Source of the DNA: Nitrobacter vulgaris
Lineage (GTDB): Bacteria; Pseudomonadota; Alphaproteobacteria; Rhizobiales; Xanthobacteraceae
Direction of reading: 5' to 3'
Assembly (NCBI RefSeq): GCF_002028545.1
Contig: NZ_MWPQ01000045.1
Location: 1 to 63,652 of the forward strand
DNA: 63,652 nt
Shown: positions 1 through 63,652 of the stretch, one piece after another
Numbering within the stretch: the first letter of the stretch is position 1
How the letters are laid out: each line of letters starts with the position of its first letter
The notes under the pieces: generated by a model
The model's database searches: none
What the model was told of the DNA's origin: nothing
The model's input: only the letters and a program-made list of their open reading frames with translations
Made by a program: the position numbers and the translations under genes

Positions 1-114
1 TCCACGATCAGCATCCCCGACCACCTGCTTCATGACAAAGCAGGCAGCGCAACAGCCAACCTGTAGGGGGTCAATTTTGGACGCCGATCCCCCGGCTTAC
101 GGGGTCAATTTTGC
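1..114. mobile_element. End of an IS21-like insertion sequence (remnant)
   Basis: Two close direct repeats of GGGGTCAATTTTG lie at about 66-80 and 101-115, the arrangement of multiple terminal repeats seen at IS21-family ends. An open frame from the left edge stops at about 62-64 and may be the tail of an IS gene, but too little is visible to name it. The element end abuts the truncated RusA frame at 115, so it probably inserted into or beside that gene. The family call rests on the terminal repeat pattern only. Confidence 0.5.
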
Positions 115-417
115 ATGCCGAATGACATGCTACGGCGGCATCCTAAGCGTTACATGACCCACGAAGGGCGCGCGCTTAAGGAGAAGTACCATTGGGAAGC
201 GCGGGCGCAGTGGAAGGGGAAGCCGCTCAAGGGCGAGGTGCGCATGCACGTTACGCTGTACTTCGGCACCAAGCGCCGCGCGGACTGGGACAATTTCCAC
301 AAGCACGCGCTCAACGGCATCGCCTACGAGGACGACAGCCAGATACGGCAGGTTACCGGCATGCTCGCGTACGACAAGCAAAACCCCTGGATAGAACTTG
401 CGGTTGAGCCGTATTGA
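115..417 (+). pseudogene. rusA: RusA-family Holliday junction resolvase, N-terminus missing
   Basis: RusA enzymes are small phage-derived dimeric nucleases that cut Holliday junctions. The frame keeps the family core: a conserved D-x-D-N-x-x-K-like segment (RADWDNFHKHALNG) followed by the DDSQI motif that supplies metal-binding acidic residues, at about residues 56-78. Only 100 residues remain against about 120 in the family, and the usual N-terminal start segment is absent. The frame begins exactly where the IS21-like end stops, so the 5' part was probably removed by insertion. The ATG at 115 lies in the IS border and is unlikely to be a native start. The gene marks the left 2 kb as prophage debris. 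Confidence 0.75.
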
Positions 418-707
418 GGCCTTCCGGGGAAATTTCGCGCCTGTAGGAACGTTTGCCGTGGGCTCTTGTTGTTTCGCCTTCAAAGCGGAGGAGAAGCTGT
501 GCAGAATCTAGGCCGGAGCACCAATGATCGGAACGAAGGCTCCGAACTGCTGGACGAGGAACGGCTCGTGCGGGGATCGAAGACTAGGGAGGGACGAGGA
601 GCGATCCGGGACCGCGGACAGACCCCTGTGCAGGGCTGCGCGCACCCTGTCCCCGAGTTACGCAACACTCAGGTGAATTGTTCCCTGAACACGCATTGGG
701 TTTCTTA
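418..707. other. Intergenic stretch, no gene recognised
   Basis: Short frames exist on both strands but none has a convincing ribosome-binding site or recognisable product. It probably belongs to the decayed prophage segment. Confidence 0.4.
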
Positions 708-1142
708 ATGTCGAAAGGCTCGATGTTCGCTGCTGCCGCGGTTGCCGCGTTAGTCCTTGCTGCAATAGCGGCGTTTGTGACCGCCCTGGTACCTTCGAGG
801 GGCGGGCTAGAACGTCGCGCAGCCACGAGCCCCGACCGTAACCGCCAATGGGATACCTATTCAGTTTCCGATTACTACCGAGGCGAATACGACTGGCCGG
901 GGCTGAAGCTTGGGGACCCGGCGACAAGGCAGAGCATCATTCATGACATCGTCCCGCAGATCGAGCGCCTCACTCCTGACCAGTTGGCGCGGCTCGCGAA
1001 GCAGCAGGATTTCTGCTCGGGTCCTCTTGCAATCAAATGCTTCGGGATTCCTGCCAGCAAGCTGAGGGGGTATGTCGAATGGACCCTGGGCAGGCATGTC
1101 CATGACATGGCAGTCCAATCCTCGAAGACAGTAGAGCGCTGA
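708..1142 (+). CDS. Hypothetical membrane-anchored protein
   Basis: 144 residues if started at ATG 708; a longer in-frame start at 678 exists. Residues about 6-30 (Ala/Val-rich) form one hydrophobic helix, either a signal anchor or an uncleaved signal peptide, followed by a soluble, charged domain. The rest has no motif that I recognise; it contains two cysteines (F-C-S and K-C-F). It sits between rusA and a second tiny membrane gene, in what looks like old prophage DNA. Phage spanin or lysis-related function is possible but is not shown by any motif. Confidence 0.45.
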   Translation: MSKGSMFAAAAVAALVLAAIAAFVTALVPSRGGLERRAATSPDRNRQWDTYSVSDYYRGEYDWPGLKLGDPATRQSIIHDIVPQIERLTPDQLARLAKQQDFCSGPLAIKCFGIPASKLRGYVEWTLGRHVHDMAVQSSKTVER

Positions 1143-1202
1143 GCCGCCGCTTAGTTGGCGCCAGGAAGCCCCACCGGCGCCCGTCGCGGAAACGACCCAG
1201 CC

Positions 1203-1340
1203 TTACTCGGCTTGCGTAGACACTGCCGTTGAGCCTTCGGGCCGGTAATGCGTGCCCTTGCCGTTGTAAAACGACGAAAAGAGGAACAGCGCTATGACGA
1301 CCGCGCCCCCGATAACCCAGCCTTGTCTGACGCTACTCAT
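1203..1340 (-). CDS. Small single-pass membrane protein (45 aa)
   Basis: The ATG at 1340 is preceded by GGGAG at good spacing, so this start is preferred over a longer in-frame one at 1436. The protein has a short polar N-terminus, one transmembrane helix (about residues 9-22) and a polar tail. It is convergent with the 708-1142 gene. No family is recognised. The strong RBS and clear hydrophobic helix make it a plausible real microprotein. Confidence 0.4.
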   Translation of the reverse strand: MSSVRQGWVIGGAVVIALFLFSSFYNGKGTHYRPEGSTAVSTQAE

Positions 1341-1489
1341 GTTTTCGAACTCCCATGGAATGCTGCCCAATACCATGCTGCGCTTTGAAGAAACAGCAGC
1401 CTGACAACGCGTCCATTCACGCGCGCGTGATACCATGAGGAAGAGCCGTAGGGTTCGCCGCTCGTCCGTTTGATGCGGGCAACAAATAA

Positions 1490-2065
<576 letters not shown>

Positions 2066-2235
2066 GAAAGTCGTATCAGCGATTAGCGGCGATTATCGAT
2101 GATCACCGGAACCAAAACCTTTATCCTTTCAAATAGATAGTTTAATTTTCGGTGATCGCTGGGGGTCGCCAATGACGTTCAGGGAGCCATTGATCCCGCG
2201 CTTTTTTGCGCACCTTTTTTGGAGGCTCGCGTGTC
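2066..2235. promoter_or_regulatory. Left end of element: integrase promoter and probable arm sites
   Basis: Between the att repeat and the integrase start lies an AT-rich block with an inverted pair, GATCACCG at about 2100-2107 and CGGTGATC at about 2151-2158. Such sites flanking att cores often bind integrase arm domains or a repressor. Function is inferred from position only. Confidence 0.35.
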
Positions 2236-3491
2236 ATGCCCACGCGTCTATTTAAAGAATTGAGCGTTATGAAGCTGCGCCATAAGGCCGGCGAAGCCGA
2301 TACTCAGGTTACATACTACGACGCGAAGCAGAAGGGTCTGATCCTTCGCCTCAATCAGAAGGGCACAAAAAGCTGGCGCGTGCTTTACTGGCATGACGGG
2401 CGGACTCGATCTGAGGCTCTTGGCCACTTCAAGCCCGGCCTGCCCGACCACATGAGCGTCAAGCAGGCTCGCGATGCGGCAGCGAACTTCAGGGCGAACA
2501 AATCATCCATTTTGAGCGATCGCGCGAAGCAGGCTCTTGCCAACCGCGACAGCTTCGAAATCGTAGCCGAGCGATATTTGAAACGCTTCGTCGATGGCAA
2601 GCGGCGATCGGCTGGGCAAATTCGCAAGCTGATCGAAAAGCTCTATCCAGCTTGGGGCAAAAAACCATTCGAAACCATCAAACGCTCTGACATCTCAGAC
2701 CTGCTCGACGATATCGAGGAGAACCGCGGGGCAAGAACCGCGGATGTCACGCTTGCAGTCCTGCGGCGCATGATGGCGAAGCACGCCATCGCTCACGACG
2801 ACTACGCCAGTCCAATCTGCGAGGGCATGAGCCGCATCGAAAACCCGTCGGAGCGTGCTCGAGACCGCATCCTGAATGACGATGAAATTCGTGCCGTGTT
2901 CAAAGCGTGTAATGAACTGGGGGTGTTTGGCAGCCTCACAAAGATGCTGTTACTCACAGCCCAGCGGCGCGCCAAGGTCGCCACCATGAAATGGTCCGAC
3001 GTTAGCGACGATGGCATTTGGACGATCGCGACCGAAGATCGGGAGAAAGGCAATGCCGAACGACTGAAGCTCCCAAAGCGCGCTCTTGCGATCCTCGACG
3101 CCCAGAAGAAGCTTCGGCTGAACGAGTACGTATTTCCAGCAGGCCGTATCGGCAGGCGCAACGGTCCCGGAAAACACTTCGGCTCGTTTTCAGCTTTCGG
3201 TCAGGGCAAGCGCGAACTCGATAAGGCCATGGCCGCGATTCTCCCTGGCGTTCCGACGTGGGTGCTGCATGACCTTTTCGCCGCACAGCCCGGTCCCTGA
3301 TGTCGCGTGCCGATGTGCGGCCTGACATCGCGGAGCGCGTGCTCGGCCATGCGATCAGCGGCGTTCAGGGCGTATATGATCGGCACCATTATGATCGCCA
3401 GCGCGCTGCGGCTCTCGTTTCGCTATCATCGCTAATCGGCGACATTTTGGAGCCTAAGCGGGCGGGTAAGGTCGTGGCGTTTCGGCGCTAG
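2236..3491 (+). pseudogene. int: Tyrosine recombinase (integrase), 2-nt frameshift
   Basis: P4-type phage integrase fold: N-terminal arm-binding domain (about residues 10-75), core-binding helices (about 95-190), then the catalytic domain. The first catalytic Arg lies in LTAQRRAKV, as expected for box I. At WVLHDL the frame breaks: the run TTTT at 3275-3278 carries two extra bases relative to the expected HDLRRTARSL, giving a stop at 3298-3300. The remaining part continues in the next frame to 3491 and contains the box II Arg, LGH and the candidate catalytic Tyr (YDRHHY). Start 2236 follows GGAGG. Unless slippage or a sequencing error restores it, the enzyme is inactive and the element is locked in place. 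Confidence 0.85.
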
Positions 3492-3637
3492 GCCTTCTTC
3501 TTTGCGACCGCCTTCCGCTTAGTCCTCGCTGCCCTTTGGCCACCAGTGCCTTGATTCAAATGCTTCGCGAGAGCCTTGATAATCTTTTCGTCTCGCCTCT
3601 TGGCGATAAATACCAGAACTTCGCGGCCCTTAGGCAT
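3488..3637 (-). CDS. Small basic protein (49 aa), convergent to integrase
   Basis: A short frame with a strong Shine-Dalgarno (AGGAG, 5 nt before ATG 3637). The product is strongly basic: an N-terminal segment MPKGREVLVFIAKRRDEK followed by a Lys/Arg/Ala-rich tail ending AKKKA. Its stop codon and the integrase stop share the palindrome CTAG at 3488-3491, so the two genes overlap tail to tail by 3 nt. Small basic proteins next to integrases can be excisionases or nucleic-acid binders, but no HTH is visible, so function is unassigned. Confidence 0.55.
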   Translation of the reverse strand: MPKGREVLVFIAKRRDEKIIKALAKHLNQGTGGQRAARTKRKAVAKKKA

Positions 3638-3676
3638 TTCTACTCCTAATCGTTGAATCGGCATTTGTTCGAATAT

Positions 3677-3690
3677 GCGCTTCGAAGCGC
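3677..3690. promoter_or_regulatory. 14-bp perfect palindrome in divergent promoter region
   Basis: GCGCTTCGAAGCGC lies in the 245-bp gap between the minus-strand 49-aa gene (start 3637) and the plus-strand HTH gene (start 3883). A second inverted repeat (AACAGCG...CGCTGTT, about 3767-3792) lies in the same gap. The position suggests an operator controlling divergent transcription, perhaps bound by the HTH protein; this is inference. Confidence 0.35.
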
Positions 3691-3882
3691 TAATTTTCTA
3701 TGTCCCGCTGCATAAGAGCCCTTGAAGGGTTAGAGGTGTTTTGGCAATATTGATTCGGGCCACACAACAGCGCCCAAGGGCGTCGCTGTTGGGAACCTCC
3801 TGCTGAAACAGGGTGCGGACTCGAAATACTCTCGCGAATGAGAGCTTTGAGTCGCCCTTTGTATATTAGTACGGAGGATATT

Positions 3883-4338
3883 ATGCCTGTACAACGTGAA
3901 CGATTGAATCCGATCAAGCGAGAACGGCTCCATGACAATAAGGAGCCGATCAAGCGAGAGCGGCTCCATGCCGAACCGGAAAACATTTCGGACTTCGCGC
4001 CAACACGCCGGAAACTGCGTCCGACTCGAAAATCACGCGGCCCTAACAAGGAGCGGTTGATCACCGATAATCGGCGACTCCTTTTGAGGCGTGAGCTAGC
4101 CGATGTTTGCGCCGTCAGTGTCGATACGGTCAAAAAATGGGAAGCGAAGAACCCGGGCGACACCGGTATTAAACCCGTGCGCCTCACACCGAATGGCCGT
4201 TCGGTCTTCTATGACATTGAAGATGCCGAGCGCTACCTCGGGATCGCCTTGCGCCCTAAACAGGCGGTGATCGCCTCGACGGACGCGCCTGACGAGACGC
4301 CGCCACCCTCGGAGCAACCGCCGAATAAATCGTCATAG
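3883..4338 (+). CDS. HTH protein with N-terminal RERL repeats
   Basis: 151 residues; start chosen because ACGGAGG precedes ATG 3883 at ideal spacing. Residues 1-60 are a polar, probably disordered tail with the tetrapeptide RERL at 5-8, 13-16 and 25-28 and KERL at 56-59. Residues about 66-120 form a winged or MerR/AlpA-like helix-turn-helix (ELADVCAVSVDTVKKWE, then a Tyr-containing segment ending DIEDAERYLG). The C-terminus is Pro/Glu-rich. Small AlpA/MerR-type proteins commonly control integrase or replication genes in satellites. It heads the plus-strand operon that leads into the Rep-like gene. DNA binding is inferred; the RERL tail has no known counterpart that I recognise. Confidence 0.6.
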   Translation: MPVQRERLNPIKRERLHDNKEPIKRERLHAEPENISDFAPTRRKLRPTRKSRGPNKERLITDNRRLLLRRELADVCAVSVDTVKKWEAKNPGDTGIKPVRLTPNGRSVFYDIEDAERYLGIALRPKQAVIASTDAPDETPPPSEQPPNKSS

Positions 4339-4452
4339 CGGGGCCGTGACTGCGTTTTCGGGCGTTCGCCGGGCGATACAGCGGCGAACGCGGGCAACGT
4401 CCCTACGCCTCCCGTAGCGCGCTATAGAGGGCGTCGATTCTATATCATTGAA

Positions 4453-4671
4453 ATGATGGAAGAACTTCGACGTTGCATCGACGAAGCGGGGTCCGTCATA
4501 TCGAGGGCAATGACGAAACACGTTCATATCGCCTGCAATAAAGAACCCGACGCTGTTTGCGCAGCGCCGGGCCTTATCTCTTCGCCAACACCGACAACCA
4601 ACCGCCAAGTCAATTCCCGATGCGTGAACGACACTGACAGGGAGGCCAGATCGTTATGTTCGGAATCATAG
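4453..4671 (+). CDS. Possible small protein upstream of Rep (doubtful)
   Basis: A 72-residue frame with ATG 4453 overlaps the start of the next gene by 16 nt. Composition is not strongly protein-like, it has four cysteines, and no clear RBS is visible. It could be a translational coupling leader for the Rep-like gene, or chance. No family recognised. Confidence 0.2.
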   Translation: MMEELRRCIDEAGSVISRAMTKHVHIACNKEPDAVCAAPGLISSPTPTTNRQVNSRCVNDTDREARSLCSES

Positions 4672-5717
4672 GAGGCCCCGAGGGGCAGAACAAGCCCGCT
4701 CCTCTCCTCACATTCACGTCTTACATCGACACGTTGGCGGTTGTCGTCACCGGCACTGATCGATTACCGAGATCGATATTTCGCCAGATCATTCAGATCT
4801 ACGGCGACAGACCCCACGGGCGCGGGCATCGTTTCGAAATCAACGACCGAACGATCGCCTACCTAGTGCTGACCTTTCAGTGCCCTCAACCCGATTTGAT
4901 CGAGGCACTTGTCGATATGGCCCAGCAACTAGTCGAGACCGACTCAAATATTCGCGTTCGCATATCGCGCCTCGATATCGGCTACGACGTGATGCCCGAT
5001 CCGCTGCAACCGGCATCAGAGCAATTCAGGTTCATCAAAGAGCATGTCCTGATGCGTTATCGCAGGCGCCAGCCGATCAAGGTGATCGATAACGACGACG
5101 GCACCCAAGGCTATTACTTTTCGCATTATCACGGTCAGCGCGACCTAGTGCTCTACTTGCGGCGATCGAAATTACCCGAATATCGAGACCAACCCGTCGC
5201 TCGCATGGAGCTCAGAGTGAAGGGATGTGCCGCGCGCAAGGTGCTGTTGAGCGATCTGTTCGAACTAGACCCGATGAAGCACCTATTCAGACACATTCGT
5301 TTCGTTTCAGATGATTTACAAAAACGACGATTACAGATGTTGAAGCGTGTCGTGCAAACGAATACGGGTGTCATGAGGGCAAAAGCACGTCTCAATCAGC
5401 TTGATGATGATGCACAGCTTGAATTCATGCAACGTGTTTACGATCAATCGAATCCATCGCTGTTTCATCCAAAAACCGATCTCGTATCAGTGCCAAATGC
5501 GTTGATGTGGGGAGCTGTTCGAAATCAAAATGCGCGTTGCAATGAAATCAATGACATAGGGGTGAAATGTATAAAGGGGAGGTACATTAATATGAGACCC
5601 CCTTCGAAATCAGACTATCACGCGCAACGATTAGAGCCGATTGCACGTGAAAGACTGATTAAGCGTGAAAGACTAGGTACTACGACGATTGTCCGTGAAC
5701 GTCTGAGACCGAGCTAA
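4656..5717 (+). CDS. Replication-initiator-like protein with C-terminal RERL repeats
   Basis: 353 residues, start 4656 preceded by AGGGAGG. The central region resembles rolling-circle replication initiators of the Rep_trans/phage Rep type: a RLDIGYDVMPD segment (about residues 109-119), a Tyr/Arg-rich strand (LVLYLRRSKLPEYRD) and an ARMELRVKG strand (about 184-192), the order seen in those enzymes. A likely role is nicking and replicating the excised element. The last 25 residues carry RERL at 331-334, 337-340 and 347-350, echoing the tail of the upstream HTH protein. The catalytic Tyr is not certain from sequence alone. Relaxase-like activity is the alternative. Confidence 0.5.
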   Translation: MFGIIGGPEGQNKPAPLLTFTSYIDTLAVVVTGTDRLPRSIFRQIIQIYGDRPHGRGHRFEINDRTIAYLVLTFQCPQPDLIEALVDMAQQLVETDSNIRVRISRLDIGYDVMPDPLQPASEQFRFIKEHVLMRYRRRQPIKVIDNDDGTQGYYFSHYHGQRDLVLYLRRSKLPEYRDQPVARMELRVKGCAARKVLLSDLFELDPMKHLFRHIRFVSDDLQKRRLQMLKRVVQTNTGVMRAKARLNQLDDDAQLEFMQRVYDQSNPSLFHPKTDLVSVPNALMWGAVRNQNARCNEINDIGVKCIKGRYINMRPPSKSDYHAQRLEPIARERLIKRERLGTTTIVRERLRPS

Positions 5718-5822
5718 GCCGGAACGTGGATGTTCGCGATCGCGTTCATCACAAAGTCCAAGTGAAGCAACTTGGCGGTAGACCGATACTGCGCAAGTTG
5801 AGGCTACCGCTGACGCAACGGC

Positions 5823-6149
5823 CTAGCGATGTTGGTCGAGGCGAGCGCGTGCGACATCAAAACAAAACTCAATAATGCTCTTGCTTAGCTCAACGGCCTC
5901 GTCATCGCTCATCTGGCGCAAAGTAGACGGGACTTTGCCTTCTCCAGCATGTCCTTCCGCTTTGGCGGTGAGACGGTTCATGATTTCGCGAAAATTGGAC
6001 TGCATTTCGGGATCATTGTCGAAATCAGAAACCTGGATCGGATGAAAGCTTGAGTAGGCAGACCACAAGCGGTCTTGCATCCGCCCATTACCCGCGAGTG
6101 AATAGACAGCAGTCGAAAATTTTTCCCATACGTAACTAAGATCGGCCAT
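5823..6149 (-). CDS. Hypothetical protein (108 aa) behind a terminator
   Basis: Start ATG 6149 is preceded by GGAAAGAAG. The product is an acidic, soluble, mostly helical protein with no motif that I recognise. It is the only gene in the left half of the element, apart from the 49-aa gene, transcribed against the main operon. A strong intrinsic terminator lies about 14-43 nt upstream of its start on the same strand, so a transcript would have to pass it, suggesting attenuation or dependence on antitermination. Confidence 0.55.
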   Translation of the reverse strand: MADLSYVWEKFSTAVYSLAGNGRMQDRLWSAYSSFHPIQVSDFDNDPEMQSNFREIMNRLTAKAEGHAGEGKVPSTLRQMSDDEAVELSKSIIEFCFDVARARLDQHR

Positions 6150-6162
6150 TGTTCTTCTTTCC

Positions 6163-6192
6163 ACAAAATAAAAAACCGCCCCAAGGGGGCGC
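6163..6192 (-). terminator. Intrinsic terminator immediately upstream of the 108-aa gene
   Basis: On the minus strand GCGCCCCC-TT-GGGGCGG is followed by TTTTTTATTTT. The U-run exists only in the minus direction. It sits between any minus-strand promoter further right and the start codon at 6149. The surrounding 6150-6462 stretch holds no other gene that I can support. Confidence 0.7.
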
Positions 6193-6462
6193 GTCCCGAA
6201 CCTAAACGATGTATTGAGTGATGAAAACCCCGCCGATCCCGAGTCGCTGAATCCGTCCCCATACTCGTTTTCTCGCTTTGACGTACCCACATAGCGCCCC
6301 GCCCTCGAAATCCTCCCCATCCGCGGATATGGGGGAAATACGCGCCTTCAAAATCGCCCCCGAGCAGGCGAACGCCTGCCCTCGACAAAAGCGACACCAG
6401 CGGGCTTGGCAAATCAAACAATCGCAGCGATGTTGCAGAGCCTCATGACAACGGAGGCGAAC

Positions 6463-6885
6463 ATGCCAATCCCCGACAACGAAATCGATTACAACATTTG
6501 CTTCGGCAAAGGAGCCGAGCGCCAAGAGCGTGAACACAACTCAGACGCCCGCCGTCATGCGAAACACAATCGATCAAAGCCGATCAGGCGCGAACGGTTA
6601 AAGACTGAGCGATCAAAGACCCGAGAGTTAAAGACTGACGACAGCCAAGACGCCCCCGAGCGAACAATCAGGGACACGAAGTCACTCGTGATGCTTCAAG
6701 CCCTGAAGTACCCGACATTCAAAGAGGCGTACGAAAATCACGAAGACGAAATCGGGACCCATTTGACGCCCGTCACGTTCGCAAACGTCATTCGCGATAC
6801 GAAACACGCGTTGAAGCTTTTCACTCACATCGGCATCATCGATCAGGCAGCACTCAAGCGCTTTAAGAGGCGAAACAGAGTGTGA
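6463..6885 (+). CDS. Hypothetical satellite protein with RERL motif
   Basis: 140 residues; start 6463 chosen because GGAGGCGAAC precedes it (longer frames to 6406 would need TTG or weaker ATGs). The N-terminal half is polar and basic and contains PIRRERL at about residues 40-46 followed by degenerate copies (TERSK, TRELK). The C-terminal half (about 75-135) is helical with no recognised fold. It lies between the Rep-like gene and the terminase genes, a position where satellites often carry replication or packaging-redirection factors. Function unassigned; the shared motif links it to the HTH, Rep and TerL proteins. Confidence 0.5.
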   Translation: MPIPDNEIDYNICFGKGAERQEREHNSDARRHAKHNRSKPIRRERLKTERSKTRELKTDDSQDAPERTIRDTKSLVMLQALKYPTFKEAYENHEDEIGTHLTPVTFANVIRDTKHALKLFTHIGIIDQAALKRFKRRNRV

Positions 6886-7153
6886 CGATCGGTCCTTTAG
6901 CGCTGTCGAATACATGAGTTGAAACGTCGTATTCGTGTCCACACACAACTTCACTTCGATACAACGCCTTGGGACAACGCCATTCGCGTCGCGCAAATAT
7001 TTCTAGTTATATGATCTAGGATCATGCGGTGACGCGCATTAAGCCCCTCTGATTGTTCAGTTCTCACCATGAGGCTAGTTCTAAGGTGCGGTAAGAGGAT
7101 ATGTTTCATACCGTAAATGGTGGCAAACAGATCGAGGGGAGATCGACGCTAAA

Positions 7154-7570
7154 ATGCGCCCAATGAGGCCGAGGTCTGCAGTCTCAAACGGGTCGCGGCT
7201 ATTTGCGTCACGCCTCGATATGCGTACGCCTCGCGGCAAGCGCTTTAAGGACCTGATCGATTCCTACTCCCGCGATGCGGGGTGCGGTAGCCTGACTGAA
7301 GCCCAGCGCGCGCTTGTTCGAGAGCTGGCGATGCTCCAATGCATAGCCGAAGACCTACAGCTTGAGTACATGCAGACCGGCGACATGTCTGACGAGACCC
7401 GGACTCAATACAATCGCGTATCGAATACAATCCGCCGCCACCTTGCGGCCCTCGGCTTGACGCCTAAGGCACCGGCTCGGTCTAGCGACGATAACAACGA
7501 AGGGCTTGATCCATTGTCATACGCCAAACGGGGCGGCACCCGCCACAAACGGTCGAAACGATCAGAGTGA
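7154..7570 (+). CDS. Terminase small subunit-like protein
   Basis: 138 residues with GGGGAGA upstream of ATG 7154. The central part (about residues 20-95, GKRFKDLIDSYSRD...LTEAQRALVRELA) resembles the small proteins encoded just before TerL in alphaproteobacterial prophages. Both termini are basic and flexible. Its stop is 4 nt before the TerL start, so the two are translationally linked. A small terminase subunit would recognise the element's own pac site. The assignment rests mainly on position and general pattern. Confidence 0.5.
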   Translation: MRPMRPRSAVSNGSRLFASRLDMRTPRGKRFKDLIDSYSRDAGCGSLTEAQRALVRELAMLQCIAEDLQLEYMQTGDMSDETRTQYNRVSNTIRRHLAALGLTPKAPARSSDDNNEGLDPLSYAKRGGTRHKRSKRSE

Positions 7571-7574
7571 GAGC

Positions 7575-9170
7575 ATGGGGCTTAGGCGTGAAAGACTAGC
7601 CTCAAAGCCCCCCACCAAGACCACCACCACACCTCCAGCACCGATCGAGCGCGAACGGCTTGATAAGCACAAGCGCTCGGAGCCGTCACGCCTGACATTG
7701 CTCGATGCGATGGAAGACCCGAACCTGTTCGCCGGGCTCTTCCCCGACCTTGAGTCGTGGCTTGCATGGAGAGCCTTCATCGCTGCGGCGTTCGGCTTGC
7801 CCATGAGCGCCGAACAGCTTGCAATTTATCGGTCTTGCACAGGGCGCACGGAGCCGCCCTCACAACAAATGCGAACGATGGTGCTGGTCGTGGGTCGCCG
7901 TGGCGGTAAGTCGCGCATATTGGCACTGATCGCTGTGTGGCTGGCCTGTTTCGTTGATCATTCGAAATACCTCGATGCAGGCGAGCTTGGTGTTGTGCAA
8001 GTCCTCGCCGCCGATCGAGATCAGGCAAAGGTGCTGCTCCGATACGTGAAAGCGTTCCTGCATCGGGTGCCGATGTTGCACCGAATGATCAAACGCGCTT
8101 CGCAAGTCGGCATCGAACTCTCGAACTCGATAGCGATCGAAATCACCACCTCAAGCTATAGAGCCGTCCGAGGGAGGACAGTCGTCGCGGCGCTCTGCGA
8201 CGAAATCGCGTTCTGGTCTAGTGAGAACTCAGTCAACCCCGATCAGGAGGTGATCAACGCGATCAAGCCTGCAATGGCGACGATACCCTCATCAATGTTG
8301 TTGATCGCATCCAGTCCCTATTCGAGGCGCGGTGTCCTCTATCGAATGCACAAGCAATATCATGGCGTCGATGATGCCCTGACCTTGTCATGGCAGGCAC
8401 CTACGGACGTGATGAATCCGACGATCGATCGCGATTTCCTTGATCAACAGTATTCGGAGGACGCGGCGTCGGCATCAGCGGAGTACGGTGCTCAGTTCCG
8501 ATCCGATATCGAAGCCTTTATCAATCGTGAGGCAATCGAGGCGGTCACGAGCGACGAGCACGAGCGCCCGTATCTCTCCGAATTTCAATATCACGCCTTC
8601 GTCGATCCAGCGGGCGGCTCGGGTCGCGACAGCTTTACATTGGCTTTGGCGCATGTGGAGGGCGGCTTCAGCGTTCTCGATGTGATCCGTGAGGTCCGGC
8701 CCCCGTTTTCGCCCGAGGCGACAGTTCAGATGATGGCTGAACTTCTCAAGGCATATTCCATTCGCAAGATCGTCGGTGACCGGTATGCGGGCGAATGGCC
8801 CCGCGAACAGTTTAGCAAACACGGCATCACCTACGAACCAAGCGCTCGACCTAAGTCGCAGATTTACTCCGAGTTCCTGCCTTTGTTGAACAGCAAACGC
8901 TGTCTGCTCCTTGATCACCAAAAGCTCTTCAGCCAACTCGTGGCCCTTGAGCGCCGCACGGCGCGCGGCGGCAAGGATTCAATTGATCACGCCCCCAATG
9001 GTCACGACGACGTTGCGAACGCCGCTGCGGGCGTGATCACGAGCATGGGCTCTCGCAAATATCGATACGACTGCACGATGGCATGGGCGCTGCCAAGCGA
9101 GCCGTCAAAGGACGACCGAAGTTCCGCTTCCGAATATGTCTCCCGCCTGCTCAGATCAAGAGGACTATGA
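7575..9170 (+). CDS. Terminase large subunit (TerL) with RERL-bearing N-terminal tail
   Basis: 531 residues. ATPase domain: Walker A GRRGGKS at 107-113, Walker B/acidic pair LCDE at 207-210. C-terminal RNase H-like nuclease: DPAGGSGRD (Asp 344, Asp 352) and GHDD (Asp 478-479). These residues are those expected for an active packaging motor that cuts and pumps DNA. Before the ATPase domain is a tail of about 45 residues rich in Lys, Thr and Pro that carries RERL at 5-8 and 26-29; I do not recall such a tail in ordinary TerL. Start 7575 follows the TerS stop by 4 nt; its own stop is directly followed by the next start (9171). Confidence 0.85.
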   Translation: MGLRRERLASKPPTKTTTTPPAPIERERLDKHKRSEPSRLTLLDAMEDPNLFAGLFPDLESWLAWRAFIAAAFGLPMSAEQLAIYRSCTGRTEPPSQQMRTMVLVVGRRGGKSRILALIAVWLACFVDHSKYLDAGELGVVQVLAADRDQAKVLLRYVKAFLHRVPMLHRMIKRASQVGIELSNSIAIEITTSSYRAVRGRTVVAALCDEIAFWSSENSVNPDQEVINAIKPAMATIPSSMLLIASSPYSRRGVLYRMHKQYHGVDDALTLSWQAPTDVMNPTIDRDFLDQQYSEDAASASAEYGAQFRSDIEAFINREAIEAVTSDEHERPYLSEFQYHAFVDPAGGSGRDSFTLALAHVEGGFSVLDVIREVRPPFSPEATVQMMAELLKAYSIRKIVGDRYAGEWPREQFSKHGITYEPSARPKSQIYSEFLPLLNSKRCLLLDHQKLFSQLVALERRTARGGKDSIDHAPNGHDDVANAAAGVITSMGSRKYRYDCTMAWALPSEPSKDDRSSASEYVSRLLRSRGL

Positions 9171-9834
9171 CATGACTACTGACAACGCTAAATCCAGCCG
9201 CAGCATGATCGACGACTATGATCTCGAAGACTCTAACCGTGAAGTTCTTCGCGACAAACGACGCCGAAGCTTTTCGCTGTTGGTGATGGACAACGACCCG
9301 ACAGGGCTTACGCCTGTTCAAAAACAGGCTCTATGCAATGACATCAACAAGGGCGTGCCATTTGATCGCGCCCTTGATAACGCGCGCTCGGCGACCGGCG
9401 GCACAACGCAGCAGCCCGGGAGCACTCAGCCGTTTTTACAGGCCATAGCGGACTCGGATGATTGTCTCGCTTCGCGCAAGGAGCGCATCAGCAATAGGTG
9501 GCGCGACGCGGATGCTGAAGCTCCGCCGCCGACGCCGGTCAACACCATCACTCGCGAGGATGTCGATCGCGCCATGGACCGTCGAAACGAGCGGTTGACC
9601 AACGGATGGCGCGAGAGCGCTCCCGATGTCGTGAACAACGCGGCTCCTGTCGTTCACCAGACCATAGCGGACTCGGAGCTCGTCTCGCAAACGGAACGAC
9701 ACCGCAATAGGTGGAGTGACCCCGAGTCCAACTTCATGTTCAACGTCGTCAACGGTTGCTTCCTCACTCGTGAGGAAGTCAATAGCGCCATGGAGCGGCG
9801 ACACGAGCGCCTCAGAAATGCGTGGAAGAGTTAG
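9171..9834 (+). CDS. Repeat-containing hypothetical protein after TerL
   Basis: 221 residues; ATG 9171 follows the TerL stop with no gap. After an acidic N-terminus, the C-terminal two thirds consist of two diverged copies of a unit of about 70 residues. Each copy has IADS, then an ERxxNRW element, then T-R-E-(D/E)-V-x-x-AM-x-RR-x-ERL-x-N-x-W. Thus a basic-aromatic helix motif occurs four times. In phages this slot often holds a portal or head gene; this protein is too short and has no portal features. It could be a packaging modulator or structural linker; function unknown. Confidence 0.5.
9440..9831 (+). repeat. Tandem internal duplication within 9171-9834
   Basis: The DNA string CCATAGCGGACTCGGA occurs at 9443-9458 and again at about 9662-9677, each starting a unit that ends in an RRxERLxNxW-coding segment. 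Unit offset is about 220 bp. The copies have diverged at synonymous and many non-synonymous sites, so the duplication is old. Confidence 0.75.
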
Positions 9835-9923
9835 GCCCGTGCTGTTCGCACGATTGTTAACGCCGTGGAGGCGTTTGTTCACCCCCAAAAGCCGTCGAAC
9901 CGATCCGGCATGGAGAAAACATA

Positions 9924-10727
9924 ATGGCATCAAGTCCCCGACTACCTCCGAAAGCGAATGCGAAGGCACACGCGATCGACGAGGCGAAACTGGCAGCACA
10001 AGTGCTGGTCAATACGACGCTCAGCACGATACGGGAACTCAATCCCGAAGACGCCGAATGCCAGAGTGAAATCGATCGACTCTCCGAGCGGCTTGAGACG
10101 CTTCAGGCCCGGCACTGGGCGCTAACCGACCTGAGCGCCCGCGTTCAACGCTACCTTGAAAAGCTTCCTCCCGATGCGGTGATTGAAGCGGCCCCGCGCT
10201 TCAAGGTTCGCCTTAGAGACGGCGAAAGCCTAACACGTGCCGTTGACCGCATTCGGGGCGAGATCGCAAATCAACAACGCGAGCGTCAACGGGTCCTGCG
10301 CGCCGAACTGCCTATAGCTGATCGCAAACGGGCTGCGCGGGCCTACGTCAATGAATTGGCGGCAAAGGGCAGTCCGCGGATTGCGGCGGATCATGATCGG
10401 TTCGAGCTCAACTTCCCCTCAGGATTGTCGTTCGGATCGAAACCCGACGTGCAAGCGTTGCTGGCTTGGCTGAACCCGGAGCTATTTCGCGAACGACTCT
10501 GCGCCGAAATCGACGCAATGCCCAAGCCAAAGTTTGCGTTATCGACGGATGCGAAACGCGAGCGGCTACGGGAAATCAAGGCGGTCATCACTGAGCTTGA
10601 GCGCGAAGAAGAGGGCCTGATCGAAAAGGCGGCGGACGAGGGCTTCGATATCGCCCGCCGTCCCGATGCATCGCCAGCGGTCATCCTTGGGATCGTCGTC
10701 AATAAGAAGGCACGCGTCGCCGCCTAA
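9924..10727 (+). CDS. Hypothetical coiled-coil protein
   Basis: 267 residues; GGAG stands 9 nt before ATG 9924. The sequence is Glu/Arg/Leu/Ala-rich with long helical stretches at about residues 35-75 and 205-245, predicted coiled coil. It contains two more RERL strings (LFRERLC and AKRERLR) inside helices, which may be chance given the composition. Last gene of the main plus-strand run before a hairpin terminator. No recognised family; a scaffolding-like or nucleoid-like role is possible but unsupported. Confidence 0.45.
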   Translation: MASSPRLPPKANAKAHAIDEAKLAAQVLVNTTLSTIRELNPEDAECQSEIDRLSERLETLQARHWALTDLSARVQRYLEKLPPDAVIEAAPRFKVRLRDGESLTRAVDRIRGEIANQQRERQRVLRAELPIADRKRAARAYVNELAAKGSPRIAADHDRFELNFPSGLSFGSKPDVQALLAWLNPELFRERLCAEIDAMPKPKFALSTDAKRERLREIKAVITELEREEEGLIEKAADEGFDIARRPDASPAVILGIVVNKKARVAA

Positions 10728-10796
10728 TTGTGTTCCTCGCAGGTCTTAGCTTCCCTAGCGAGGCGTGGACCAGTGGTCAGGTGTCCACGGCATATT

Positions 10797-10828
10797 AAAA
10801 AAACAGACCACAGCCATTGGTCAGTTTT
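10797..10828. terminator. Bidirectional hairpin terminator ending the main operon
   Basis: Arms CAGACCA and TGGTCAG-type (10804-10824) are flanked by seven A on the left and TTTT on the right, so it can end transcription both ways. A second stem, GTGGAC/GTCCAC at 10765-10788, precedes it. The rest of 10728-11037 holds a T-arm-like sequence discussed under findings, but no gene. Confidence 0.6.
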
Positions 10829-11037
10829 ATCCTTACTGAGGCGGTGGCAACCCTAGCTGGGGGTTTGAACCCAGAGCCCGCGGTCGTTAGCCAAAGCGGC
10901 GCGGCGGGCCCTCCCAAAATAGATTTGACCCGTATCGGTGATTAGCAATGATCGCCGGGAGCAGCCCGTATCACGGGCTCGTCGAAAACTTTAGCCTGGC
11001 TCGCATTGGACGATAGTCGTCCGACGGAGAACCACGC

Positions 11038-11433
11038 ATGGCTAATAAGATCAATTACGACATGGGTAGAATTTCACCGATGGACTGGCGTGAAGCCTCC
11101 GTAGACGAGCACTTCGCGTTCGAATTGGCGCGCCTAATCAGAAAGGCTGTGGACCAAGTCTCGAAAGCTGCAATGGCTGAAGAGGTCAAGCGCGGTTATG
11201 AATGTGACTGCGGCGATCCCAACTGCCCGACGCTCAAATGCTCCCAACATGTGATCGATAAAGCGCTATTGATTTTACACTACAATCATCGAGAGATTTT
11301 CTTCGCATTGCGAAATTCCGAAATTGATGAGGCAATTAGGTGCGCCGACGAGTCTTTTGGCCAGTTAAGACAGGTATTTAATCTCGTCGGCGAGATTGAA
11401 ATCTCGCATGGAGTGACGCTGCTGGCCAGATAG
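11038..11433 (+). CDS. Hypothetical protein with Cys cluster
   Basis: 131 residues; GGAG precedes ATG 11038. A segment ECDCGDPNCPTLKC at about residues 58-71 contains four cysteines that could bind zinc, followed by His. The rest is helical and acidic. It is separated from the main operon by a terminator, so it probably has its own promoter. It faces the 431-aa gene tail to tail. No family recognised; a small cargo regulator is one possibility. Confidence 0.45.
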   Translation: MANKINYDMGRISPMDWREASVDEHFAFELARLIRKAVDQVSKAAMAEEVKRGYECDCGDPNCPTLKCSQHVIDKALLILHYNHREIFFALRNSEIDEAIRCADESFGQLRQVFNLVGEIEISHGVTLLAR

Positions 11434-11611
11434 TTTGGCTTTGACCTCTCACCTGAACCCAGCGTCGGTCGGTCGCGCGACCTGTTGCTGGGTTCCGAGA
11501 TCGCTTCAACGGCGTCGAAACGCCTGACACCGGGAAGCAGCTAGGTCGATGATGAGTGCCGAAACCGGTTTAGGCCGACATAGGGAATCCTTCGGCCGCA
11601 AGATTTAAAGT

Positions 11612-12907
11612 TTAGTCTTGCCAGTCGTTTGGAATCTCGCGCGCCCAAGCGTCATATATCGGGGCGAACATAAAGTGTTGCCCCCTTATTATTGTTTGAG
11701 TGGCTCCAAGCGTTACTTGATCGCCGTTGCGATGGAAGTCCGCAAAGAGCTCAACGGGATCACCCTCGCGCCGAACAAGAATGGCACGAAGCACCTCTTT
11801 CCGATCCGGCGCGTCGGCTGCACGCATGTACGGTTTGCTTGGGTCCGCAACAGCTCTCCAAGCCTCTCCTATCAGTATGACGCCATCTGCGGCCAACCGC
11901 GTTACTTCATGCGCGATGTCCCGCATTATGAGGTACTTGGCTCCGTGATCCGAAAACTCCGGATGAATAACCTGAACCATTTTGACGCCCCTCAGCAGAA
12001 ACACGAGCGTGAGGTGATAGCCATCTTTTTCAACCATCTTCCTAGCGGTATCAAAGAGCGAATCTAGAAGGGTCTCTTGATCGCCGGAGGTGTCGAATAC
12101 TGCCTCCGGCTGCAAGCCGTATCTTGCTACGCTCTCCTCGGCTTTTTGACGATCAAAATGGATTGCCTCTCGCGAGAGATCAAACTCCTTCCCATCAGAA
12201 AGAGAAATGTTGATGCTTCGCGCATCTCCGTGGCCTATCATGCACGGAAGCCTTCCAGCTCTTCCCGCTCCAAATTCTTCGCCAGTTTCAACGTCGATCG
12301 TTATGGGAGGATGTCGCCCTATGTTTCTATGCGCATCGTGAACGACCTCAGCAATTTTGCCATAGGCCATAGCGACTGCATCAAGCAGCTCGTAATCAGG
12401 CAACGAATTCTCTACCCAACGGCGTTGAATTTTAACCGTTCCGAATTCCTTAATATGCTGCCCCAAGGCTGACTCCGGTATGCTCTTTATGAGCACCTGC
12501 GGACCGTCAAAAAGCTTTGCTGGCACCTCGATGACAGGGCCATTGTTGAGGTAGGATGCAATAATTTCAGCACGAACGAAGCTGTTCGCTTCTAAGTCTC
12601 CCTGTTTTTCGATCTTGTTTCTTGCGTCGACCATCCAGCGCATTAGCCCATCGGACTTTAGCTTTTCTTGCCAGGGCGCATACCAACGATCGAATTCGGG
12701 GATGAGGTGCTTATTACTCTGCAATACAAAAGTGACGGTGCGCAGTGTTTGAATAGCGGTCTGGATCGCGATGCGAAATCCGTCCGGTTCGAAATAGGCT
12801 CGCTCCGCCGAATGCCAATGCCGATGAACATCCTCGAGGCGACGGTCAATTGCTGCTAAAGGGCAGGCTCGGTCATGCAATTCGGTTCGCTCGGTCTTTC
12901 TTGACAT
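11612..12907 (-). CDS. Unknown 431-aa protein, probable cargo gene
   Basis: Starts at ATG 12907 about 185 bp from the att repeat and is transcribed inward. No signal peptide or transmembrane helix. I recognise no domain; the N-terminal half is helical, the C-terminal half looks alpha/beta. Its position at the end of the element next to the attachment site, and opposite orientation, is where satellites and genomic islands carry accessory genes such as phage defence or host-fitness factors. That role is inference from location only. The coding frame is intact, so it is likely still expressed. Confidence 0.6.
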   Translation of the reverse strand: MSRKTERTELHDRACPLAAIDRRLEDVHRHWHSAERAYFEPDGFRIAIQTAIQTLRTVTFVLQSNKHLIPEFDRWYAPWQEKLKSDGLMRWMVDARNKIEKQGDLEANSFVRAEIIASYLNNGPVIEVPAKLFDGPQVLIKSIPESALGQHIKEFGTVKIQRRWVENSLPDYELLDAVAMAYGKIAEVVHDAHRNIGRHPPITIDVETGEEFGAGRAGRLPCMIGHGDARSINISLSDGKEFDLSREAIHFDRQKAEESVARYGLQPEAVFDTSGDQETLLDSLFDTARKMVEKDGYHLTLVFLLRGVKMVQVIHPEFSDHGAKYLIMRDIAHEVTRLAADGVILIGEAWRAVADPSKPYMRAADAPDRKEVLRAILVRREGDPVELFADFHRNGDQVTLGATQTIIRGQHFMFAPIYDAWAREIPNDWQD

Positions 12908-12987
12908 GCCACCATCTAACCTCGCGAACCCTGATACACGCTAACTACCCAAATTCGCTACCTCCCGCGGCCGCCGAGCGCGTGAGT

Positions 12988-13058
12988 TTATCGGGGACAA
13001 AAGGTGATTATCGGGGTTTTTGGACCGCGCCTTTACCGCACCTTTGGGTATCGGGCGT
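12988..13058. repeat. Direct repeats near right att: probable integrase arm sites
   Basis: TTATCGGGG occurs at 12988-12996 and 13008-13016, and a related TATCGGGCG at about 13050-13058, all within 105 bp of the att core at 13092. Repeats at this distance are typical of integrase arm-type sites. No gene lies in 12908-13091. Confidence 0.45.
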
Positions 13059-13091
13059 TTTGGCGAAAATCAACTAAACCATTGATTTTAT

Positions 13092-13167
<76 letters not shown>

Positions 13168-13276
13168 GGAACTGTCCGAAATTCCCTTGCGGGAGGGGGT
13201 CGTTTAGCAAAGCGAACCCGCGATGTCCAGCAAAGCAGCCCTGCTTTCCCCTGCCGCCGCAACCTTCGGAGAGACG

Positions 13277-13300
13277 AAAAAGCCGCCGATTTCCGGCGGC
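13277..13300 (-). terminator. Intrinsic terminator of the LTXXQ-family gene
   Basis: On the minus strand GCCGCCGG-AAAT-CGGCGGC is followed by TTTTTCG, 29 nt beyond the stop of the 13329-13928 gene. Confidence 0.8.
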
Positions 13301-13328
13301 TTCCTCTTGGCTATCTTATGTCGGCGGA

Positions 13329-13928
13329 TCAGAGGCGTCCGGGCTTCTGCTGGTCATGGTGATCGGAGTCCCCGTCGCGGTCCTTGCTGTGATCGGACCA
13401 ATCACCGCCTCGGTCAAAGTGATGATGGTGCCACCCGCTTCCCATTCCGAAGCCGTGATTCATACGGGTGAGAACCATCAGGCGCCGCTTTTGGCCATCG
13501 TCGAGGGTCTTGTAAAGCGGATCGGCAGCATCAGCGATCTTTTTCAAAGCCGCAGCTGTCTCGGCCATGCGATCGGCGTGCGCGCGAAGCCGCGCCACCT
13601 GATCGACAGGCGCCTGCTTTTCCGCGTCATCATTCTTGGCTTCGTTCTTGCTTTCCTTCTTGGCCTGCATCTTGGCGTCGGCACGATCGATCCGAAGCTT
13701 GGCAAAATCACGGATTGCCTTTTCCACCGGCGGCCACAGCTTTTCCTGATCCGGCGTCAGAGTAAGACCGGCGTGGACCGCCGCAATCCGCGCATCGGCG
13801 ATAGCCGTTCGGTCCTGCTGACTGAGTTGTACGCGATCACGAGACCACAGGTGATGCGGGTGAGCGTACACCGCTGTCGAACCGGCGATGACGAGCGCTG
13901 CGACACCGGCGAGGATGGCCTTCTTCAT
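13329..13928 (-). CDS. Periplasmic LTXXQ/Spy-CpxP-like protein
   Basis: 199 residues starting at MKKAIL, with AGGAG upstream (complement at 13936-13940); a longer frame to 13946 is less likely. Residues 1-28 form a cleavable signal peptide ending in AYA. The helical body contains LTPDQEKLW at about residues 54-62, the LTXXQ signature of the Spy/CpxP family, which act as periplasmic chaperones or metal/envelope-stress sensors. The C-terminus is very rich in His and Asp (HHHHFDRGG and repeats), suggesting metal binding. Single-gene unit with its own terminator. Confidence 0.75.
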   Translation of the reverse strand: MKKAILAGVAALVIAGSTAVYAHPHHLWSRDRVQLSQQDRTAIADARIAAVHAGLTLTPDQEKLWPPVEKAIRDFAKLRIDRADAKMQAKKESKNEAKNDDAEKQAPVDQVARLRAHADRMAETAAALKKIADAADPLYKTLDDGQKRRLMVLTRMNHGFGMGSGWHHHHFDRGGDWSDHSKDRDGDSDHHDQQKPGRL

Positions 13929-14125
13929 TGGAACTCTCCTTTGCAAGGTCCAATCAAGATGGGGGCGCGCAGCACACCAAGCAAATTACATCTTCGAAAG
14001 GGAACCCTATCTTACGAAGATGTAATGTCGCCTCGCGATTCGTCGCGATGATATGTCGCGTCAGGATCTGTCGCGCGCACAAACGGCGGTTGACGCACCG
14101 TCCGTTTCGCTTGCGGAACGAGCAG

Positions 14126-15685
14126 TCAACTGGCAGCGGCCGAAGGAAGGTCGCGCTGATGTTTCATCACGATCTTGTTTAGCGCACCGAGATAGGCCTT
14201 GGCGGATGCAACCAGCGTGTCAGGATCGGCGGCCTTCGATGTCATCGCGCGGCCGTCCTGGCTGAGACGCACCGACACTTCCGCCTGTGCGTCAGTGCCC
14301 TGGGTCACCGCATGAACCTGATAGAGTTCGAGCTTGGCCTCGTGCGGCACTAGCCTCTTGATGCAGTTGAATACGGCGTCGACCGGCCCGTTGCCTTCGG
14401 CCTCCTCGATCCGGGTCTGGCCATTGACGGTGAGCTTCATGGTCGCTCGCTGCGGGCCATGGGTGCCTGCGATCACTGTCAACGATGACAGCTTGATTCG
14501 ATCGTGCGACGCGGCCATTTCCTCGTCCACCAGCGCAATGATGTCCTCGTCGTAGATGTCCTTCTTGCGGTCGGCCAGTGCCTTGAAGCGCACGAACGCA
14601 TCCTGCAACTGGTTCTCGGCCAGCTTGTAGCCGAGTTCTTCCAGCTTGTGCTGAAAGGCATGGCGGCCGGAATGCTTACCCATCACCAGCGAGGTCTGTT
14701 TCACGCCGACGCTCTCTGGCGTCATAATCTCGTAGGTCTGCGCGTTCTTCAACATGCCGTCCTGATGAATGCCGCTCTCGTGCGCGAACGCGTTCCGGCC
14801 GACGATCGCTTTATTATACTGCACCGGAAATGAGGTGGCGGCCGAAACCAGCTTGGAGGCACGAGTCAGCATGGTGCTCTCGACGTTGCACCAATACGGC
14901 ATGACATCGCCGCGGGTCTTGATCGCCATCACGACTTCTTCCAGCGCGGCGTTCCCTGCCCGCTCGCCAATGCCGTTGATGGTGGATTCAACCTGGCGCG
15001 CGCCACCCTCGACGCCGGCCAGCGAGTTGGCGACGGCGAGACCCAGATCGTCATGGCAGTGCACCGAGAAGATCGCTTTATCCGCGTTCGGCACCCGCTC
15101 GCGAATGGTCTTGAACATCCGCCGGTACTCGTCAGGCACCGCATAGCCAACGGTGTCTGGCAGGTTGACGGTGGTGGCGCCGGCTGCAATCGCCGTCTCT
15201 ACGCATTTGCACAGGTAGTCAATTGGGGTGCGGGTCGCGTCCATCGCCGACCACTCGACATCCTCGACCAGGTTGCGGGCCTGCGTCACCGTGGCGGTGA
15301 TGATTTCCAGCACCTCCGCCTCGCTCTTTCGCATCTGATGCGCCAAATGGATCGGCGACGTGGAAACGAAGGTGTGGATGCGGCCCCGCCGTGCATGACG
15401 CACCGCTTCACCGGCACGAGCGATATCGCCGGAAATGGCGCGGGCCAGACCTGCGATCACCGCGCTTTTGGCGTTCTTCGCGATCTCCGCAACCGCTTCG
15501 AAATCGCCGACCGAAGCGATTGGGAAGCCGGCTTCGATGATATCGACTCCCATGTCGTCGAGCATCTCGGCGACTTCGATCTTCTCCTCGAAAGTCATGG
15601 TGGCGCCGGGGCATTGCTCACCGTCGCGCAGGGTGGTGTCGAAAATAACGACGCGGTCCTTGTCGGACTTATTCGCGGTAGTCAT
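14126..15685 (-). CDS. leuA: 2-isopropylmalate synthase
   Basis: 519 residues, the usual length of LeuA. It condenses acetyl-CoA and 2-oxoisovalerate in the first committed step of leucine synthesis. The N-terminal TIM barrel begins with [13 protein letters not shown] (about residues 15-27), the metal- and substrate-binding signature, and contains the HCHDDLG metal site; the C-terminal about 120 residues form the leucine-binding regulatory domain. Start ATG 15685 fits the family. A Leu-rich leader peptide and strong stem lie upstream (15752-15917), implying control by leucyl-tRNA supply in addition to feedback inhibition. Confidence 0.95.
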
Positions 15686-15751
15686 GGGGAAAGATCCTCT
15701 GGGTCAATGCGCCGTGCGGGCGCTCGAAGGGGTTCTGGTGTTTCCTGCGTT

Positions 15752-15795
15752 CCCCTGAGTGCCCAGGCAACAACTGCCCAGCCGGCGCTCAGGGG
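15752..15795 (-). promoter_or_regulatory. Long stem in the leuA leader
   Basis: CTCAGGGG (15788-15795 complement) and its partner at 15752-15759 form an 8-bp stem around a 28-nt loop; one arm overlaps the stop codon of the leader peptide. A smaller hairpin, CCAGTC-TGCT-GACTGG, lies in the leader coding region just upstream. No U-run follows, so it is not a classical intrinsic terminator. Confidence 0.5.
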
Positions 15796-15917
15796 CCGAT
15801 AAGAAGCAGAAGCCCGCCAGTCAGCAGACTGGGCATGGGCATAGCCGGAATCTCTTCGGAACAAGCAGCCGACGCCACCAGCCCGTGAACTCCTGCCATT
15901 TCGCTGCAAGCCAGCAT
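15789..15917 (-). CDS. Leu-rich leader peptide of leuA
   Basis: A 42-codon frame ends MPMPSLLTGGLLLLIGP-stop, with six Leu codons among the last thirteen sense codons, two of the runs being CTG-CTG and CTT-CTG-CTT-CTT. In-frame ATGs at 15917, 15899 and 15842 are possible starts; the last gives a 17-residue peptide with GAAGAG about 10 nt upstream. Leu runs just before a mutually exclusive stem are the design of ribosome-mediated attenuation. It lies 104 nt before leuA on the same strand. Confidence 0.6.
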   Translation of the reverse strand: MLACSEMAGVHGLVASAACSEEIPAMPMPSLLTGGLLLLIGP

Positions 15918-16057
15918 TACCGAACCCTTTAGAGGGTCATTTTCAACAAGAACCGTTGACGGTTCGTTGCCGACCCTTCCTCTACAGATTTTAGACGAGA
16001 ATGACCTGACATCGCAATGCCCAAAATTTGGTCAGGAATCGTGACCAACCACTCTGC

Positions 16058-17077
16058 TCAGTTCGTTCGTGCCGGCCTCCCTGTTCCTCGAGATGCCGAC
16101 GAATCGGAAGCAACTTCGGACTTCTCCCCCGCAGCATGCTTCACCGCTGCCTTCTTTACGCGCAACGCGCTGTTGTTCTCATTTTGCAATGCCTTGCGAA
16201 CCTTCTTGAATTCACCCAATTCGCTCTTGTCGACCTTGGGGAACCGCAGGTCCAGCCTATCCAGCGCGCCGACAATGGCAGATCCGACCACGACACGCGC
16301 GAACCACTTGTGGTCGGCCGGCACGATGTGCCACGGCGCATCGAGCGAGGATGTATGGCGGATCATGTCCTGGTAGGCCGCCTGATACCTGTCCCAGAGC
16401 TTTCGTTCGGCGACATCGCCCATCGAGAACTTCCAGTTCTTCGCCGGCTCCTCCAGGCGATCGAGAAAGCGCCGGCGCTGCTCCTCCTTCGAGACGTTGA
16501 GGAAGAATTTCAGCACGAGCGTGCCGTTACGGGCGAGATATTTCTCGAAAGCCGAAATATCCTCGAAGCGTTCGCGCCAGATGTTCTTCGTCACCAGCTT
16601 CGGTGGAACTTTCTGCTTTGCCAGAATTTCCGGATGCACGCGCACCACCAGTACTTCCTCATAATAGGAGCGGTTGAAGATACCGATGCGCCCGCGTTCG
16701 GGAAGCCGCCGCGCCGCGCGCCACATGAAATCATGATCGAGTTCTTCCGTTGAAGGTTGCTTGAAGGAATGCACGTCGCAGCCTTGGGGATTGACGCCGT
16801 CGAACACGCTCTCGATGGCGCTGTCCTTGCCGGCGGCATCCATGCCCTGGAAGATCAAGAGCAGCGACCAGCGATCCTGCGCATAGAGCTTTTCCTGCAA
16901 ATCGCTAAGGCGGTCGCGGTTGGCCTTGATAATCTCCTGCCCGCTGTCCTTGTCGATGCCGCCGCGCTCCGCAGTTTTGTACGAGGCGAGACGAAACGCC
17001 CTGGTGTCATCGACACGAAAGGGCTCCACGTAGCGTTTTAATTGTTCTGGCAACAACGATGATGATGTCTTTCTCAT
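16058..17077 (-). CDS. Polyphosphate kinase 2 family protein
   Basis: 339 residues if started at MRKTS (17077); ATG 17104 with AGGAA in front is an alternative. PPK2 enzymes transfer phosphate between polyphosphate and nucleotides. The Walker A-like GMDAAGKD lies at 78-85, followed by NPQGC(D)VHSFK (about 96-107), the lid-module basic NRSYYEEVLV, and a Walker B-like segment, all in family order. The last 45 residues are a Lys/Ala/Ser-rich tail. Single gene between leuA leader and the plus-strand ABC transporter. Whether it prefers AMP, ADP or GDP cannot be told here. Confidence 0.85.
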   Translation of the reverse strand: MRKTSSSLLPEQLKRYVEPFRVDDTRAFRLASYKTAERGGIDKDSGQEIIKANRDRLSDLQEKLYAQDRWSLLLIFQGMDAAGKDSAIESVFDGVNPQGCDVHSFKQPSTEELDHDFMWRAARRLPERGRIGIFNRSYYEEVLVVRVHPEILAKQKVPPKLVTKNIWRERFEDISAFEKYLARNGTLVLKFFLNVSKEEQRRRFLDRLEEPAKNWKFSMGDVAERKLWDRYQAAYQDMIRHTSSLDAPWHIVPADHKWFARVVVGSAIVGALDRLDLRFPKVDKSELGEFKKVRKALQNENNSALRVKKAAVKHAAGEKSEVASDSSASRGTGRPARTN

Positions 17078-17322
17078 AAGGGAATTGCGCCTTTGCTTCC
17101 CCATTTCCTGCGGAAGATGGTGGTTTCGAGCGTAGCGAGAAATCGGATCCAAAACAAAATAAAGGCGGGGACAACAAGATAAAATCGTCGATGCTTTCCA
17201 GCGTCACCGACCGGATCAAAACTCGAACTGAATTGTGGGTTCGGGCTTCGCCTAGAATTTACTGTTGCCACCAAGGGCATGGGCTTGGTGCGATGGCGAC
17301 CGTGTGATAACCCCCGCAGGGC

Positions 17323-18129
17323 ATGAGCGAAACCTCACCGCTGGTCGCGTTTTCACATGTCGCCAAAAGCTTCAAAGGCGGCTGTGCAAGAGACGACTAT
17401 GTAAGAGCCGTGGACGACGTCTCGTTTGCCATCGGCGCGGGCGAATTCCTCGCCGTTGTCGGCGGTTCCGGCTCCGGCAAGACCACACTGCTGCGGCTCG
17501 CCAATCGCCTGATCGATCCCGACGCCGGAACTATCACCGTTGCGGGCGAGGATATCGCCGGAATCGACGCGATCGGGCTGCGCCGCCGCATCGGCTATGT
17601 ATTCCAGAGCGGCGGCCTGTTTCCGCATATGACTATCGCCGCCAACATCGGCATCACGCCCCGCCTGCTCGGGACGCCGAAATCCGAAATCGCCGCGCGG
17701 GTCGACGAGTTGATCGATCTGGTGCAACTCGACCGCGCCCAACACCGCGATCGCTTTCCGCATGAACTTTCCGGTGGCCAGCGCCAGCGGGTCGGCGTAG
17801 CGCGAGCACTTGCCGCAGAGCCGCGCATCGTCCTGATGGACGAGCCGTTCGGTGCCCTCGACCCGGTAACGCGTGACGCGCTCGGCAACGACTATCGTGC
17901 GCTGCACGCCAGACTCGGTCTCACAACCATCATGATCACCCATGACATGACCGAAGCGCTGCTGCTCGCGGATCGCGTTGCTGTCATGCACGAAGGTCGC
18001 CTGGTTGCGCTGGGCACGGCAAAGGAATTGTCCCGCATCGACAACCCTTATGTCGGCGAGCTGCTCGGAACGCCACGCCGCCAGGCCGAGCGGCTTCAGG
18101 CAGCGCTCTCGCAGAGCACCACGTTATGA
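17323..18129 (+). CDS. Osmoprotectant-type ABC transporter ATP-binding protein
   Basis: 268 residues with Walker A GGSGSGKTT (about 47-55), Q-loop, signature LSGGQRQRVGVARAL (about 146-160), Walker B IVLMDEPFGALD and the switch His in MITHDMTE. It matches the OpuCA/ProV-like family that energises import of betaine, choline or related quaternary amines; CBS domains typical of OpuCA are absent. Its stop overlaps the permease start by 4 nt (ATGA), so the two form one operon. Confidence 0.85.
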   Translation: MSETSPLVAFSHVAKSFKGGCARDDYVRAVDDVSFAIGAGEFLAVVGGSGSGKTTLLRLANRLIDPDAGTITVAGEDIAGIDAIGLRRRIGYVFQSGGLFPHMTIAANIGITPRLLGTPKSEIAARVDELIDLVQLDRAQHRDRFPHELSGGQRQRVGVARALAAEPRIVLMDEPFGALDPVTRDALGNDYRALHARLGLTTIMITHDMTEALLLADRVAVMHEGRLVALGTAKELSRIDNPYVGELLGTPRRQAERLQAALSQSTTL

Positions 18130-19685
18130 GCCTGCTCTTTGATCCGCGCTGGAATGAAGCGCTCGGTCACCTGCCCGACTATCTTGGCAACCACGTCCGC
18201 GTCAGTGTGACGGCGCTGGCGCTGGGACTCGTGATCAGTTTTCCGCTCGCGCTGGCCGCTCGCAACCGGCCGGTGCTGCGGAGTATGATTCTCGGTTTTG
18301 CAAGCATCGTGCAGACCATGCCGGGGCTGGCGCTGCTGGCTTTGTTCTATCCGCTCCTCCTGGCTCTGGCGACAATGACGTCGCGATGGTTCAGCCTCGG
18401 ATTCTCAGCATTCGGATTCTTGCCTGCGGTCCTGGCGCTGGCGCTCTATTCGATGCTTCCGGTGCTGCGCAACACCATCACAGGCTTGCAGGGGATTGAT
18501 CCTGCATTGACGGAAGCGGCTCGAGGGGTCGGTATGACGGCGCGGCAATCCCTCGTCATGGTCGAACTTCCGCTGGCGCTTCCTGTGATCATGGCCGGCA
18601 TCCGCACCGCAGCGGTTTGGGTGATCGGCACCGCGACACTCTCTACGCCGATCGGCCAGACCAGTCTCGGCAACTACATTTTTGCCGGGCTGCAGACCCA
18701 GAACTGGGTGTTCGTGCTCTTCGGCTGCATCGCCGCGGCAGGCCTCGCGCTGGTCGTCGATCAGTTGCTGGCGCTGATCGAATCCGGCTTGCGGATACGT
18801 CGTCCCATCCGCGTGTCAGTCGGCCTTGTCGGAATCGCAATTCTCGTTGCGGCCACACTAGCGCCCTCCCTCACCCGCGCGAAACCCACCTACATCGTCG
18901 GCGCCAAAACCTTCACCGAACAATATGTGCTCGCGGCGCTGATCTCGCACCGGCTACAAGCCGCGGGTCTTCCCGTAGCCACCCGCGAGGGTCTTGGCTC
19001 CAACGTCATTTTCGATGCGCTAGCGAATGGCGACGTTGACGTCTACGTCGATTATTCCGGCACGCTGTGGTCCAATCAGTTCCATATAACAGACGTCAAG
19101 CCGCGTGAGGAACTACTCACCGAGCTCAAGGCGAGGTTGGCGCGGCAGAATATCACGCTGCTTGGTGAACTCGGCTTCGAGAATGCCTACGCGCTGCTCA
19201 TGCCAAAAACACGAGCTGACGCGCTGAACATTCATTCGATCTCCGACCTCGCCGCCCGCGCCGGCACGATGTCAATCGCCGGCGACTACGAATTCTTTGC
19301 CCGGCCTGAATGGATGACTCTGAAGAAGATTTACGGATTATCGTTTCGCGAGCGGCGGCAGATGCAGTCGGACTTCATGTATGCCGCGGTGGATTCCGGT
19401 GAAGTCGACGTGATAGCGGGCTACACCAGCGATGGACTGATCGCCAAATACGGCCTGACCGTGCTTGACGATCCCCGACACGCCATTCCGCCCTATGACG
19501 CGATCGTGCTGATATCGCCGCGGCGCGCCAACGACGCAAAGCTGCGTGCCGCAATTCAGCCGTTGCTCGGAAGAATCAGCCTCACGCTCATGCGCGAGGC
19601 CAATCTTCGCGCCAGCGGCAGCGACGCGGACAGTTCATCGGCAATGGTGGCGCGGTGGTTATGGGCGAAGATCGACGAGAAATAA
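18126..19685 (+). CDS. Fused ABC permease and substrate-binding protein (Opu-type)
   Basis: 519 residues. Residues 1-220 form a membrane permease with about six helices and the EAA-like loop (EAARGVGMTARQSLVMVELPLALP). After a further helix near 225-250 the remainder (about 255-519) is an OpuAC/OpuCC-like periplasmic binding domain, starting AKPTYIVGAKTFTEQYVLA with the YVDYSGTLW and YTSDGLI motifs that line the ligand box. Fusion makes the binding protein membrane-tethered. Substrate is likely a quaternary amine (choline, betaine or a thiolated derivative). Confidence 0.85.
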   Translation: MSLLFDPRWNEALGHLPDYLGNHVRVSVTALALGLVISFPLALAARNRPVLRSMILGFASIVQTMPGLALLALFYPLLLALATMTSRWFSLGFSAFGFLPAVLALALYSMLPVLRNTITGLQGIDPALTEAARGVGMTARQSLVMVELPLALPVIMAGIRTAAVWVIGTATLSTPIGQTSLGNYIFAGLQTQNWVFVLFGCIAAAGLALVVDQLLALIESGLRIRRPIRVSVGLVGIAILVAATLAPSLTRAKPTYIVGAKTFTEQYVLAALISHRLQAAGLPVATREGLGSNVIFDALANGDVDVYVDYSGTLWSNQFHITDVKPREELLTELKARLARQNITLLGELGFENAYALLMPKTRADALNIHSISDLAARAGTMSIAGDYEFFARPEWMTLKKIYGLSFRERRQMQSDFMYAAVDSGEVDVIAGYTSDGLIAKYGLTVLDDPRHAIPPYDAIVLISPRRANDAKLRAAIQPLLGRISLTLMREANLRASGSDADSSSAMVARWLWAKIDEK

Positions 19686-19729
19686 GGTGGTGGGTGCTTA
19701 CTTGTATACCCTCACAGCGCGGCACCTTT

Positions 19730-19750
19730 CCCTCTCCTTGTGGGAGAGGG
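19730..19750. repeat. Short GC-rich palindrome (CCCTCTCC-TTGT-GGGAGAGGG)
   Basis: Arms at 19730-19737 and 19742-19750 between two convergent genes. No long U-run follows, so it may be a weak terminator or a dispersed palindromic repeat; a related palindrome lies inside the helicase gene at 41732-41748. Confidence 0.5.
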
Positions 19751-19841
19751 AGCCTCAACTCACTGTTAGTCGACCCGCGCACCACACTCCTGATCATTGA
19801 GATCGCACCGCGCGATCAATCATAGGCAGGAATGAAGAACT

Positions 19842-21011
<1,170 letters not shown>

Positions 21012-21713
21012 CTATGCCGGAGGCTCGTCGCCTGGCTTACGGCAGAGATAAGTGCCGTGAAGCGGCGCGTGATAGTCCGCAGATACCAGCGCAAAGCCGA
21101 CGTCCTTCAGCATCCGCTCAATCACCCAGCCAAAGGTCGAATGTTCGTCGCGCATGTGGCTGGCGACCTCGCCGCTTGGGAAGTCGTGGTTGTTGATGTT
21201 GAATTCCGCCCATTGCTCGACCGTTCGGTCGGAGCCATCCGGTTCGCGGACGAACACGATGTCGCGCAGAAACAGCTGTCCGCCGGGCTTGACGACGCGG
21301 AACATGCGTGACAGCGCGACTGCCTTCCAGAAATCCGGCAGATGATGCAGCGTGAACTCGCTCACGACCAGATCCAGAGAATCCGATGCGAGAGCAAAAC
21401 TGAGCAGACCGGCCGCCTGAGTCCGGATCGCAACGTTGCCGTCACGCGCCTGGGCCTCGGCCAGAGCGAGCGCTGCCGGCGCAATATCGACCGCATAGAC
21501 TTCCGCACCCATCCTGGCGGCTTCACAAGCAAGCGTGCCCGTGCCGCAACCGATATCTGCGATCCGCCAGCCGGGCCGCACGCCTAGCTTGGCGAGAGTT
21601 GCGCGAGCCCGGCTGCCGCTATCATCGTGATCATAGATCGCGGAGCGCGCAGCAATGAGCGAATCCAATCCGATCCGCCCACGTTCACTGTAAAACCAGT
21701 CGCGCGCCAGCAT
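21012..21713 (-). CDS. Class I SAM-dependent methyltransferase
   Basis: 233 residues from ATG 21713, which follows the ilvH stop by 4 nt and has GGAGGGG upstream. Rossmann-type SAM-binding motif ADIGCGTGTLA at about 56-66 and the post-motifs VDIAPAALALA and FTLHHLPD are clear. It resembles UbiE/Methyltransf_11 proteins. Substrate unknown. The tight coupling to ilvH is notable because no methylation is needed for branched-chain amino acids; it may simply be a passenger. Confidence 0.8.
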   Translation of the reverse strand: MLARDWFYSERGRIGLDSLIAARSAIYDHDDSGSRARATLAKLGVRPGWRIADIGCGTGTLACEAARMGAEVYAVDIAPAALALAEAQARDGNVAIRTQAAGLLSFALASDSLDLVVSEFTLHHLPDFWKAVALSRMFRVVKPGGQLFLRDIVFVREPDGSDRTVEQWAEFNINNHDFPSGEVASHMRDEHSTFGWVIERMLKDVGFALVSADYHAPLHGTYLCRKPGDEPPA

Positions 21714-21717
21714 GACC

Positions 21718-22260
21718 TTACATCCCCTCCGGTCCGCGCCCGATCGCAGCGACACCGGTTCGCGACACTTCGACCAGACCGATCGGCCGCATCAGATCGA
21801 CAAACTGATTGATCTTCGAGGTGCCGCCCGTAATCTCGAACACAAAGCTCTCATTGGTGGCATCCACCACACGAGCACGAAACACCTCTGCGAGCCGCAT
21901 TGCCTCGATACGTTGGTCCCCCGAACCCTTCACCTTGACCATGGCTAGCTCGCGCTCGATGGAGCGCCCGGTCAGTGTCATATCAACGACCTGATAAACC
22001 GGGATCATGCGGTCGAGCTGATGCTTGATCTGCTGGATCACCATTGGGGTGCCGGTGGTGACGATGGTAATTCGCGAGACGTGCTTCTGATTTTCGGTCT
22101 CGGACACCGTCAAGCTTTCGATGTTGTAACCACGACCTGAGAACAGTCCGATCACCCGCGCCAAAACGCCCGGTTCGTTGGCGACCAGCACCGACAGCGT
22201 GTGCGTCTCGTTCGGATCGCGGCGCTCTTCGAGAAAGTAGGCGGAAGCGGGCTGGTTCAT
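21718..22260 (-). CDS. ilvH: Acetolactate synthase small (regulatory) subunit
   Basis: 180 residues. An N-terminal ACT domain (THTLSVLVANEPGVLARVIGLFSGRGYNIESLTV, about residues 20-53) binds valine for feedback control and the C-terminal domain completes the usual two-domain regulatory subunit (IlvN/IlvH). Follows the large subunit on the same strand after a 166-nt spacer carrying a dispersed repeat. Confidence 0.95.
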   Translation of the reverse strand: MNQPASAYFLEERRDPNETHTLSVLVANEPGVLARVIGLFSGRGYNIESLTVSETENQKHVSRITIVTTGTPMVIQQIKHQLDRMIPVYQVVDMTLTGRSIERELAMVKVKGSGDQRIEAMRLAEVFRARVVDATNESFVFEITGGTSKINQFVDLMRPIGLVEVSRTGVAAIGRGPEGM

Positions 22261-22289
22261 GGATATGTTCTCAAATCGATATCGTGATT

Positions 22290-22426
22290 GCCGTCATTGC
22301 CGAGCGTAGCCGTTCGTAAAACGGCGTCGTTTCGTTCGCCTGTGCCCCGGCAAGCCGTCTTCACGATGGATGCGCAGATCAAGTCCGCGCATGACGATCT
22401 GTGCGTGGCGACACTTCGAGACATTT
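22290..22426. repeat. Repeat-like palindromic spacer between ilvI and ilvH
   Basis: The spacer contains a strong imperfect palindrome ATGGATGCGCAGATCAAGTCCGCGCATGACGA-type (about 22366-22397) and further inverted pieces (CGTTCGTAAAACGGCG). Such structured stretches are dispersed intergenic repeats in related genomes to my knowledge. No gene is seen. It may modulate the ratio of the two subunits. Confidence 0.45.
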
Positions 22427-24205
<1,779 letters not shown>

Positions 24206-24256
24206 GGTCGGCTCCGGATTCGCGCAGGCTTCGTGTCCGCCAGCGTCGCAAACAAT

Positions 24257-24279
24257 AAAAAAGGGCCTTGAAGGCCCCC
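24257..24279 (-). terminator. Attenuator terminator of the ilvI operon
   Basis: On the minus strand GGGGGCCTT-CAA-style hairpin (GGGCCTTGAAGGCCC palindrome) followed by TTTTTTATT, 52 nt before ilvI and just after the leader peptide. It is a textbook intrinsic terminator in attenuator position. Confidence 0.9.
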
Positions 24280-24305
24280 GGCACACCGCCTTCCATTCGG
24301 ACGGC

Positions 24306-24377
24306 TCAGCCGTCCCGGGCGGTGCTCCAGGATACGATGATAACGGGGACGAGGTGGCGGATAACAAAGTTGCGCAT
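24306..24377 (-). CDS. ilv operon leader peptide (23 aa)
   Basis: ATG 24377 opens a 23-codon frame whose residues 5-15 read VIRHLVPVIIV: four Val, three Ile and one Leu, ending in SWSTARDG-stop. It stands 27 nt before the terminator hairpin. Ribosome stalling at Val/Ile/Leu codons would allow an antiterminator and switch on ilvI-ilvH when charged tRNAs are scarce. Confidence 0.88.
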   Translation of the reverse strand: MRNFVIRHLVPVIIVSWSTARDG

Positions 24378-24522
24378 TTTACAGCTAACGTTCCCAAAGG
24401 TTGCGCGGGTTATACGGGGCGGATTTGCGGCCGTCAACGGTGTTTCGATGCAAATAAGCCGGTTTCGGCGGTTTGGAAGGGGGCCGAGGGGCCGGTCGCC
24501 TCAGCGCGAAACGTCAACCCCC

Positions 24523-25455
24523 TTAGTCCAGCGCCTTTCTGGCCTCCTCAGGCCGCACCCAGGCGAACTCTGTCAACTGATGGCGAAACCAGGTGAACTG
24601 CCGCTTGGCATAGTGGCGCGTGTCGGCGCGCCCGATCTGGGCGGCCTCCGCCAGCGAAATCTCGCCGCGCAGATGCCGGACCAGCGCGGGCACGCCATGC
24701 GCCTTCATCGCCGGCAGGAGCGGGTCGAGACGCCGTTCGGCCAGCGCCGCGACTTCCTCCAGCGCCCCGGCCGCCAGCATCGCATCGAAACGGGCGTCGA
24801 TCCGCGCGTAGAGCACTTCACGATCCGGAGCAACGAAGACCGCCCTCGCCCGCTCGGGCGGCAGCAACGGCGGTAAGCCATCGCGATGCCAATCGATCAA
24901 CGAGCGTCCGGTCGCCTCGACCACTTCGAGGGCACGGGCGATGCGGGCGCGGTCGCGCGGTTTCAGACGTTGCGCCGCCGCCGGATCGCGCCGCGCGAGA
25001 ACAGCATGAAGCACTTCGGCCCCATCACGTTCGAGGCGCGCTCGGACGTCATCGCGCACCTGAGACGGAATCGGCGGCACCGCCGACAGGCCGCGCGTCA
25101 GCGCTTTGAAGTAAAGGCCGGAGCCGCCGACGAAGATCGGCACCCGGTTTTGCGCGCGAGCTTCGGCAAGAGCGACCGCTGCATCGGCGACCCACATCCC
25201 GGCGGAGCAGTTCACGCTCGCATCGACATGGCCGTAGAGCCGGTGTGGCGCTCGCCCCTCCTCATCAGGGGTCGGCCGCGCGGTCAAGATGCGGAGATCT
25301 CGATAGACCTGCATGGAGTCGGTATTGATGACGACGCCGCCCGTCCGTTCGGCAAGTGACAACGCTAACGCAGACTTGCCGCTCGCGGTCGGCCCTGCGA
25401 TAAGCACGGCATCCGTCGCCTGCCCGTTTACCTCGCCAGAGCTCTCCCCATCCAT
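24523..25455 (-). CDS. miaA: tRNA dimethylallyltransferase
   Basis: 310 residues starting [11 protein letters not shown]; a GTG eight codons further in is the alternative. MiaA adds an isopentenyl group to A37 of tRNAs reading UNN codons. P-loop [16 protein letters not shown] (about 19-34), [11 protein letters not shown] (substrate/tRNA recognition), [12 protein letters not shown] and the C-terminal [13 protein letters not shown] motif are in family order. Its start codon overlaps that of serB on the opposite strand (CATG at 25453-25456). Confidence 0.93.
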
Positions 25456-26347
25456 GTCGCTCGTCGCCACGCTGATCTGCAATCCGGTTAACCCCGCGCT
25501 CGATAGCACGGTGCTCGACGGCGCGCGCGCAATTCTGAGCAATGCCGGCCCGGCGCGCTGGCTGTGGGACGAAGTCGCGGCCGACATTCCCTTCGAAAGC
25601 GACGAGCCCATTCCGGCCATTGCGCAGCGCCTGCGCGAGGCGCGCGGCGATCTGCCGATCGACGTAGTGATCCAGCCGCAGCTCGGCCGGCGCAAGAAAC
25701 TGTTTCTGGCCGACATGGATTCCACCATGATCGGGCAGGAGTGCATCGACGAACTCGCCGATTTCGCCGGTCTCAAGGCACATGTAGCAGCGATCACCGA
25801 GCGTGCCATGCGCGGCGAAATGCAGTTTGAAACCGCGCTGCGTGAGCGCGTGGCGTTGCTGAAGGGTCTTTCTGTATCAGTCGTAGACGAGGTGCTGGCA
25901 AAGCGCATCACGCTGACACCGGGCGGGCGCGAATTGGTCATGACCATGCGCTCCAATGGAGCCTATACCTGCCTGATCTCAGGCGGCTTCACCTTGTTCA
26001 CCAAAGCAGTGGCCGCCATGATCGGCTTTCAGGAAAATCGCGGCAATACGCTACTGGTCGAAGACGGAAAATTGTCGGGCGCGGCCGCCGAACCGATCGT
26101 CGGTCGCGAGGCGAAACTTGCAACTCTGATCGAACTGCGCGATGCCTCCGATCTCGACAATCTTGATACGCTGGCGGTAGGCGACGGCGCCAACGACCTC
26201 GGCATGATCCAGCAGGCTGGCCTAGGTGTCGCCTATCATGCCAAGCCCGCGGTTGCCGCAGCGGCAGCCGCCCGAATCGATCACGGCGACCTTACCGCCC
26301 TGCTCTATGCGCAGGGATATCGACGCGACGAGTTTGTGAACGCTTGA
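25454..26347 (+). CDS. serB: Phosphoserine phosphatase
   Basis: 297 residues. HAD-family enzyme hydrolysing O-phosphoserine in the last step of serine synthesis. N-terminal ACT-like domain (1-75), then catalytic DMDST at 87-91 (nucleophile Asp87, acid Asp89), Ser in LISGGFTLF and [10 protein letters not shown] metal-binding Asp near 240. Start 25454 chosen because the longer in-frame extension lies inside miaA; the start codons of the two divergent genes share two bases. Confidence 0.94.
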
Positions 26348-26474
26348 GTCCATTCAGACTTAAAGCGCAATCAGCCGCCGTCTCCGCTTATTGTTCAGTG
26401 ATCCACGTCTTTCGCCGCTCCATCGAACGGCGATTGCCCCGACCACGACAACCGCGCTCCGATGTGGTTCGTAC

Positions 26475-27965
26475 CTACTTCAGGCTCAGCGCCACAAACC
26501 GCAGTTCGCCGGCGCCGTTCGAAACCATCAGCAACACTGCCTTTTTGCCGTCCTTCTTCAATTGATCGACGCGCTTGCGGATATCGGAAGCGCTACTCAC
26601 GGCTTCCTGCGCCACCTCTACGATGACGTCGCCGGCGCTGAGCCGCTTCTCGGCCGCGTCGGAATCCGCGTCCACATCGGTGACGATGACGCCCTTGACA
26701 CTGTCCTTAATCTTGTAGCGCGCACGCAGATCCTTGCTAAGCGTGGCGAGATCGAGACCGAGCGCCTTCTGCGTTACGGGCTTGTCGTCGTCATCAGGCC
26801 TGGTCTTGATCGAGACGGGCGTTGCCTTGTCGCTGTCGTCGAGGCGTCCCAGCGTTACCTTCTTGGTCTCTTCCTTGCCTTTGCGAATGATCGTGACCTT
26901 GACTGTCTTGCCAACTGCCGTGTCGGCGACAAGGCGAGACAAATCTTTCGGCTCCTTGATGTCCTTTCCGTCGAAAGCGATGATGACATCGCCGGGTTCA
27001 ATGCCGGCAGGTTTAGCTGGACCTTTATCCTCCACGCCGGCAACGAGCGCCCCGCGGGTCGGTTTGATATTGAGGCTGTCGGCGATCTCGTCGGTGACCT
27101 GCTGGATACGGACACCAAGCCAACCTCGACGCAACTCACCGAACTGCCGTAATTGATCGACAACGCCTGCTACCGTCTTCGACGGCACCGCAAAGCCGAT
27201 CCCGATAGAACCGCCCGACGGCGAGATGATCAGCGTATTCACTCCCACGACCTCGCCCTCGAGATTGAACAGTGGACCACCGGAATTGCCACGGTTGATG
27301 GAGGCGTCGGTCTGGATGTAGCTGTCATAGGGGCCGTTGTTGATGTCGCGGTTGCGCGCCGAGACGATCCCGGCTGTAACGGAACCGCCAAGACTGAACG
27401 GGTTGCCGATGGCGATCACCCATTCGCCGAGCCGCAACTTGTCGGAATCGCCAAACTTGACGGCGGTCAGCGGATGCGGCGGCTTGAACTTCAGCACTGC
27501 GAGATCGGTTTTCTTGTCGACCCCGACGGTTTCAGCCTTGACCTTGGTGCCATCATTCAGAATGACGTTGATCTCGTCGGAATCGGCGATAACGTGATTA
27601 TTGGTGACCACTATTCCGGCGGCATCGACGATGAATCCGGAGCCGAGCGAGTTTGTCTTGTGCGTTTGCAGGCCGCCATTCTTGCCGCCGCGGCGATTCT
27701 TGAAGAAGTCGTCGAAGAACTCCTCGAACGGTGATCCCGGCGGAAGTTGTGGAATCGCGCGGCGGCTCTCGCCACTCTTTGCTTCAACGGTTTGGGTCGT
27801 CGAGATGTTGACCACCGCGTCGATCACCTTTTCCGCCACGTCGGCGATGCCATCGGGACCGCGGGCCAGCGCCGGCTCGGATATCATGGCGCTAGCGGCG
27901 CTGAGGCATAGCGCGATTAGCAGGGAACGCCGGCGAAAGCTCAACGCGTGAATCGCTCGGATCAT
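26475..27965 (-). CDS. Deg/HtrA-type periplasmic serine protease
   Basis: 496 residues with GGAGAG before ATG 27965. Signal peptide residues 1-35 (ends ALA). Trypsin-like domain with the triad His124 (TNNHVIAD), Asp154 (KTDLAVLK) and Ser228 (GNSGGPLF), followed by two PDZ domains (about 285-375 and 400-485). It degrades or refolds damaged envelope proteins. It follows hflK-hflC-DUF2065 on the same strand, the usual order in alphaproteobacteria, after a 388-nt gap. DegP versus DegQ identity cannot be fixed by eye. Confidence 0.92.
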   Translation of the reverse strand: MIRAIHALSFRRRSLLIALCLSAASAMISEPALARGPDGIADVAEKVIDAVVNISTTQTVEAKSGESRRAIPQLPPGSPFEEFFDDFFKNRRGGKNGGLQTHKTNSLGSGFIVDAAGIVVTNNHVIADSDEINVILNDGTKVKAETVGVDKKTDLAVLKFKPPHPLTAVKFGDSDKLRLGEWVIAIGNPFSLGGSVTAGIVSARNRDINNGPYDSYIQTDASINRGNSGGPLFNLEGEVVGVNTLIISPSGGSIGIGFAVPSKTVAGVVDQLRQFGELRRGWLGVRIQQVTDEIADSLNIKPTRGALVAGVEDKGPAKPAGIEPGDVIIAFDGKDIKEPKDLSRLVADTAVGKTVKVTIIRKGKEETKKVTLGRLDDSDKATPVSIKTRPDDDDKPVTQKALGLDLATLSKDLRARYKIKDSVKGVIVTDVDADSDAAEKRLSAGDVIVEVAQEAVSSASDIRKRVDQLKKDGKKAVLLMVSNGAGELRFVALSLK

Positions 27966-28353
27966 GTTTCGAGTCTCTCCTGGAGAAGCATATTGCCGGG
28001 CATACACTGCGCCGGACGCCGAACACGCGCAAGCAGCGAAACGGCGCTCGCTGATCCATCGGGATTTCCGATTACGGCAAAAAGCTGGCACCACCTTCAC
28101 GATACGTTGCAAGCTCAGGCTTTCGAAGCGCTCCCGCCCGTTGGCTCCGGTAGGCTTCCGCCACCGATAGACATAGAAGCGGCGCTCTATCTTTTGGTAC
28201 GCTGGGTCTTCTTCATGCCGACCGACGGTCTTCGCGCGAAAACCTATGATATTCACTCGCATGATCTCAGCGATCGTCGCGGCGAATGCCTAGAATTACA
28301 GCATCACTGGCGGATCAAACTATAGAGTCGGTGGCCGCCAAGAGCCTGCCCCC
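27966..28353 (-). promoter_or_regulatory. Long gap upstream of the protease gene
   Basis: 388 nt without a supported gene. An in-frame open stretch up to 28262 exists on the minus strand but lacks signal for translation. The length suggests a separate, perhaps stress-inducible promoter for the protease; no clear sigma-factor motif was identified by eye. Confidence 0.3.
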
Positions 28354-28554
28354 CTAACGCCTGACCAGCCAGATCAGGATAAGGCCCACGATTGCCGACC
28401 CGATACCCACCATCCGCAAAATGTGTTCTGGAGCTGCCAGCGCACTTTTCATCGCTCGCCGCGTCCAATCCGGTGCCGCGGCAAACAGGATGCCTTCAAG
28501 CATGAAAAGGATACCGAGACCGATAAGAAAATCGGCGAAGGCGATGGAACCCAT
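28354..28554 (-). CDS. DUF2065 small membrane protein
   Basis: 66 residues starting MGSIAFADFLIGLGIL. Two hydrophobic helices (about 5-25 and 46-63) with a short loop containing W-T-R-R, matching the YjeT/DUF2065 family that accompanies hflK-hflC in proteobacteria. Function is unknown; co-occurrence suggests a role with the FtsH-HflKC complex. Confidence 0.8.
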   Translation of the reverse strand: MGSIAFADFLIGLGILFMLEGILFAAAPDWTRRAMKSALAAPEHILRMVGIGSAIVGLILIWLVRR

Positions 28555-28588
28555 CGGCGGCGTCTCCCGGCATCGCGATCTTTCGGGT

Positions 28589-29485
28589 TTACGGCTTCGC
28601 CGCCGATGCCGCAGGCCTGCCGCTTGGATGCCCAAAGAAACGGAAGAAGTCGGAATCGGGCTTCAGCAGGAAGCGGGTAGCGCTGCCCTTCAATCCGTTC
28701 TGGTAGGCGGTCATTGACCGGTAGAACGCAAAGAAGTCCGGGGCCTTGTTGTAGGCATCGGCAAACAGACGGTTGCGCTCGCCATCGCCCTGGCCGCGGA
28801 TCTGCTCGGCCGCGGAATTGGCCTCGGCCACGATCACGGTCGCTTCGCGATCAGCCTTTGCCCGGATCTCCTGCGCTTTCTGACCACCCTGAGCGCGGAA
28901 CTCGGCGGCCTCCCGTTGTCGCTCAGTCTGCATGCGCTGATAGACCGCCTGACTGTTCTGGTCCGGCAGATCGGCTCTCCGAATCCGAACATCGACGACC
29001 GAGATGCCGTATCCGCTGGCCTCCTTGTCGAGCTGGTCGCGGATGCGACCCATCAGTTGTTCGCGCTCATCCCGCACCACCTGGATGAAGGTGACCTCGC
29101 CCAGAACACGACGCAGCGACGCATTAAGCAGTGTCGTCAACTGGATATTGGCTGCCTGGACGGAGCCGACGCTTTGGTAGAAGCGCAGCGCATCCTTGAT
29201 TCGATAGCGCGCGAACGCATCGACAACGAGCCGCTTCTGGTCCGACGCAATGACTTCCTGCGACGCCTGCTCGAGGTCCAGAATTCGTTTGTCGATCTGG
29301 ATCACGGAATCCACAAACGGCGCCTTAAAATGCAGTCCCGGCTCGGTGACGACACGCACCGGTTCACCCAGTCGCACCAGCAACACCTGATCGGTCTGGC
29401 TCACCGTGAAAACGGAACTATATCCCACCACCAGCAAGGCCAGCCCTACCAGTAGCCCGGCAATCCCTAAAACTCCGATTTTCAT
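28589..29485 (-). CDS. hflC: HflC, SPFH/prohibitin-family membrane protein
   Basis: 298 residues: N-terminal transmembrane helix (about 5-25), SPFH/band-7 domain (about 25-200) and a helical region with QGGQKAQEIRAKADREATVIVAEA. HflC with HflK forms a cage around the FtsH protease in the inner membrane. The start overlaps the hflK stop by 4 nt (ATGA). Confidence 0.93.
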   Translation of the reverse strand: MKIGVLGIAGLLVGLALLVVGYSSVFTVSQTDQVLLVRLGEPVRVVTEPGLHFKAPFVDSVIQIDKRILDLEQASQEVIASDQKRLVVDAFARYRIKDALRFYQSVGSVQAANIQLTTLLNASLRRVLGEVTFIQVVRDEREQLMGRIRDQLDKEASGYGISVVDVRIRRADLPDQNSQAVYQRMQTERQREAAEFRAQGGQKAQEIRAKADREATVIVAEANSAAEQIRGQGDGERNRLFADAYNKAPDFFAFYRSMTAYQNGLKGSATRFLLKPDSDFFRFFGHPSGRPAASAAKP

Positions 29486-30627
29486 CGGGCGCTCCCGTTC
29501 GTCCTGGCTGGCTGGTTCGCGGTCCCGGCACCACGCGGCGATGTCAATTCGCTCAGCGGCAGGTAAGGCAAGATACCCGGCGACGATGAACCCGGATCGT
29601 ATACGAGCTTGTCGGCGTCTCCGAGCACATGCTCCATGGTCTCCAGGTAGATGCGCTCGCGCGTCACGTCAGGTGCCGTTTTGTAGGCCTCATAAACCTG
29701 CAGAAACCGAGAACTCTGGCCCTTGGCTTCGGCGATGGCCTGTCCCTTGTAGCCTTCAGCATTCTGCACGATCTGCGACGCCCGGCCGCGCGCATCGGGA
29801 ATAACTCGATTGGCGTAGGTCTGGGCTTCGTTCTGCAGCCGCTCGAGGTCAGCACGCGCCGCCTGCACGTCGCGGAATGAATCGATGACCTGAGCCGGTG
29901 GATCGACCTTCTGCATCTGCACCTGCTGAATCAGAACACCGGCACCATATTCATCCAGGGTCTTCTGCATCAGTTCATGCACCGAAGCTTCAATTTTGGT
30001 TCGCTCGGACGTTAGAATGGGTTGAATATCCGAACGTCCCACCAATTCGCGCATCGCACTTTCGGCCACCGCTTTGACGGTACCTTCCGGATTCTGGATA
30101 TTGAACAGGAAGTCACCGACCCCGCCCGGCTTGATCCGCCACAACACCGTGAAATCGACGTCGACGATGTTTTCATCGCCCGTCAGCATCAGACTTTCCT
30201 CCGGCACATCACGCATCGTGCTGGTGTTCCGGGCCGGGTCCTGAGCCAGCGTCAAACCGATATTGAGGGTCGAGACACGCAGCGCCTTCGGCAGCAACAC
30301 GGTCTCGATCGGATACGGCAGATGATAATTGAGGCCAGGCTGCACGGTCCGTACATGCTTGCCGAAGCGCAGCACCACACCGAGTTCTTCCGACTGCACC
30401 CGGAAGAAGCCGGACATCCCCCAAATCACGACCGCGCCGACCAGGATCAGCAAGATGCCCATGCCGCTCAGATGTCCGCCTGGCAACAGTTGCCGGATAC
30501 GTTCCTGAGCCCGACGCAGCAGATCCTCAAGATCCGGTGGCTTGGGTCCAGTCGGCTGCGGGCCGGCTCCCCAAGGCCCTTTCGGACCCTGACCCCACGG
30601 CCCCCCGGTTTGATTCTTCCACGGCAT
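29482..30627 (-). CDS. hflK: HflK, SPFH/prohibitin-family membrane protein
   Basis: 381 residues from MPWKNQTGGPW. Gly/Pro-rich cytoplasmic N-terminus (about 1-45), one transmembrane helix (about 68-90), SPFH domain (about 95-270) and coiled-coil tail. Partner of HflC in the FtsH-control complex. Precedes hflC with a 4-nt overlap and follows folA by 155 nt. Confidence 0.93.
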   Translation of the reverse strand: MPWKNQTGGPWGQGPKGPWGAGPQPTGPKPPDLEDLLRRAQERIRQLLPGGHLSGMGILLILVGAVVIWGMSGFFRVQSEELGVVLRFGKHVRTVQPGLNYHLPYPIETVLLPKALRVSTLNIGLTLAQDPARNTSTMRDVPEESLMLTGDENIVDVDFTVLWRIKPGGVGDFLFNIQNPEGTVKAVAESAMRELVGRSDIQPILTSERTKIEASVHELMQKTLDEYGAGVLIQQVQMQKVDPPAQVIDSFRDVQAARADLERLQNEAQTYANRVIPDARGRASQIVQNAEGYKGQAIAEAKGQSSRFLQVYEAYKTAPDVTRERIYLETMEHVLGDADKLVYDPGSSSPGILPYLPLSELTSPRGAGTANQPARTNGSAR

Positions 30628-30782
30628 CGACACTCTCCTCCGCGCGGATGGGCCTTTAAAGCCTAACCTCGCTCTCCATTCGACCTTATAGGGGACGCTC
30701 TCGGCCCTTACAACGCGGCTTGTTAGCTGCAAGGAGCTATATTCGATCAGACAAATGTCAATGCAAACATCAGGGAATGCGG

Positions 30783-31316
30783 TTAATGCATCCGACGGCG
30801 ATATGTCACATAAGAATAATCGGCAGTGTCGCCGCTGGCCGCCGTGTTTCGGCAGCGGGCGACTTCGTGCCAGATCGAAGGATCGATCGGCGGGAAAACG
30901 GTGTCCCCATCGACTTGGGCATGAACCTCGGTCACTTCGAGGCGGTCGGCTACAGGCATGGACGCGGTATAGATCTCGGCACCGCCGATCACCGCAATCT
31001 CAGCGACCGAACGCCGCATGGCATCTCCTTTTGCGATGGCGAGCGCGTCTACCAGCGATCGTGTCACCAACGCTCCGGCCGCCGTAAAGTCCGGATCGCG
31101 GGTGATGACGATGTTGGTTCGTCCCGGCAGTGGCCGACGCAATGAGTCGAAGGTTTTGCGGCCCATTACGATCGGCTTGCCGATAGTGATCGCCTTGAAG
31201 CGTTGCAGATCGGCTTTCAGCCGCCACGGGATTCCATTGCGCTGACCAATTATACCGTTCTCGGCAACCGCAACCACCAGGGCTATTTCCGGACGCAGGG
31301 AGACAATCCCGGTCAT
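30783..31316 (-). CDS. folA: Dihydrofolate reductase
   Basis: 177 residues. NADPH-dependent reduction of dihydrofolate. Visible family signatures: [20 protein letters not shown] with the active-site region, [29 protein letters not shown] and [11 protein letters not shown]. Start overlaps the thyA stop by 4 nt, so the enzyme that consumes methylene-THF and the one that recycles DHF are translationally coupled. Confidence 0.95.
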
Positions 31317-32107
31317 ACGGCGACCTCCGCCTTGATGTGCGGATGGGGATTGTAATTTTCGAGTTTGAAGTCCTCGTAGCGAAACGCGAAGATATCCTTC
31401 ACCTCGGGGTTAATTGTCATCGTCGGCAGCGGCCGCTCGGGCCGCGCGAGTTGAAGCCGAGCCTGCTCAAGATGATTCGAATACAGGTGCGCGTCGCCCA
31501 GGCTATGTACGAAGTCGCCGGGATTAAGCCCCGTAACCTGCGCAACCATCATCGTCAGCAGCGCATAAGACGCGATATTGAAGGGTACACCGAGGAATAC
31601 GTCGGCCGAGCGCTGATAAAGCTGGCATGACAGTTTTCCGTTGGCGACATAGAACTGAAACAGGCAATGGCACGGCGGTAGCGCCATCTTATCGACATCG
31701 GCCGGATTCCACGCACTGACGATCAACCGCCGCGAATCGGGGTTGTGTTGGATCATGTCAATGACGTTGGCGATCTGGTCGATACTGCGACCGTCCGGCG
31801 CGGGCCATGAACGCCACTGCGAACCGTACACCGGGCCGAGATTGCCGTTTGCATCGGCCCACTCGTCCCAGATCGAGACGCCGTGGTCTTTCAGATATTT
31901 AATGTTGGTCTCGCCCTTCAGGAACCAGAGCAGTTCATGCACGATCGACCGGAGGGGAAGCTTCTTGGTGGTCAGCATCGGAAAGCCAGAGGCGAGATCG
32001 AAGCGCATCTGATGTCCAAAGACAGACAGCGTTCCGGTGCCGGTACGGTCATGCTTCTCCGTACCTTCGCCGAGTATTCGTTTGAGCAGATCGTGATATT
32101 GATTCAT
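31313..32107 (-). CDS. thyA: Thymidylate synthase
   Basis: 264 residues from [12 protein letters not shown], exactly the usual ThyA length. Converts dUMP to dTMP with methylenetetrahydrofolate. Catalytic Cys in [12 protein letters not shown] (about residue 146), and folate/dUMP-binding [17 protein letters not shown] are present. First gene of the thyA-folA-hflKC minus-strand run. Confidence 0.96.
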
Positions 32108-32211
32108 GCCAGTGGCGCTTTCGGGCGATGAACTTAACGTCGGATCGGTTGATCTGACAGCGCCGCGCCTCATTATACCCGGGAAAATGGATCGCCGAGA
32201 CGGCAAAAAAT

Positions 32212-32234
32212 GTGCCGTCTGGCACCCTTTTTTC
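32212..32234. terminator. Bidirectional hairpin between thyA and ssrA
   Basis: GTGCCGTCTGGCAC (32212-32225) has AAAAAA on one side and TTTTTT on the other, so it could stop transcripts in either direction. It lies upstream of both divergent units, so its role may be to insulate them. Confidence 0.5.
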
Positions 32235-32289
32235 CTCACGTTTTGCAGACTATATTGAAAGCGCCGGTTCGCCGGCTATGGAAATAAAT

Positions 32290-32600
32290 GGCCGCCGCAA
32301 TAAACCATTCGGACCCGGGGGCAGTACCCGGCGCCTCCACCAGAGCCCGACCCGGCAGATTTCGGGTTCTGGCGGGGGCGAAACAGGATCGACGAGGGCG
32401 TAAAGGGCTCGCTTTTTCCCGGTATGGTTCCGCCGTTATCGGGCTATGCAATAGTTGCAAACGACAACTATGCTCCGGTTGCTCAGGCTGCGTAACGCAG
32501 TTTGAAAGACCACTCTGAAGTCCTGATGGGTTAAGCTCCGTCAGGCGGGGTTCGGAGGCACCTGGCAACAGAAGCCTCCACTTTAATCCGTTCACCGCTC
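32290..32600 (+). ncRNA. ssrA: tmRNA, circularly permuted two-piece form
   Basis: Acceptor piece first: a T-arm-like CCGGG...CCCGG, then CGCCTCC-A-CCA ending at 32342. A 31-nt spacer (32343-32373) follows, then the coding piece starting GGGGGCGAAACAGGATCGACG-type at 32374. Acceptor strands pair with G3-U70, the alanine identity element. The tag frame at 32457-32495 encodes ANDNYAPVAQAA and stop TAA, the alphaproteobacterial tag. Outer ends are approximate. It rescues stalled ribosomes and marks the product for ClpXP. Confidence 0.93.
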
Positions 32601-32749
32601 CAGCCCAACTGGCGACGAGAAACTTACCGGTCCGACCCCAACCGCTGCTGACCTCGCAAGATCGTGGGAGTATCATCGCGAGACGGCGCGAGTCGGCTTA
32701 GACGTTCGCGGCGATTTGCGCATACTGCCGAGGCGACGAGACCTAATCG

Positions 32750-33301
32750 ATGCAAACCGATCATATTCGCTACGATTTGCTTACGAGCGACGCAATGCGC
32801 GGTGTCCTGCGCCGCGTGCTGATGGACGCCGCCGAGCACGGGCTGCCGGGCGAGCACCACTTTTTCATCACCTTCATGTCGACGGCCGACGGAGTGACGA
32901 TATCGTCCCGCCTTCTGGCGCAATATCCCGAGGAGATGACCATCATTCTCCAGCATCAGTTCTGGGATCTGACGGTGACCGAAGATCACTTCGAGGTCGG
33001 GCTGTCGTTCGGCGGGGTGCCGGAGCGCCTCGTGGTTCCCTTCAGCGCGATCAAGGGCTTCTTCGACCCATCGGTACAGTTCGGATTGCAGTTTGAGCCG
33101 GCTGCGACAGAAACAACCGAGACGGAGAAAGCTGAGATCGAGACAAGCGCGAGCGAGACCTCGAGGACGACCCCGACTGCGCCCTCCCCGACGGCGCTGG
33201 CCGTTCCGGCCAATCCTTCTCAGCCGGCCGAAACCGAGGACAAACCTAAACCTGGCCAGGGCGCCGAGGTTGTCAGACTGGACCGCTTTCGCAAGAAGTA
33301 A
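32750..33301 (+). CDS. sspB: SspB, alpha-type ClpXP adaptor for ssrA-tagged proteins
   Basis: 183 residues. SspB binds the ssrA tag and delivers substrates to ClpX. Residues 1-120 form the conserved dimeric domain (RYDLLTSDAMRGVLRRVL, HHFFITFMS, LVVPFSAIKGFFDPSVQFGLQF); about 120-170 is a Ser/Thr/Pro/Glu linker and the extreme C-terminus (VVRLDRFRKK) fits the short ClpX-docking motif. It lies about 150 nt downstream of ssrA, linking tag and adaptor. Confidence 0.88.
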   Translation: MQTDHIRYDLLTSDAMRGVLRRVLMDAAEHGLPGEHHFFITFMSTADGVTISSRLLAQYPEEMTIILQHQFWDLTVTEDHFEVGLSFGGVPERLVVPFSAIKGFFDPSVQFGLQFEPAATETTETEKAEIETSASETSRTTPTAPSPTALAVPANPSQPAETEDKPKPGQGAEVVRLDRFRKK

Positions 33302-33388
33302 CCCGGGGTTGCATTTGCCGGATTGTCCTTTCGCGGGCGGAGGATTGGGCTGCGCCCCACAGCGGCATCAAACATAACGGACCGGACC

Positions 33389-34798
33389 ATGGTTGCGTCA
33401 TCACGCACGGCGAAAACGCGCACGGAAACCGATAGCTTCGGTCCCATCGAAGTTCAGGCAGACCGCTACTGGGGAGCCCAGACCGAACGCAGCCGACAAA
33501 ACTTCCGCATCGGAGACGACCGGATGCCGATGCCGCTGATTCGAGCGCTCGGCATCGTCAAACTCGCAGCAGCACAGACCAATCGGGAGCTTGGCCTGCT
33601 CGACCGCCGGCGCACGAACGCAATCATTCGCGCGGCACGCGAAGTGATCGACGGCAAGCTCGACGAGCATTTTCCGCTGGTGGTCTGGCAGACCGGTTCC
33701 GGCACACAGACCAACATGAACCTCAACGAGGTCATCGCCAATCGTGCCAACGTGTTGCTCGGTGGCGAACTCGGCCATAAGAAGCCCGTTCACCCAAACG
33801 ACCACGTCAACATGAGCCAGTCGTCGAATGATTCATTTCCGACGGCGATGCATATCGCGGCAGCTCATGGCATCGTGTCAGACTTGGTTCCCGCCCTGGC
33901 CGCTCTGCTCAAGGCGCTACGCGAAAAAGAAAAGGTCTTCGCTGATATCGTCAAGATTGGGCGGACTCATACCCAGGATGCAACTCCGCTGACGCTCGGC
34001 CAGGAATTCTCCGGCTATGCGGCGCAGATCGAGAGCGGTCTGGCCCGACTTCACATAGCACTGAAGGATCTCTATCCGCTGGCGCAAGGCGGAACCGCGG
34101 TGGGGACAGGACTGAACTCGAAGCCAAAATTTGCCAAACTGTTTGCGAAAAATGCAGCGCTGCTTACAAAACTCCCCTTCACAAGCGCTCCAAACAAATT
34201 TGAGGCGTTGGCTTCAAACGACGCCTATGTTTTCGCTCACGGCGCGATCAATGCAGTCGCAACGGGCCTGTTCAAGATCGCGAACGACATCCGCCTTCTG
34301 GGTTCCGGACCTCGGTCTGGCCTCGGAGAGCTGATTCTTCCCGAGAACGAACCTGGGTCATCCATTATGCCGGGGAAGGTCAACCCTACTCAGTGCGAAG
34401 CGATGACAATGGTCTGTTGTCGGGTGTTCGGAAACCATACGACCGTGACTGTGGCTGGCAGCCAGGGGCATTTCGAACTTAACGTTTACAAGCCGGTTTT
34501 GGCTTACTGTATGATCGATTCCATACAGCTGCTCGCCGACGTCGTGCGCTCATTCACCGAACACTGCATCAAAGGCATCCGTGCCGACGAGCAGCGGATT
34601 CGCGAATTGATGCAACGCTCGCTCATGCTGGTCACGGCTCTCGCGCCAAGGATCGGCTACGATAACGCGGCGAAGGTCGCCAAGGCCGCCCACGCTCGCG
34701 GATCAACATTAAAGGAGGAGGCTCAGCGGCTCGGCTTTGTTACGGCTGCGGAGTTCGACCGATTGGTGCAACCCAGCAAAATGACCCGACCAGGATAA
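33389..34798 (+). CDS. fumC: Class II fumarate hydratase
   Basis: 469 residues from [11 protein letters not shown]. Interconverts fumarate and malate in the TCA cycle without an iron-sulfur cluster. Signature [15 protein letters not shown] (about 326-340, catalytic Ser loop), [13 protein letters not shown] and [14 protein letters not shown] are present. FumC length and motifs separate it from aspartase and argininosuccinate lyase. Confidence 0.95.
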
Positions 34799-34880
34799 AA
34801 TGACCGGTCGGAGTTTTGTAGTTCTATCATTCTCTAACAGGCTGATATTCTAATGATCAGGGTTTCGGCAATTATTATAT

Positions 34881-34904
34881 TCTAATATTGCGTAGCATAT
34901 TAGA
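34881..34904. promoter_or_regulatory. Inverted repeat upstream of the DUF4169-RHH genes
   Basis: TCTAATAT and ATATTAGA (perfect 8-bp arms, 8-bp spacer) in an unusually AT-rich stretch; a second weaker pair CTGAT/ATCAG occurs about 30 bp upstream. Ribbon-helix-helix proteins bind such palindromes, and an RHH gene lies 300 bp downstream. Function inferred. Confidence 0.4.
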
Positions 34905-35026
34905 CAAAATTTTCTACCCTGCTGCGATGCATCATGGTACATCCCCAATTATAGCCGCTTTTGGCGGAATGAATTTTCGATGTTTGCGGCTGCGCGTTCC
35001 CGGCATTCAAGACAGCGGAATTGGTC

Positions 35027-35215
35027 ATGGGGGATGTGATTAACTTAAACAAGCGCAGGAAGCGCGCCGAACGCAAACAGGCGGCCGCCACCGCTGACGC
35101 TAATCGCGCGCGCTTCGGCCGCAGCAAAGCCGAGCGCGATCTTTCCGAACAGCGGAGGATGCGAGAACTGCGTTTGCTCGATCAACACCGCATCGACGGC
35201 GAGGACGCGTCATGA
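35027..35215 (+). CDS. DUF4169 family protein
   Basis: 62 residues starting MGDVINLNKRRKRAER, with the RFGRSKAER and RRMRELRLLDQHRID segments typical of DUF4169, a short basic protein found in Rhizobiales. Function unknown. Its stop overlaps the next start by 4 nt (ATGA), a strong sign of a two-gene operon with the RHH protein. Confidence 0.75.
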   Translation: MGDVINLNKRRKRAERKQAAATADANRARFGRSKAERDLSEQRRMRELRLLDQHRIDGEDAS

Positions 35216-35466
35216 AATCGCCAGTAGTGAAACGATCGATCGTAGTGGCTGGTCACAAGACAAGCGTGAGCCTCGAGGAAGCATTCTGGAACGGGATGAA
35301 AGAAATTTCGAGTCACCGCGACATGACGCTGTCCGAACTCGTCGGGGAAATCGACAGCAACCGCCAACAGGGCAACCTCTCCTCGGCAATCCGTCTCTTC
35401 GTGCTGGACTACTTTCGAAGCCGCGCGACGACGTCCGGATCCGAACACAGTCCTAGCCTCGGATAG
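35212..35466 (+). CDS. Ribbon-helix-helix domain protein (RHH_4-like)
   Basis: 84 residues. The core VKRSIVVAGHKTSVSLEEAFWNGMKEIS (about 6-33) forms the ribbon strand and first helix, followed by NLSSAIRLFVLDYFR (about 57-71). This family is co-encoded with DUF4169 in related genomes to my knowledge. Likely a small DNA-binding regulator. A close relative lies 300 bp downstream. Confidence 0.75.
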   Translation: MKSPVVKRSIVVAGHKTSVSLEEAFWNGMKEISSHRDMTLSELVGEIDSNRQQGNLSSAIRLFVLDYFRSRATTSGSEHSPSLG

Positions 35467-35775
35467 CAAGCGCGATTCTCCGCAGATCACCGGCGCAATT
35501 CTCATCCGTATGTCTGCGAAGGTCCGCGTCACGATAGTGAGCCGGGCTAGGTTGTTTCCCGAATACCGACGTCGGGTACTTTCAGCTACTATTTACCTGC
35601 CTTGACGATCTGCCATCGCGCCGATCAGAGGTAGACCGCGAAGTCACCTGCATGCCCGCAGCGCGGTCCACCGACGGTCCGCAGCACCGCTTTCGCAGTT
35701 GGACCGAACAAACATCCGGTGAGATCTCATCGTGCGACGATGATGAGGCTTGCCGGAATACAGATGGAGTCAATC

Positions 35776-36108
35776 ATGCAAAACGACGAAAGCGGCGACC
35801 GCCGCGGAGAACCAGGACCATTGCGCGAATATGCCGTCGTCAAAAGATCCGTGGTCGTCGGTGGTCACAAGACCAGTGTCAGCCTCGAAGATGCGTTCTG
35901 GACCAGCCTGAAGGATATCGCGACACGGCGGGGCATAACCCTTTCCACACAAATTGCTTCGATCGATACCAATCGCAGGACCAGCAACTTGTCTTCGGCG
36001 ATTCGTCTGTATGTCCTCGAGCATTTTCGCACGCGAGCGGTAAGCACCATGTTCATCGGCGAACGTCAGGCACCGTCAACGCGGCTTGCGCCGCTTGGCC
36101 CGAAGTAG
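35776..36108 (+). CDS. Second ribbon-helix-helix protein, paralogue of 35212-35466
   Basis: 110 residues from MQNDESG (GGAG 7 nt upstream). Residues about 22-88 repeat the previous protein: VKRSVVVGGHKTSVSLEDAFW, then NLSSAIRLYVLEHFR. An extra 20-residue N-terminus and 20-residue C-terminus are unique. Tandem duplication with divergence; the two could form heterodimers or recognise different sites. Confidence 0.7.
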   Translation: MQNDESGDRRGEPGPLREYAVVKRSVVVGGHKTSVSLEDAFWTSLKDIATRRGITLSTQIASIDTNRRTSNLSSAIRLYVLEHFRTRAVSTMFIGERQAPSTRLAPLGPK

Positions 36109-36218
36109 CTCCACTCCTGTCGGCTCGGAGCAAATCAGAAGGAATACCCGGACTTGGTCGGGGACACTTCTTCGCGAGTTGACGCACTGGCTTCGTTCCT
36201 CCGGGGAGACGGGCGGCC

Positions 36219-39200
36219 TCAGCGCTGGCGCACCGGCCTTGGCGCCACGAGCTGTGTCTCCACCGGCAAACGCGCAACCGACGGCGGTGTCGGCACACGG
36301 GATACCCGGGCGGCAGTCGTCGGACGCCGAGACGGTAGCGGGACAGCCATCCGACCTCTTGCCGCGAACCGCCGAGGATCCCGCTTTGGTCTTGGTGGAT
36401 GAGTGACGGGTGCTGCGTCCGAAGCCAGTAGACTAGCGGAAAGATTTGAGGGTTCAGCCTGCAGGGATGCCTGCGCCGGGGAAACGCTCGGAGCCGGCTC
36501 CAGGCTTTGCTCGATCGAGTCGAGTCTGCGAGACTCGCGATCAATCGACCTCACCGCAAGCCATGAGGACAGCGCCGCGACATCAATAGCCCGGTTTATC
36601 GCGTGGGACGGCCCAACTGCGAATATCTGAACTTGCGGACGATCGTTCGCAGACCCGGTCGAGGTTGACGCAAGGCCAGCGCGCATATCGACTTGATCCG
36701 ACGTGATGTCATAGCCGCCGGAGACAATCGCCTGCGCACCTTCGCCGTCTAACGGCGTTGGGCTAACACGCACACGGCCATCCCTCACCGTGAACGGAAT
36801 TTGCGCCGATACGACCGACAGCGGACCGGCGGTGAGAGACTGCTCTACGATCTCCTGCAATCTAGCATCGTCCGATCCCCGCTCGACATTGCCATTGATC
36901 GCAACTTCGAACACGCGCGGATCGAGCCCTGAAATCCGCGCGTGATCGAGCGTGACCACCCCGTCGCCGGACAACGCTCCCACCATCGCCGACGCGCTGC
37001 GGCCCCGGCTGGCGAGTGTGATCCGCGCCGAGATGCGGCCGGCAGGCATCGCCAGCGCACCGTATTGCAATGCTGCCCCCTCGACGTTGGTGAATTGGAC
37101 GTTCGCATTCAAGGCAACGCCTTCGGCGGTCTGCCCAACATGGAGGCTTGCCGTGGCATCGCCATCGCCGATTTTCCCCTTCATCGCATCGAACGTCAGG
37201 GAATGGTCGTCCCCTTTGACAACGCCGCTGACGGGTCTCAATTCAGCGCCTCCCGGCAACGTGCCGCGCAGCGCCGCGAAAGCCAGTTGACCGCGCCAGC
37301 CCTCCGGCAGGCCGACATTCAACGGCTCCGCCGGATCACGCCCCCCGAAGTCGACTGCAAGCCCGAACACCGTCGCCAGATCGAGCGTATTGATTCCGAG
37401 TTCGCCTTCGAGGCGCCTTTCGTTTCCTAGACTGACCGTAACATGCCCGCGCATACGCGAGTCGCCGATCGCGCTATCGAGATCGCTGAAAATCAGCTTG
37501 TCGTCGGCCAGGATGACATGGGACGAGAGCCTGACCTCCTGACCGTCGGGACCGGACGGCTGAAGATTCAGTCGCGGCTTGAGATCGACGCGGTGAACTG
37601 TGAGATTAAGGTCCGCCTTCCGATCCGATGACCATGGCTGCACCATTCCTTTTATTTCGGCATCCAGATCGGTTCCTGACATCCTCGCATTTAGCTGAGC
37701 CGGGGTACGCCAGGTTCCCGTCGCTGTAGCTTCCAATACAGATGGGTTCGCAACCGCGATCACACGATCAAGACCCAGCAGCATCGGCACGCCCCCGCCG
37801 CGCTCCGACGTCAGATTCGTCCGAAGCGTCACCTCGCTGCGTGCCAATACATCAAAATCGGCGGCGCGTACCGCCGCGAGTGAAGGTGCTGCAACCAGTG
37901 ACAGTGAGCCTTTCAGTTGCGGCAGATTGACGTCGAGTGTAGCGCTGGCATCTGCCTTGTTGTTGTCGGCAAGGCTCTTACCAACGTTGAGCGTGAGGCG
38001 AAGCTGGGCAGCCCCCGCGGCCGCCGGTATCGCATCGAGGCGCGCCGCAACGCTCGGTGCGAGCGGAGCAATCACGCTCGCCATAGGGGCAACCGACTCA
38101 GATGTCGCATTCAACGATAACTTCCCGGTGGTATTGATGCGGTCGAATGCACCGGAGCTATCGATCATGAGTCCGCCGGAGGAGCCGACTTTCAATTGTT
38201 CGAGCGAGATTGCCGTTGGCCCATAACTCAGTTCGGCGAGAAATGGACCGAACTCCCGTGTCGCCCACATCGCGTGATCAACATTTAAGGACAATCGTCC
38301 CTCACTGGGCCAACTGTCTTGCAATGCCGCGACCGCGCGCACCAGACTTGCCGCCGCATCAAGATCGAGACGATCCGCTTTGAGTTCAGCTTCGGCCCGC
38401 GTACCGTTCTCCGGTGTCAAATCGACAAACGCCAGCCGCCCTTCAACGCTGCCACCCTCGATATCGGCCTTGAGCTGTTCGAAGACCACCTGGCTTTGAT
38501 CAGCAGTCAACTTGCTTTGCACATGCAGCGGCTTTCGGCTCAGATGAGTGACTTCGCCACGGCCCTGCAACCATGCGATGAAAGTATCGGGATCAGACGA
38601 TTCAACGTCGAGTGCACCGTTGAGTCGCGGCGACGGTCCGGGCAGCAGGATCGCGCCGTTAACAGCCATACGCGTGGCGCCGGGAGCGTGGAATTCCAGC
38701 CGGCTGATCGTCCATGAAGCAGCGTCGCTGCGTAAGTCAGTGCTGAAATTTTGTATCGGGCGGCCGCCCAGCATGATCTGGTCGGCGCTGATCTCTATGT
38801 CGGCGGCGAGCCATGGTTTCGGGATTTTTGTTAGATAACGTTGCATTGTCTGCAACATCTTTGCGGGATCGGCCTGTTCCTTGGCAAACAGGCGGTCGGC
38901 GTCGAGTTGACGCGCGGAGAATGCAGCGCGAAGCCGGGGCGACGAGCCGAAACGAATGTCTCCTTTGCCTGTGAGCCTCAGCGCAGAGTCGGCATGACCA
39001 TAACTAGCATCAACCTGCTCGAGACGCGCGCCTTTCGGATCTGCTTTTACGTTGGCCGATACACGCCATGGTCTTTGAGAGGGGGCGACCGAAAAGTTTT
39101 TGCCGACAGATTCCCCAGCACCTGCCAGCGTCAGCGCGCCATCGAAGCGCGGGATCTGTTCGTCGAATGACAAGATCCCATCGACGTCGATGAACTCCGC

Positions 39201-39830
39201 CCGCGTTCCGGGATCGATCGCGACGTGAACACGGCTGGCACCGCCGGCACTCGCCTGTGCGAGCGAAATTTGGAAGGGATATCGCGTTCCTGACAACACG
39301 AAATTGCCGTCGCCGCGCACGGAAGCTCCCGATGGCCGCACCTCTCCACTGAACGCGATGTCGTTCAATTCCAAAGTGCTGCGGCTTGCAGCATCATGAA
39401 GCGCTACGCGGCCGGTGAGATTCAACTGATCAACAGAAAGCGAGCCGAAATTGAGCGATAGTGGCCAGCCCATCCGCTCTCTGTCATTGAGACCGAGGTC
39501 GAGCGCAACACCGTTGATCGTCAATTCGGTTGCGCGCCACTCTCCACGCATCAGCGAACCAAGGCTGAATTCGACGGCGAGACTGTCGGCCTGTACCTGT
39601 CCCGGATCGTTCGGCCTTCCAACGAATACCGACTCAAGCCGCAATGACGGCGACGGCAGCAGCCGGGCGTCGATCCTACCCTCGACCCGCACCGGCGCGC
39701 CGATCACGCGCGCCGCCTCTGTCTCGAACTGGGACCGAAACCGGCTCCAGTCGATGAAATGCGGCCCGATCAGCGCGGCGATGAGCGCAACAATGAATGT
39801 AATCGCCAGGCCGAGCAGCGTCGTCTGCAC
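36219..39830 (-). CDS. AsmA-family protein (large, inner-membrane anchored)
   Basis: 1203 residues. An N-terminal helix (about 4-24) anchors the protein; the rest is a long repetitive beta structure in the periplasm. The opening domain (RVIGAPVRVEGRIDARLLPSPSLRLESVFVG) is the AsmA signature, and a second AsmA-like segment occurs near 960-1090. The tail is Pro/Arg-rich. AsmA-like proteins are proposed to bridge the envelope and move lipids or support outer-membrane assembly. Length is near the top for the family. Single gene. Confidence 0.85.
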   Translation of the reverse strand: MQTTLLGLAITFIVALIAALIGPHFIDWSRFRSQFETEAARVIGAPVRVEGRIDARLLPSPSLRLESVFVGRPNDPGQVQADSLAVEFSLGSLMRGEWRATELTINGVALDLGLNDRERMGWPLSLNFGSLSVDQLNLTGRVALHDAASRSTLELNDIAFSGEVRPSGASVRGDGNFVLSGTRYPFQISLAQASAGGASRVHVAIDPGTRAEFIDVDGILSFDEQIPRFDGALTLAGAGESVGKNFSVAPSQRPWRVSANVKADPKGARLEQVDASYGHADSALRLTGKGDIRFGSSPRLRAAFSARQLDADRLFAKEQADPAKMLQTMQRYLTKIPKPWLAADIEISADQIMLGGRPIQNFSTDLRSDAASWTISRLEFHAPGATRMAVNGAILLPGPSPRLNGALDVESSDPDTFIAWLQGRGEVTHLSRKPLHVQSKLTADQSQVVFEQLKADIEGGSVEGRLAFVDLTPENGTRAEAELKADRLDLDAAASLVRAVAALQDSWPSEGRLSLNVDHAMWATREFGPFLAELSYGPTAISLEQLKVGSSGGLMIDSSGAFDRINTTGKLSLNATSESVAPMASVIAPLAPSVAARLDAIPAAAGAAQLRLTLNVGKSLADNNKADASATLDVNLPQLKGSLSLVAAPSLAAVRAADFDVLARSEVTLRTNLTSERGGGVPMLLGLDRVIAVANPSVLEATATGTWRTPAQLNARMSGTDLDAEIKGMVQPWSSDRKADLNLTVHRVDLKPRLNLQPSGPDGQEVRLSSHVILADDKLIFSDLDSAIGDSRMRGHVTVSLGNERRLEGELGINTLDLATVFGLAVDFGGRDPAEPLNVGLPEGWRGQLAFAALRGTLPGGAELRPVSGVVKGDDHSLTFDAMKGKIGDGDATASLHVGQTAEGVALNANVQFTNVEGAALQYGALAMPAGRISARITLASRGRSASAMVGALSGDGVVTLDHARISGLDPRVFEVAINGNVERGSDDARLQEIVEQSLTAGPLSVVSAQIPFTVRDGRVRVSPTPLDGEGAQAIVSGGYDITSDQVDMRAGLASTSTGSANDRPQVQIFAVGPSHAINRAIDVAALSSWLAVRSIDRESRRLDSIEQSLEPAPSVSPAQASLQAEPSNLSASLLASDAAPVTHPPRPKRDPRRFAARGRMAVPLPSRRPTTAARVSRVPTPPSVARLPVETQLVAPRPVRQR

Positions 39831-40451
39831 GGTGTCCCCCTCTGACCCTTCCGACAGAATTGCATTCGTTCGGGTCGCCCTTCCGCAAATGGTAGACCCG
39901 GGTTCGTGCTTCCGGACTCCGCGAGGCGCACTAAAACGAATGCCGTATCCTTATACTAATAACAACTGTGGCAAAGTCGCAGCGACGGCAGGCAGCGCAT
40001 TGTTCCTGGAAGGGGCGGCGCAGACAGTGCGAAGCGATGATGGCGGTCAAGTGATCCATCATCGCGCACCGACCTGTTCTGGCTCGAACTGGGGAATCGG
40101 CCTCGATTACATGAAAGCGTGCCCGCGCCTCCCGCGTTCATGGCCGAATCCCATTTGCGCTATTTGCGGGAAATCGCCTGGACGGCCCAATTGTAGATCC
40201 AACTCTTCGGATTGATCGACGAAAAGCATCTGCGTGAGGGAGAGGAAATTACAACACGCTCACCGAGAAGCCTCTCGGCAACCTCCGAACGATGACGCTT
40301 CACGTCGAGATGGCCGCCCGCTGTCCCCCTCGCCTCCGATAGCGGTGCCCACTTCAGGCCGTCGTTGCCCTTGCAGCATCGCCGCGCGTCCCCGAGGGCA
40401 CAGCGCCGGACAATCGCGATGCCCTCGACACCCCAGGTTAAAACCCGCGCG
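39831..40451. other. 621-bp gap with no supported gene
   Basis: Several short open frames exist in both directions, none with an RBS plus protein-like composition. Probably promoter of the AsmA gene plus decayed sequence. Confidence 0.4.
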
Positions 40452-40625
40452 CTATGCGCCGGGTCGGCCGCGCAACAACCCGACCACCGCTGAAACCACT
40501 AACAGAATCAGCGCGATGAAAAAGATGATCTTCGCGATTTCGATCGAGGCGCCCGCGATACCTCCAAAGCCCAAAACGCCGGCAATCAATGCAATGACCA
40601 GGAACGTCACTACCCAATTCAACAT
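40452..40625 (-). CDS. DUF1328 family small membrane protein
   Basis: 57 residues with GGAGGCCAG in front of ATG 40625. Two hydrophobic helices (about 3-22 and 29-51) with the [18 protein letters not shown] core of DUF1328 (YtjA-like). Often stress-induced in Rhizobiales; molecular function unknown. Confidence 0.85.
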
Positions 40626-40891
40626 GATCTGGCCTCCATTTTTGCGCGCTTTGCGCGTGACTGAAAAACAATCCGTCACCGGAACAATAGTTCCGCCCGG
40701 TCCTACACGAGAAAGTTCTGAAAATGAGCGGCTTTTGGGGAACAAAACGTCGAACGCGGCGAGATCATTCCATTGGCTTGGACGCAGAAAAGCCGATACG
40801 AAGCGCGTCACCCCTATATATTTCATTGATCCGACTAAGAGGCTCTCCCCTTCGCTGGCCAGCAGTGTCATCGTGGGGAAAGACGATTCGC

Positions 40892-43342
40892 ATGACCGAT
40901 CCAGGTAGACTGATCCATAGCAACGTTTCCGAGCACCAGCCCGCCGCCGGCGGCATCGCTGCGCGCGCGCGGGCCGCAGCAACGCCACGATATCTGAGCG
41001 GGCTCAATCCGGAACAGCGCGAGGCCGTGGAAACGCTGGACGGACCGGTTCTGGTGCTGGCCGGTGCGGGAACAGGCAAGACCCGCGTGCTGACGACCCG
41101 CATCGCGCATATTCTCAGCCAGGGCCGCGCCCGCCCTGGCGAGATCTTGTCGGTGACTTTCACCAACAAGGCCGCTCGCGAGATGAAGCATCGTCTCGGC
41201 CAGATGCTCGGGCAAGCAGTCGAAGGTATGCCGTGGCTCGGCACCTTTCATTCCATTGCGGGCCGGATCCTGCGCGTTCATGCCGAACTGGTGCAACTCA
41301 AATCCAACTTCACGATTCTCGATGTCGACGATCAAATCCGCCTGCTCAAACAGCTTCTGCAGGCCGACAACATCGACGACAAGCGCTGGCCCGCACGGAT
41401 GCTGGCCGGGTTGATCGACGGCTGGAAGAACCGCGGACTGACGCCCGCACAGGTGCCATCGGGCGAAGCCTCCGTATTCGGCAACGGTCGCGGCGGCAAG
41501 CTTTACGCCGCCTACCAGGCGCGGTTGAAAATCCTCAATGCAGTGGACTTCGGTGATTTGCTGCTGGAGAATGTCCGGTTGTTTCGCGAGCATCCGGACG
41601 TGCTGCGGCAATACCAGAACCGCTTCAAGTTCATCCTTGTCGACGAGTATCAGGACACGAACGTTGCGCAATATCTATGGCTGCGGTTGCTGTCGCAGGC
41701 GCCGCCTTCATCGCAAGCGCATTTTCCCGCTTCCTCTCCGGGAGAGGATCCGAGCCCGCGCACGGCCCAGCCCAAAAACATCTGCTGCGTCGGCGACGAC
41801 GACCAGTCGATCTACGGCTGGCGCGGCGCCGAGGTGGATAACATCCTGCGCTTCGAGCACGATTTTCCAGGCGCCAAGGTGATTCGACTGGAGCGTAATT
41901 ATCGCTCAACCGGCCATATCCTCGCCGCTGCCTCGCACCTGATCGCGCATAACGAAGGCAGGCTCGGCAAGACATTACGTACCGAGGATATCGACGGCGA
42001 GAAGGTCACCGTCACCGGCTCCTGGGATTCCGAGGAGGAAGCCCGAGCCATTGGCGAGGAAATCGAACAGCTCCAGCGCGCCGGCGAAAAATTGAATGAA
42101 ATCGCAATTCTGGTGCGCGCCTCATTCCAGATGCGCGAGTTCGAAGACCGCTTTGTCACGCTTGGCCTGCCCTATCGCGTTATCGGCGGTCCTCGCTTCT
42201 ACGAGCGCGCCGAAATCCGCGACGCGCTCGCCTATCTGCGCCTCATCAACTCGCCAGCTGATGATCTTGCCTTCGAGCGCATCGTTAATGTGCCCAAACG
42301 TGGCCTGGGCGATGCCACCGTCCAGACGCTGCATGGCATCGCGCGAAAGCGGCAGATCCCGCTCAGCGAAGCGGCCCGCACCGTTGTCGAAACCGACGAG
42401 TTGAAACCGAAAGCGCGCGGATCGCTGCGCGCTTTGGTCGAGAGTTTCGACCGGTGGCGCGTGCAGCGAGAGGCCATACCGCACACCGAACTTGCCGAGA
42501 TCGTGCTGGACGAGAGCGGCTACACGGAGATGTGGCAGAAGGATCGCTCGGCTGATGCTGCTGGTCGCCTGGAGAATCTGAAAGAACTGGTACGCTCGAT
42601 GGAGGAGTTCGAAAACCTGCAAGGCTTTCTCGAGCATATATCTCTGGTGATGGATCGCGACGGCGGCGCCGACGAGGATGCCGTCTCGGTCATGACGCTG
42701 CATTCCGCCAAAGGGCTCGAATTCGACAGCGTCTTCCTGCCAGGCTGGGAGGAAGGTCTGTTTCCCCATCAGCGCGCGCTGGATGAGCAGGGACGCTCTG
42801 GTCTCGAAGAAGAGCGCCGCCTCGCGCACGTCGGGCTGACACGGGCGCGCCGACGCGCAAAGCTCTATTTCGCTACCAATCGCCGTATCCATGGCTCATG
42901 GTCGACGACGATTCCGTCCCGCTTCCTCGACGAACTGCCGGCTGAAAACGTCGAGATCACGGAATCGAAGGGTGGGTCGGGATGGGGCGGAACGGGCGGT
43001 TACGGCCCCTCGCGGTTCGACAACATCGAGGCGTTTGGCTCGAGCTATGCAACGCCTGGCTGGCAACGCGCACAGGCCAATCGCGGTCGGGGCGGATTTA
43101 ATGAGACCAATGCACCCTATGCTGCGAGCCGACCGAAGTCGAAGTACACGCCATTGACCATCGAAGGCGAACTGGTCGCGAAATCTACCGGCACGACATC
43201 CGAGTTCTCACTTGGCGACCGGGTCTTTCACCAGAAATTCGGCTACGGAAAAGTGGCGCGGATCGATGGCAACAAGCTGACCATCGCTTTCGAAAAAGCC
43301 GGCGACAAAAAGGTGGTCGATAGCTTTGTGAAGCGGGTGTAG
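40892..43342 (+). CDS. UvrD/PcrA-type ATP-dependent DNA helicase
   Basis: 816 residues; start 40892 chosen for family alignment. Superfamily 1 helicase of nucleotide-excision and mismatch repair. Walker A GAGTGKT (58-64), motif [10 protein letters not shown], motif [16 protein letters not shown], motif IV RNYRS, motif [16 protein letters not shown] and [10 protein letters not shown] are intact. A 26-residue Pro/Ser-rich insert sits between motif II and III (about residues 269-294), built from a palindromic repeat. The C-terminal [14 protein letters not shown] is the PcrA-type Tudor-like domain. Confidence 0.92.
41732..41748. repeat. Palindrome inside the helicase insert
   Basis: TCCTCTCC-G-GGAGAGGA: perfect 8-bp arms around one base, inside the coding sequence. 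Flanks CATTTTCCCGCT and GAGCC resemble the intergenic palindrome at 19730-19750. It is part of the 26-codon in-frame insertion. Confidence 0.7.
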
Positions 43343-43461
43343 CCGAATTGCGAACCACCGCACGTGTTCTTATCTAACCTCCATTCCATCATCCTGCCAT
43401 TCGACGCGATAGCATCTTCTCGTCGTCCCTTTTCCACCAGCTTACAGCGTGTCAAGCTCGC

Positions 43462-44382
43462 ATGTCGCCCATCATATCTATTTCCGGCTTGTCGAAGACC
43501 TACGCGTCCGGCTTCGCAGCACTGAAGAGCATCGACCTCGATATCAAACGGGGTGAGATTTTCGCACTGCTCGGCCCTAATGGCGCCGGCAAGACAACGC
43601 TCATCAGCATCATTTGCGGCATCACCAACGCGTCCGCAGGTCAGGTGCGGGTCGACGGTCGGGACATCCGGCGCGACTATCGAACTACCCGCGCGCTGAT
43701 CGGCCTGGTGCCGCAGGAACTGCATACTGATGCGTTCGAAACGGTCTGGGCAACCGTGAGTTTCAGCCGTGGGCTGTTCGGAAAGCCCAAGAACCCGGCC
43801 CATATCGAGAAGGTCCTGAGAGATCTCTCGTTGTGGGACAAGAAAGATAGCAAGATCGTCACGCTGTCCGGAGGCATGAAACGACGTGTTATGATTGCGA
43901 AGGCCCTTTCACACGAGCCGCAAGTGCTGTTTCTCGACGAGCCCACAGCGGGGGTCGATGTCGAATTACGGAAAGCCATGTGGGAGATGGTGCGCGCGCT
44001 GCGAGCCTTGGGCGTCACGATCATTCTGACGACGCATTACATCGAAGAAGCTCAAGAAATGGCGGACCGTGTCGGCGTCATCAATAGGGGCGAGATCATT
44101 CTCGTCGAAGAAAAGGCAGCGCTGATGCAGAAGCTCGGCAAAAAGCGGTTGAAGCTTCATTTGCAGTGCAAGGTCGAAGCCATACCTGCAACGTTGGCGG
44201 CTTACAATCTCGAACTTGCCGCAGACGGAATGCAAGTGATCTATACCTATGATACCCAAAGTGAGCACACCGGCATCACCAGCCTGCTGAGCGATCTCCG
44301 TGCCGCGGGTATCAGATTTTCCGACCTCGACACCACTGAAAGCTCGCTGGAAGAGATCTTCGTCAGCCTGGTAAGGACCTGA
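43462..44382 (+). CDS. ABC-2 type transporter ATP-binding protein
   Basis: 306 residues. Walker [10 protein letters not shown] (about 39-47), Q-loop VPQEL, signature [15 protein letters not shown] (about 135-149), Walker [13 protein letters not shown], switch His TTHYIEEA. Most similar by motif to the YadG-type exporters. The last 70 residues form the C-terminal regulatory domain. Two nt separate its stop from the permease gene. Confidence 0.88.
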
Positions 44383-44384
44383 CC

Positions 44385-45146
44385 ATGAATTTTGGAGCCG
44401 TGCAGGCGATTTACAAGTTCGAAATGGCGCGCACTTGGCGCACGCTGCTGCAAAGCATCGTGTCACCGGTGGTTTCGACCTCGCTTTATTTTGTGGTGTT
44501 CGGCGCGGCAATCGGATCGCGCATCACTCAGGTCGAGGGCGTCAGTTACGGCACTTTCATTGTGCCCGGACTCATAATGTTGTCGGTGCTGACGCAAAGT
44601 ATCACCAACGCATCGTTCGGGATCTACTTCCCAAAGTTCATAGGCACCATTTACGAGATACTGTCGGCGCCGGTCTCCTATTTCGAGATTGTCCTCGGCT
44701 ATGTGGGGGCGGCTGCGACCAAATCGATTATTCTAGGCCTGATCATTCTGGCCACCGCCGGTCTGTTCGTGCCATTGCACATTCATCACCCGATATGGAT
44801 GCTGACCTTTCTGATATTGACCTCAGTGACCTTCAGTCTTTTCGGCTTCATCATCGGGATTTGGGCCGACGGTTTCGAGAAACTGCAGATGATTCCGATG
44901 TTGATCATCACGCCGCTAACATTCCTCGGAGGAAGTTTTTATTCGATCAACATGCTGCCGCAGACTTGGCAAACCCTCGCGCTTTTTAATCCCGTCGTCT
45001 ATCTCATCAGCGGATTCCGGTGGAGTTTTTACGAGATTGCTGACGTCAGCGTGTCCGTGAGTATTGGCATGACAGTCGGTTTTCTTGCGGCCTGCATGTT
45101 GATGGTATGGTGGATATTCAGAACCGGCTATCGGCTTAGACATTAA
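44385..45146 (+). CDS. ABC-2 type transporter permease
   Basis: 253 residues, about six transmembrane helices, with the ABC-2 signature segment [40 protein letters not shown] near 178-218. YadH-like. With the preceding ATPase it forms an exporter of unknown substrate. Confidence 0.88.
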
Positions 45147-45162
45147 ATTGTGATGCGCAAAC

Positions 45163-45200
45163 GCAGACCGCGACGGGTTCAACCCCCGACCGCGGTCTGC
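45163..45200. terminator. Strong hairpin between convergent genes
   Basis: GCAGACCGCG and CGCGGTCTGC arms around a 17-nt loop, located between the exporter permease (plus) and the Gly-rich protein gene (minus). No U-run; a terminator or simple structure. Confidence 0.45.
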
Positions 45201-45225
45201 TCATACGTCATACGGGAAATCCTTA

Positions 45226-45564
45226 TCAACGGTAGCAGTGGAAATGCCCGTGCTTCCAATAACCACGGCATCGATGCCCCCTTCGGTATCCGCGATCCGG
45301 AATGCCGAGCACGCCGTTGACGCCGCCCACGGCACCCCCGACGCCGGCGCCAATCGCGCCGCCGATTGCGCCACCCACCGGCCCTGCCGCACGATGACCC
45401 TCGTACGCGCCTTGGTTGGCACCACGCTCCATGCCATTGAAGACGCCCTGAGCATGCGCTTGATGCGGAATGGCGAATAGGGCCAGCGCCGCTGCAGCAG
45501 CGGCTACCGCGATCCGCAATCGGAAAGAAGGCTCGGTTGGCAATGCTATGGTTCTCATCCTCAT
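45226..45564 (-). CDS. Secreted glycine-zipper protein
   Basis: 112 residues; AAGGAC upstream of ATG 45564 (45558 is a possible second start). Signal peptide about 1-39 (ALFAIPHQAHA). Residues about 60-90 are a Gly/Ala-rich zipper (VGGAIGGAIGAGVGGAVGG) able to insert in membranes or oligomerise; the C-terminus is a basic, Cys/His/Tyr tail. Similar secreted Gly-rich proteins occur in Rhizobiales; role unknown. Confidence 0.7.
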   Translation of the reverse strand: MRMRTIALPTEPSFRLRIAVAAAAAALALFAIPHQAHAQGVFNGMERGANQGAYEGHRAAGPVGGAIGGAIGAGVGGAVGGVNGVLGIPDRGYRRGHRCRGYWKHGHFHCYR

Positions 45565-45830
45565 CGGCGTTTCTGTCCTTATTTTGAATCTAGCTAGGTT
45601 GCCCCAACAGGCCGTGATCGCTGGATCTGAGGTGATATAATGTGGAATCCCGCCGAAAGTTCCAAGCCGTGCGCGAGGGCGCTTTCCAAGGTCTCACCCG
45701 ACTTTTCCTCCCCGCCGCCTTGGTCGTGCCGCCTCGTGAGTTAACGATGACGCAAACCCGCTACTGGAAGCACATCCTGTTTGAGCGCATATATGGCTCG
45801 GGGACGTAGGCTGAAGTCGAGGCCGAGGTA

Positions 45831-46628
45831 ATGCGCAAGTTTCTTATTCCTGTTTCCGCTCTGCTGTTTCTCGCCGCTGGTAGCGTCGCCCACGCAAAGG
45901 TGTCCATTGTGGTCGACAAGGACAATCAGCAAATGACCGTTTCCGTCGACGGCGTTGAACGCTATCAATGGCCGGTCTCGACTGGAAATCCGTCGCACGA
46001 AACTCCGAATGGAAAATTCCAAACTTTCCGGATGGAAGCCGACCATTTCTCCAAGGAGTTCGACGACGCGCCGATGCCGCACTCGATCTTCTTCACCAAG
46101 ATCGGTCATGCCATCCACGGCACGTTCTCCGAGGGCAGCCTCGGCGTCCCCGTCTCTCACGGCTGCGTCCGTATCTCGCGCGCCAACGCCAGCACACTGT
46201 TCTCTCTCGTGAAGACAGAGGGCGTCCTCAACACCACCGTCACACTGACTGGATCGTCGCGCGTGGCGCTGGCGCGCAATCCTCGTAGCAGGCGGCAAAC
46301 CGATGTCGCCCGTCGCGATCCGACGTCGGCCTATCAATCTTACGATGCCGCCGGAAATCCGGTCGATCTGACGCCCGGACAGATCGCACCCGGTCGCCAG
46401 CCGCAAGCCACCGTTCGCGGCGACGACGGCTATATCTATCCGGCGGACGGCAGTTCCAACGATCAGCGTTATCCTGCTCCGCGCGGTTATCGTCGCGGTG
46501 CGCAGAACGTTCCTCAACCACAGCAATACTACTACGGCGATCAAACAGGCTACGGATACGCGCAGCCTCAGGTCTATGCGCCACGACCCTATCGGTCGCG
46601 TGGCCTGTTCTCTGGCTTCGACGACTGA
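45831..46628 (+). CDS. L,D-transpeptidase (YkuD domain)
   Basis: 265 residues. Signal peptide about 1-22, then the YkuD domain (about 28-142) ending in the catalytic HGTFSEGSLGVPVSHGCVRIS (Cys in SHGCVR, near residue 115). These enzymes form 3-3 peptidoglycan cross-links or anchor lipoproteins, and resist beta-lactams other than carbapenems. The C-terminal 115 residues are Tyr/Gln/Pro-rich and disordered. Confidence 0.9.
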   Translation: MRKFLIPVSALLFLAAGSVAHAKVSIVVDKDNQQMTVSVDGVERYQWPVSTGNPSHETPNGKFQTFRMEADHFSKEFDDAPMPHSIFFTKIGHAIHGTFSEGSLGVPVSHGCVRISRANASTLFSLVKTEGVLNTTVTLTGSSRVALARNPRSRRQTDVARRDPTSAYQSYDAAGNPVDLTPGQIAPGRQPQATVRGDDGYIYPADGSSNDQRYPAPRGYRRGAQNVPQPQQYYYGDQTGYGYAQPQVYAPRPYRSRGLFSGFDD

Positions 46629-46778
46629 CCGCTACTATCTTCACCATTGCGCTGTTACCGCCAACGCAGAGCGTGTCATCAGGCTGAACTCGGCTCTTAA
46701 GCCTTGTGCCGTCCATCGGACTTTCCGATAAGAGCTTGAAGGACGGCAGTCAGACCGTCTGAGGACTTTGAAGCGGAT

Positions 46779-48386
46779 ATGTCAGACACTGACGTCGTTA
46801 TCATCGGCGCAGGCCACAACGGCTTGACGTGCGCGGCCTATCTCGCAATGGCCGGACTCCGCGTCAGAGTCGTGGAGCGGCGCAAGGTGGTAGGCGGCGC
46901 AGCGGTGACCGAGGAATTCCACCCAGGTTTCCGCAATTCGGTCGCGGCCTACACCGTCAGCCTGCTCAATCCGAAAGTCATCGCCGACCTGCAGCTTCAC
47001 GACCACGGCCTGCGGATCGTCGAACGCCGCGCGCAGAACTTCTTGCCCGCTCCCGACGGCCGCTTCCTGCTCACCGGCGAAGGCCGCACCCGGGCATCGG
47101 CGGCTCGCTTGAGCGAACGGGATGCAAGCGCGATCGGCGATTTCATGCGCGAACTCGAAGAGATCGCCGACGTTGTCCGCCAATTCGTGCTCCGCGCGCC
47201 ACCAAATCTCGTTGAGGGGCTTGGCCTCAAGGCGGCGCACGAGTTCGTCAACGCCGCCGGAACGGTGGGTATCTTGCGCGGGCTTTCGCTGGAGCAGCAA
47301 CGCAGCCTGCTCGATCTCTTTACGCGATCGGCAGGAGACATGCTCGACGATCGCTTCGAAACCGATCTTATCAAGGCTCTGTTCGGCTTTGACGCCATCG
47401 TCGGCAACTATGCGAGTCCCTACGCGGCCGGCTCGGCCTACGTGATGCTGCACCATGCTTTCGGGGAAGTGAACGGCAAGAAGGGCGTTTGGGGACACGC
47501 CATCGGCGGCATGGGCGCGATCACCCAGGCGATGGCAATGGCCGCCCGCGCGACCGGTGTGGAAATCGAAACGAACGCAGGCGTGCGTGAGATCGTTGTC
47601 GAAGGAAAGCAGGTAGCAGGTACCGTGCTCGACGACGGACGGACGATCCGCGCAAGATATGTCGCGGCGAACGTCAACCCAAAACTACTGTATACGCGGC
47701 TGTTGCCCGCAGACGCGCTGCCCGCCACCTTTCTGACCCGCATCAAGAACTGGCGCAATGGCTCCGGGACATTCCGGATGAACGTCGCGCTCTCCGCCCT
47801 CCCCTCATTCTCCGCCTTGCCGGGCGCCGGCGACCATCTCAGCGCCGGTATCATCATTGCACCCGGTCTCGACTACATGGACAGCGCCTGGCGTGACGCG
47901 CGAAAGTTCGGCTGGAGCCGCGAACCGGTGATCGAGGTTCTGATCCCCTCGGTGATCGACGATTCCCTCGCACCGCCCGGCCGCCATGTGGCCAGCCTTT
48001 TCTGCCAGCATGTCGCGCCGCAATTGCCTGACGGCGCGTCTTGGGATGACCATCGCGATGAGGTCGCCGACCTCATGATCGCGACCGTCGACCGCTACGC
48101 GCCGGGCTTTACCGCCAGCGTGATCGGCCGGCAGGTCCTGTCACCGCTCGACCTCGAACGCGAATTTGGATTGCTGGGCGGCGATATCTTCCACGGCGCG
48201 CTGACGCTGAACCAATTGTTTTCGGCCCGGCCGATGCTGGGCTACGCAGATTATCGGGGCCCGCTGAAGGGGCTCTATCACTGCGGCGCCGGCGCGCATC
48301 CCGGCGGAGGTGTCACAGGCGCACCCGGTCATAACGCCGCCCGCGCCATCCTGCGGGATCACCGGGCGCTGTTCGCTCGCCGCTAA
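46779..48386 (+). CDS. Phytoene desaturase-like FAD oxidoreductase
   Basis: 535 residues. Opening Rossmann motif VVIIGAGHNGLTCAAYLAMAGL (about 5-26) followed by ERRKVVGGAA, and the C-terminal FAD segment GLYHCGAGAHPGGGVTGAPGHNAARAIL are those of the CrtI/PYROXD2-type NAD(P)/FAD oxidoreductases. No carotenoid genes are nearby, so a PYROXD2-like role is more likely than carotenoid synthesis. Single gene. Confidence 0.85.
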   Translation: MSDTDVVIIGAGHNGLTCAAYLAMAGLRVRVVERRKVVGGAAVTEEFHPGFRNSVAAYTVSLLNPKVIADLQLHDHGLRIVERRAQNFLPAPDGRFLLTGEGRTRASAARLSERDASAIGDFMRELEEIADVVRQFVLRAPPNLVEGLGLKAAHEFVNAAGTVGILRGLSLEQQRSLLDLFTRSAGDMLDDRFETDLIKALFGFDAIVGNYASPYAAGSAYVMLHHAFGEVNGKKGVWGHAIGGMGAITQAMAMAARATGVEIETNAGVREIVVEGKQVAGTVLDDGRTIRARYVAANVNPKLLYTRLLPADALPATFLTRIKNWRNGSGTFRMNVALSALPSFSALPGAGDHLSAGIIIAPGLDYMDSAWRDARKFGWSREPVIEVLIPSVIDDSLAPPGRHVASLFCQHVAPQLPDGASWDDHRDEVADLMIATVDRYAPGFTASVIGRQVLSPLDLEREFGLLGGDIFHGALTLNQLFSARPMLGYADYRGPLKGLYHCGAGAHPGGGVTGAPGHNAARAILRDHRALFARR

Positions 48387-48466
48387 CAATCAGCACCACA
48401 TAGACTATCGCCAGCGAAGCCAATTCCGACCACAACCCAAGCCGATGCCGAGGCGACGGATAACGC

Positions 48467-48532
48467 TGTCGAAAACCCTGTGCGAAACCGAGGATCAGAC
48501 TGTGGAAATCCTGTGGATATCTTTGTGGAAAG
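48467..48532. promoter_or_regulatory. Cluster of TGTGGAWAT-like 9-mers
   Basis: Five related 9-mers in one orientation: TGTCGAAAA, TGTGCGAAA, TGTGGAAAT, TGTGGATAT and TGTGGAAAG. The fourth differs by one base from the reverse complement of the DnaA box TTATCCACA. The spacing of the last three is 11-12 bp. Could be a DnaA-binding cluster or a chance repeat; no origin-type genes are adjacent. Confidence 0.3.
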
Positions 48533-48556
48533 CTTCCGCATCCCCGGCCGCCCTTC

Positions 48557-48955
48557 GTGACAATCGCGACGCCTGTCGCCGTCACTCCGCCCACGCCTTC
48601 CGGCCCGCGCATTTTCCATCGTCTAAGTTTCCGATTTGCACTAAAGCAAAGGCCTGACGAAAGCAGGCAAGTTCTGGGGGGTGAGGTGCTACAAATTCTT
48701 GGCCGGGTTTTTCTGGCGATTCTTGTCCCGACTTATCTCGGTTATGTCGGCGCATCGTTGAATATGTTTGACGTCTACCTGCTCGTGGCCGCCTCCTGGT
48801 CGCTGTGGGCCTATGGGCAACCGGGACCGCAAGAGCTCTGGGAAAGCGGCGGCATCATCGCAATTATAAAGGGCTGGCTTGTCATGGTGTTCGCCATTCT
48901 CCTGGTCGCCGGACCGGCCTATGGCATCGGCTATCTCATTTCCAAATATGTATGA
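48557..48955 (+). CDS. Hypothetical membrane protein
   Basis: 132 residues from GTG 48557 (no in-frame ATG nearby). Two to three hydrophobic helices (about 48-66, 70-83 and 102-125); polar Pro/Arg-rich N-terminus. No family recognised. Located between the oxidoreductase and prmA. Confidence 0.5.
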   Translation: MTIATPVAVTPPTPSGPRIFHRLSFRFALKQRPDESRQVLGGEVLQILGRVFLAILVPTYLGYVGASLNMFDVYLLVAASWSLWAYGQPGPQELWESGGIIAIIKGWLVMVFAILLVAGPAYGIGYLISKYV

Positions 48956-49027
48956 GGCCCTGCGGGATCTCCGTTCCCCTTTCCGCTTCTCATGAAATCC
49001 GAGGCGGAGCTATGATCTTGATTTAAT

Positions 49028-49070
49028 GCGTTTTCTTCACGCGAACCGGTCCACTTCGCTCGAAAACGCT
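49028..49070. repeat. Dispersed palindromic repeat, copy 1
   Basis: GCGTTTTCTTCACGCGAACC ... TTCGCTCGAAAACGCT: imperfect inverted repeat of 43 bp. Two near-identical copies at 54061-54107 and 59534-59583. This copy directly precedes prmA and supplies the spurious upstream in-frame ATG at 49026. Confidence 0.85.
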
Positions 49071-49088
49071 ATGGACCCCGGGCTGTCG

Positions 49089-49985
49089 ATGACAAATGCC
49101 ATTTCGCCGGCAACAAGCTGCGCCGCCTTCGCCATCGGGGCAGAGCAGATCGCGCGTCGGGTCGTCGATCTCCTGACCGAAAGCCTTGAGGATAGCGAGG
49201 CCGCGGTTACCGCATTCGAACGCAGCGACGGCTGCTGGAGCATCGCGGTCCACTTCGCCGATCCGCCGGACGAAAAACGAATCCGCGCGCTGATCGCTCT
49301 CGCCGCTGGCGATGAGATCGCCCGGACCGTCGTCTTCGATAGCGTTGCCGCCAGGGACTGGGTCGAGGCCAGCCTTGAAGGGCTGGCTCCGGTCCCCGCT
49401 GGCCGCTTCATCGTCCACGGTCGGCACGACCGCGCACGCGTCCCGCCGAACAAGCTGAGCATCGAGATCGAGGCCGCGCTGGCATTCGGCACCGGCCATC
49501 ACGGCACCACCCGGGGCTGTCTGCTGTTGCTCGATCAGGTACTGCGCGCCCGGATGCCGCGGCGCGTTCTCGATCTCGGCGCTGGCACGGGCGTCCTGGC
49601 CATCGCCGCGGCCAAAGCGCTGCGTCGGAACGTGCTGGCCAGCGACATCGACCCGCGTTCCACGTCCGTGGCAAGAGAGAATGCCGTATCGAACGGCGTC
49701 GGCAATCTTGTCGAGGCAATCTGCGCGACCGGCTTTTCCGCGCCGTCGTTTCGCATGCGCGCGCCGTTCGATCTGGTGCTGGCGAATATCCTTGCCAATC
49801 CGCTGCGGCAGATGGCCCCGGCCATGGCGCGTCACCTCGCGCCTGAAGCCATGGTGATCCTCTCGGGGCTGCTGCCGCAGCAAACTCGCGGCGTCATCGC
49901 GGCCTACCGCGCGCAGGGGCTGGTGTTGATCCGGCAGATCCGGATCGACGGGTGGTGCAGCCTGCTGATGCAGAACAGACGATGA
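49089..49985 (+). CDS. prmA: Ribosomal protein L11 methyltransferase-like protein
   Basis: 298 residues from ATG 49089; 49071 lies at the edge of a repeat and 49026 inside it, so both are less likely. PrmA methylates L11 using SAM. N-terminal substrate domain, then the Rossmann motif VLDLGAGTGVLAIAAAKAL (about 161-180), ASDIDPRST and LVLANILANPLRQMAP (NPPY-like motif region) are family features. Upstream of aminopeptidase P with 51 nt between. Confidence 0.85.
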   Translation: MTNAISPATSCAAFAIGAEQIARRVVDLLTESLEDSEAAVTAFERSDGCWSIAVHFADPPDEKRIRALIALAAGDEIARTVVFDSVAARDWVEASLEGLAPVPAGRFIVHGRHDRARVPPNKLSIEIEAALAFGTGHHGTTRGCLLLLDQVLRARMPRRVLDLGAGTGVLAIAAAKALRRNVLASDIDPRSTSVARENAVSNGVGNLVEAICATGFSAPSFRMRAPFDLVLANILANPLRQMAPAMARHLAPEAMVILSGLLPQQTRGVIAAYRAQGLVLIRQIRIDGWCSLLMQNRR

Positions 49986-50036
49986 CCCCCCGGCTGCGTT
50001 GCGCAGCCCTGCCCTCGATCCTATGATGCCGGGACA

Positions 50037-51860
50037 ATGTTCGAGGCCCATTTCCAGACATTCGAGGACCCCGAAGGCGGCGTCGCGCTGACCGCCCGTC
50101 TCGCCGCGTTTCGCGAGGAGCTGGTGCGGCGGCAACTGACAGGCTTCGTGATCCCGCGCGCGGACCGGCAGCAGAACGAGTATGTCCCGCCTTCCGAGGA
50201 GCGGCTGGCGTGGCTCACCGGCTTCACCGGATCGGCCGGCCTTGCCGTCGTGCTCGCGACGGAAGCTGCCGTATTTGTCGACGGCCGCTACACTTTGCAG
50301 GCGGCGCAACAGGTGGACGTTCGGGCCTGGAGCATCGCTTCGCTGGCCGATCCGCCCCCGGAAAGCTGGCTGGCGGAGCATCTCACGGCGGACGATCGCC
50401 TTGGTTACGATCCATGGCTGCACACCTCGGCGGCGGTCGAACGTCTCGCGACGGCTTGCACGAAGGCGGGCGCCGAACTCGTTCCGGTGGAGAGCAACCC
50501 GGTCGACAGCATCTGGACCGACCGACCCGCGCCTCCGCTCGGCCCGGTAACGATCCATGGCGCGACGTTCGCCGGCGAAGCCGAGGCCGACAAGCTCGCG
50601 CGCATCCGCACTGAGATGACAAAGCTCGGCGTCGATGCGCTGGTGTTGTCGGATTCCCATGCGGTGGCGTGGACCTTCAACATTCGCGGCGCCGATGTCT
50701 CGCATACGCCGCTGCCTCTGTCCTACGCCGTGGTGCCGAAGGATGGCCGTCCCACGATCTTCATCGACACCCGCAAACTTTCCAACAGCGCACGCGATCA
50801 TCTCGAGCGCAACGCCGAGGTCCGCGAACCTGATGAGCTGACCGACGCGCTGACGCAGACGGCCCAATCCGGCGCGGCCATCGCGCTCGACAAAGCCACC
50901 GCCGCCGACGCGTTGAGCCGCCTGATCACATCCGCCGGCGGAAAGCCGGTGCGCGGCAACGACCCCGTTGCGCTTTTGAAGGCGGTGAAGAACCAGACCG
51001 AGATCGAGGGCGCCCGCGCCGCGCATCGGCGCGACGCCGTGGCGCTGGCGCGGTTTCTCGCCTGGATCGACCGCGAGGCGCCGAAGGGCACGCTGACCGA
51101 AATCGACGCGGTCGAGGCACTGGAAACCTTTCGCCGCGAGACCGGCGCGCTGAAGGACGTCTCCTTTCCCACCATCTCGGGCACCGGGCCGAACGGCGCC
51201 ATCGTCCACTACCGCGTCACCCGCATGAGCAACCGCCGCATCGTGCCCGGCGATCTGCTGCTGATCGATTCCGGCGGGCAATACGAGGACGGCACCACCG
51301 ACGTCACCCGCACCATCGCCATCGGCACGCCGACCGACGAGATGCGCGACCGCTTCACCCGCGTGCTGCGCGGCCACATCGCCATCGCCCGCGCGATGTT
51401 TCCTGATGGCACCACCGGCGCGCAACTCGACACGCTGGCGCGGCAGTTTCTCTGGCAGGCCGGCATCGACTTCGACCACGGCACCGGCCACGGCGTCGGC
51501 AGCTATCTGTCGGTGCATGAAGGCCCGGCGCGGATTTCGAAACTCGGCACCACACCGCTGAAGCGCGGCATGATCCTGTCCAACGAGCCGGGCTATTATA
51601 AACGTGATGGGTTCGGCATCCGGATCGAAAATCTGGTGCTGGTCACGGCCGCGGAAATTGCGCATGCCGAGAAACCCATGAACGGCTTCGAGACCCTGAC
51701 GCTGGCGCCGATCGACCGCCGCCTGATCGATCACCGCATCAGCAAGAAAGAGCTGATGTGGCTTAACGACTATCACGCCCGCGTCCGCCGCGAGGTGCGC
51801 CCGCATCTCGACGAAGCCACGAAACTCTGGCTCGACGCAGCGACCGAGCCGCTGCCGTAG
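50037..51860 (+). CDS. Xaa-Pro aminopeptidase (M24 family)
   Basis: 607 residues: creatinase-like N-terminal domains (about 15-305) and the pita-bread metallopeptidase (about 315-530). Metal ligands: DSGGQYEDGTTDVTR (Asp pair), HGTGHGVG (His), NEPGYY (Glu) and IENLVLV. Removes N-terminal residues before proline. The three-domain length matches eukaryote-like cytosolic XPNPEP1-type enzymes also common in alphaproteobacteria. Confidence 0.92.
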   Translation: MFEAHFQTFEDPEGGVALTARLAAFREELVRRQLTGFVIPRADRQQNEYVPPSEERLAWLTGFTGSAGLAVVLATEAAVFVDGRYTLQAAQQVDVRAWSIASLADPPPESWLAEHLTADDRLGYDPWLHTSAAVERLATACTKAGAELVPVESNPVDSIWTDRPAPPLGPVTIHGATFAGEAEADKLARIRTEMTKLGVDALVLSDSHAVAWTFNIRGADVSHTPLPLSYAVVPKDGRPTIFIDTRKLSNSARDHLERNAEVREPDELTDALTQTAQSGAAIALDKATAADALSRLITSAGGKPVRGNDPVALLKAVKNQTEIEGARAAHRRDAVALARFLAWIDREAPKGTLTEIDAVEALETFRRETGALKDVSFPTISGTGPNGAIVHYRVTRMSNRRIVPGDLLLIDSGGQYEDGTTDVTRTIAIGTPTDEMRDRFTRVLRGHIAIARAMFPDGTTGAQLDTLARQFLWQAGIDFDHGTGHGVGSYLSVHEGPARISKLGTTPLKRGMILSNEPGYYKRDGFGIRIENLVLVTAAEIAHAEKPMNGFETLTLAPIDRRLIDHRISKKELMWLNDYHARVRREVRPHLDEATKLWLDAATEPLP

Positions 51861-52110
51861 CGCGCGCGAGGCTTGCCTCGTTCGCGTCACGAAAACTCGC
51901 GTGACGTTTGCGCCATTCGCGCAAAATATTCAACGTCGATCTCCTGCCTGCGCTCCTGACGCTAGTTAAAACGTAACCCTGCCATTAAACCGTCTCTGTT
52001 CCGGCTCCGATTGTCTGTAGTGAGCATCTGTGGGCCTAGCGTAGATCAAATGCGCTCACAGAACGCATCCGGCGTGACCTTACGAGGGCTCGCCAGTCGG
52101 GGAGGCTCAG

Positions 52111-53136
52111 ATGCAAAACGGAATTTCTCCAGATCACATACTGCAAATTGGCTTTGGGTTCTGGCCAGCCAAGACATTGTTGAGCGCGGTGGAACTAGGG
52201 CTCTTCTCGCTGCTTGCGGACGGCCCCAAAACCGGCCTCGAACTGCAACGCGCCATGGGTCTGCATCCGCGCGGGACGTATGATTTTCTCGATACCCTCG
52301 TCGCGCTCGGATTGCTGCGGAGGGACGGCGCCGGTGAAACTGGCAGATACGGCAATACGCCATCAACCGAGCTATTCCTGGTCGAGCGGAGCCCACAATA
52401 CATCGGTGGAATCCTTAAGATGGCGAACGCGCGCCTATATCGGTTCTGGGGCAATCTCACACCGGCATTGCAGACTGGAAAGCCTCAAAACGAGATCAAG
52501 GAGACAGGCAAGTCCATGTTCGGCGAGCTCTATGCGGACCCGGCGCGCCTGGAGCAGTTCATGGACGCGATGAGCGGCATCTCGATGAGGAATTTCACGA
52601 CGTTTGCCGAGAAGTTCGATTTTTCCAAACATAAGACGCTGGCCGATATAGGCGGCGCAACCGGGCAGCTTTCGGCCATCATCGCGGCGCGGCATCCGCA
52701 CATGCAATGCCGGACCTGCGATCTCTCAGATGTGCGGCCGATCGCCGAACGGCGCTTGAGGGAGTGCAATCTCGGCGGCAGGGTCACCGCCGAGACGATC
52801 GACTTCTTTGCTGATGAATTTCCCAAGGCGGATATCATCACAATGGGAATGATCCTTCACGACTGGAACCTCGAGAACAAGAAAATGCTGATCGCCAAGG
52901 CCTACCGTTCATTGCCAACCGGCGGCGCACTGGTCGCCATTGAAAATATCATCGACGATGAACGCAGGCAAAACGGCTTCGGTCTCATGATGTCTCTGAA
53001 CATGTTGATCGAATTTGGTGAGGCGTTTGACTTCACTGGCGCCCAGTTCACCGAGTGGTGCAAAGAGGCAGGGTTCAGTCGCTGCGAGATTATTCCGTTA
53101 GCAGGACCTGCAAGTGCAGCGGTGGCTTACAAGTAG
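52111..53136 (+). CDS. O-methyltransferase (hydroxyneurosporene/COMT-like)
   Basis: 341 residues; GGGGAGG before ATG 52111. N-terminal winged-helix dimerisation domain (about 20-100) and C-terminal SAM domain with ADIGGATGQLSAIIAARHP (about 178-196) and LHDWNLENKKMLIAKAYRSL, whose His is the likely base. This is the Methyltransf_2 fold used on phenols and carotenoids. Substrate unknown; no biosynthetic cluster nearby. Confidence 0.82.
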   Translation: MQNGISPDHILQIGFGFWPAKTLLSAVELGLFSLLADGPKTGLELQRAMGLHPRGTYDFLDTLVALGLLRRDGAGETGRYGNTPSTELFLVERSPQYIGGILKMANARLYRFWGNLTPALQTGKPQNEIKETGKSMFGELYADPARLEQFMDAMSGISMRNFTTFAEKFDFSKHKTLADIGGATGQLSAIIAARHPHMQCRTCDLSDVRPIAERRLRECNLGGRVTAETIDFFADEFPKADIITMGMILHDWNLENKKMLIAKAYRSLPTGGALVAIENIIDDERRQNGFGLMMSLNMLIEFGEAFDFTGAQFTEWCKEAGFSRCEIIPLAGPASAAVAYK

Positions 53137-53255
53137 GGGCTTCGCATTGCTACTCCTTGAGCCAGAAATAAGTCTCGATTCATAAATGGTCTTTCGGAAG
53201 CCGTAGATCTTTACCTCTCCCCTCAGCGTGGCCCTATGACGGTCCGGTCCGGACG

Positions 53256-53975
53256 CTAATACTCCACCTCCGGAAACCACGTCTCCCCTCGCCCCTCCGG
53301 TGTCATGTCGAGCAGATTCCACAAGGGATCGGCCATGTCGCCGGCGCGGTGGTGCTGGCCTGGCACCGGGCGCGCGAAGGCCATCTCCGAGCCCCAGAAG
53401 TGATGGATTTTTCCGTTGCGTTTTTTGAAGACGTTGAAGATCGTTTCGTCCCAGTTCTTGCCCACCGGCACACTGTGCTGAAGCCGCATGGCTTTTGACA
53501 GCTTCGTGGTGTCGCCAAAATAGTCGCCGTCGTAACAGTTGCCCGCGGTCGAGAGCAGCGACATATGCTGCCAGCCGCGCTCGCGTGCGAGCGCCATCAG
53601 CCGCGCGATCGGCGATTTGGCGACAACATGAAACGCCGCGCGCTGGGTGAGGTGTCGCGCCGCGCCGTCGATGCCATCGAGAAGATGCGTGCAACCGGAG
53701 CATGGGGAGTCGCGCTCGGGGCCATACATGAAACTGTAGAGGATCATCGTGTCGTGCGGCCCGAACAGCTCGGACATCCTCACCTTCTGCGGCATGAGAT
53801 TGTCGCCGATGCGCTCGAACACATAATCCCACGGTACTTCGCCACCCAACGGCAGCGCACGACGCCGCGCCGCGACGGCCTCGATCTGCGCGCGCAGCTT
53901 GATCTCCTCCTCCAACAACCGGTTGCGCGCGATTCGATAGCCCTCGCTCTCGTTCGGATATTGCAGATGTTCCAT
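53256..53975 (-). CDS. DUF899 thioredoxin-like protein
   Basis: 239 residues from MEHLQYPNE. The middle shows a thioredoxin-fold active-site-like loop SPCSGCTHLLDGIDG (about 92-106) after YSFMYGPERD, typical of the DUF899 family. A redox or dithiol role is inferred. Single gene. Confidence 0.8.
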   Translation of the reverse strand: MEHLQYPNESEGYRIARNRLLEEEIKLRAQIEAVAARRRALPLGGEVPWDYVFERIGDNLMPQKVRMSELFGPHDTMILYSFMYGPERDSPCSGCTHLLDGIDGAARHLTQRAAFHVVAKSPIARLMALARERGWQHMSLLSTAGNCYDGDYFGDTTKLSKAMRLQHSVPVGKNWDETIFNVFKKRNGKIHHFWGSEMAFARPVPGQHHRAGDMADPLWNLLDMTPEGRGETWFPEVEY

Positions 53976-54060
53976 CGGGGGCCTCGTCGAATGCTGGGGG
54001 GCGCTAAAGTCTTTCACCGCTTCACGGGAATGGTGAAGGCTCTAGCTTTTTGATCTGACG

Positions 54061-54107
54061 GGTTTTCTTCACGCGAACCGGATTCCACTTCGCTCGAAAA
54101 CGCTATA
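54061..54107. repeat. Dispersed palindromic repeat, copy 2
   Basis: Same element as 49028-49070 with small differences (GGTTTTCTTCACGCGAACCG...TTCGCTCGAAAACGCTATAG). Lies upstream of the DUF899 gene. Confidence 0.85.
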
Positions 54108-54193
54108 GCGGGATCGAACGGAGAAAACGCGGGGCCTGGAGCCGGGTTCCGGGCCGCGAACAATGCGCCGTGTCGCCGGCAATGCCGGCGCAA

Positions 54194-54223
54194 CAAAAAA
54201 GCCCCGTCATCGCTGACGAGGCT
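54194..54223 (-). terminator. Intrinsic terminator downstream of cspA
   Basis: On the minus strand AGCCTCGTC-AGCGAT-GACGGGGCT is followed by TTTTTTG. It lies about 165 nt past the cspA stop and is the first terminator on that strand. The intervening 54224-54388 contains only short repeats of GTTTCA type. Confidence 0.8.
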
Positions 54224-54388
54224 CCCTGAACGCCCGTTTCAAGACACTGTCCGTTTCAGGACATAGGTGAAACGAGGCGCGAAGAAAGCGGGTCCCGGTT
54301 CATCCGCGGGTGACGACGCTTTCCGATTCCTTGCATGATGCATGGCCATCATCACAAGGAGATGACAGCCAGCGCGACCATGATCTGT

Positions 54389-54598
54389 TTAAGCGAGCGA
54401 GAGATTTTCCGCGCTGACCTTGCCGCGCATCTTGTCGGTCTTCAGCTCGAAGTTGACCTTCTGGCCCTCATTGAGGCCGCTGAGGCCCGCACGCTCCACC
54501 GCGCTGATATGCACGAACACGTCGTTGCCGCCATCGCTCGGCTGGATGAAGCCAAAACCCTTCTGGCCGTTAAACCACTTCACTGTACCTGTCGTCAT
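54389..54598 (-). CDS. cspA: Cold-shock protein
   Basis: 69 residues, a single OB-fold cold-shock domain. RNP1 KGFGFIQ and RNP2 VFVHISAV are intact. Binds RNA and prevents secondary structure. AGGGACGA precedes the ATG. A long 5' region (to about 54720) is consistent with the structured leaders of csp genes. Confidence 0.95.
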
Positions 54599-54834
54599 CG
54601 GAGTCGTCCCTTATTCCAAAGCGCGCACATGCGCGTTTTCCGCGCACGATTGCGCGAGCCATCCAATCTCAGCGATGTCTTTGGAAAGGAGCCTTGTCTT
54701 TTTACATAAGACTTGCGGCGCTCTAACAAAACCAATGCCGGCAATCGAATACCCCTAGTTATGGCATTTTTCGGCGGAGAAGGCAAATCCCGGCCCACCC
54801 TGGCATTCCGGCAAACCATGCCTATATAGGTTCC

Positions 54835-55119
54835 ATGACAAAGTCTCCGCCGAGTCCAGCACAACTGGCCCGTAACGAACGAATGCGCACAGCCGCCATT
54901 GAGGGCGCCAAGGCCCGCGCCGATATTGAAGCCCGCGATGTCGCGGTCCGCAAGAACATGGAGCGCCTGCGCGTCCTGCGGCTTGCGAAGGAAGCCGAAG
55001 AGGCGGCGCAGCCGAAGCCAGTGAAAGCGCCCGCCCGAGGCAAGAAGGCAGCGCCCAAACAAGCGGCCAAGCTGTCGGATTTCCTTGCGGCGCAGAAGAG
55101 CAACGGCCGGACCACTTGA
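54835..55119 (+). CDS. Basic hypothetical protein
   Basis: 94 residues, about half Ala/Lys/Arg, mostly helical, ending LSDFLAAQKSNGRTT. No motif recognised. The frame is bounded downstream by a clean terminator, supporting its being expressed. Homologues seem common in Bradyrhizobium-like genomes. Confidence 0.65.
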   Translation: MTKSPPSPAQLARNERMRTAAIEGAKARADIEARDVAVRKNMERLRVLRLAKEAEEAAQPKPVKAPARGKKAAPKQAAKLSDFLAAQKSNGRTT

Positions 55120-55167
55120 ATCGGTGACGTCCGACCACCGCTCACAATTTGACAGAATCTAAAATCT

Positions 55168-55197
55168 AAAAAGCCCCGGATCGCTCCGGGGCTTTTT
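55168..55197. terminator. Bidirectional intrinsic terminator
   Basis: AAAAAGCCCCGGA-TCGC-TCCGGGGCTTTTTGCG: a perfect 9-bp stem with A-run and T-run, serving both the plus gene 54835-55119 and the minus gene ahcY. Confidence 0.92.
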
Positions 55198-55225
55198 GCG
55201 TTTCGTAGCGCGTGAGCCTTCAAGC

Positions 55226-55274
55226 GAGCATGATCTCATCCGAAAACCGGTGCCCACTTTTCGGGATCATGCTC
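55226..55274. repeat. Second family of dispersed palindrome next to ahcY
   Basis: GAGCATGATC...GATCATGCTC (49 bp, arms perfect 10 bp) with centre GAAAACCGGTGCCCACTTTTC. The inner part shares AACCGGT..CCACTT with the other repeat family, suggesting common origin. It overlaps the ahcY stop codon by two bases. Confidence 0.7.
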
Positions 55275-56712
55275 AATATCGGTAATGATCGCTCTTGAAC
55301 GGACCATCGACCTTGACGCCGATGTAATCGGCCTGGTCCTTGCGCAATTCGGTGAGCCTGACGCCGATCTTGTTCAGATGCAGCCGCGCCACCTTCTCAT
55401 CCAGCGACTTCGGCAGCACGTAGACTTCCTTCTTGTACTTGCCGTTCTTGTTGCCCGCGAACAGTTCGATCTGCGCCAGCGTCTGGTTGGTGAAGGAGGC
55501 GGACATCACGAACGACGGATGCCCCATGGCATTGCCGAGATTCACCAGACGGCCTTCCGACAACAGGATCATGCGCTTGCCGTCCGGGAAGGTGATCTCG
55601 TCGACCTGCGGCTTGATGTTGTCCCACTTCAGGTTCTTCAACGCGCCGACCTGAATCTCGTTGTCGAAGTGACCAATGTTGCAGACGATGGCGCGATCCT
55701 TCATCGCTCGCATGTGCTCGATGGTGATGATGTCCTTGTTGCCGGTGGCGGTGACGAAGATGTCGGCGCGCGACACCGCGTCCTCCATGGTCACAACCTC
55801 ATAGCCTTCCATCGCCGCTTGCAGCGCGCAGATCGGATCGATCTCGGAGACCATGACGCGGCAGCCGGCCTGGCGCAGCGAGGCGGCCGAGCCCTTGCCG
55901 ACGTCGCCGAAGCCGGCAACCATGGCGACCTTGCCGCTCATCATCACATCGGTGCCCCGGCGGATGCCGTCGACCAGCGACTCGCGGCAGCCATAGAGGT
56001 TGTCGAACTTGGATTTGGTGACGCTGTCGTTGACGTTGATCGCGGGCCACAGCAGCGTGCCGTTCTTCTGCATCTCGTAAAGGCGATGCACGCCGGTGGT
56101 GGTCTCTTCCGAGACGCCCTGGATGGATTTGGCCACCGCGCCGAACCAGCCTTTCGGCTTGTCTTTCAGCAGGCGCTTGATCAGCGCGAACAACACTTCC
56201 TCTTCCTCGGCGCCCGGCTTGTCGAGAAACGCGATGTCGCCCTTCTCCGCGCGCACGCCGAGGTGGATCAGCAGCGTCGCGTCGCCGCCGTCATCGAGGA
56301 TCATGTTGGGATGGCCACCGCCGTGCCAGTCGAACAGCTTCGCGGTGTAGTCCCAGTAGTCCTTCAGCGTCTCGCCCTTGACAGCAAATACCGGAATGCC
56401 GGCGGCGGCGATCGCGGCGGCGGCGTGATCCTGCGTCGAATAGATGTTGCAGGAGACCCAGCGGATATCGGCGCCCAGCGCTTTCAGGGTTTCGATCAGC
56501 ACCGCGGTCTGGATCGTCATGTGCAGCGAGCCCGCGATGCGCGCGCCCTTCAAAGGCTGTTTGGGTCCGTATTCCTCGCGCGTCGCCATCAGGCCGGGCA
56601 TCTCGGTCTCGGCGAGCGAGATTTCCTTACGGCCGAAATCGGCAAGGCCAATGTCGGCGACGATGTAGTCTGTGAAGCCGGCGGGCTGCTTGGCGGTGGC
56701 AGATTGGGTCAT
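55273..56712 (-). CDS. ahcY: Adenosylhomocysteinase
   Basis: 479 residues. Hydrolyses S-adenosylhomocysteine to adenosine and homocysteine, closing the SAM cycle. NAD-binding [17 protein letters not shown] and the catalytic-region [25 protein letters not shown] are exact for the family, and the C-terminal SDHYRY is the conserved end. Directly downstream of metK on the same strand. Confidence 0.96.
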
Positions 56713-56786
56713 GGTGTTATGGTATTCCCTGATATCTCACGAGATTAACGAGTGAAGCGCTCTCTTCCGCAACGGAGAAGGAACCA

Positions 56787-57983
56787 TCACACAGCGCTCT
56801 TGAGCGTGGTGGCGAGATCGGTCTTCTCCCATGAGAACCCGCCCTCGTTGTCCGGCGTGCGTCCGAAATGACCGTAGGACGAGGTGCGCGCATAGATCGG
56901 CCGGTTCAGATCGAGATGCTTGCGGATACCGCGCGGCGTGAGATCCATCGCCTCGGAGACGATCCGCTCGAGCGTGTCTTCCGGAGCCTTTCCGGTGCCG
57001 TGCGTATCAATATAGATCGAGAGCGGCCGCGCCACACCGATGGCATAGGCGAGCTGCAATGTGCAGCGATCGGCGAGACCGGCTGCGACGATGTTCTTGG
57101 CAAGGTAGCGCGCGGCGTAGGCCGCCGAGCGGTCGACCTTGGTCGGGTCCTTGCCGGAAAACGCGCCGCCGCCATGCGGCGCCGCGCCGCCGTAGGTATC
57201 GACAATGATCTTCCGGCCGGTCAGGCCGGCGTCGCCGTCGGGGCCGCCGATGAAGAACTTGCCGGTGGGGTTGATGTGCCAGATGGTCTTGTTGGTGATC
57301 CATCCCTTCGGCAGCGCCTCGCGCACATAGGGCTCGACACGCTCGCGGACCTGATCGGAGCTCATGTCCTCGACGAGATGCTGATGCGACACCACGATCT
57401 CGCGCACGCCGACCGGCTTGCCGTTTTCATATTGCACGGTGACCTGGCTCTTGGAGTCCGGTCCCAGCACCTTTTCTTTGCCAGAGTGGCGAGCCTCAGA
57501 AATCAATCGCAGGATCTTGTGAGCGTAGAATATCGGCGCCGGCATCAGGTCCGGCGTTTCGTTGCAGGCATAGCCGAACATGATGCCCTGGTCGCCGGCG
57601 CCTTCTTCCTTGTTGGTGCCCGGCTGCAGCGCGTCGACGCCCTGGGCGATGTCGGCCGACTGCGGATGCAGCAGAATCTCGATATCGGCGGTCTTCCAGT
57701 GAAAGCCGTCCTGCTCGTAGCCGATGTCCTTGATCGCGGCGCGCACGACGCTTTCAATCTTGTCCTTGGTGACGGATTCCGGCCCGCGGGTTTCGCCGGC
57801 GATCACCACCTTGTTGGTGGTGGCAAGGGTCTCGCAGGCGGCGCGGATCGCCCATGGGTCGATGCCGGCTTTTGGGCCTTCGCTGAAAAAGAGATCGACG
57901 ATCTCATCGGAGATCCGGTCGCACACCTTGTCGGGATGTCCCTCCGAAACCGACTCGCTCGTGAATAAGTAGGATCCGCGCAT
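56787..57983 (-). CDS. metK: S-adenosylmethionine synthase
   Basis: 398 residues. Makes SAM from methionine and ATP. ATP-binding [22 protein letters not shown] (about 7-28), GEQ-type loops [13 protein letters not shown] and [21 protein letters not shown] are all present. A 57-nt leader with a hairpin lies in front. Part of the 59391-55273 SAM cluster. Confidence 0.96.
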
Positions 57984-57990
57984 CAATCGA

Positions 57991-58021
57991 CCTTTCGTCC
58001 GCCAGGTGGCGGTCCTTTCGT
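57991..58021 (-). promoter_or_regulatory. metK leader: repeated CGAAAGG around a hairpin
   Basis: On the minus strand ACGAAAGG occurs twice (complement of CCTTTCGT at 57991-57998 and 58014-58021) flanking CCGCCACCTGGCGG. The downstream AAGG is the likely ribosome-binding site; the upstream copy with the stem suggests alternative pairing. It does not match SAM riboswitch consensus that I know. Confidence 0.3.
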
Positions 58022-58038
58022 GCTGTTAATCTGAAATG

Positions 58039-59391
58039 TCAGTCCCGGCGACGCGAGATGACGTAGGATTCATCGTAGAACCAGAGACCGTTGTGTTTGC
58101 GCAAAACCTCTCTGGTAGCGTCGAGATAGCGGCCGCTTTGGGTCATTTCCGTCAACCGGTCATCTTCGACTTGGGCGACATAAACCGCCGCATTCCACGC
58201 CGCGAACAGAGTCGACGTTCCGATGGACCCAGTGACCTCATTGGGCAGCGCTTCCATATCATAGCGAAAAATCGAACGATGGTCGGCGTATGCGTTGAAA
58301 TTGAGGTCGCGCCCCACCGAACCGAGCTCGTACTTCACGGCGCGCAATAGCTCATGACGGCTCACGGCGAAAGGGTTTTCTCCTGGCCAGACGGTCTGGA
58401 CGATCTCCAGTCCGGGATCTTGTCCGTGAGAATGTATTCCTATCAAACGCCCTCCGGATCGCAAGCTCCGCGCCAGCGGAGCGATGATTCTTCTAGCCTT
58501 GAAATTGAGGGAAGACCGAGCCCGGTACGGCTGCGAGGCGATCACCAGATCAAAGTTGGCTTCGACCCGCCCGGCCCGTGGAATCGCGGAATCCAGCAGG
58601 AACTGGTGGTCCTCGCGATAGATGACCAGCACCACCGGGCGCTCGTAAACCGGCATCCCCGTGACCGGGCTGACGTTCGCCCTCCAGTTCTCCTCCAGAA
58701 ACGGCCACAGGTCGCGGATTTGGACCTCAAACTCGCCGGAAGATGCCCCCCGCAGCGCCACCTCGCGCCACACCATGCTGGCGGCAGCCTGGGACGACCG
58801 GGGCGCCAGCCAAGGCGCCTCCGCGTAATTCATGTTGGTCAGCACCATAACCGTCGCGGGATGCTCAAACAGACGATCCGGCAGCTTGTCCAGCGTCAGC
58901 TTGATGTCTTCGAGGCTAAGCTCCTTGCCTGCGATGTAGAATGGCATGTGGGGAAACCGGCCATGCATCGACCGCATCACCCGCGCCAGGACTGTGCCGT
59001 CGCCGACCCCCGCATCAAAAACCCGCAGCGCCGGCGGCCGCGGATGAATGCTGCCGAACTCCAGCGCGACCCGATCGGCGATCACCCGCTTTTCGCTGCA
59101 GGTATGGACGAAAAGCAGATACTTTTGCCGGTTCTCAAAAAAGCGGAAGTTGGCGCGGGGATCGCGCCGCTCGATCGGCTCCGGCTTGCGGACCCGCACC
59201 GTCCCATCCGGGGAACCGGAGACGATATAGGCCTCGATCCGGTTCAGGGTGTCGATGGTAATGCGCTTGCCCTCGCGCAGCCGGTGCACGAGCTTACCGT
59301 CATTGACGGCACGCCGGCCGAAGGTCGATTCGGCCATGCCGGCCCGGCGGCAGTAGCCGGAAATCTGGCTCAGCAATTCCTCGTTCGTCAT
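58039..59391 (-). CDS. HTH-domain protein with methyltransferase-like domain
   Basis: 450 residues. N-terminal helix-turn-helix (about 1-55: EELLSQISGYCRRAGMAESTFGRRAVNDGKLVHRLREGKRITIDTLNRIEAYI). The C-terminal domain (about 95-450) has a Rossmann-like VFDAGVGDGTVLARVMR (about 124-140), so it resembles a SAM-dependent methyltransferase. Being directly upstream of metK (55 nt) hints at regulation of, or dependence on, SAM. Whether it is catalytic or a SAM-sensing regulator is open. Confidence 0.65.
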   Translation of the reverse strand: MTNEELLSQISGYCRRAGMAESTFGRRAVNDGKLVHRLREGKRITIDTLNRIEAYIVSGSPDGTVRVRKPEPIERRDPRANFRFFENRQKYLLFVHTCSEKRVIADRVALEFGSIHPRPPALRVFDAGVGDGTVLARVMRSMHGRFPHMPFYIAGKELSLEDIKLTLDKLPDRLFEHPATVMVLTNMNYAEAPWLAPRSSQAAASMVWREVALRGASSGEFEVQIRDLWPFLEENWRANVSPVTGMPVYERPVVLVIYREDHQFLLDSAIPRAGRVEANFDLVIASQPYRARSSLNFKARRIIAPLARSLRSGGRLIGIHSHGQDPGLEIVQTVWPGENPFAVSRHELLRAVKYELGSVGRDLNFNAYADHRSIFRYDMEALPNEVTGSIGTSTLFAAWNAAVYVAQVEDDRLTEMTQSGRYLDATREVLRKHNGLWFYDESYVISRRRD

Positions 59392-59533
59392 TATAGCGTG
59401 AATGGGGCCAGACTAATGGGCAATAGGACGTGAAGCCAATTTCCTATCATCCGCTGCCCACAATTGAAACCCAGAAAAGCAGCCCCGCGAGCCTATTCCG
59501 CTCAGCCCTTATGAAGGTCAGATGCCTCTTGAC

Positions 59534-59583
59534 GTGTTTTCTTCATGCGAACCGGTTATCGACTTCGCTCGAAAACGCTATAT
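59534..59583. repeat. Dispersed palindromic repeat, copy 3
   Basis: GTGTTTTCTTCATGCGAACC...TTCGCTCGAAAACGCTATA, same element as copies at 49028 and 54061; between the HTH-methyltransferase start and the UDP-glucose dehydrogenase gene. Confidence 0.85.
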
Positions 59584-59630
59584 GAGGCGCTGATTACCAT
59601 CCCCCGACCCTCCTGCGGCAGGTTTGAACG

Positions 59631-60956
59631 ATGCGCATCGCCATGATCGGCACGGGCTATGTTGGCCTGGTGTCTGGAGCCTGCTTTGCCGATTTCGGGC
59701 ATCAGGTAACCTGTGTCGACAAGGATGCGGTCAAGATCGCCGCTCTTTGCCGCGGCGAAATCCCGATCTTCGAACCGGGCCTCGAGGCGCTGGTCGCGAC
59801 CAACGTCAAAGCTTCGCGGCTCGATTTCACCACCGATCTTGCCGGTCCGGTGGCAGAGGCCGATGCGGTGTTCATCGCCGTCGGCACACCCTCGCGACGA
59901 GGCGACGGTCATGCCGACCTCAGCTACGTCTATGCCGCGACGCGCGAGATCGCGGCGGCGGTCCGCGATTTCACCGTGGTGGTTACCAAATCGACCGTGC
60001 CGGTCGGCACCGGCGACGAAGTGGAACGGCTGATCTTTGAGGCCAACCCGTCGGCAGATGTGGTGGTAGCGTCCAACCCCGAATTCCTGCGCGAAGGCGC
60101 AGCGATCCGCGATTTCAAATTTCCTGATCGCATTGTGATCGGAACAACCGACGAGCGCGGGCGCAAGATGCTCGGCGACATCTACCGGCCGCTGTCGCTC
60201 AATCAGGCGCCGTTGATGTTTACCGCGCGTCGTACCGCCGAACTGATCAAATACGCGGCCAATGCCTTTCTCGCGACCAAGATCACGTTCATCAACGAAA
60301 TCGCGGACCTGGCCGAAAAGGTCGGTGCCGATGTCCAGGAGATCGCCCGCGGAATCGGTCTCGACAATCGCATCGGCACGAAGTTTCTGCACGCCGGCCC
60401 GGGCTATGGCGGTTCGTGTTTTCCCAAGGACACGCGCGCACTGGTCAAGATCGCGGAAGACCACGACACCCAGCTTCGCATTGTGGAATCGGTGGTCACG
60501 GTCAACGATAACCGCAAGCGCGCGATGGCACGCAAGGTGGCACAAGCGCTCGGCGATAATCTTCGGAACAAAACCATTGCGGTGCTGGGACTGGCGTTCA
60601 AGCCGGATACCGACGACATGCGCGACGCGCCGTCAATTCCGCTGATCACAGGCCTGTGCGATATGGGGGCGAAAGTCCGCGCCTTCGACCCCGCCAGCAT
60701 GAAGGAGGCGCGACGCGAACTTCCCGATATTGACTATTGCGATGACGCCTACGCCTGCGCGGCAGGTGCCGACGCTCTGGTGATCGTGACGGAATGGGTC
60801 CAGTTCCGCGCGCTCGATCTGCCGCGCCTGAAAGGCATCATGAAGCAGCCCATCGTGGTCGATCTGCGCAATATCTACCGCGCCGAAGACATGCAGGAAC
60901 TTGGCTTCGTCTACGAAAGCATCGGCCGGAACAAGAACAACCCGGTCTGTCGTTAG
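59631..60956 (+). CDS. UDP-glucose 6-dehydrogenase
   Basis: 441 residues. NAD-binding MIGTGYVGLVSGACFADFGH (about 5-24), catalytic Cys in GPGYGGSCFPKDTRAL (about 259-273), and C-terminal NIYR segment. Oxidises UDP-glucose to UDP-glucuronate for exopolysaccharide or LPS. No polysaccharide cluster is in the window. Confidence 0.92.
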   Translation: MRIAMIGTGYVGLVSGACFADFGHQVTCVDKDAVKIAALCRGEIPIFEPGLEALVATNVKASRLDFTTDLAGPVAEADAVFIAVGTPSRRGDGHADLSYVYAATREIAAAVRDFTVVVTKSTVPVGTGDEVERLIFEANPSADVVVASNPEFLREGAAIRDFKFPDRIVIGTTDERGRKMLGDIYRPLSLNQAPLMFTARRTAELIKYAANAFLATKITFINEIADLAEKVGADVQEIARGIGLDNRIGTKFLHAGPGYGGSCFPKDTRALVKIAEDHDTQLRIVESVVTVNDNRKRAMARKVAQALGDNLRNKTIAVLGLAFKPDTDDMRDAPSIPLITGLCDMGAKVRAFDPASMKEARRELPDIDYCDDAYACAAGADALVIVTEWVQFRALDLPRLKGIMKQPIVVDLRNIYRAEDMQELGFVYESIGRNKNNPVCR

Positions 60957-61342
60957 CATCTCGCTTAGGACATGCATCGCTCCCGCGGTGATCGCGGGCC
61001 GCAAGGCGAGCCGACTTGGATCAAGCGTTCGCGGAAATTGGTCTCTCATGGAAACTCATCAGGATCGCTCGATCCGGTTTTCCGGATCGCCGTCGTCAGG
61101 CGGAGTCCAAGGGTTCGCGGCGAATTTCGGTCGACTTACACGCTCGTTCATGATTTGTGATTAGCCCGGCACGTTTACGCGCAGGGCACGCGCTTCATTC
61201 CTATGCGATGACGAAGCATTTCCAGAGCCGTTACTGGCCGCGACCGCAAACAGATTCTGCTGCAACGCGATCGACGCGCGCACCGATCGACATGAAGGCG
61301 CGGATGCGGGGCATGTGGGGAGGCAGCTAGAGACGAAGCCGC
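60957..61342. other. 386-bp gap with no supported gene
   Basis: A 40-codon frame ATG 61207-61329 exists without RBS; I do not call it. Contains GC-rich inverted pieces (GATCGCGGGCC, GGATCGCTCGATCCGG) near 60995 and 61070 but no terminator. Confidence 0.4.
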
Positions 61343-61930
61343 CTACCAGAGCGGATGGTGGCTTCCATAGAGTGGATGCTGCTCCGGCACAGCCACCCGG
61401 CCGATGGCCTTGATCGCCTGGTTGCGCTCCTGAAAGCTACCGCGGCACTCATTGTAAGTGCCGGCCGGCGGATAGGCGCCGACCACCAAGAACGATACAC
61501 TTGCTTTCAAACATTCATGGCCAACACCGGCCGGAACGACGATGACATCGCCGGCGCCAACCTTCACCGTCTTGCCCTTGTTGCCGCCGAGCTGCAGCGT
61601 GGCGGAGCCGCGAGCGATCCCAAGCACCTCGTGGATCATCGAATGATAGTGGACGTAATCATAGATCCCGTTGCGCCAGGCCTCGCCCCAACCGTTGACG
61701 TTGAACACCTTCTCCAAGACAGCGGCGGGATCATGCTTGCGCCCGAACCGAAGGACTTTCCGGTAGTGAAGCAGCGGAAACTTGGGATTGTTCGGGATAT
61801 AGCCATCGTCCCGGAATTTCATGCGTGAGGGACGCACGTTCCGGACGCAGGCGAGCGCCTCCTCCCGGCTCGGAAAGCCAATGCCGGTCGCCTTCTCGGC
61901 CAGTCGCTTGACGGGTTCGATGATGTCCAT
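61343..61930 (-). CDS. Cupin-domain protein (YjlB-like)
   Basis: 195 residues. The cupin barrel is seen at about 85-155: YDYVHYHSMIHEVLGIARGSATLQLGG, with a GDVIVVPAGVGHEC segment forming motif 2. The His residues fit metal binding. Most like YjlB-type cupins of unknown function. Single gene. Confidence 0.75.
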   Translation of the reverse strand: MDIIEPVKRLAEKATGIGFPSREEALACVRNVRPSRMKFRDDGYIPNNPKFPLLHYRKVLRFGRKHDPAAVLEKVFNVNGWGEAWRNGIYDYVHYHSMIHEVLGIARGSATLQLGGNKGKTVKVGAGDVIVVPAGVGHECLKASVSFLVVGAYPPAGTYNECRGSFQERNQAIKAIGRVAVPEQHPLYGSHHPLW

Positions 61931-62018
61931 GCTTCCTTTAACGCCGAGCTAGGCATTGAGTTGCGACCCCGCCCTGCGACCACCTATCCCGACGCGTACC
62001 CGGTGGAGAGCCGGATCC

Positions 62019-62522
62019 TTATCCTTCGTCCTCATACATCTCGGGTGAAATGGTGTGAATGCGTGGCCCGTCACACGCGTCGTCGATGGTTACGCACTGC
62101 TGCGGTCGAACTTCGCGTGACGCATCGTGCTCGATGGTCTTGGTTTCCGGCATTCGCGGGCGAATCGCCCTGCCCGATATCTGCTCCGCAAACAGGCGGA
62201 TCGGATCTACCGCCGTCTCGACTACCGGTTTCTCACACCATTCCTCGGGTGCGGCATTCATCAGAGCAAAGCGGCATGCGTTGATAACCGCGGTATTCTC
62301 GCTGGCGAGCATCTTGATTTCAAGGGCGGAGACACGTGCAGCCCTCCCCCTGGAGACAGCGTCTTTAAATTCCTTGTGCTCATCCATCCAGCGGCTAATC
62401 GTGGTACGGGAAAATCCCATCAAGCCTGCAGCGGCGGTAAGCGAAAGACCGGTTCCCATCAGCGTAACCACCTCGTTGCAGGCTTCGGATCTGTAGTCCG
62501 TCCTCAGTTTCCTTTTCGCCAT
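62019..62522 (-). CDS. Terminase small subunit-like / HTH protein
   Basis: 167 residues. N-terminal HTH (LSLTAAAGLMGFSRTTISRWMDEH, about 26-49) then a region (EEWCEKP and similar) typical of phage small terminase or sigma-like HTH proteins. No large subunit follows, so it is an orphan, probably a prophage remnant. A regulatory protein is the alternative. Confidence 0.5.
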   Translation of the reverse strand: MAKRKLRTDYRSEACNEVVTLMGTGLSLTAAAGLMGFSRTTISRWMDEHKEFKDAVSRGRAARVSALEIKMLASENTAVINACRFALMNAAPEEWCEKPVVETAVDPIRLFAEQISGRAIRPRMPETKTIEHDASREVRPQQCVTIDDACDGPRIHTISPEMYEDEG

Positions 62523-62637
62523 GTTTAGCTGTCCACCTTTCCTGACCAGACATCGTCGGGCATGGGGAGCTTCTGTGAATTATAGGGTCCAAGACAGGAC
62601 GTTTTTTGAAGGCGGTTTTGGTTTAATGCGTCCCGTT

Positions 62638-63324
62638 TTACGGTTCGTCGGTCGTTTTCAACGGATGGCGGGCGGAATAGATGGCCGATGATAATCGGGT
62701 GTTGGCGTGCCTACGTGCCTCTTTCGGCAAATGCGCCTGCAGCTCTGCAACCAACCTTGCGAAAGGCCCGACGTCAGATTTCCGATTACCGGCTTTGGAC
62801 GCAGCGGTAGGCAAATCATTTTCTTCTGCAATGTTTGTGAGCGCTCGGATCCAATCGTCCCAACTTGCACCTTCGCGAAAAAACGTCGCATCCGGGTCGT
62901 CTATTTCCTTAAGCGCTGTCTGGCAGGCAGCGCTTAAGGACGAGATGACGTCGCCGAGCGCGTGAAACAGCTGGTCGTAGGAATATTTCTTGAAGTGAAC
63001 TGAATGAAAATTCTCTTTGATCACAGATTGCGCAAAAGCGCCCGCATCGCCTCCTGCCCTAGAAAGTTTCTGTCGGAGATTGTTGGATGCGACATTGATC
63101 GATTTGACCAGATCGACCGCCGGTCTCAATGCACTGGCATTTCGTTCAAAGACTTCCCACTCGAGATATTTGTTCGTTGTGTCCACGATGCTCTGGCGAA
63201 CCGCGGCCGGCAGCGCTTGGCCATACGCGATCTCAACTTTTTTCCAATCCTGATCTGTGAGCGAAAATTCCGGAGAATTGCCTACCGCTTTCGATATCGG
63301 TAGCTTGCGAGCGGGACGCCCCAT
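62638..63324 (-). CDS. Hypothetical protein in accessory patch
   Basis: 228 residues from MGRPARKL (63324); a longer frame to 63408 is possible. Soluble, helical; I recognise no domain. It lies between the orphan terminase-like gene and an IS element, so is likely accessory. Confidence 0.45.
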   Translation of the reverse strand: MGRPARKLPISKAVGNSPEFSLTDQDWKKVEIAYGQALPAAVRQSIVDTTNKYLEWEVFERNASALRPAVDLVKSINVASNNLRQKLSRAGGDAGAFAQSVIKENFHSVHFKKYSYDQLFHALGDVISSLSAACQTALKEIDDPDATFFREGASWDDWIRALTNIAEENDLPTAASKAGNRKSDVGPFARLVAELQAHLPKEARRHANTRLSSAIYSARHPLKTTDEP

Positions 63325-63565
63325 GTCTGGTTTCACCTCCATCCAGCGACCGAGACGCGCGATTCGAGCTCCATAAGATAATGCTATCGTCGAGATGTTT
63401 TCGCTCAAGCGTTCTTACGTTGCTCGCCAGGCTTGAGGCCTTCTGCAAATCGGCATTTATCCGGTTCGCACGCTAAAGATGCTCAATCCCCACATCGCAT
63501 CCTCCCTTTCGCGATGATCTGACTTTCCAGCCTTGTCCGGCGGCGCGCTGCACTAGGGTCTGGAC

Positions 63566-63652
63566 TCATAACCAGTAACTGACAGCCGCTGCGATGCAGA
63601 CGGCTGCGAGAAAATTGATTGCGAGACGGTCGTATCTGGTGGCGATGCGACG
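63566..63652 (-). mobile_element. C-terminal end of an IS5-family (IS427-like) transposase
   Basis: The last 28 residues, ending RYDRLAINFLAAVCIAAA-type VSYWL-stop, match the C-terminus of IS427-group IS5 transposases. The stop is at 63566-63568; the element's terminal repeat (AGGGTCTGGACTC) lies at about 63554-63567. The rest is beyond the window edge. Confidence 0.85.

Follow-up and report, generated by a model that had tools for sequence, protein, structure and literature searches.

A recurrent R-x-R-[LIV] tag on core-protein tails of satellite-like elements related to one in Nitrobacter vulgaris, and its possible role in docking

Results

Tagged proteins of the element

Core proteins of a small satellite-like element in Nitrobacter vulgaris carry the same short peptide in their tails, and related elements carry it at matching sites. 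The consensus of this tag is roughly [I/R]-[K/R/H]-R-x-R-[L/I/V]-[D/E], most commonly with R-E-R-L at its centre, and its bearers are TerL, TerS, the 6463 protein, Reps that are unrelated by BLASTP and, in one copy, an HTH protein. The tag is enriched over composition, conserved beyond its surroundings at the protein level and recurs in non-homologous proteins, which are three of the criteria for a short linear motif. We favour, with a probability of about 0.6, the reading that one family of capsid-less satellites uses it for multivalent docking; the docking is inferred, as there are no binding data.

The window analysed is a stretch of 63,652 nucleotides from N. vulgaris. The element copy in the window is called c1 (Table 1) and a second copy in the same genome c2. 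Neither ORF of the variable cargo region had a Pfam or PADLOC match, and a defence-family search with five cargo and other proteins gave a single match (E 0.011).

Table 1. Features of element copy c1 in the window
Feature	Position	Strand	Remarks
Element c1	~2019-13138		11.1 kb, tRNA-integrated
Left attachment repeat	2019..2065	.	47-bp exact direct repeat, same as 13092-13138
Right attachment repeat	13092..13138	.	3' part of tRNA-Lys(CTT)
Tyrosine integrase	2206..3491	+	PHROG integrase match 3.2e-33; frame broken near 3270-3300, giving ORFs 2206-3300 and 3300-3491 (read from sequence)
HTH protein	3883..4338	+	weak PHROG excisionase/regulator match 6.3e-4; N-terminal RERL at residues 5, 13, 25 (3895-3906, 3919-3930, 3955-3966); KERL at residue 56 (4048-4059)
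Rep, rolling-circle-initiator-like	4656..5717	+	predicted fold, best PDB match 4cij; C-terminal RERL at residues 331, 337, 347 (5646-5657, 5664-5675, 5694-5705)
6463 protein	6463..6885	+	low-confidence N-terminal part with RERL at residue 43 (6589-6600), then helical C-terminal domain
TerS (small terminase)	7154..7570	+	C-terminus TRHKRSKRSE, no strict tag in c1
TerL (large terminase)	7575..9170	+	ATG at 7575; N-terminal extension residues 1-39, RERL at residues 5, 26 (7587-7598, 7650-7661)
9172-9834 protein	9172..9834	+	R-x-x-R-[LIV]-x-x-A-W-[KR] repeats, source of NERL/HERL
p9924	9924..10727	+	conserved family protein, helical-looking; RERL at residues 189, 212, outside tails
Variable cargo region	11038..12907	.	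ORF 11038-11433 (+), ORF 11612-12907 (-)

Density of the tag in the element and its genome

RERL occurs nine times in the tails of the c1 HTH protein, Rep, 6463 protein and TerL, and 11 times when p9924 is counted. An earlier note, made from the sequence alone, had placed RERL in these four proteins and KERL at residue 56 of the HTH protein; all of these positions are correct. Composition shuffles within each protein (20,000 rounds, integrase excluded) gave a mean of 0.14 and a maximum of 3 for c1, and none reached the 11 observed. In c2, which lacks the HTH gene and with it the HTH tags, seven were observed (five in tails and two in p9924) against a mean of 0.09, and no round out of 20,000 reached 7. 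A degenerate codon pattern for P-I-x-R-E-R-L has eight matches in the 3.9-Mb genome, five in c1, three in c2 and none elsewhere; the same pattern yields about one match per genome in 296 genomes of the family.

Two further candidates named in the earlier note were not retained. Its two related forms in p9924 held as RERL sequences, and the p9924 family exceeds chance (RERL 4 against 0.2, all four from c1 and c2; R-x-R-[LIV] 10 against 4.6, with 3 of 400 shuffles reaching this; [RK]-x-[RK]-[LIV] 31 against 12.2). They are nevertheless set aside, and are unlikely to be tags, because they lie outside the tails and the homologue in the untagged relative L027 has no RERL. The NERL and HERL of the 9172-9834 protein, which has no RERL in its true reading frame, were likewise set aside as forms of the tag. 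They probably belong to a different C-terminal repeat (Table 1), which by eye is also present in L027.

Recurrence in related elements

R-x-R-[LIV] is found at matching sites (TerL N-terminus, TerS C-terminus, 6463-protein N-terminus and C-terminal part of Rep) in relatives from Bradyrhizobium, Afipia, Nitrobacter, Pseudolabrys and Beijerinckiaceae. The tails hold 50 such motifs against 6.7 after shuffling (0/3,000 shuffles), and exact RERL occurs 24 times against 0.29. Without c1 and c2, 13 RERL remain against 0.23 (0/10,000). The R-x-R-[LIV] definition came after the relatives had been seen, while the exact RERL definition did not, and the shuffles are uncorrected for kinship within a protein family. 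At least one strict tag is present in TerL of 12/13 elements, TerS of 7/13 (c1 being among the six without), the 6463 protein of 7/11 and Rep of 8/12. In the cores of these four families R-x-R-[LIV] is near or below chance, and the termini of 60 proteins encoded downstream of TerL in tagged loci, used as a negative control, are at chance level (10 against 9.0).

TerLs outside the group lack the N-terminal extension that bears the tag. The tagged Reps fall into groups unrelated by BLASTP (c1, c2, L071, L074 and L237 in one, L073 and L076 in the other); the Rep of L080 matches neither group and its tag sits further in. No tagged Rep tail was found in L069, L072 or L075, nor in L243 and L244, which were identified later, and since the Rep match of L070 aligns with the L069 sequence, it too is likely to have none. 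Two elements found after the motif had been defined are tagged in TerL (2/2), TerS (2/2) and the 6463 protein (2/2) and untagged in Rep (0/2). The 6463-protein count is not an independent test because the profile of that protein retrieved these two elements. The tag (R-x-R-[LIV]) is broader than the RERL of the earlier note; its presence on TerS in relatives and the absence of the TerL tag tail outside the group are likewise additions to it.

The final tag residue agrees between unrelated proteins of one element in 65/82 pairs against 47.4 expected (1/5,000). This test ignores the tree, and the elements with I/V-type tags lie in an unresolved part of it. Basic residues (R, K or H) often precede the motif, and D is the commonest residue at positions +4, +5 and +6 (54 motifs). 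Several TerS tails terminate in D/E runs, and many tags are close to protein ends. Many tails are arginine-rich, like nucleic-acid-binding tails.

Constraint at the protein level

The 12 tag bases have a mean DNA identity of 0.721 between different genes, against 0.705 predicted from codon usage. As the codon diversity of the tags is what codon usage predicts, the constraint acts on the protein. Between c1 and c2, the 19 motif codons show four synonymous and no non-synonymous changes, against nine synonymous and 24 non-synonymous changes in 97 other aligned tail codons (Fisher p 0.011-0.012). In three further element pairs non-synonymous changes affect 4/34 motif codons against 38/99 other tail codons. 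The tag is therefore more conserved at the protein level than the surrounding tail residues, and relatives retain the peptide with different codons. The inference of protein-level conservation that the earlier note had drawn from variable Arg and Leu codons held in both the codon-usage and the synonymous-change tests. Its report of DNA shared between some tag pairs also held (blocks of 14-33 bp), yet identity in the tag bases is only what codon usage predicts. When tags from different genes are compared, the nine bases ahead of them show above-chance identity (0.55 in c1, 0.53 in c2), which may merely mirror the shared P-I-x. The outcomes that would have refuted the note were checked: the density is above shuffled controls, homologous elements have the motif, and its conservation is not confined to DNA.

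Predicted structures

The predicted fold of Rep matches 4cij, a rolling-circle initiator, with an E value of 4.7e-7, a TM score of 0.32-0.40 and 14% identity; Rep has no Pfam initiator match. The earlier note had described the tails as looking disordered. Residues 1-64 of the 6463 protein are mostly below pLDDT 50. The Rep model has a mean pLDDT of 71.5 and a low-confidence C-terminal part, in which residues 329-341, with two of the three tags, lie inside a low-confidence predicted helix (318-344) and not in plain coil. The evidence for disorder comes from these two models only, and their alignments are shallow (8 and 9 rows).

Satellite character and wider searches

Attachment repeats bound 8/9 elements examined, with 11.1-12.7 kb between the repeats; none were found for L238. 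A PHROG scan of 66 proteins encoded downstream of TerL, of which 60 came from 10 tagged loci and six from c1, c2 and L237, gave no match named capsid, portal or tail; in the 10 loci it left out genes upstream of TerL and ORFs shorter than 110 aa. The PHROG families matched downstream of TerL (24 and 16) are in many cases of unknown function and include one protease and one metallo-protease. Tail genes are present in some untagged relatives. Within the genes scanned, the elements agree with PICI-like satellites in two respects (small att-bounded element with integrase, no capsid or tail genes) and differ from cfPICIs in having no capsid genes of their own.

Scanning viral contigs with a single TerL protein gave no relative, and 78 loci were recovered with a TerL profile. 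Of 158 TerL loci in all, 132 had a readable stretch ahead of the TerL core, and 19 of the 132 have R-x-R-[LIVA] there: nine tagged loci (L069-L076, L078), three other genome loci (L084, L086, L089) and seven viral contigs. L080, which has RVRI, fell outside the region covered by that scan. Six of the seven viral contigs are near-identical, with RRRL within a different upstream sequence, and none of the seven has RERL before the TerL core. A search of 121 genomes of relatives gave Rep in this N. vulgaris genome alone, and Rep was not found in plasmids and phages. Tail peptides had no match among PDB sequences. A search for a tag of their own in untagged relatives (4- and 5-mers common to at least three ORFs, 11 loci, top 15 each) gave peptides that looked composition-driven. 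Nothing on such a tag was found in the literature searched (titles and abstract openings) or in passages of PMC10690885, PMC10803314, PMC11389934 and PMC11080155. A nuclear-localisation reading would rest on a resemblance of the tag to KRVKLD-type signals.

Discussion

The same tag on the loose ends of core proteins, also in relatives, suggests docking onto one partner, and the one to three tags per protein suggest multivalent binding. In the reading we favour, satellite-like elements of 11-13 kb, integrated at tRNA genes of Bradyrhizobium-related bacteria, would display the tag on accessible tails, and the tails would share one binding partner, whose gene would belong to the host, to a helper phage or, as yet unrecognised, to the element itself. 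Replication and packaging proteins would be gathered at one place, for example the replication or assembly site of the helper, so that copying of satellite DNA and its delivery to the terminase of the satellite itself may go together. Mobilisation by a helper, the coupling of replication to packaging, the docking and the existence of a common partner are all inferred; no partner has been identified and no binding shown. The earlier note had offered a docking motif or a subcellular address. Both remain, and a common partner would be involved in either case; neither partner nor function is shown. A bolder and possible inference is that the tag is a satellite-wide address carried by most of the core proteins (those for copying and regulation and the two terminase subunits), with a single receptor in the infected cell that may build a private satellite factory or co-load the proteins and a code that drifts in concert within each element.

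Chance and composition are all but excluded. These proteins are rich in R and L, which would often yield RERL, and relatives could have inherited a single ancestral RERL in each family. Against this stand the shuffles, the negative controls (downstream termini and the cores of four families) and the spread of the tag over several protein families that are not related to one another, as well as over Reps that BLASTP does not connect. A mobile or cis-acting DNA repeat of the iteron or Rickettsia palindromic element type, copied in frame and read as protein by accident, would account for the blocks common to some pairs and for the similar upstream bases. This explanation, which the earlier note had listed as a footprint of iteron-like repeats, fails and we regard it as very unlikely, because the codon diversity is what usage predicts and the c1-c2 motif changes are only synonymous; the 12 tag bases show no DNA likeness beyond what the peptide demands, and relatives hold the peptide with other codons.

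Another reading is non-specific binding of DNA or RNA by arginine-rich tails. Basic tails would arise repeatedly in proteins that handle nucleic acid, as those of replication and packaging do; the basic residues before the motif fit this, and the tagged proteins plausibly contact DNA. The acidic residues that often follow the motif (D at +4 to +6), the D/E runs of TerS and the agreement of the last tag residue across proteins of one element speak against it. Arginine content alone is insufficient because the complete pattern is more frequent than when the same residues are shuffled, and we think this rival unlikely. A shared degradation or cleavage signal is also improbable. Here a host or phage protease would read R-x-R-[LIV], and either limit satellite proteins before the helper arrives or trim them. 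In its favour, many tags lie near protein ends, the protease and metallo-protease matches come from two downstream genes in tagged loci, and the c2 homologue of the 9172-9834 protein contains DUF2213, a domain that sits near phage head genes. Against it, a protein can have as many as three tags, which lie towards the N-terminus in some families and the C-terminus in others, and no protease is known to us that recognises this motif.

Docking motifs are known in bacteria; to our knowledge, no mobile element has been described with one tag on replication, regulatory and packaging proteins. If the docking reading is true, it shows a tiny satellite organising its proteins in space and coupling replication to packaging. 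The tail peptides would then be ready bait for the receptor, and the tag a sequence signature for a satellite family missed by searches based on structural genes.

Comparison with known systems

The Rep resembles Rep_trans/RepDE-type rolling-circle initiators in predicted fold and differs in its extra tagged C-terminal tail and in lacking a Pfam initiator match. PICIs, PICMIs and small phage satellites are elements of 7-20 kb with att repeats, integrase, regulatory and replication genes and no structural genes (PMC13376191), and PICIs can carry TerS (PMC10690885). The tagged elements are likewise small, integrated and att-bounded, with an integrase and no structural genes detected downstream of TerL, but add TerL, the 9172-9834 protein, p9924 and a common tag on core proteins. 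They share with cfPICIs the encoding of both terminase subunits (PMC10690885), whereas cfPICIs have capsid, portal and maturation protease and no capsid, portal or tail genes were found downstream of TerL in the tagged loci scanned.

Bacterial hub docking motifs include the clamp-binding motif, the SSB C-terminal tail and the FtsZ C-terminal peptide. The tag resembles them as a short tail motif that recurs in unrelated proteins, which in those systems meet at one hub; it differs in its sequence (R-x-R-[LIV]), in having no identified partner and in being confined to one satellite family so far. T4 has internal proteins with capsid-targeting sequences, and proteins are imported into the nucleus of jumbo phages. 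These signals also send several unrelated phage proteins to one place, but they belong to large phages, whereas the tag described here is carried by replication and packaging proteins of 11-13 kb elements, on tails at either end.

The tag in this genome and in its relatives

The tag is RERL or, in its broader form, R-x-R-[LIV] (the strict tag). The earlier note had placed RERL in several proteins of the window element, which is flanked by a 47-bp direct repeat, and all its positions were correct. In the element proteins (integrase excluded, 9172-9834 protein not in its true frame), 11 RERL were observed (nine in tails, two in p9924) against a shuffle mean of 0.14; none of 20,000 within-protein shuffles attained 11. 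The degenerate codon pattern for P-I-x-R-E-R-L has eight matches in the 3.9-Mb genome, of which the window is a single contig (C16): five in the window element (c1), three in a second copy (c2, contig C77) and none elsewhere. Of 296 family genomes, 199 match the pattern, with about one match per genome; the maximum, eight, belongs to this genome, and three others have seven.

Of 397 genomes of the order, 11 have a TerL homologue, counting this one. The alignments start near residue 40 in the four homologues aligned and in most others, so residues 1-39 form an extension. When named genomes were scanned with a profile, 80 of 154 loci were retained, headed by Bradyrhizobium L069 and L071-L075, Beijerinckiaceae L070, Afipia L076, Nitrobacter L078 and Pseudolabrys L080. 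All ten have the TerL extension, nine with R-x-R-[LIV], which many of them also carry on their TerS, 6463-protein and Rep tails. Counted over plus-strand ORFs of at least 50 aa at 158 loci from two scans, RERL is absent from 116 loci, single in 34 and double in 5; the highest counts (L071, 3; L074, 4; L073, 5) all belong to tagged elements. Searches with the 6463-protein family hit 6 of the 391 family genomes and 8 of the 265 from Bradyrhizobium, mostly at already known loci (four by sequence, two by coordinates); L237, L243 and L244 are new. L243 and L244 were obtained once the motif was already defined, and TerL and TerS are tagged in both, Rep in neither; their 6463 proteins are also both tagged but are not independent, having been found through this protein's profile.

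Coordinates of features in the window element and in related loci
Feature	Locus	Coordinates	Remark
Left direct repeat	window	2019-2065	47 bp
Integrase	window	2206-3491	frame broken near 3270-3300 (ORFs 2206-3300 and 3300-3491)
HTH protein	window	3883-4338
Likely local duplication in HTH tail	window	3910-3978
Rep	window	4656-5717
6463 protein	window	6463-6885
TerS	window	7154-7570
TerL	window	7575-9170
9172-9834 protein	window	9172-9834	followed by p9924
p9924	window	9924-10727	followed by variable cargo
Right direct repeat	window	13092-13138	47 bp; 3' part of tRNA-Lys
Replication-type protein	L073	3815-4948
Replication-type protein	L076	3950-5152
Replication-type protein	L080	4221-5414
Variable TerS-TerL ORF	L070	6593-6985
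Variable TerS-TerL ORF	L071	6233-6982
Variable TerS-TerL ORF	L237	8371-8550	reverse
Variable TerS-TerL ORF	L243	9968-10204	reverse
SIR2-type then TIR-type cargo	L244	6692-8607	inferred by eye
9172-9834 counterpart	c2 (L005)	10452-11228	reverse complement

Enrichment in tails

In the 49 tails of 13 elements (L243 and L244 left out), R.R[LIV] was observed 50 times against 6.7 in shuffles, with none of 3,000 as high, and RERL 24 times against 0.29. Without c1 and c2 the figures are 39 against 5.55 and 13 against 0.23 (0 of 10,000 shuffles each). At least one strict tag is found in TerL of 12 of 13 elements (not L075), TerS of 7 of 13 (not c1, c2, L071, which has RAKL, L073, L078 or L080), the 6463 protein of 7 of 11 (not L070, L072, L075 or L237, which has REKL) and the last 60 residues of Rep in 8 of 12 (not L069, L072, L075 or L080, whose single tag lies farther in). 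The L070 Rep match is included in the eight but is probably native sequence. In the cores of all four proteins the motif is near or below chance. No excess over chance was seen at the termini of 60 proteins downstream of TerL in the ten tagged loci (a set that takes in homologues of p9924 and of the 9172-9834 protein and perhaps a few flanking genes), nor at those of 63 of 113 listed ORFs, hand-picked from 18 of 20 untagged loci. The p9924 family does exceed shuffles (RERL 4 against 0.2, from c1 and c2; R.R[LIV] 10 against 4.6), for which we can offer nothing beyond a possible effect of its charged, helical look. Across nine elements, R.R[LIV] and [RK].[RK][LIV] in p9924 homologues are above shuffled controls, and the motifs are not in tails.

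The shuffling does not correct for relatedness inside a protein family; the independent weight rests on recurrence of the tag across unrelated families, BLASTP-unrelated Reps among them. The replication-type proteins of L073, L076 and L080 have no BLASTP relation to the window Rep family, although TerL and TerS of these loci are homologous, reflecting module exchange; each carries R-x-R-[LIV] in its C-terminal part. Some elements have a variable ORF (59-249 aa) between TerS and TerL, with C-terminal ends alike by eye.

Conservation of the peptide

The second copy is complete and bounded by repeats in tRNA-His; its integrase ORF, 432 aa long, differs from that of c1. Its TerL is 95% and its Rep 75% identical to those of c1, and it retains two tags in TerL, two in Rep and one in the 6463 protein; it has no tag-bearing HTH gene. 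The 19 motif codons compared (five being the variable x) show four synonymous and no non-synonymous differences, against 9 and 24 in 97 other aligned tail codons and 163 and 112 in 885 core codons (Fisher tests, p 0.012 and 0.011; the numbers are small). In the pairs L071-L237, L071-L074 and L074-L237 (TerL and Rep tails), 34 motif codons have nine synonymous and four non-synonymous differences, with non-synonymous changes at 4 of the 10 x codons and at 38 of the 99 remaining tail codons; thus the motif is favoured here too, yet not untouched.

Tags in different genes of c1 share 72.1% DNA identity against 70.5% expected from codon usage (1,398 of 5,000 draws as high), and none of five other elements departs clearly (greatest, L073, 0.792 against 0.719; 443 of 5,000). 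Identity over the nine bases upstream of tags is 55% in c1 and 53% in c2, above chance, which a common P-I-x may explain. DNA blocks of 14-33 bp are shared, among them a likely local duplication in the HTH tail. Conservation is at the level of protein, not DNA.

The last tag residue (L or I/V) matches between different proteins of one element in 65 of 82 pairs against 47.4 expected, attained in 1 of 5,000 shuffles. Single cases are mixed: Rep has RERL and RKRV in L073 and overlapping RDRV/RVRL in L076 (the two Reps are related, 33% identity), beside TerL tags RERL and RQRI/RERV, respectively. In the TerL tree, the nine elements with L-type TerL tags group together (support 92/99, just below the tool's star), and I/V-type elements fall unresolved among untagged relatives. 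As relatedness was not removed from the pair test, we regard concerted variation as suggestive only.

Nature of the elements

As its integrase frame is interrupted, the window copy may be incapable of excising on its own. For Rep, the structure prediction (mean pLDDT 71.5) has its best match in the rolling-circle initiator 4cij (E 4.7e-7, TM 0.32-0.40). Of seven further elements examined, L234 (the L069 locus), L235 (L072), L236 (L071), L237, L243 and L244 have 45-57-bp repeats spaced 12.2-12.7 kb; L238 (L076) yielded none. In L234-L237, where ARAGORN called a tRNA, this is tRNA-His or tRNA-Lys and the right repeat overlaps it, and the L243 and L244 repeats contain the same tRNA-His sequence. 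No PHROG family named capsid, portal or tail was matched by the 66 proteins scanned downstream of TerL (60 of the ten tagged loci, six of c1, c2 and L237); the full list comprises cargo such as DNA methyltransferases and thymidylate synthase, integrases, one protease, one metallo-protease and unknown-function families. Taken together, the att repeats at tRNAs, the lack of structural families and the initiator-like Rep indicate that the tagged elements are a capsid-less, terminase-bearing, satellite-like family; dependence on a helper is inferred.

In the untagged set (first 25 of 99 families), tape-measure, tail-fibre and baseplate families each match at most 3 of 63 proteins, so some untagged relatives, not necessarily most, adjoin tail genes. 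Tape-measure families rank with the most frequent matches there. ORFs of more than 560 aa lie behind TerL in the untagged relatives L079, L081, L085, L087, L094, L095, L099 and L106 (hosts Methylobacterium, Shinella, Mesorhizobium, Rhizobium and others), which may represent prophages or elements of a distinct kind.

By eye, the cargo of the tagged element L244 looks like a SIR2-type protein with a TIR-type protein after it, an arrangement found in known anti-phage systems. The window 9172-9834 protein has no Pfam family match; its c2 counterpart has a DUF2213 domain (8.7e-56) fused to R..R[LIV]..AW[KR] repeats as in the window protein. This W-repeat recurs across the family; inspection by eye also places it in L027, an untagged locus.

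Discussion

The tags, one to three per protein, lie on tails of proteins whose cores are unrelated, are conserved as peptide and are at chance level in other downstream genes. We therefore lean towards a short linear docking motif with a common partner (probability about 0.6); docking and partner are inferred, without binding data. Model confidence is low for the 6463-protein tail, as expected for disorder, and for part of the Rep tail, where two tags fall in a low-confidence helix; both models rest on shallow alignments. There are two main rivals, namely that the tails bind nucleic acid or that the tag is a shared degradation signal, and we consider both unlikely. Under the docking reading, we favour a hub, as yet unidentified, from host or helper that would gather the tagged replication and packaging proteins, since both kinds of protein bear the tag and the elements in which it has turned up so far lack structural genes. 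No paper on such a shared tag was found in the open-access literature searched (titles and abstract starts), which does not prove absence. The known systems against which we set the tagged elements, through their published descriptions, are PICI, cfPICI and PICMI.
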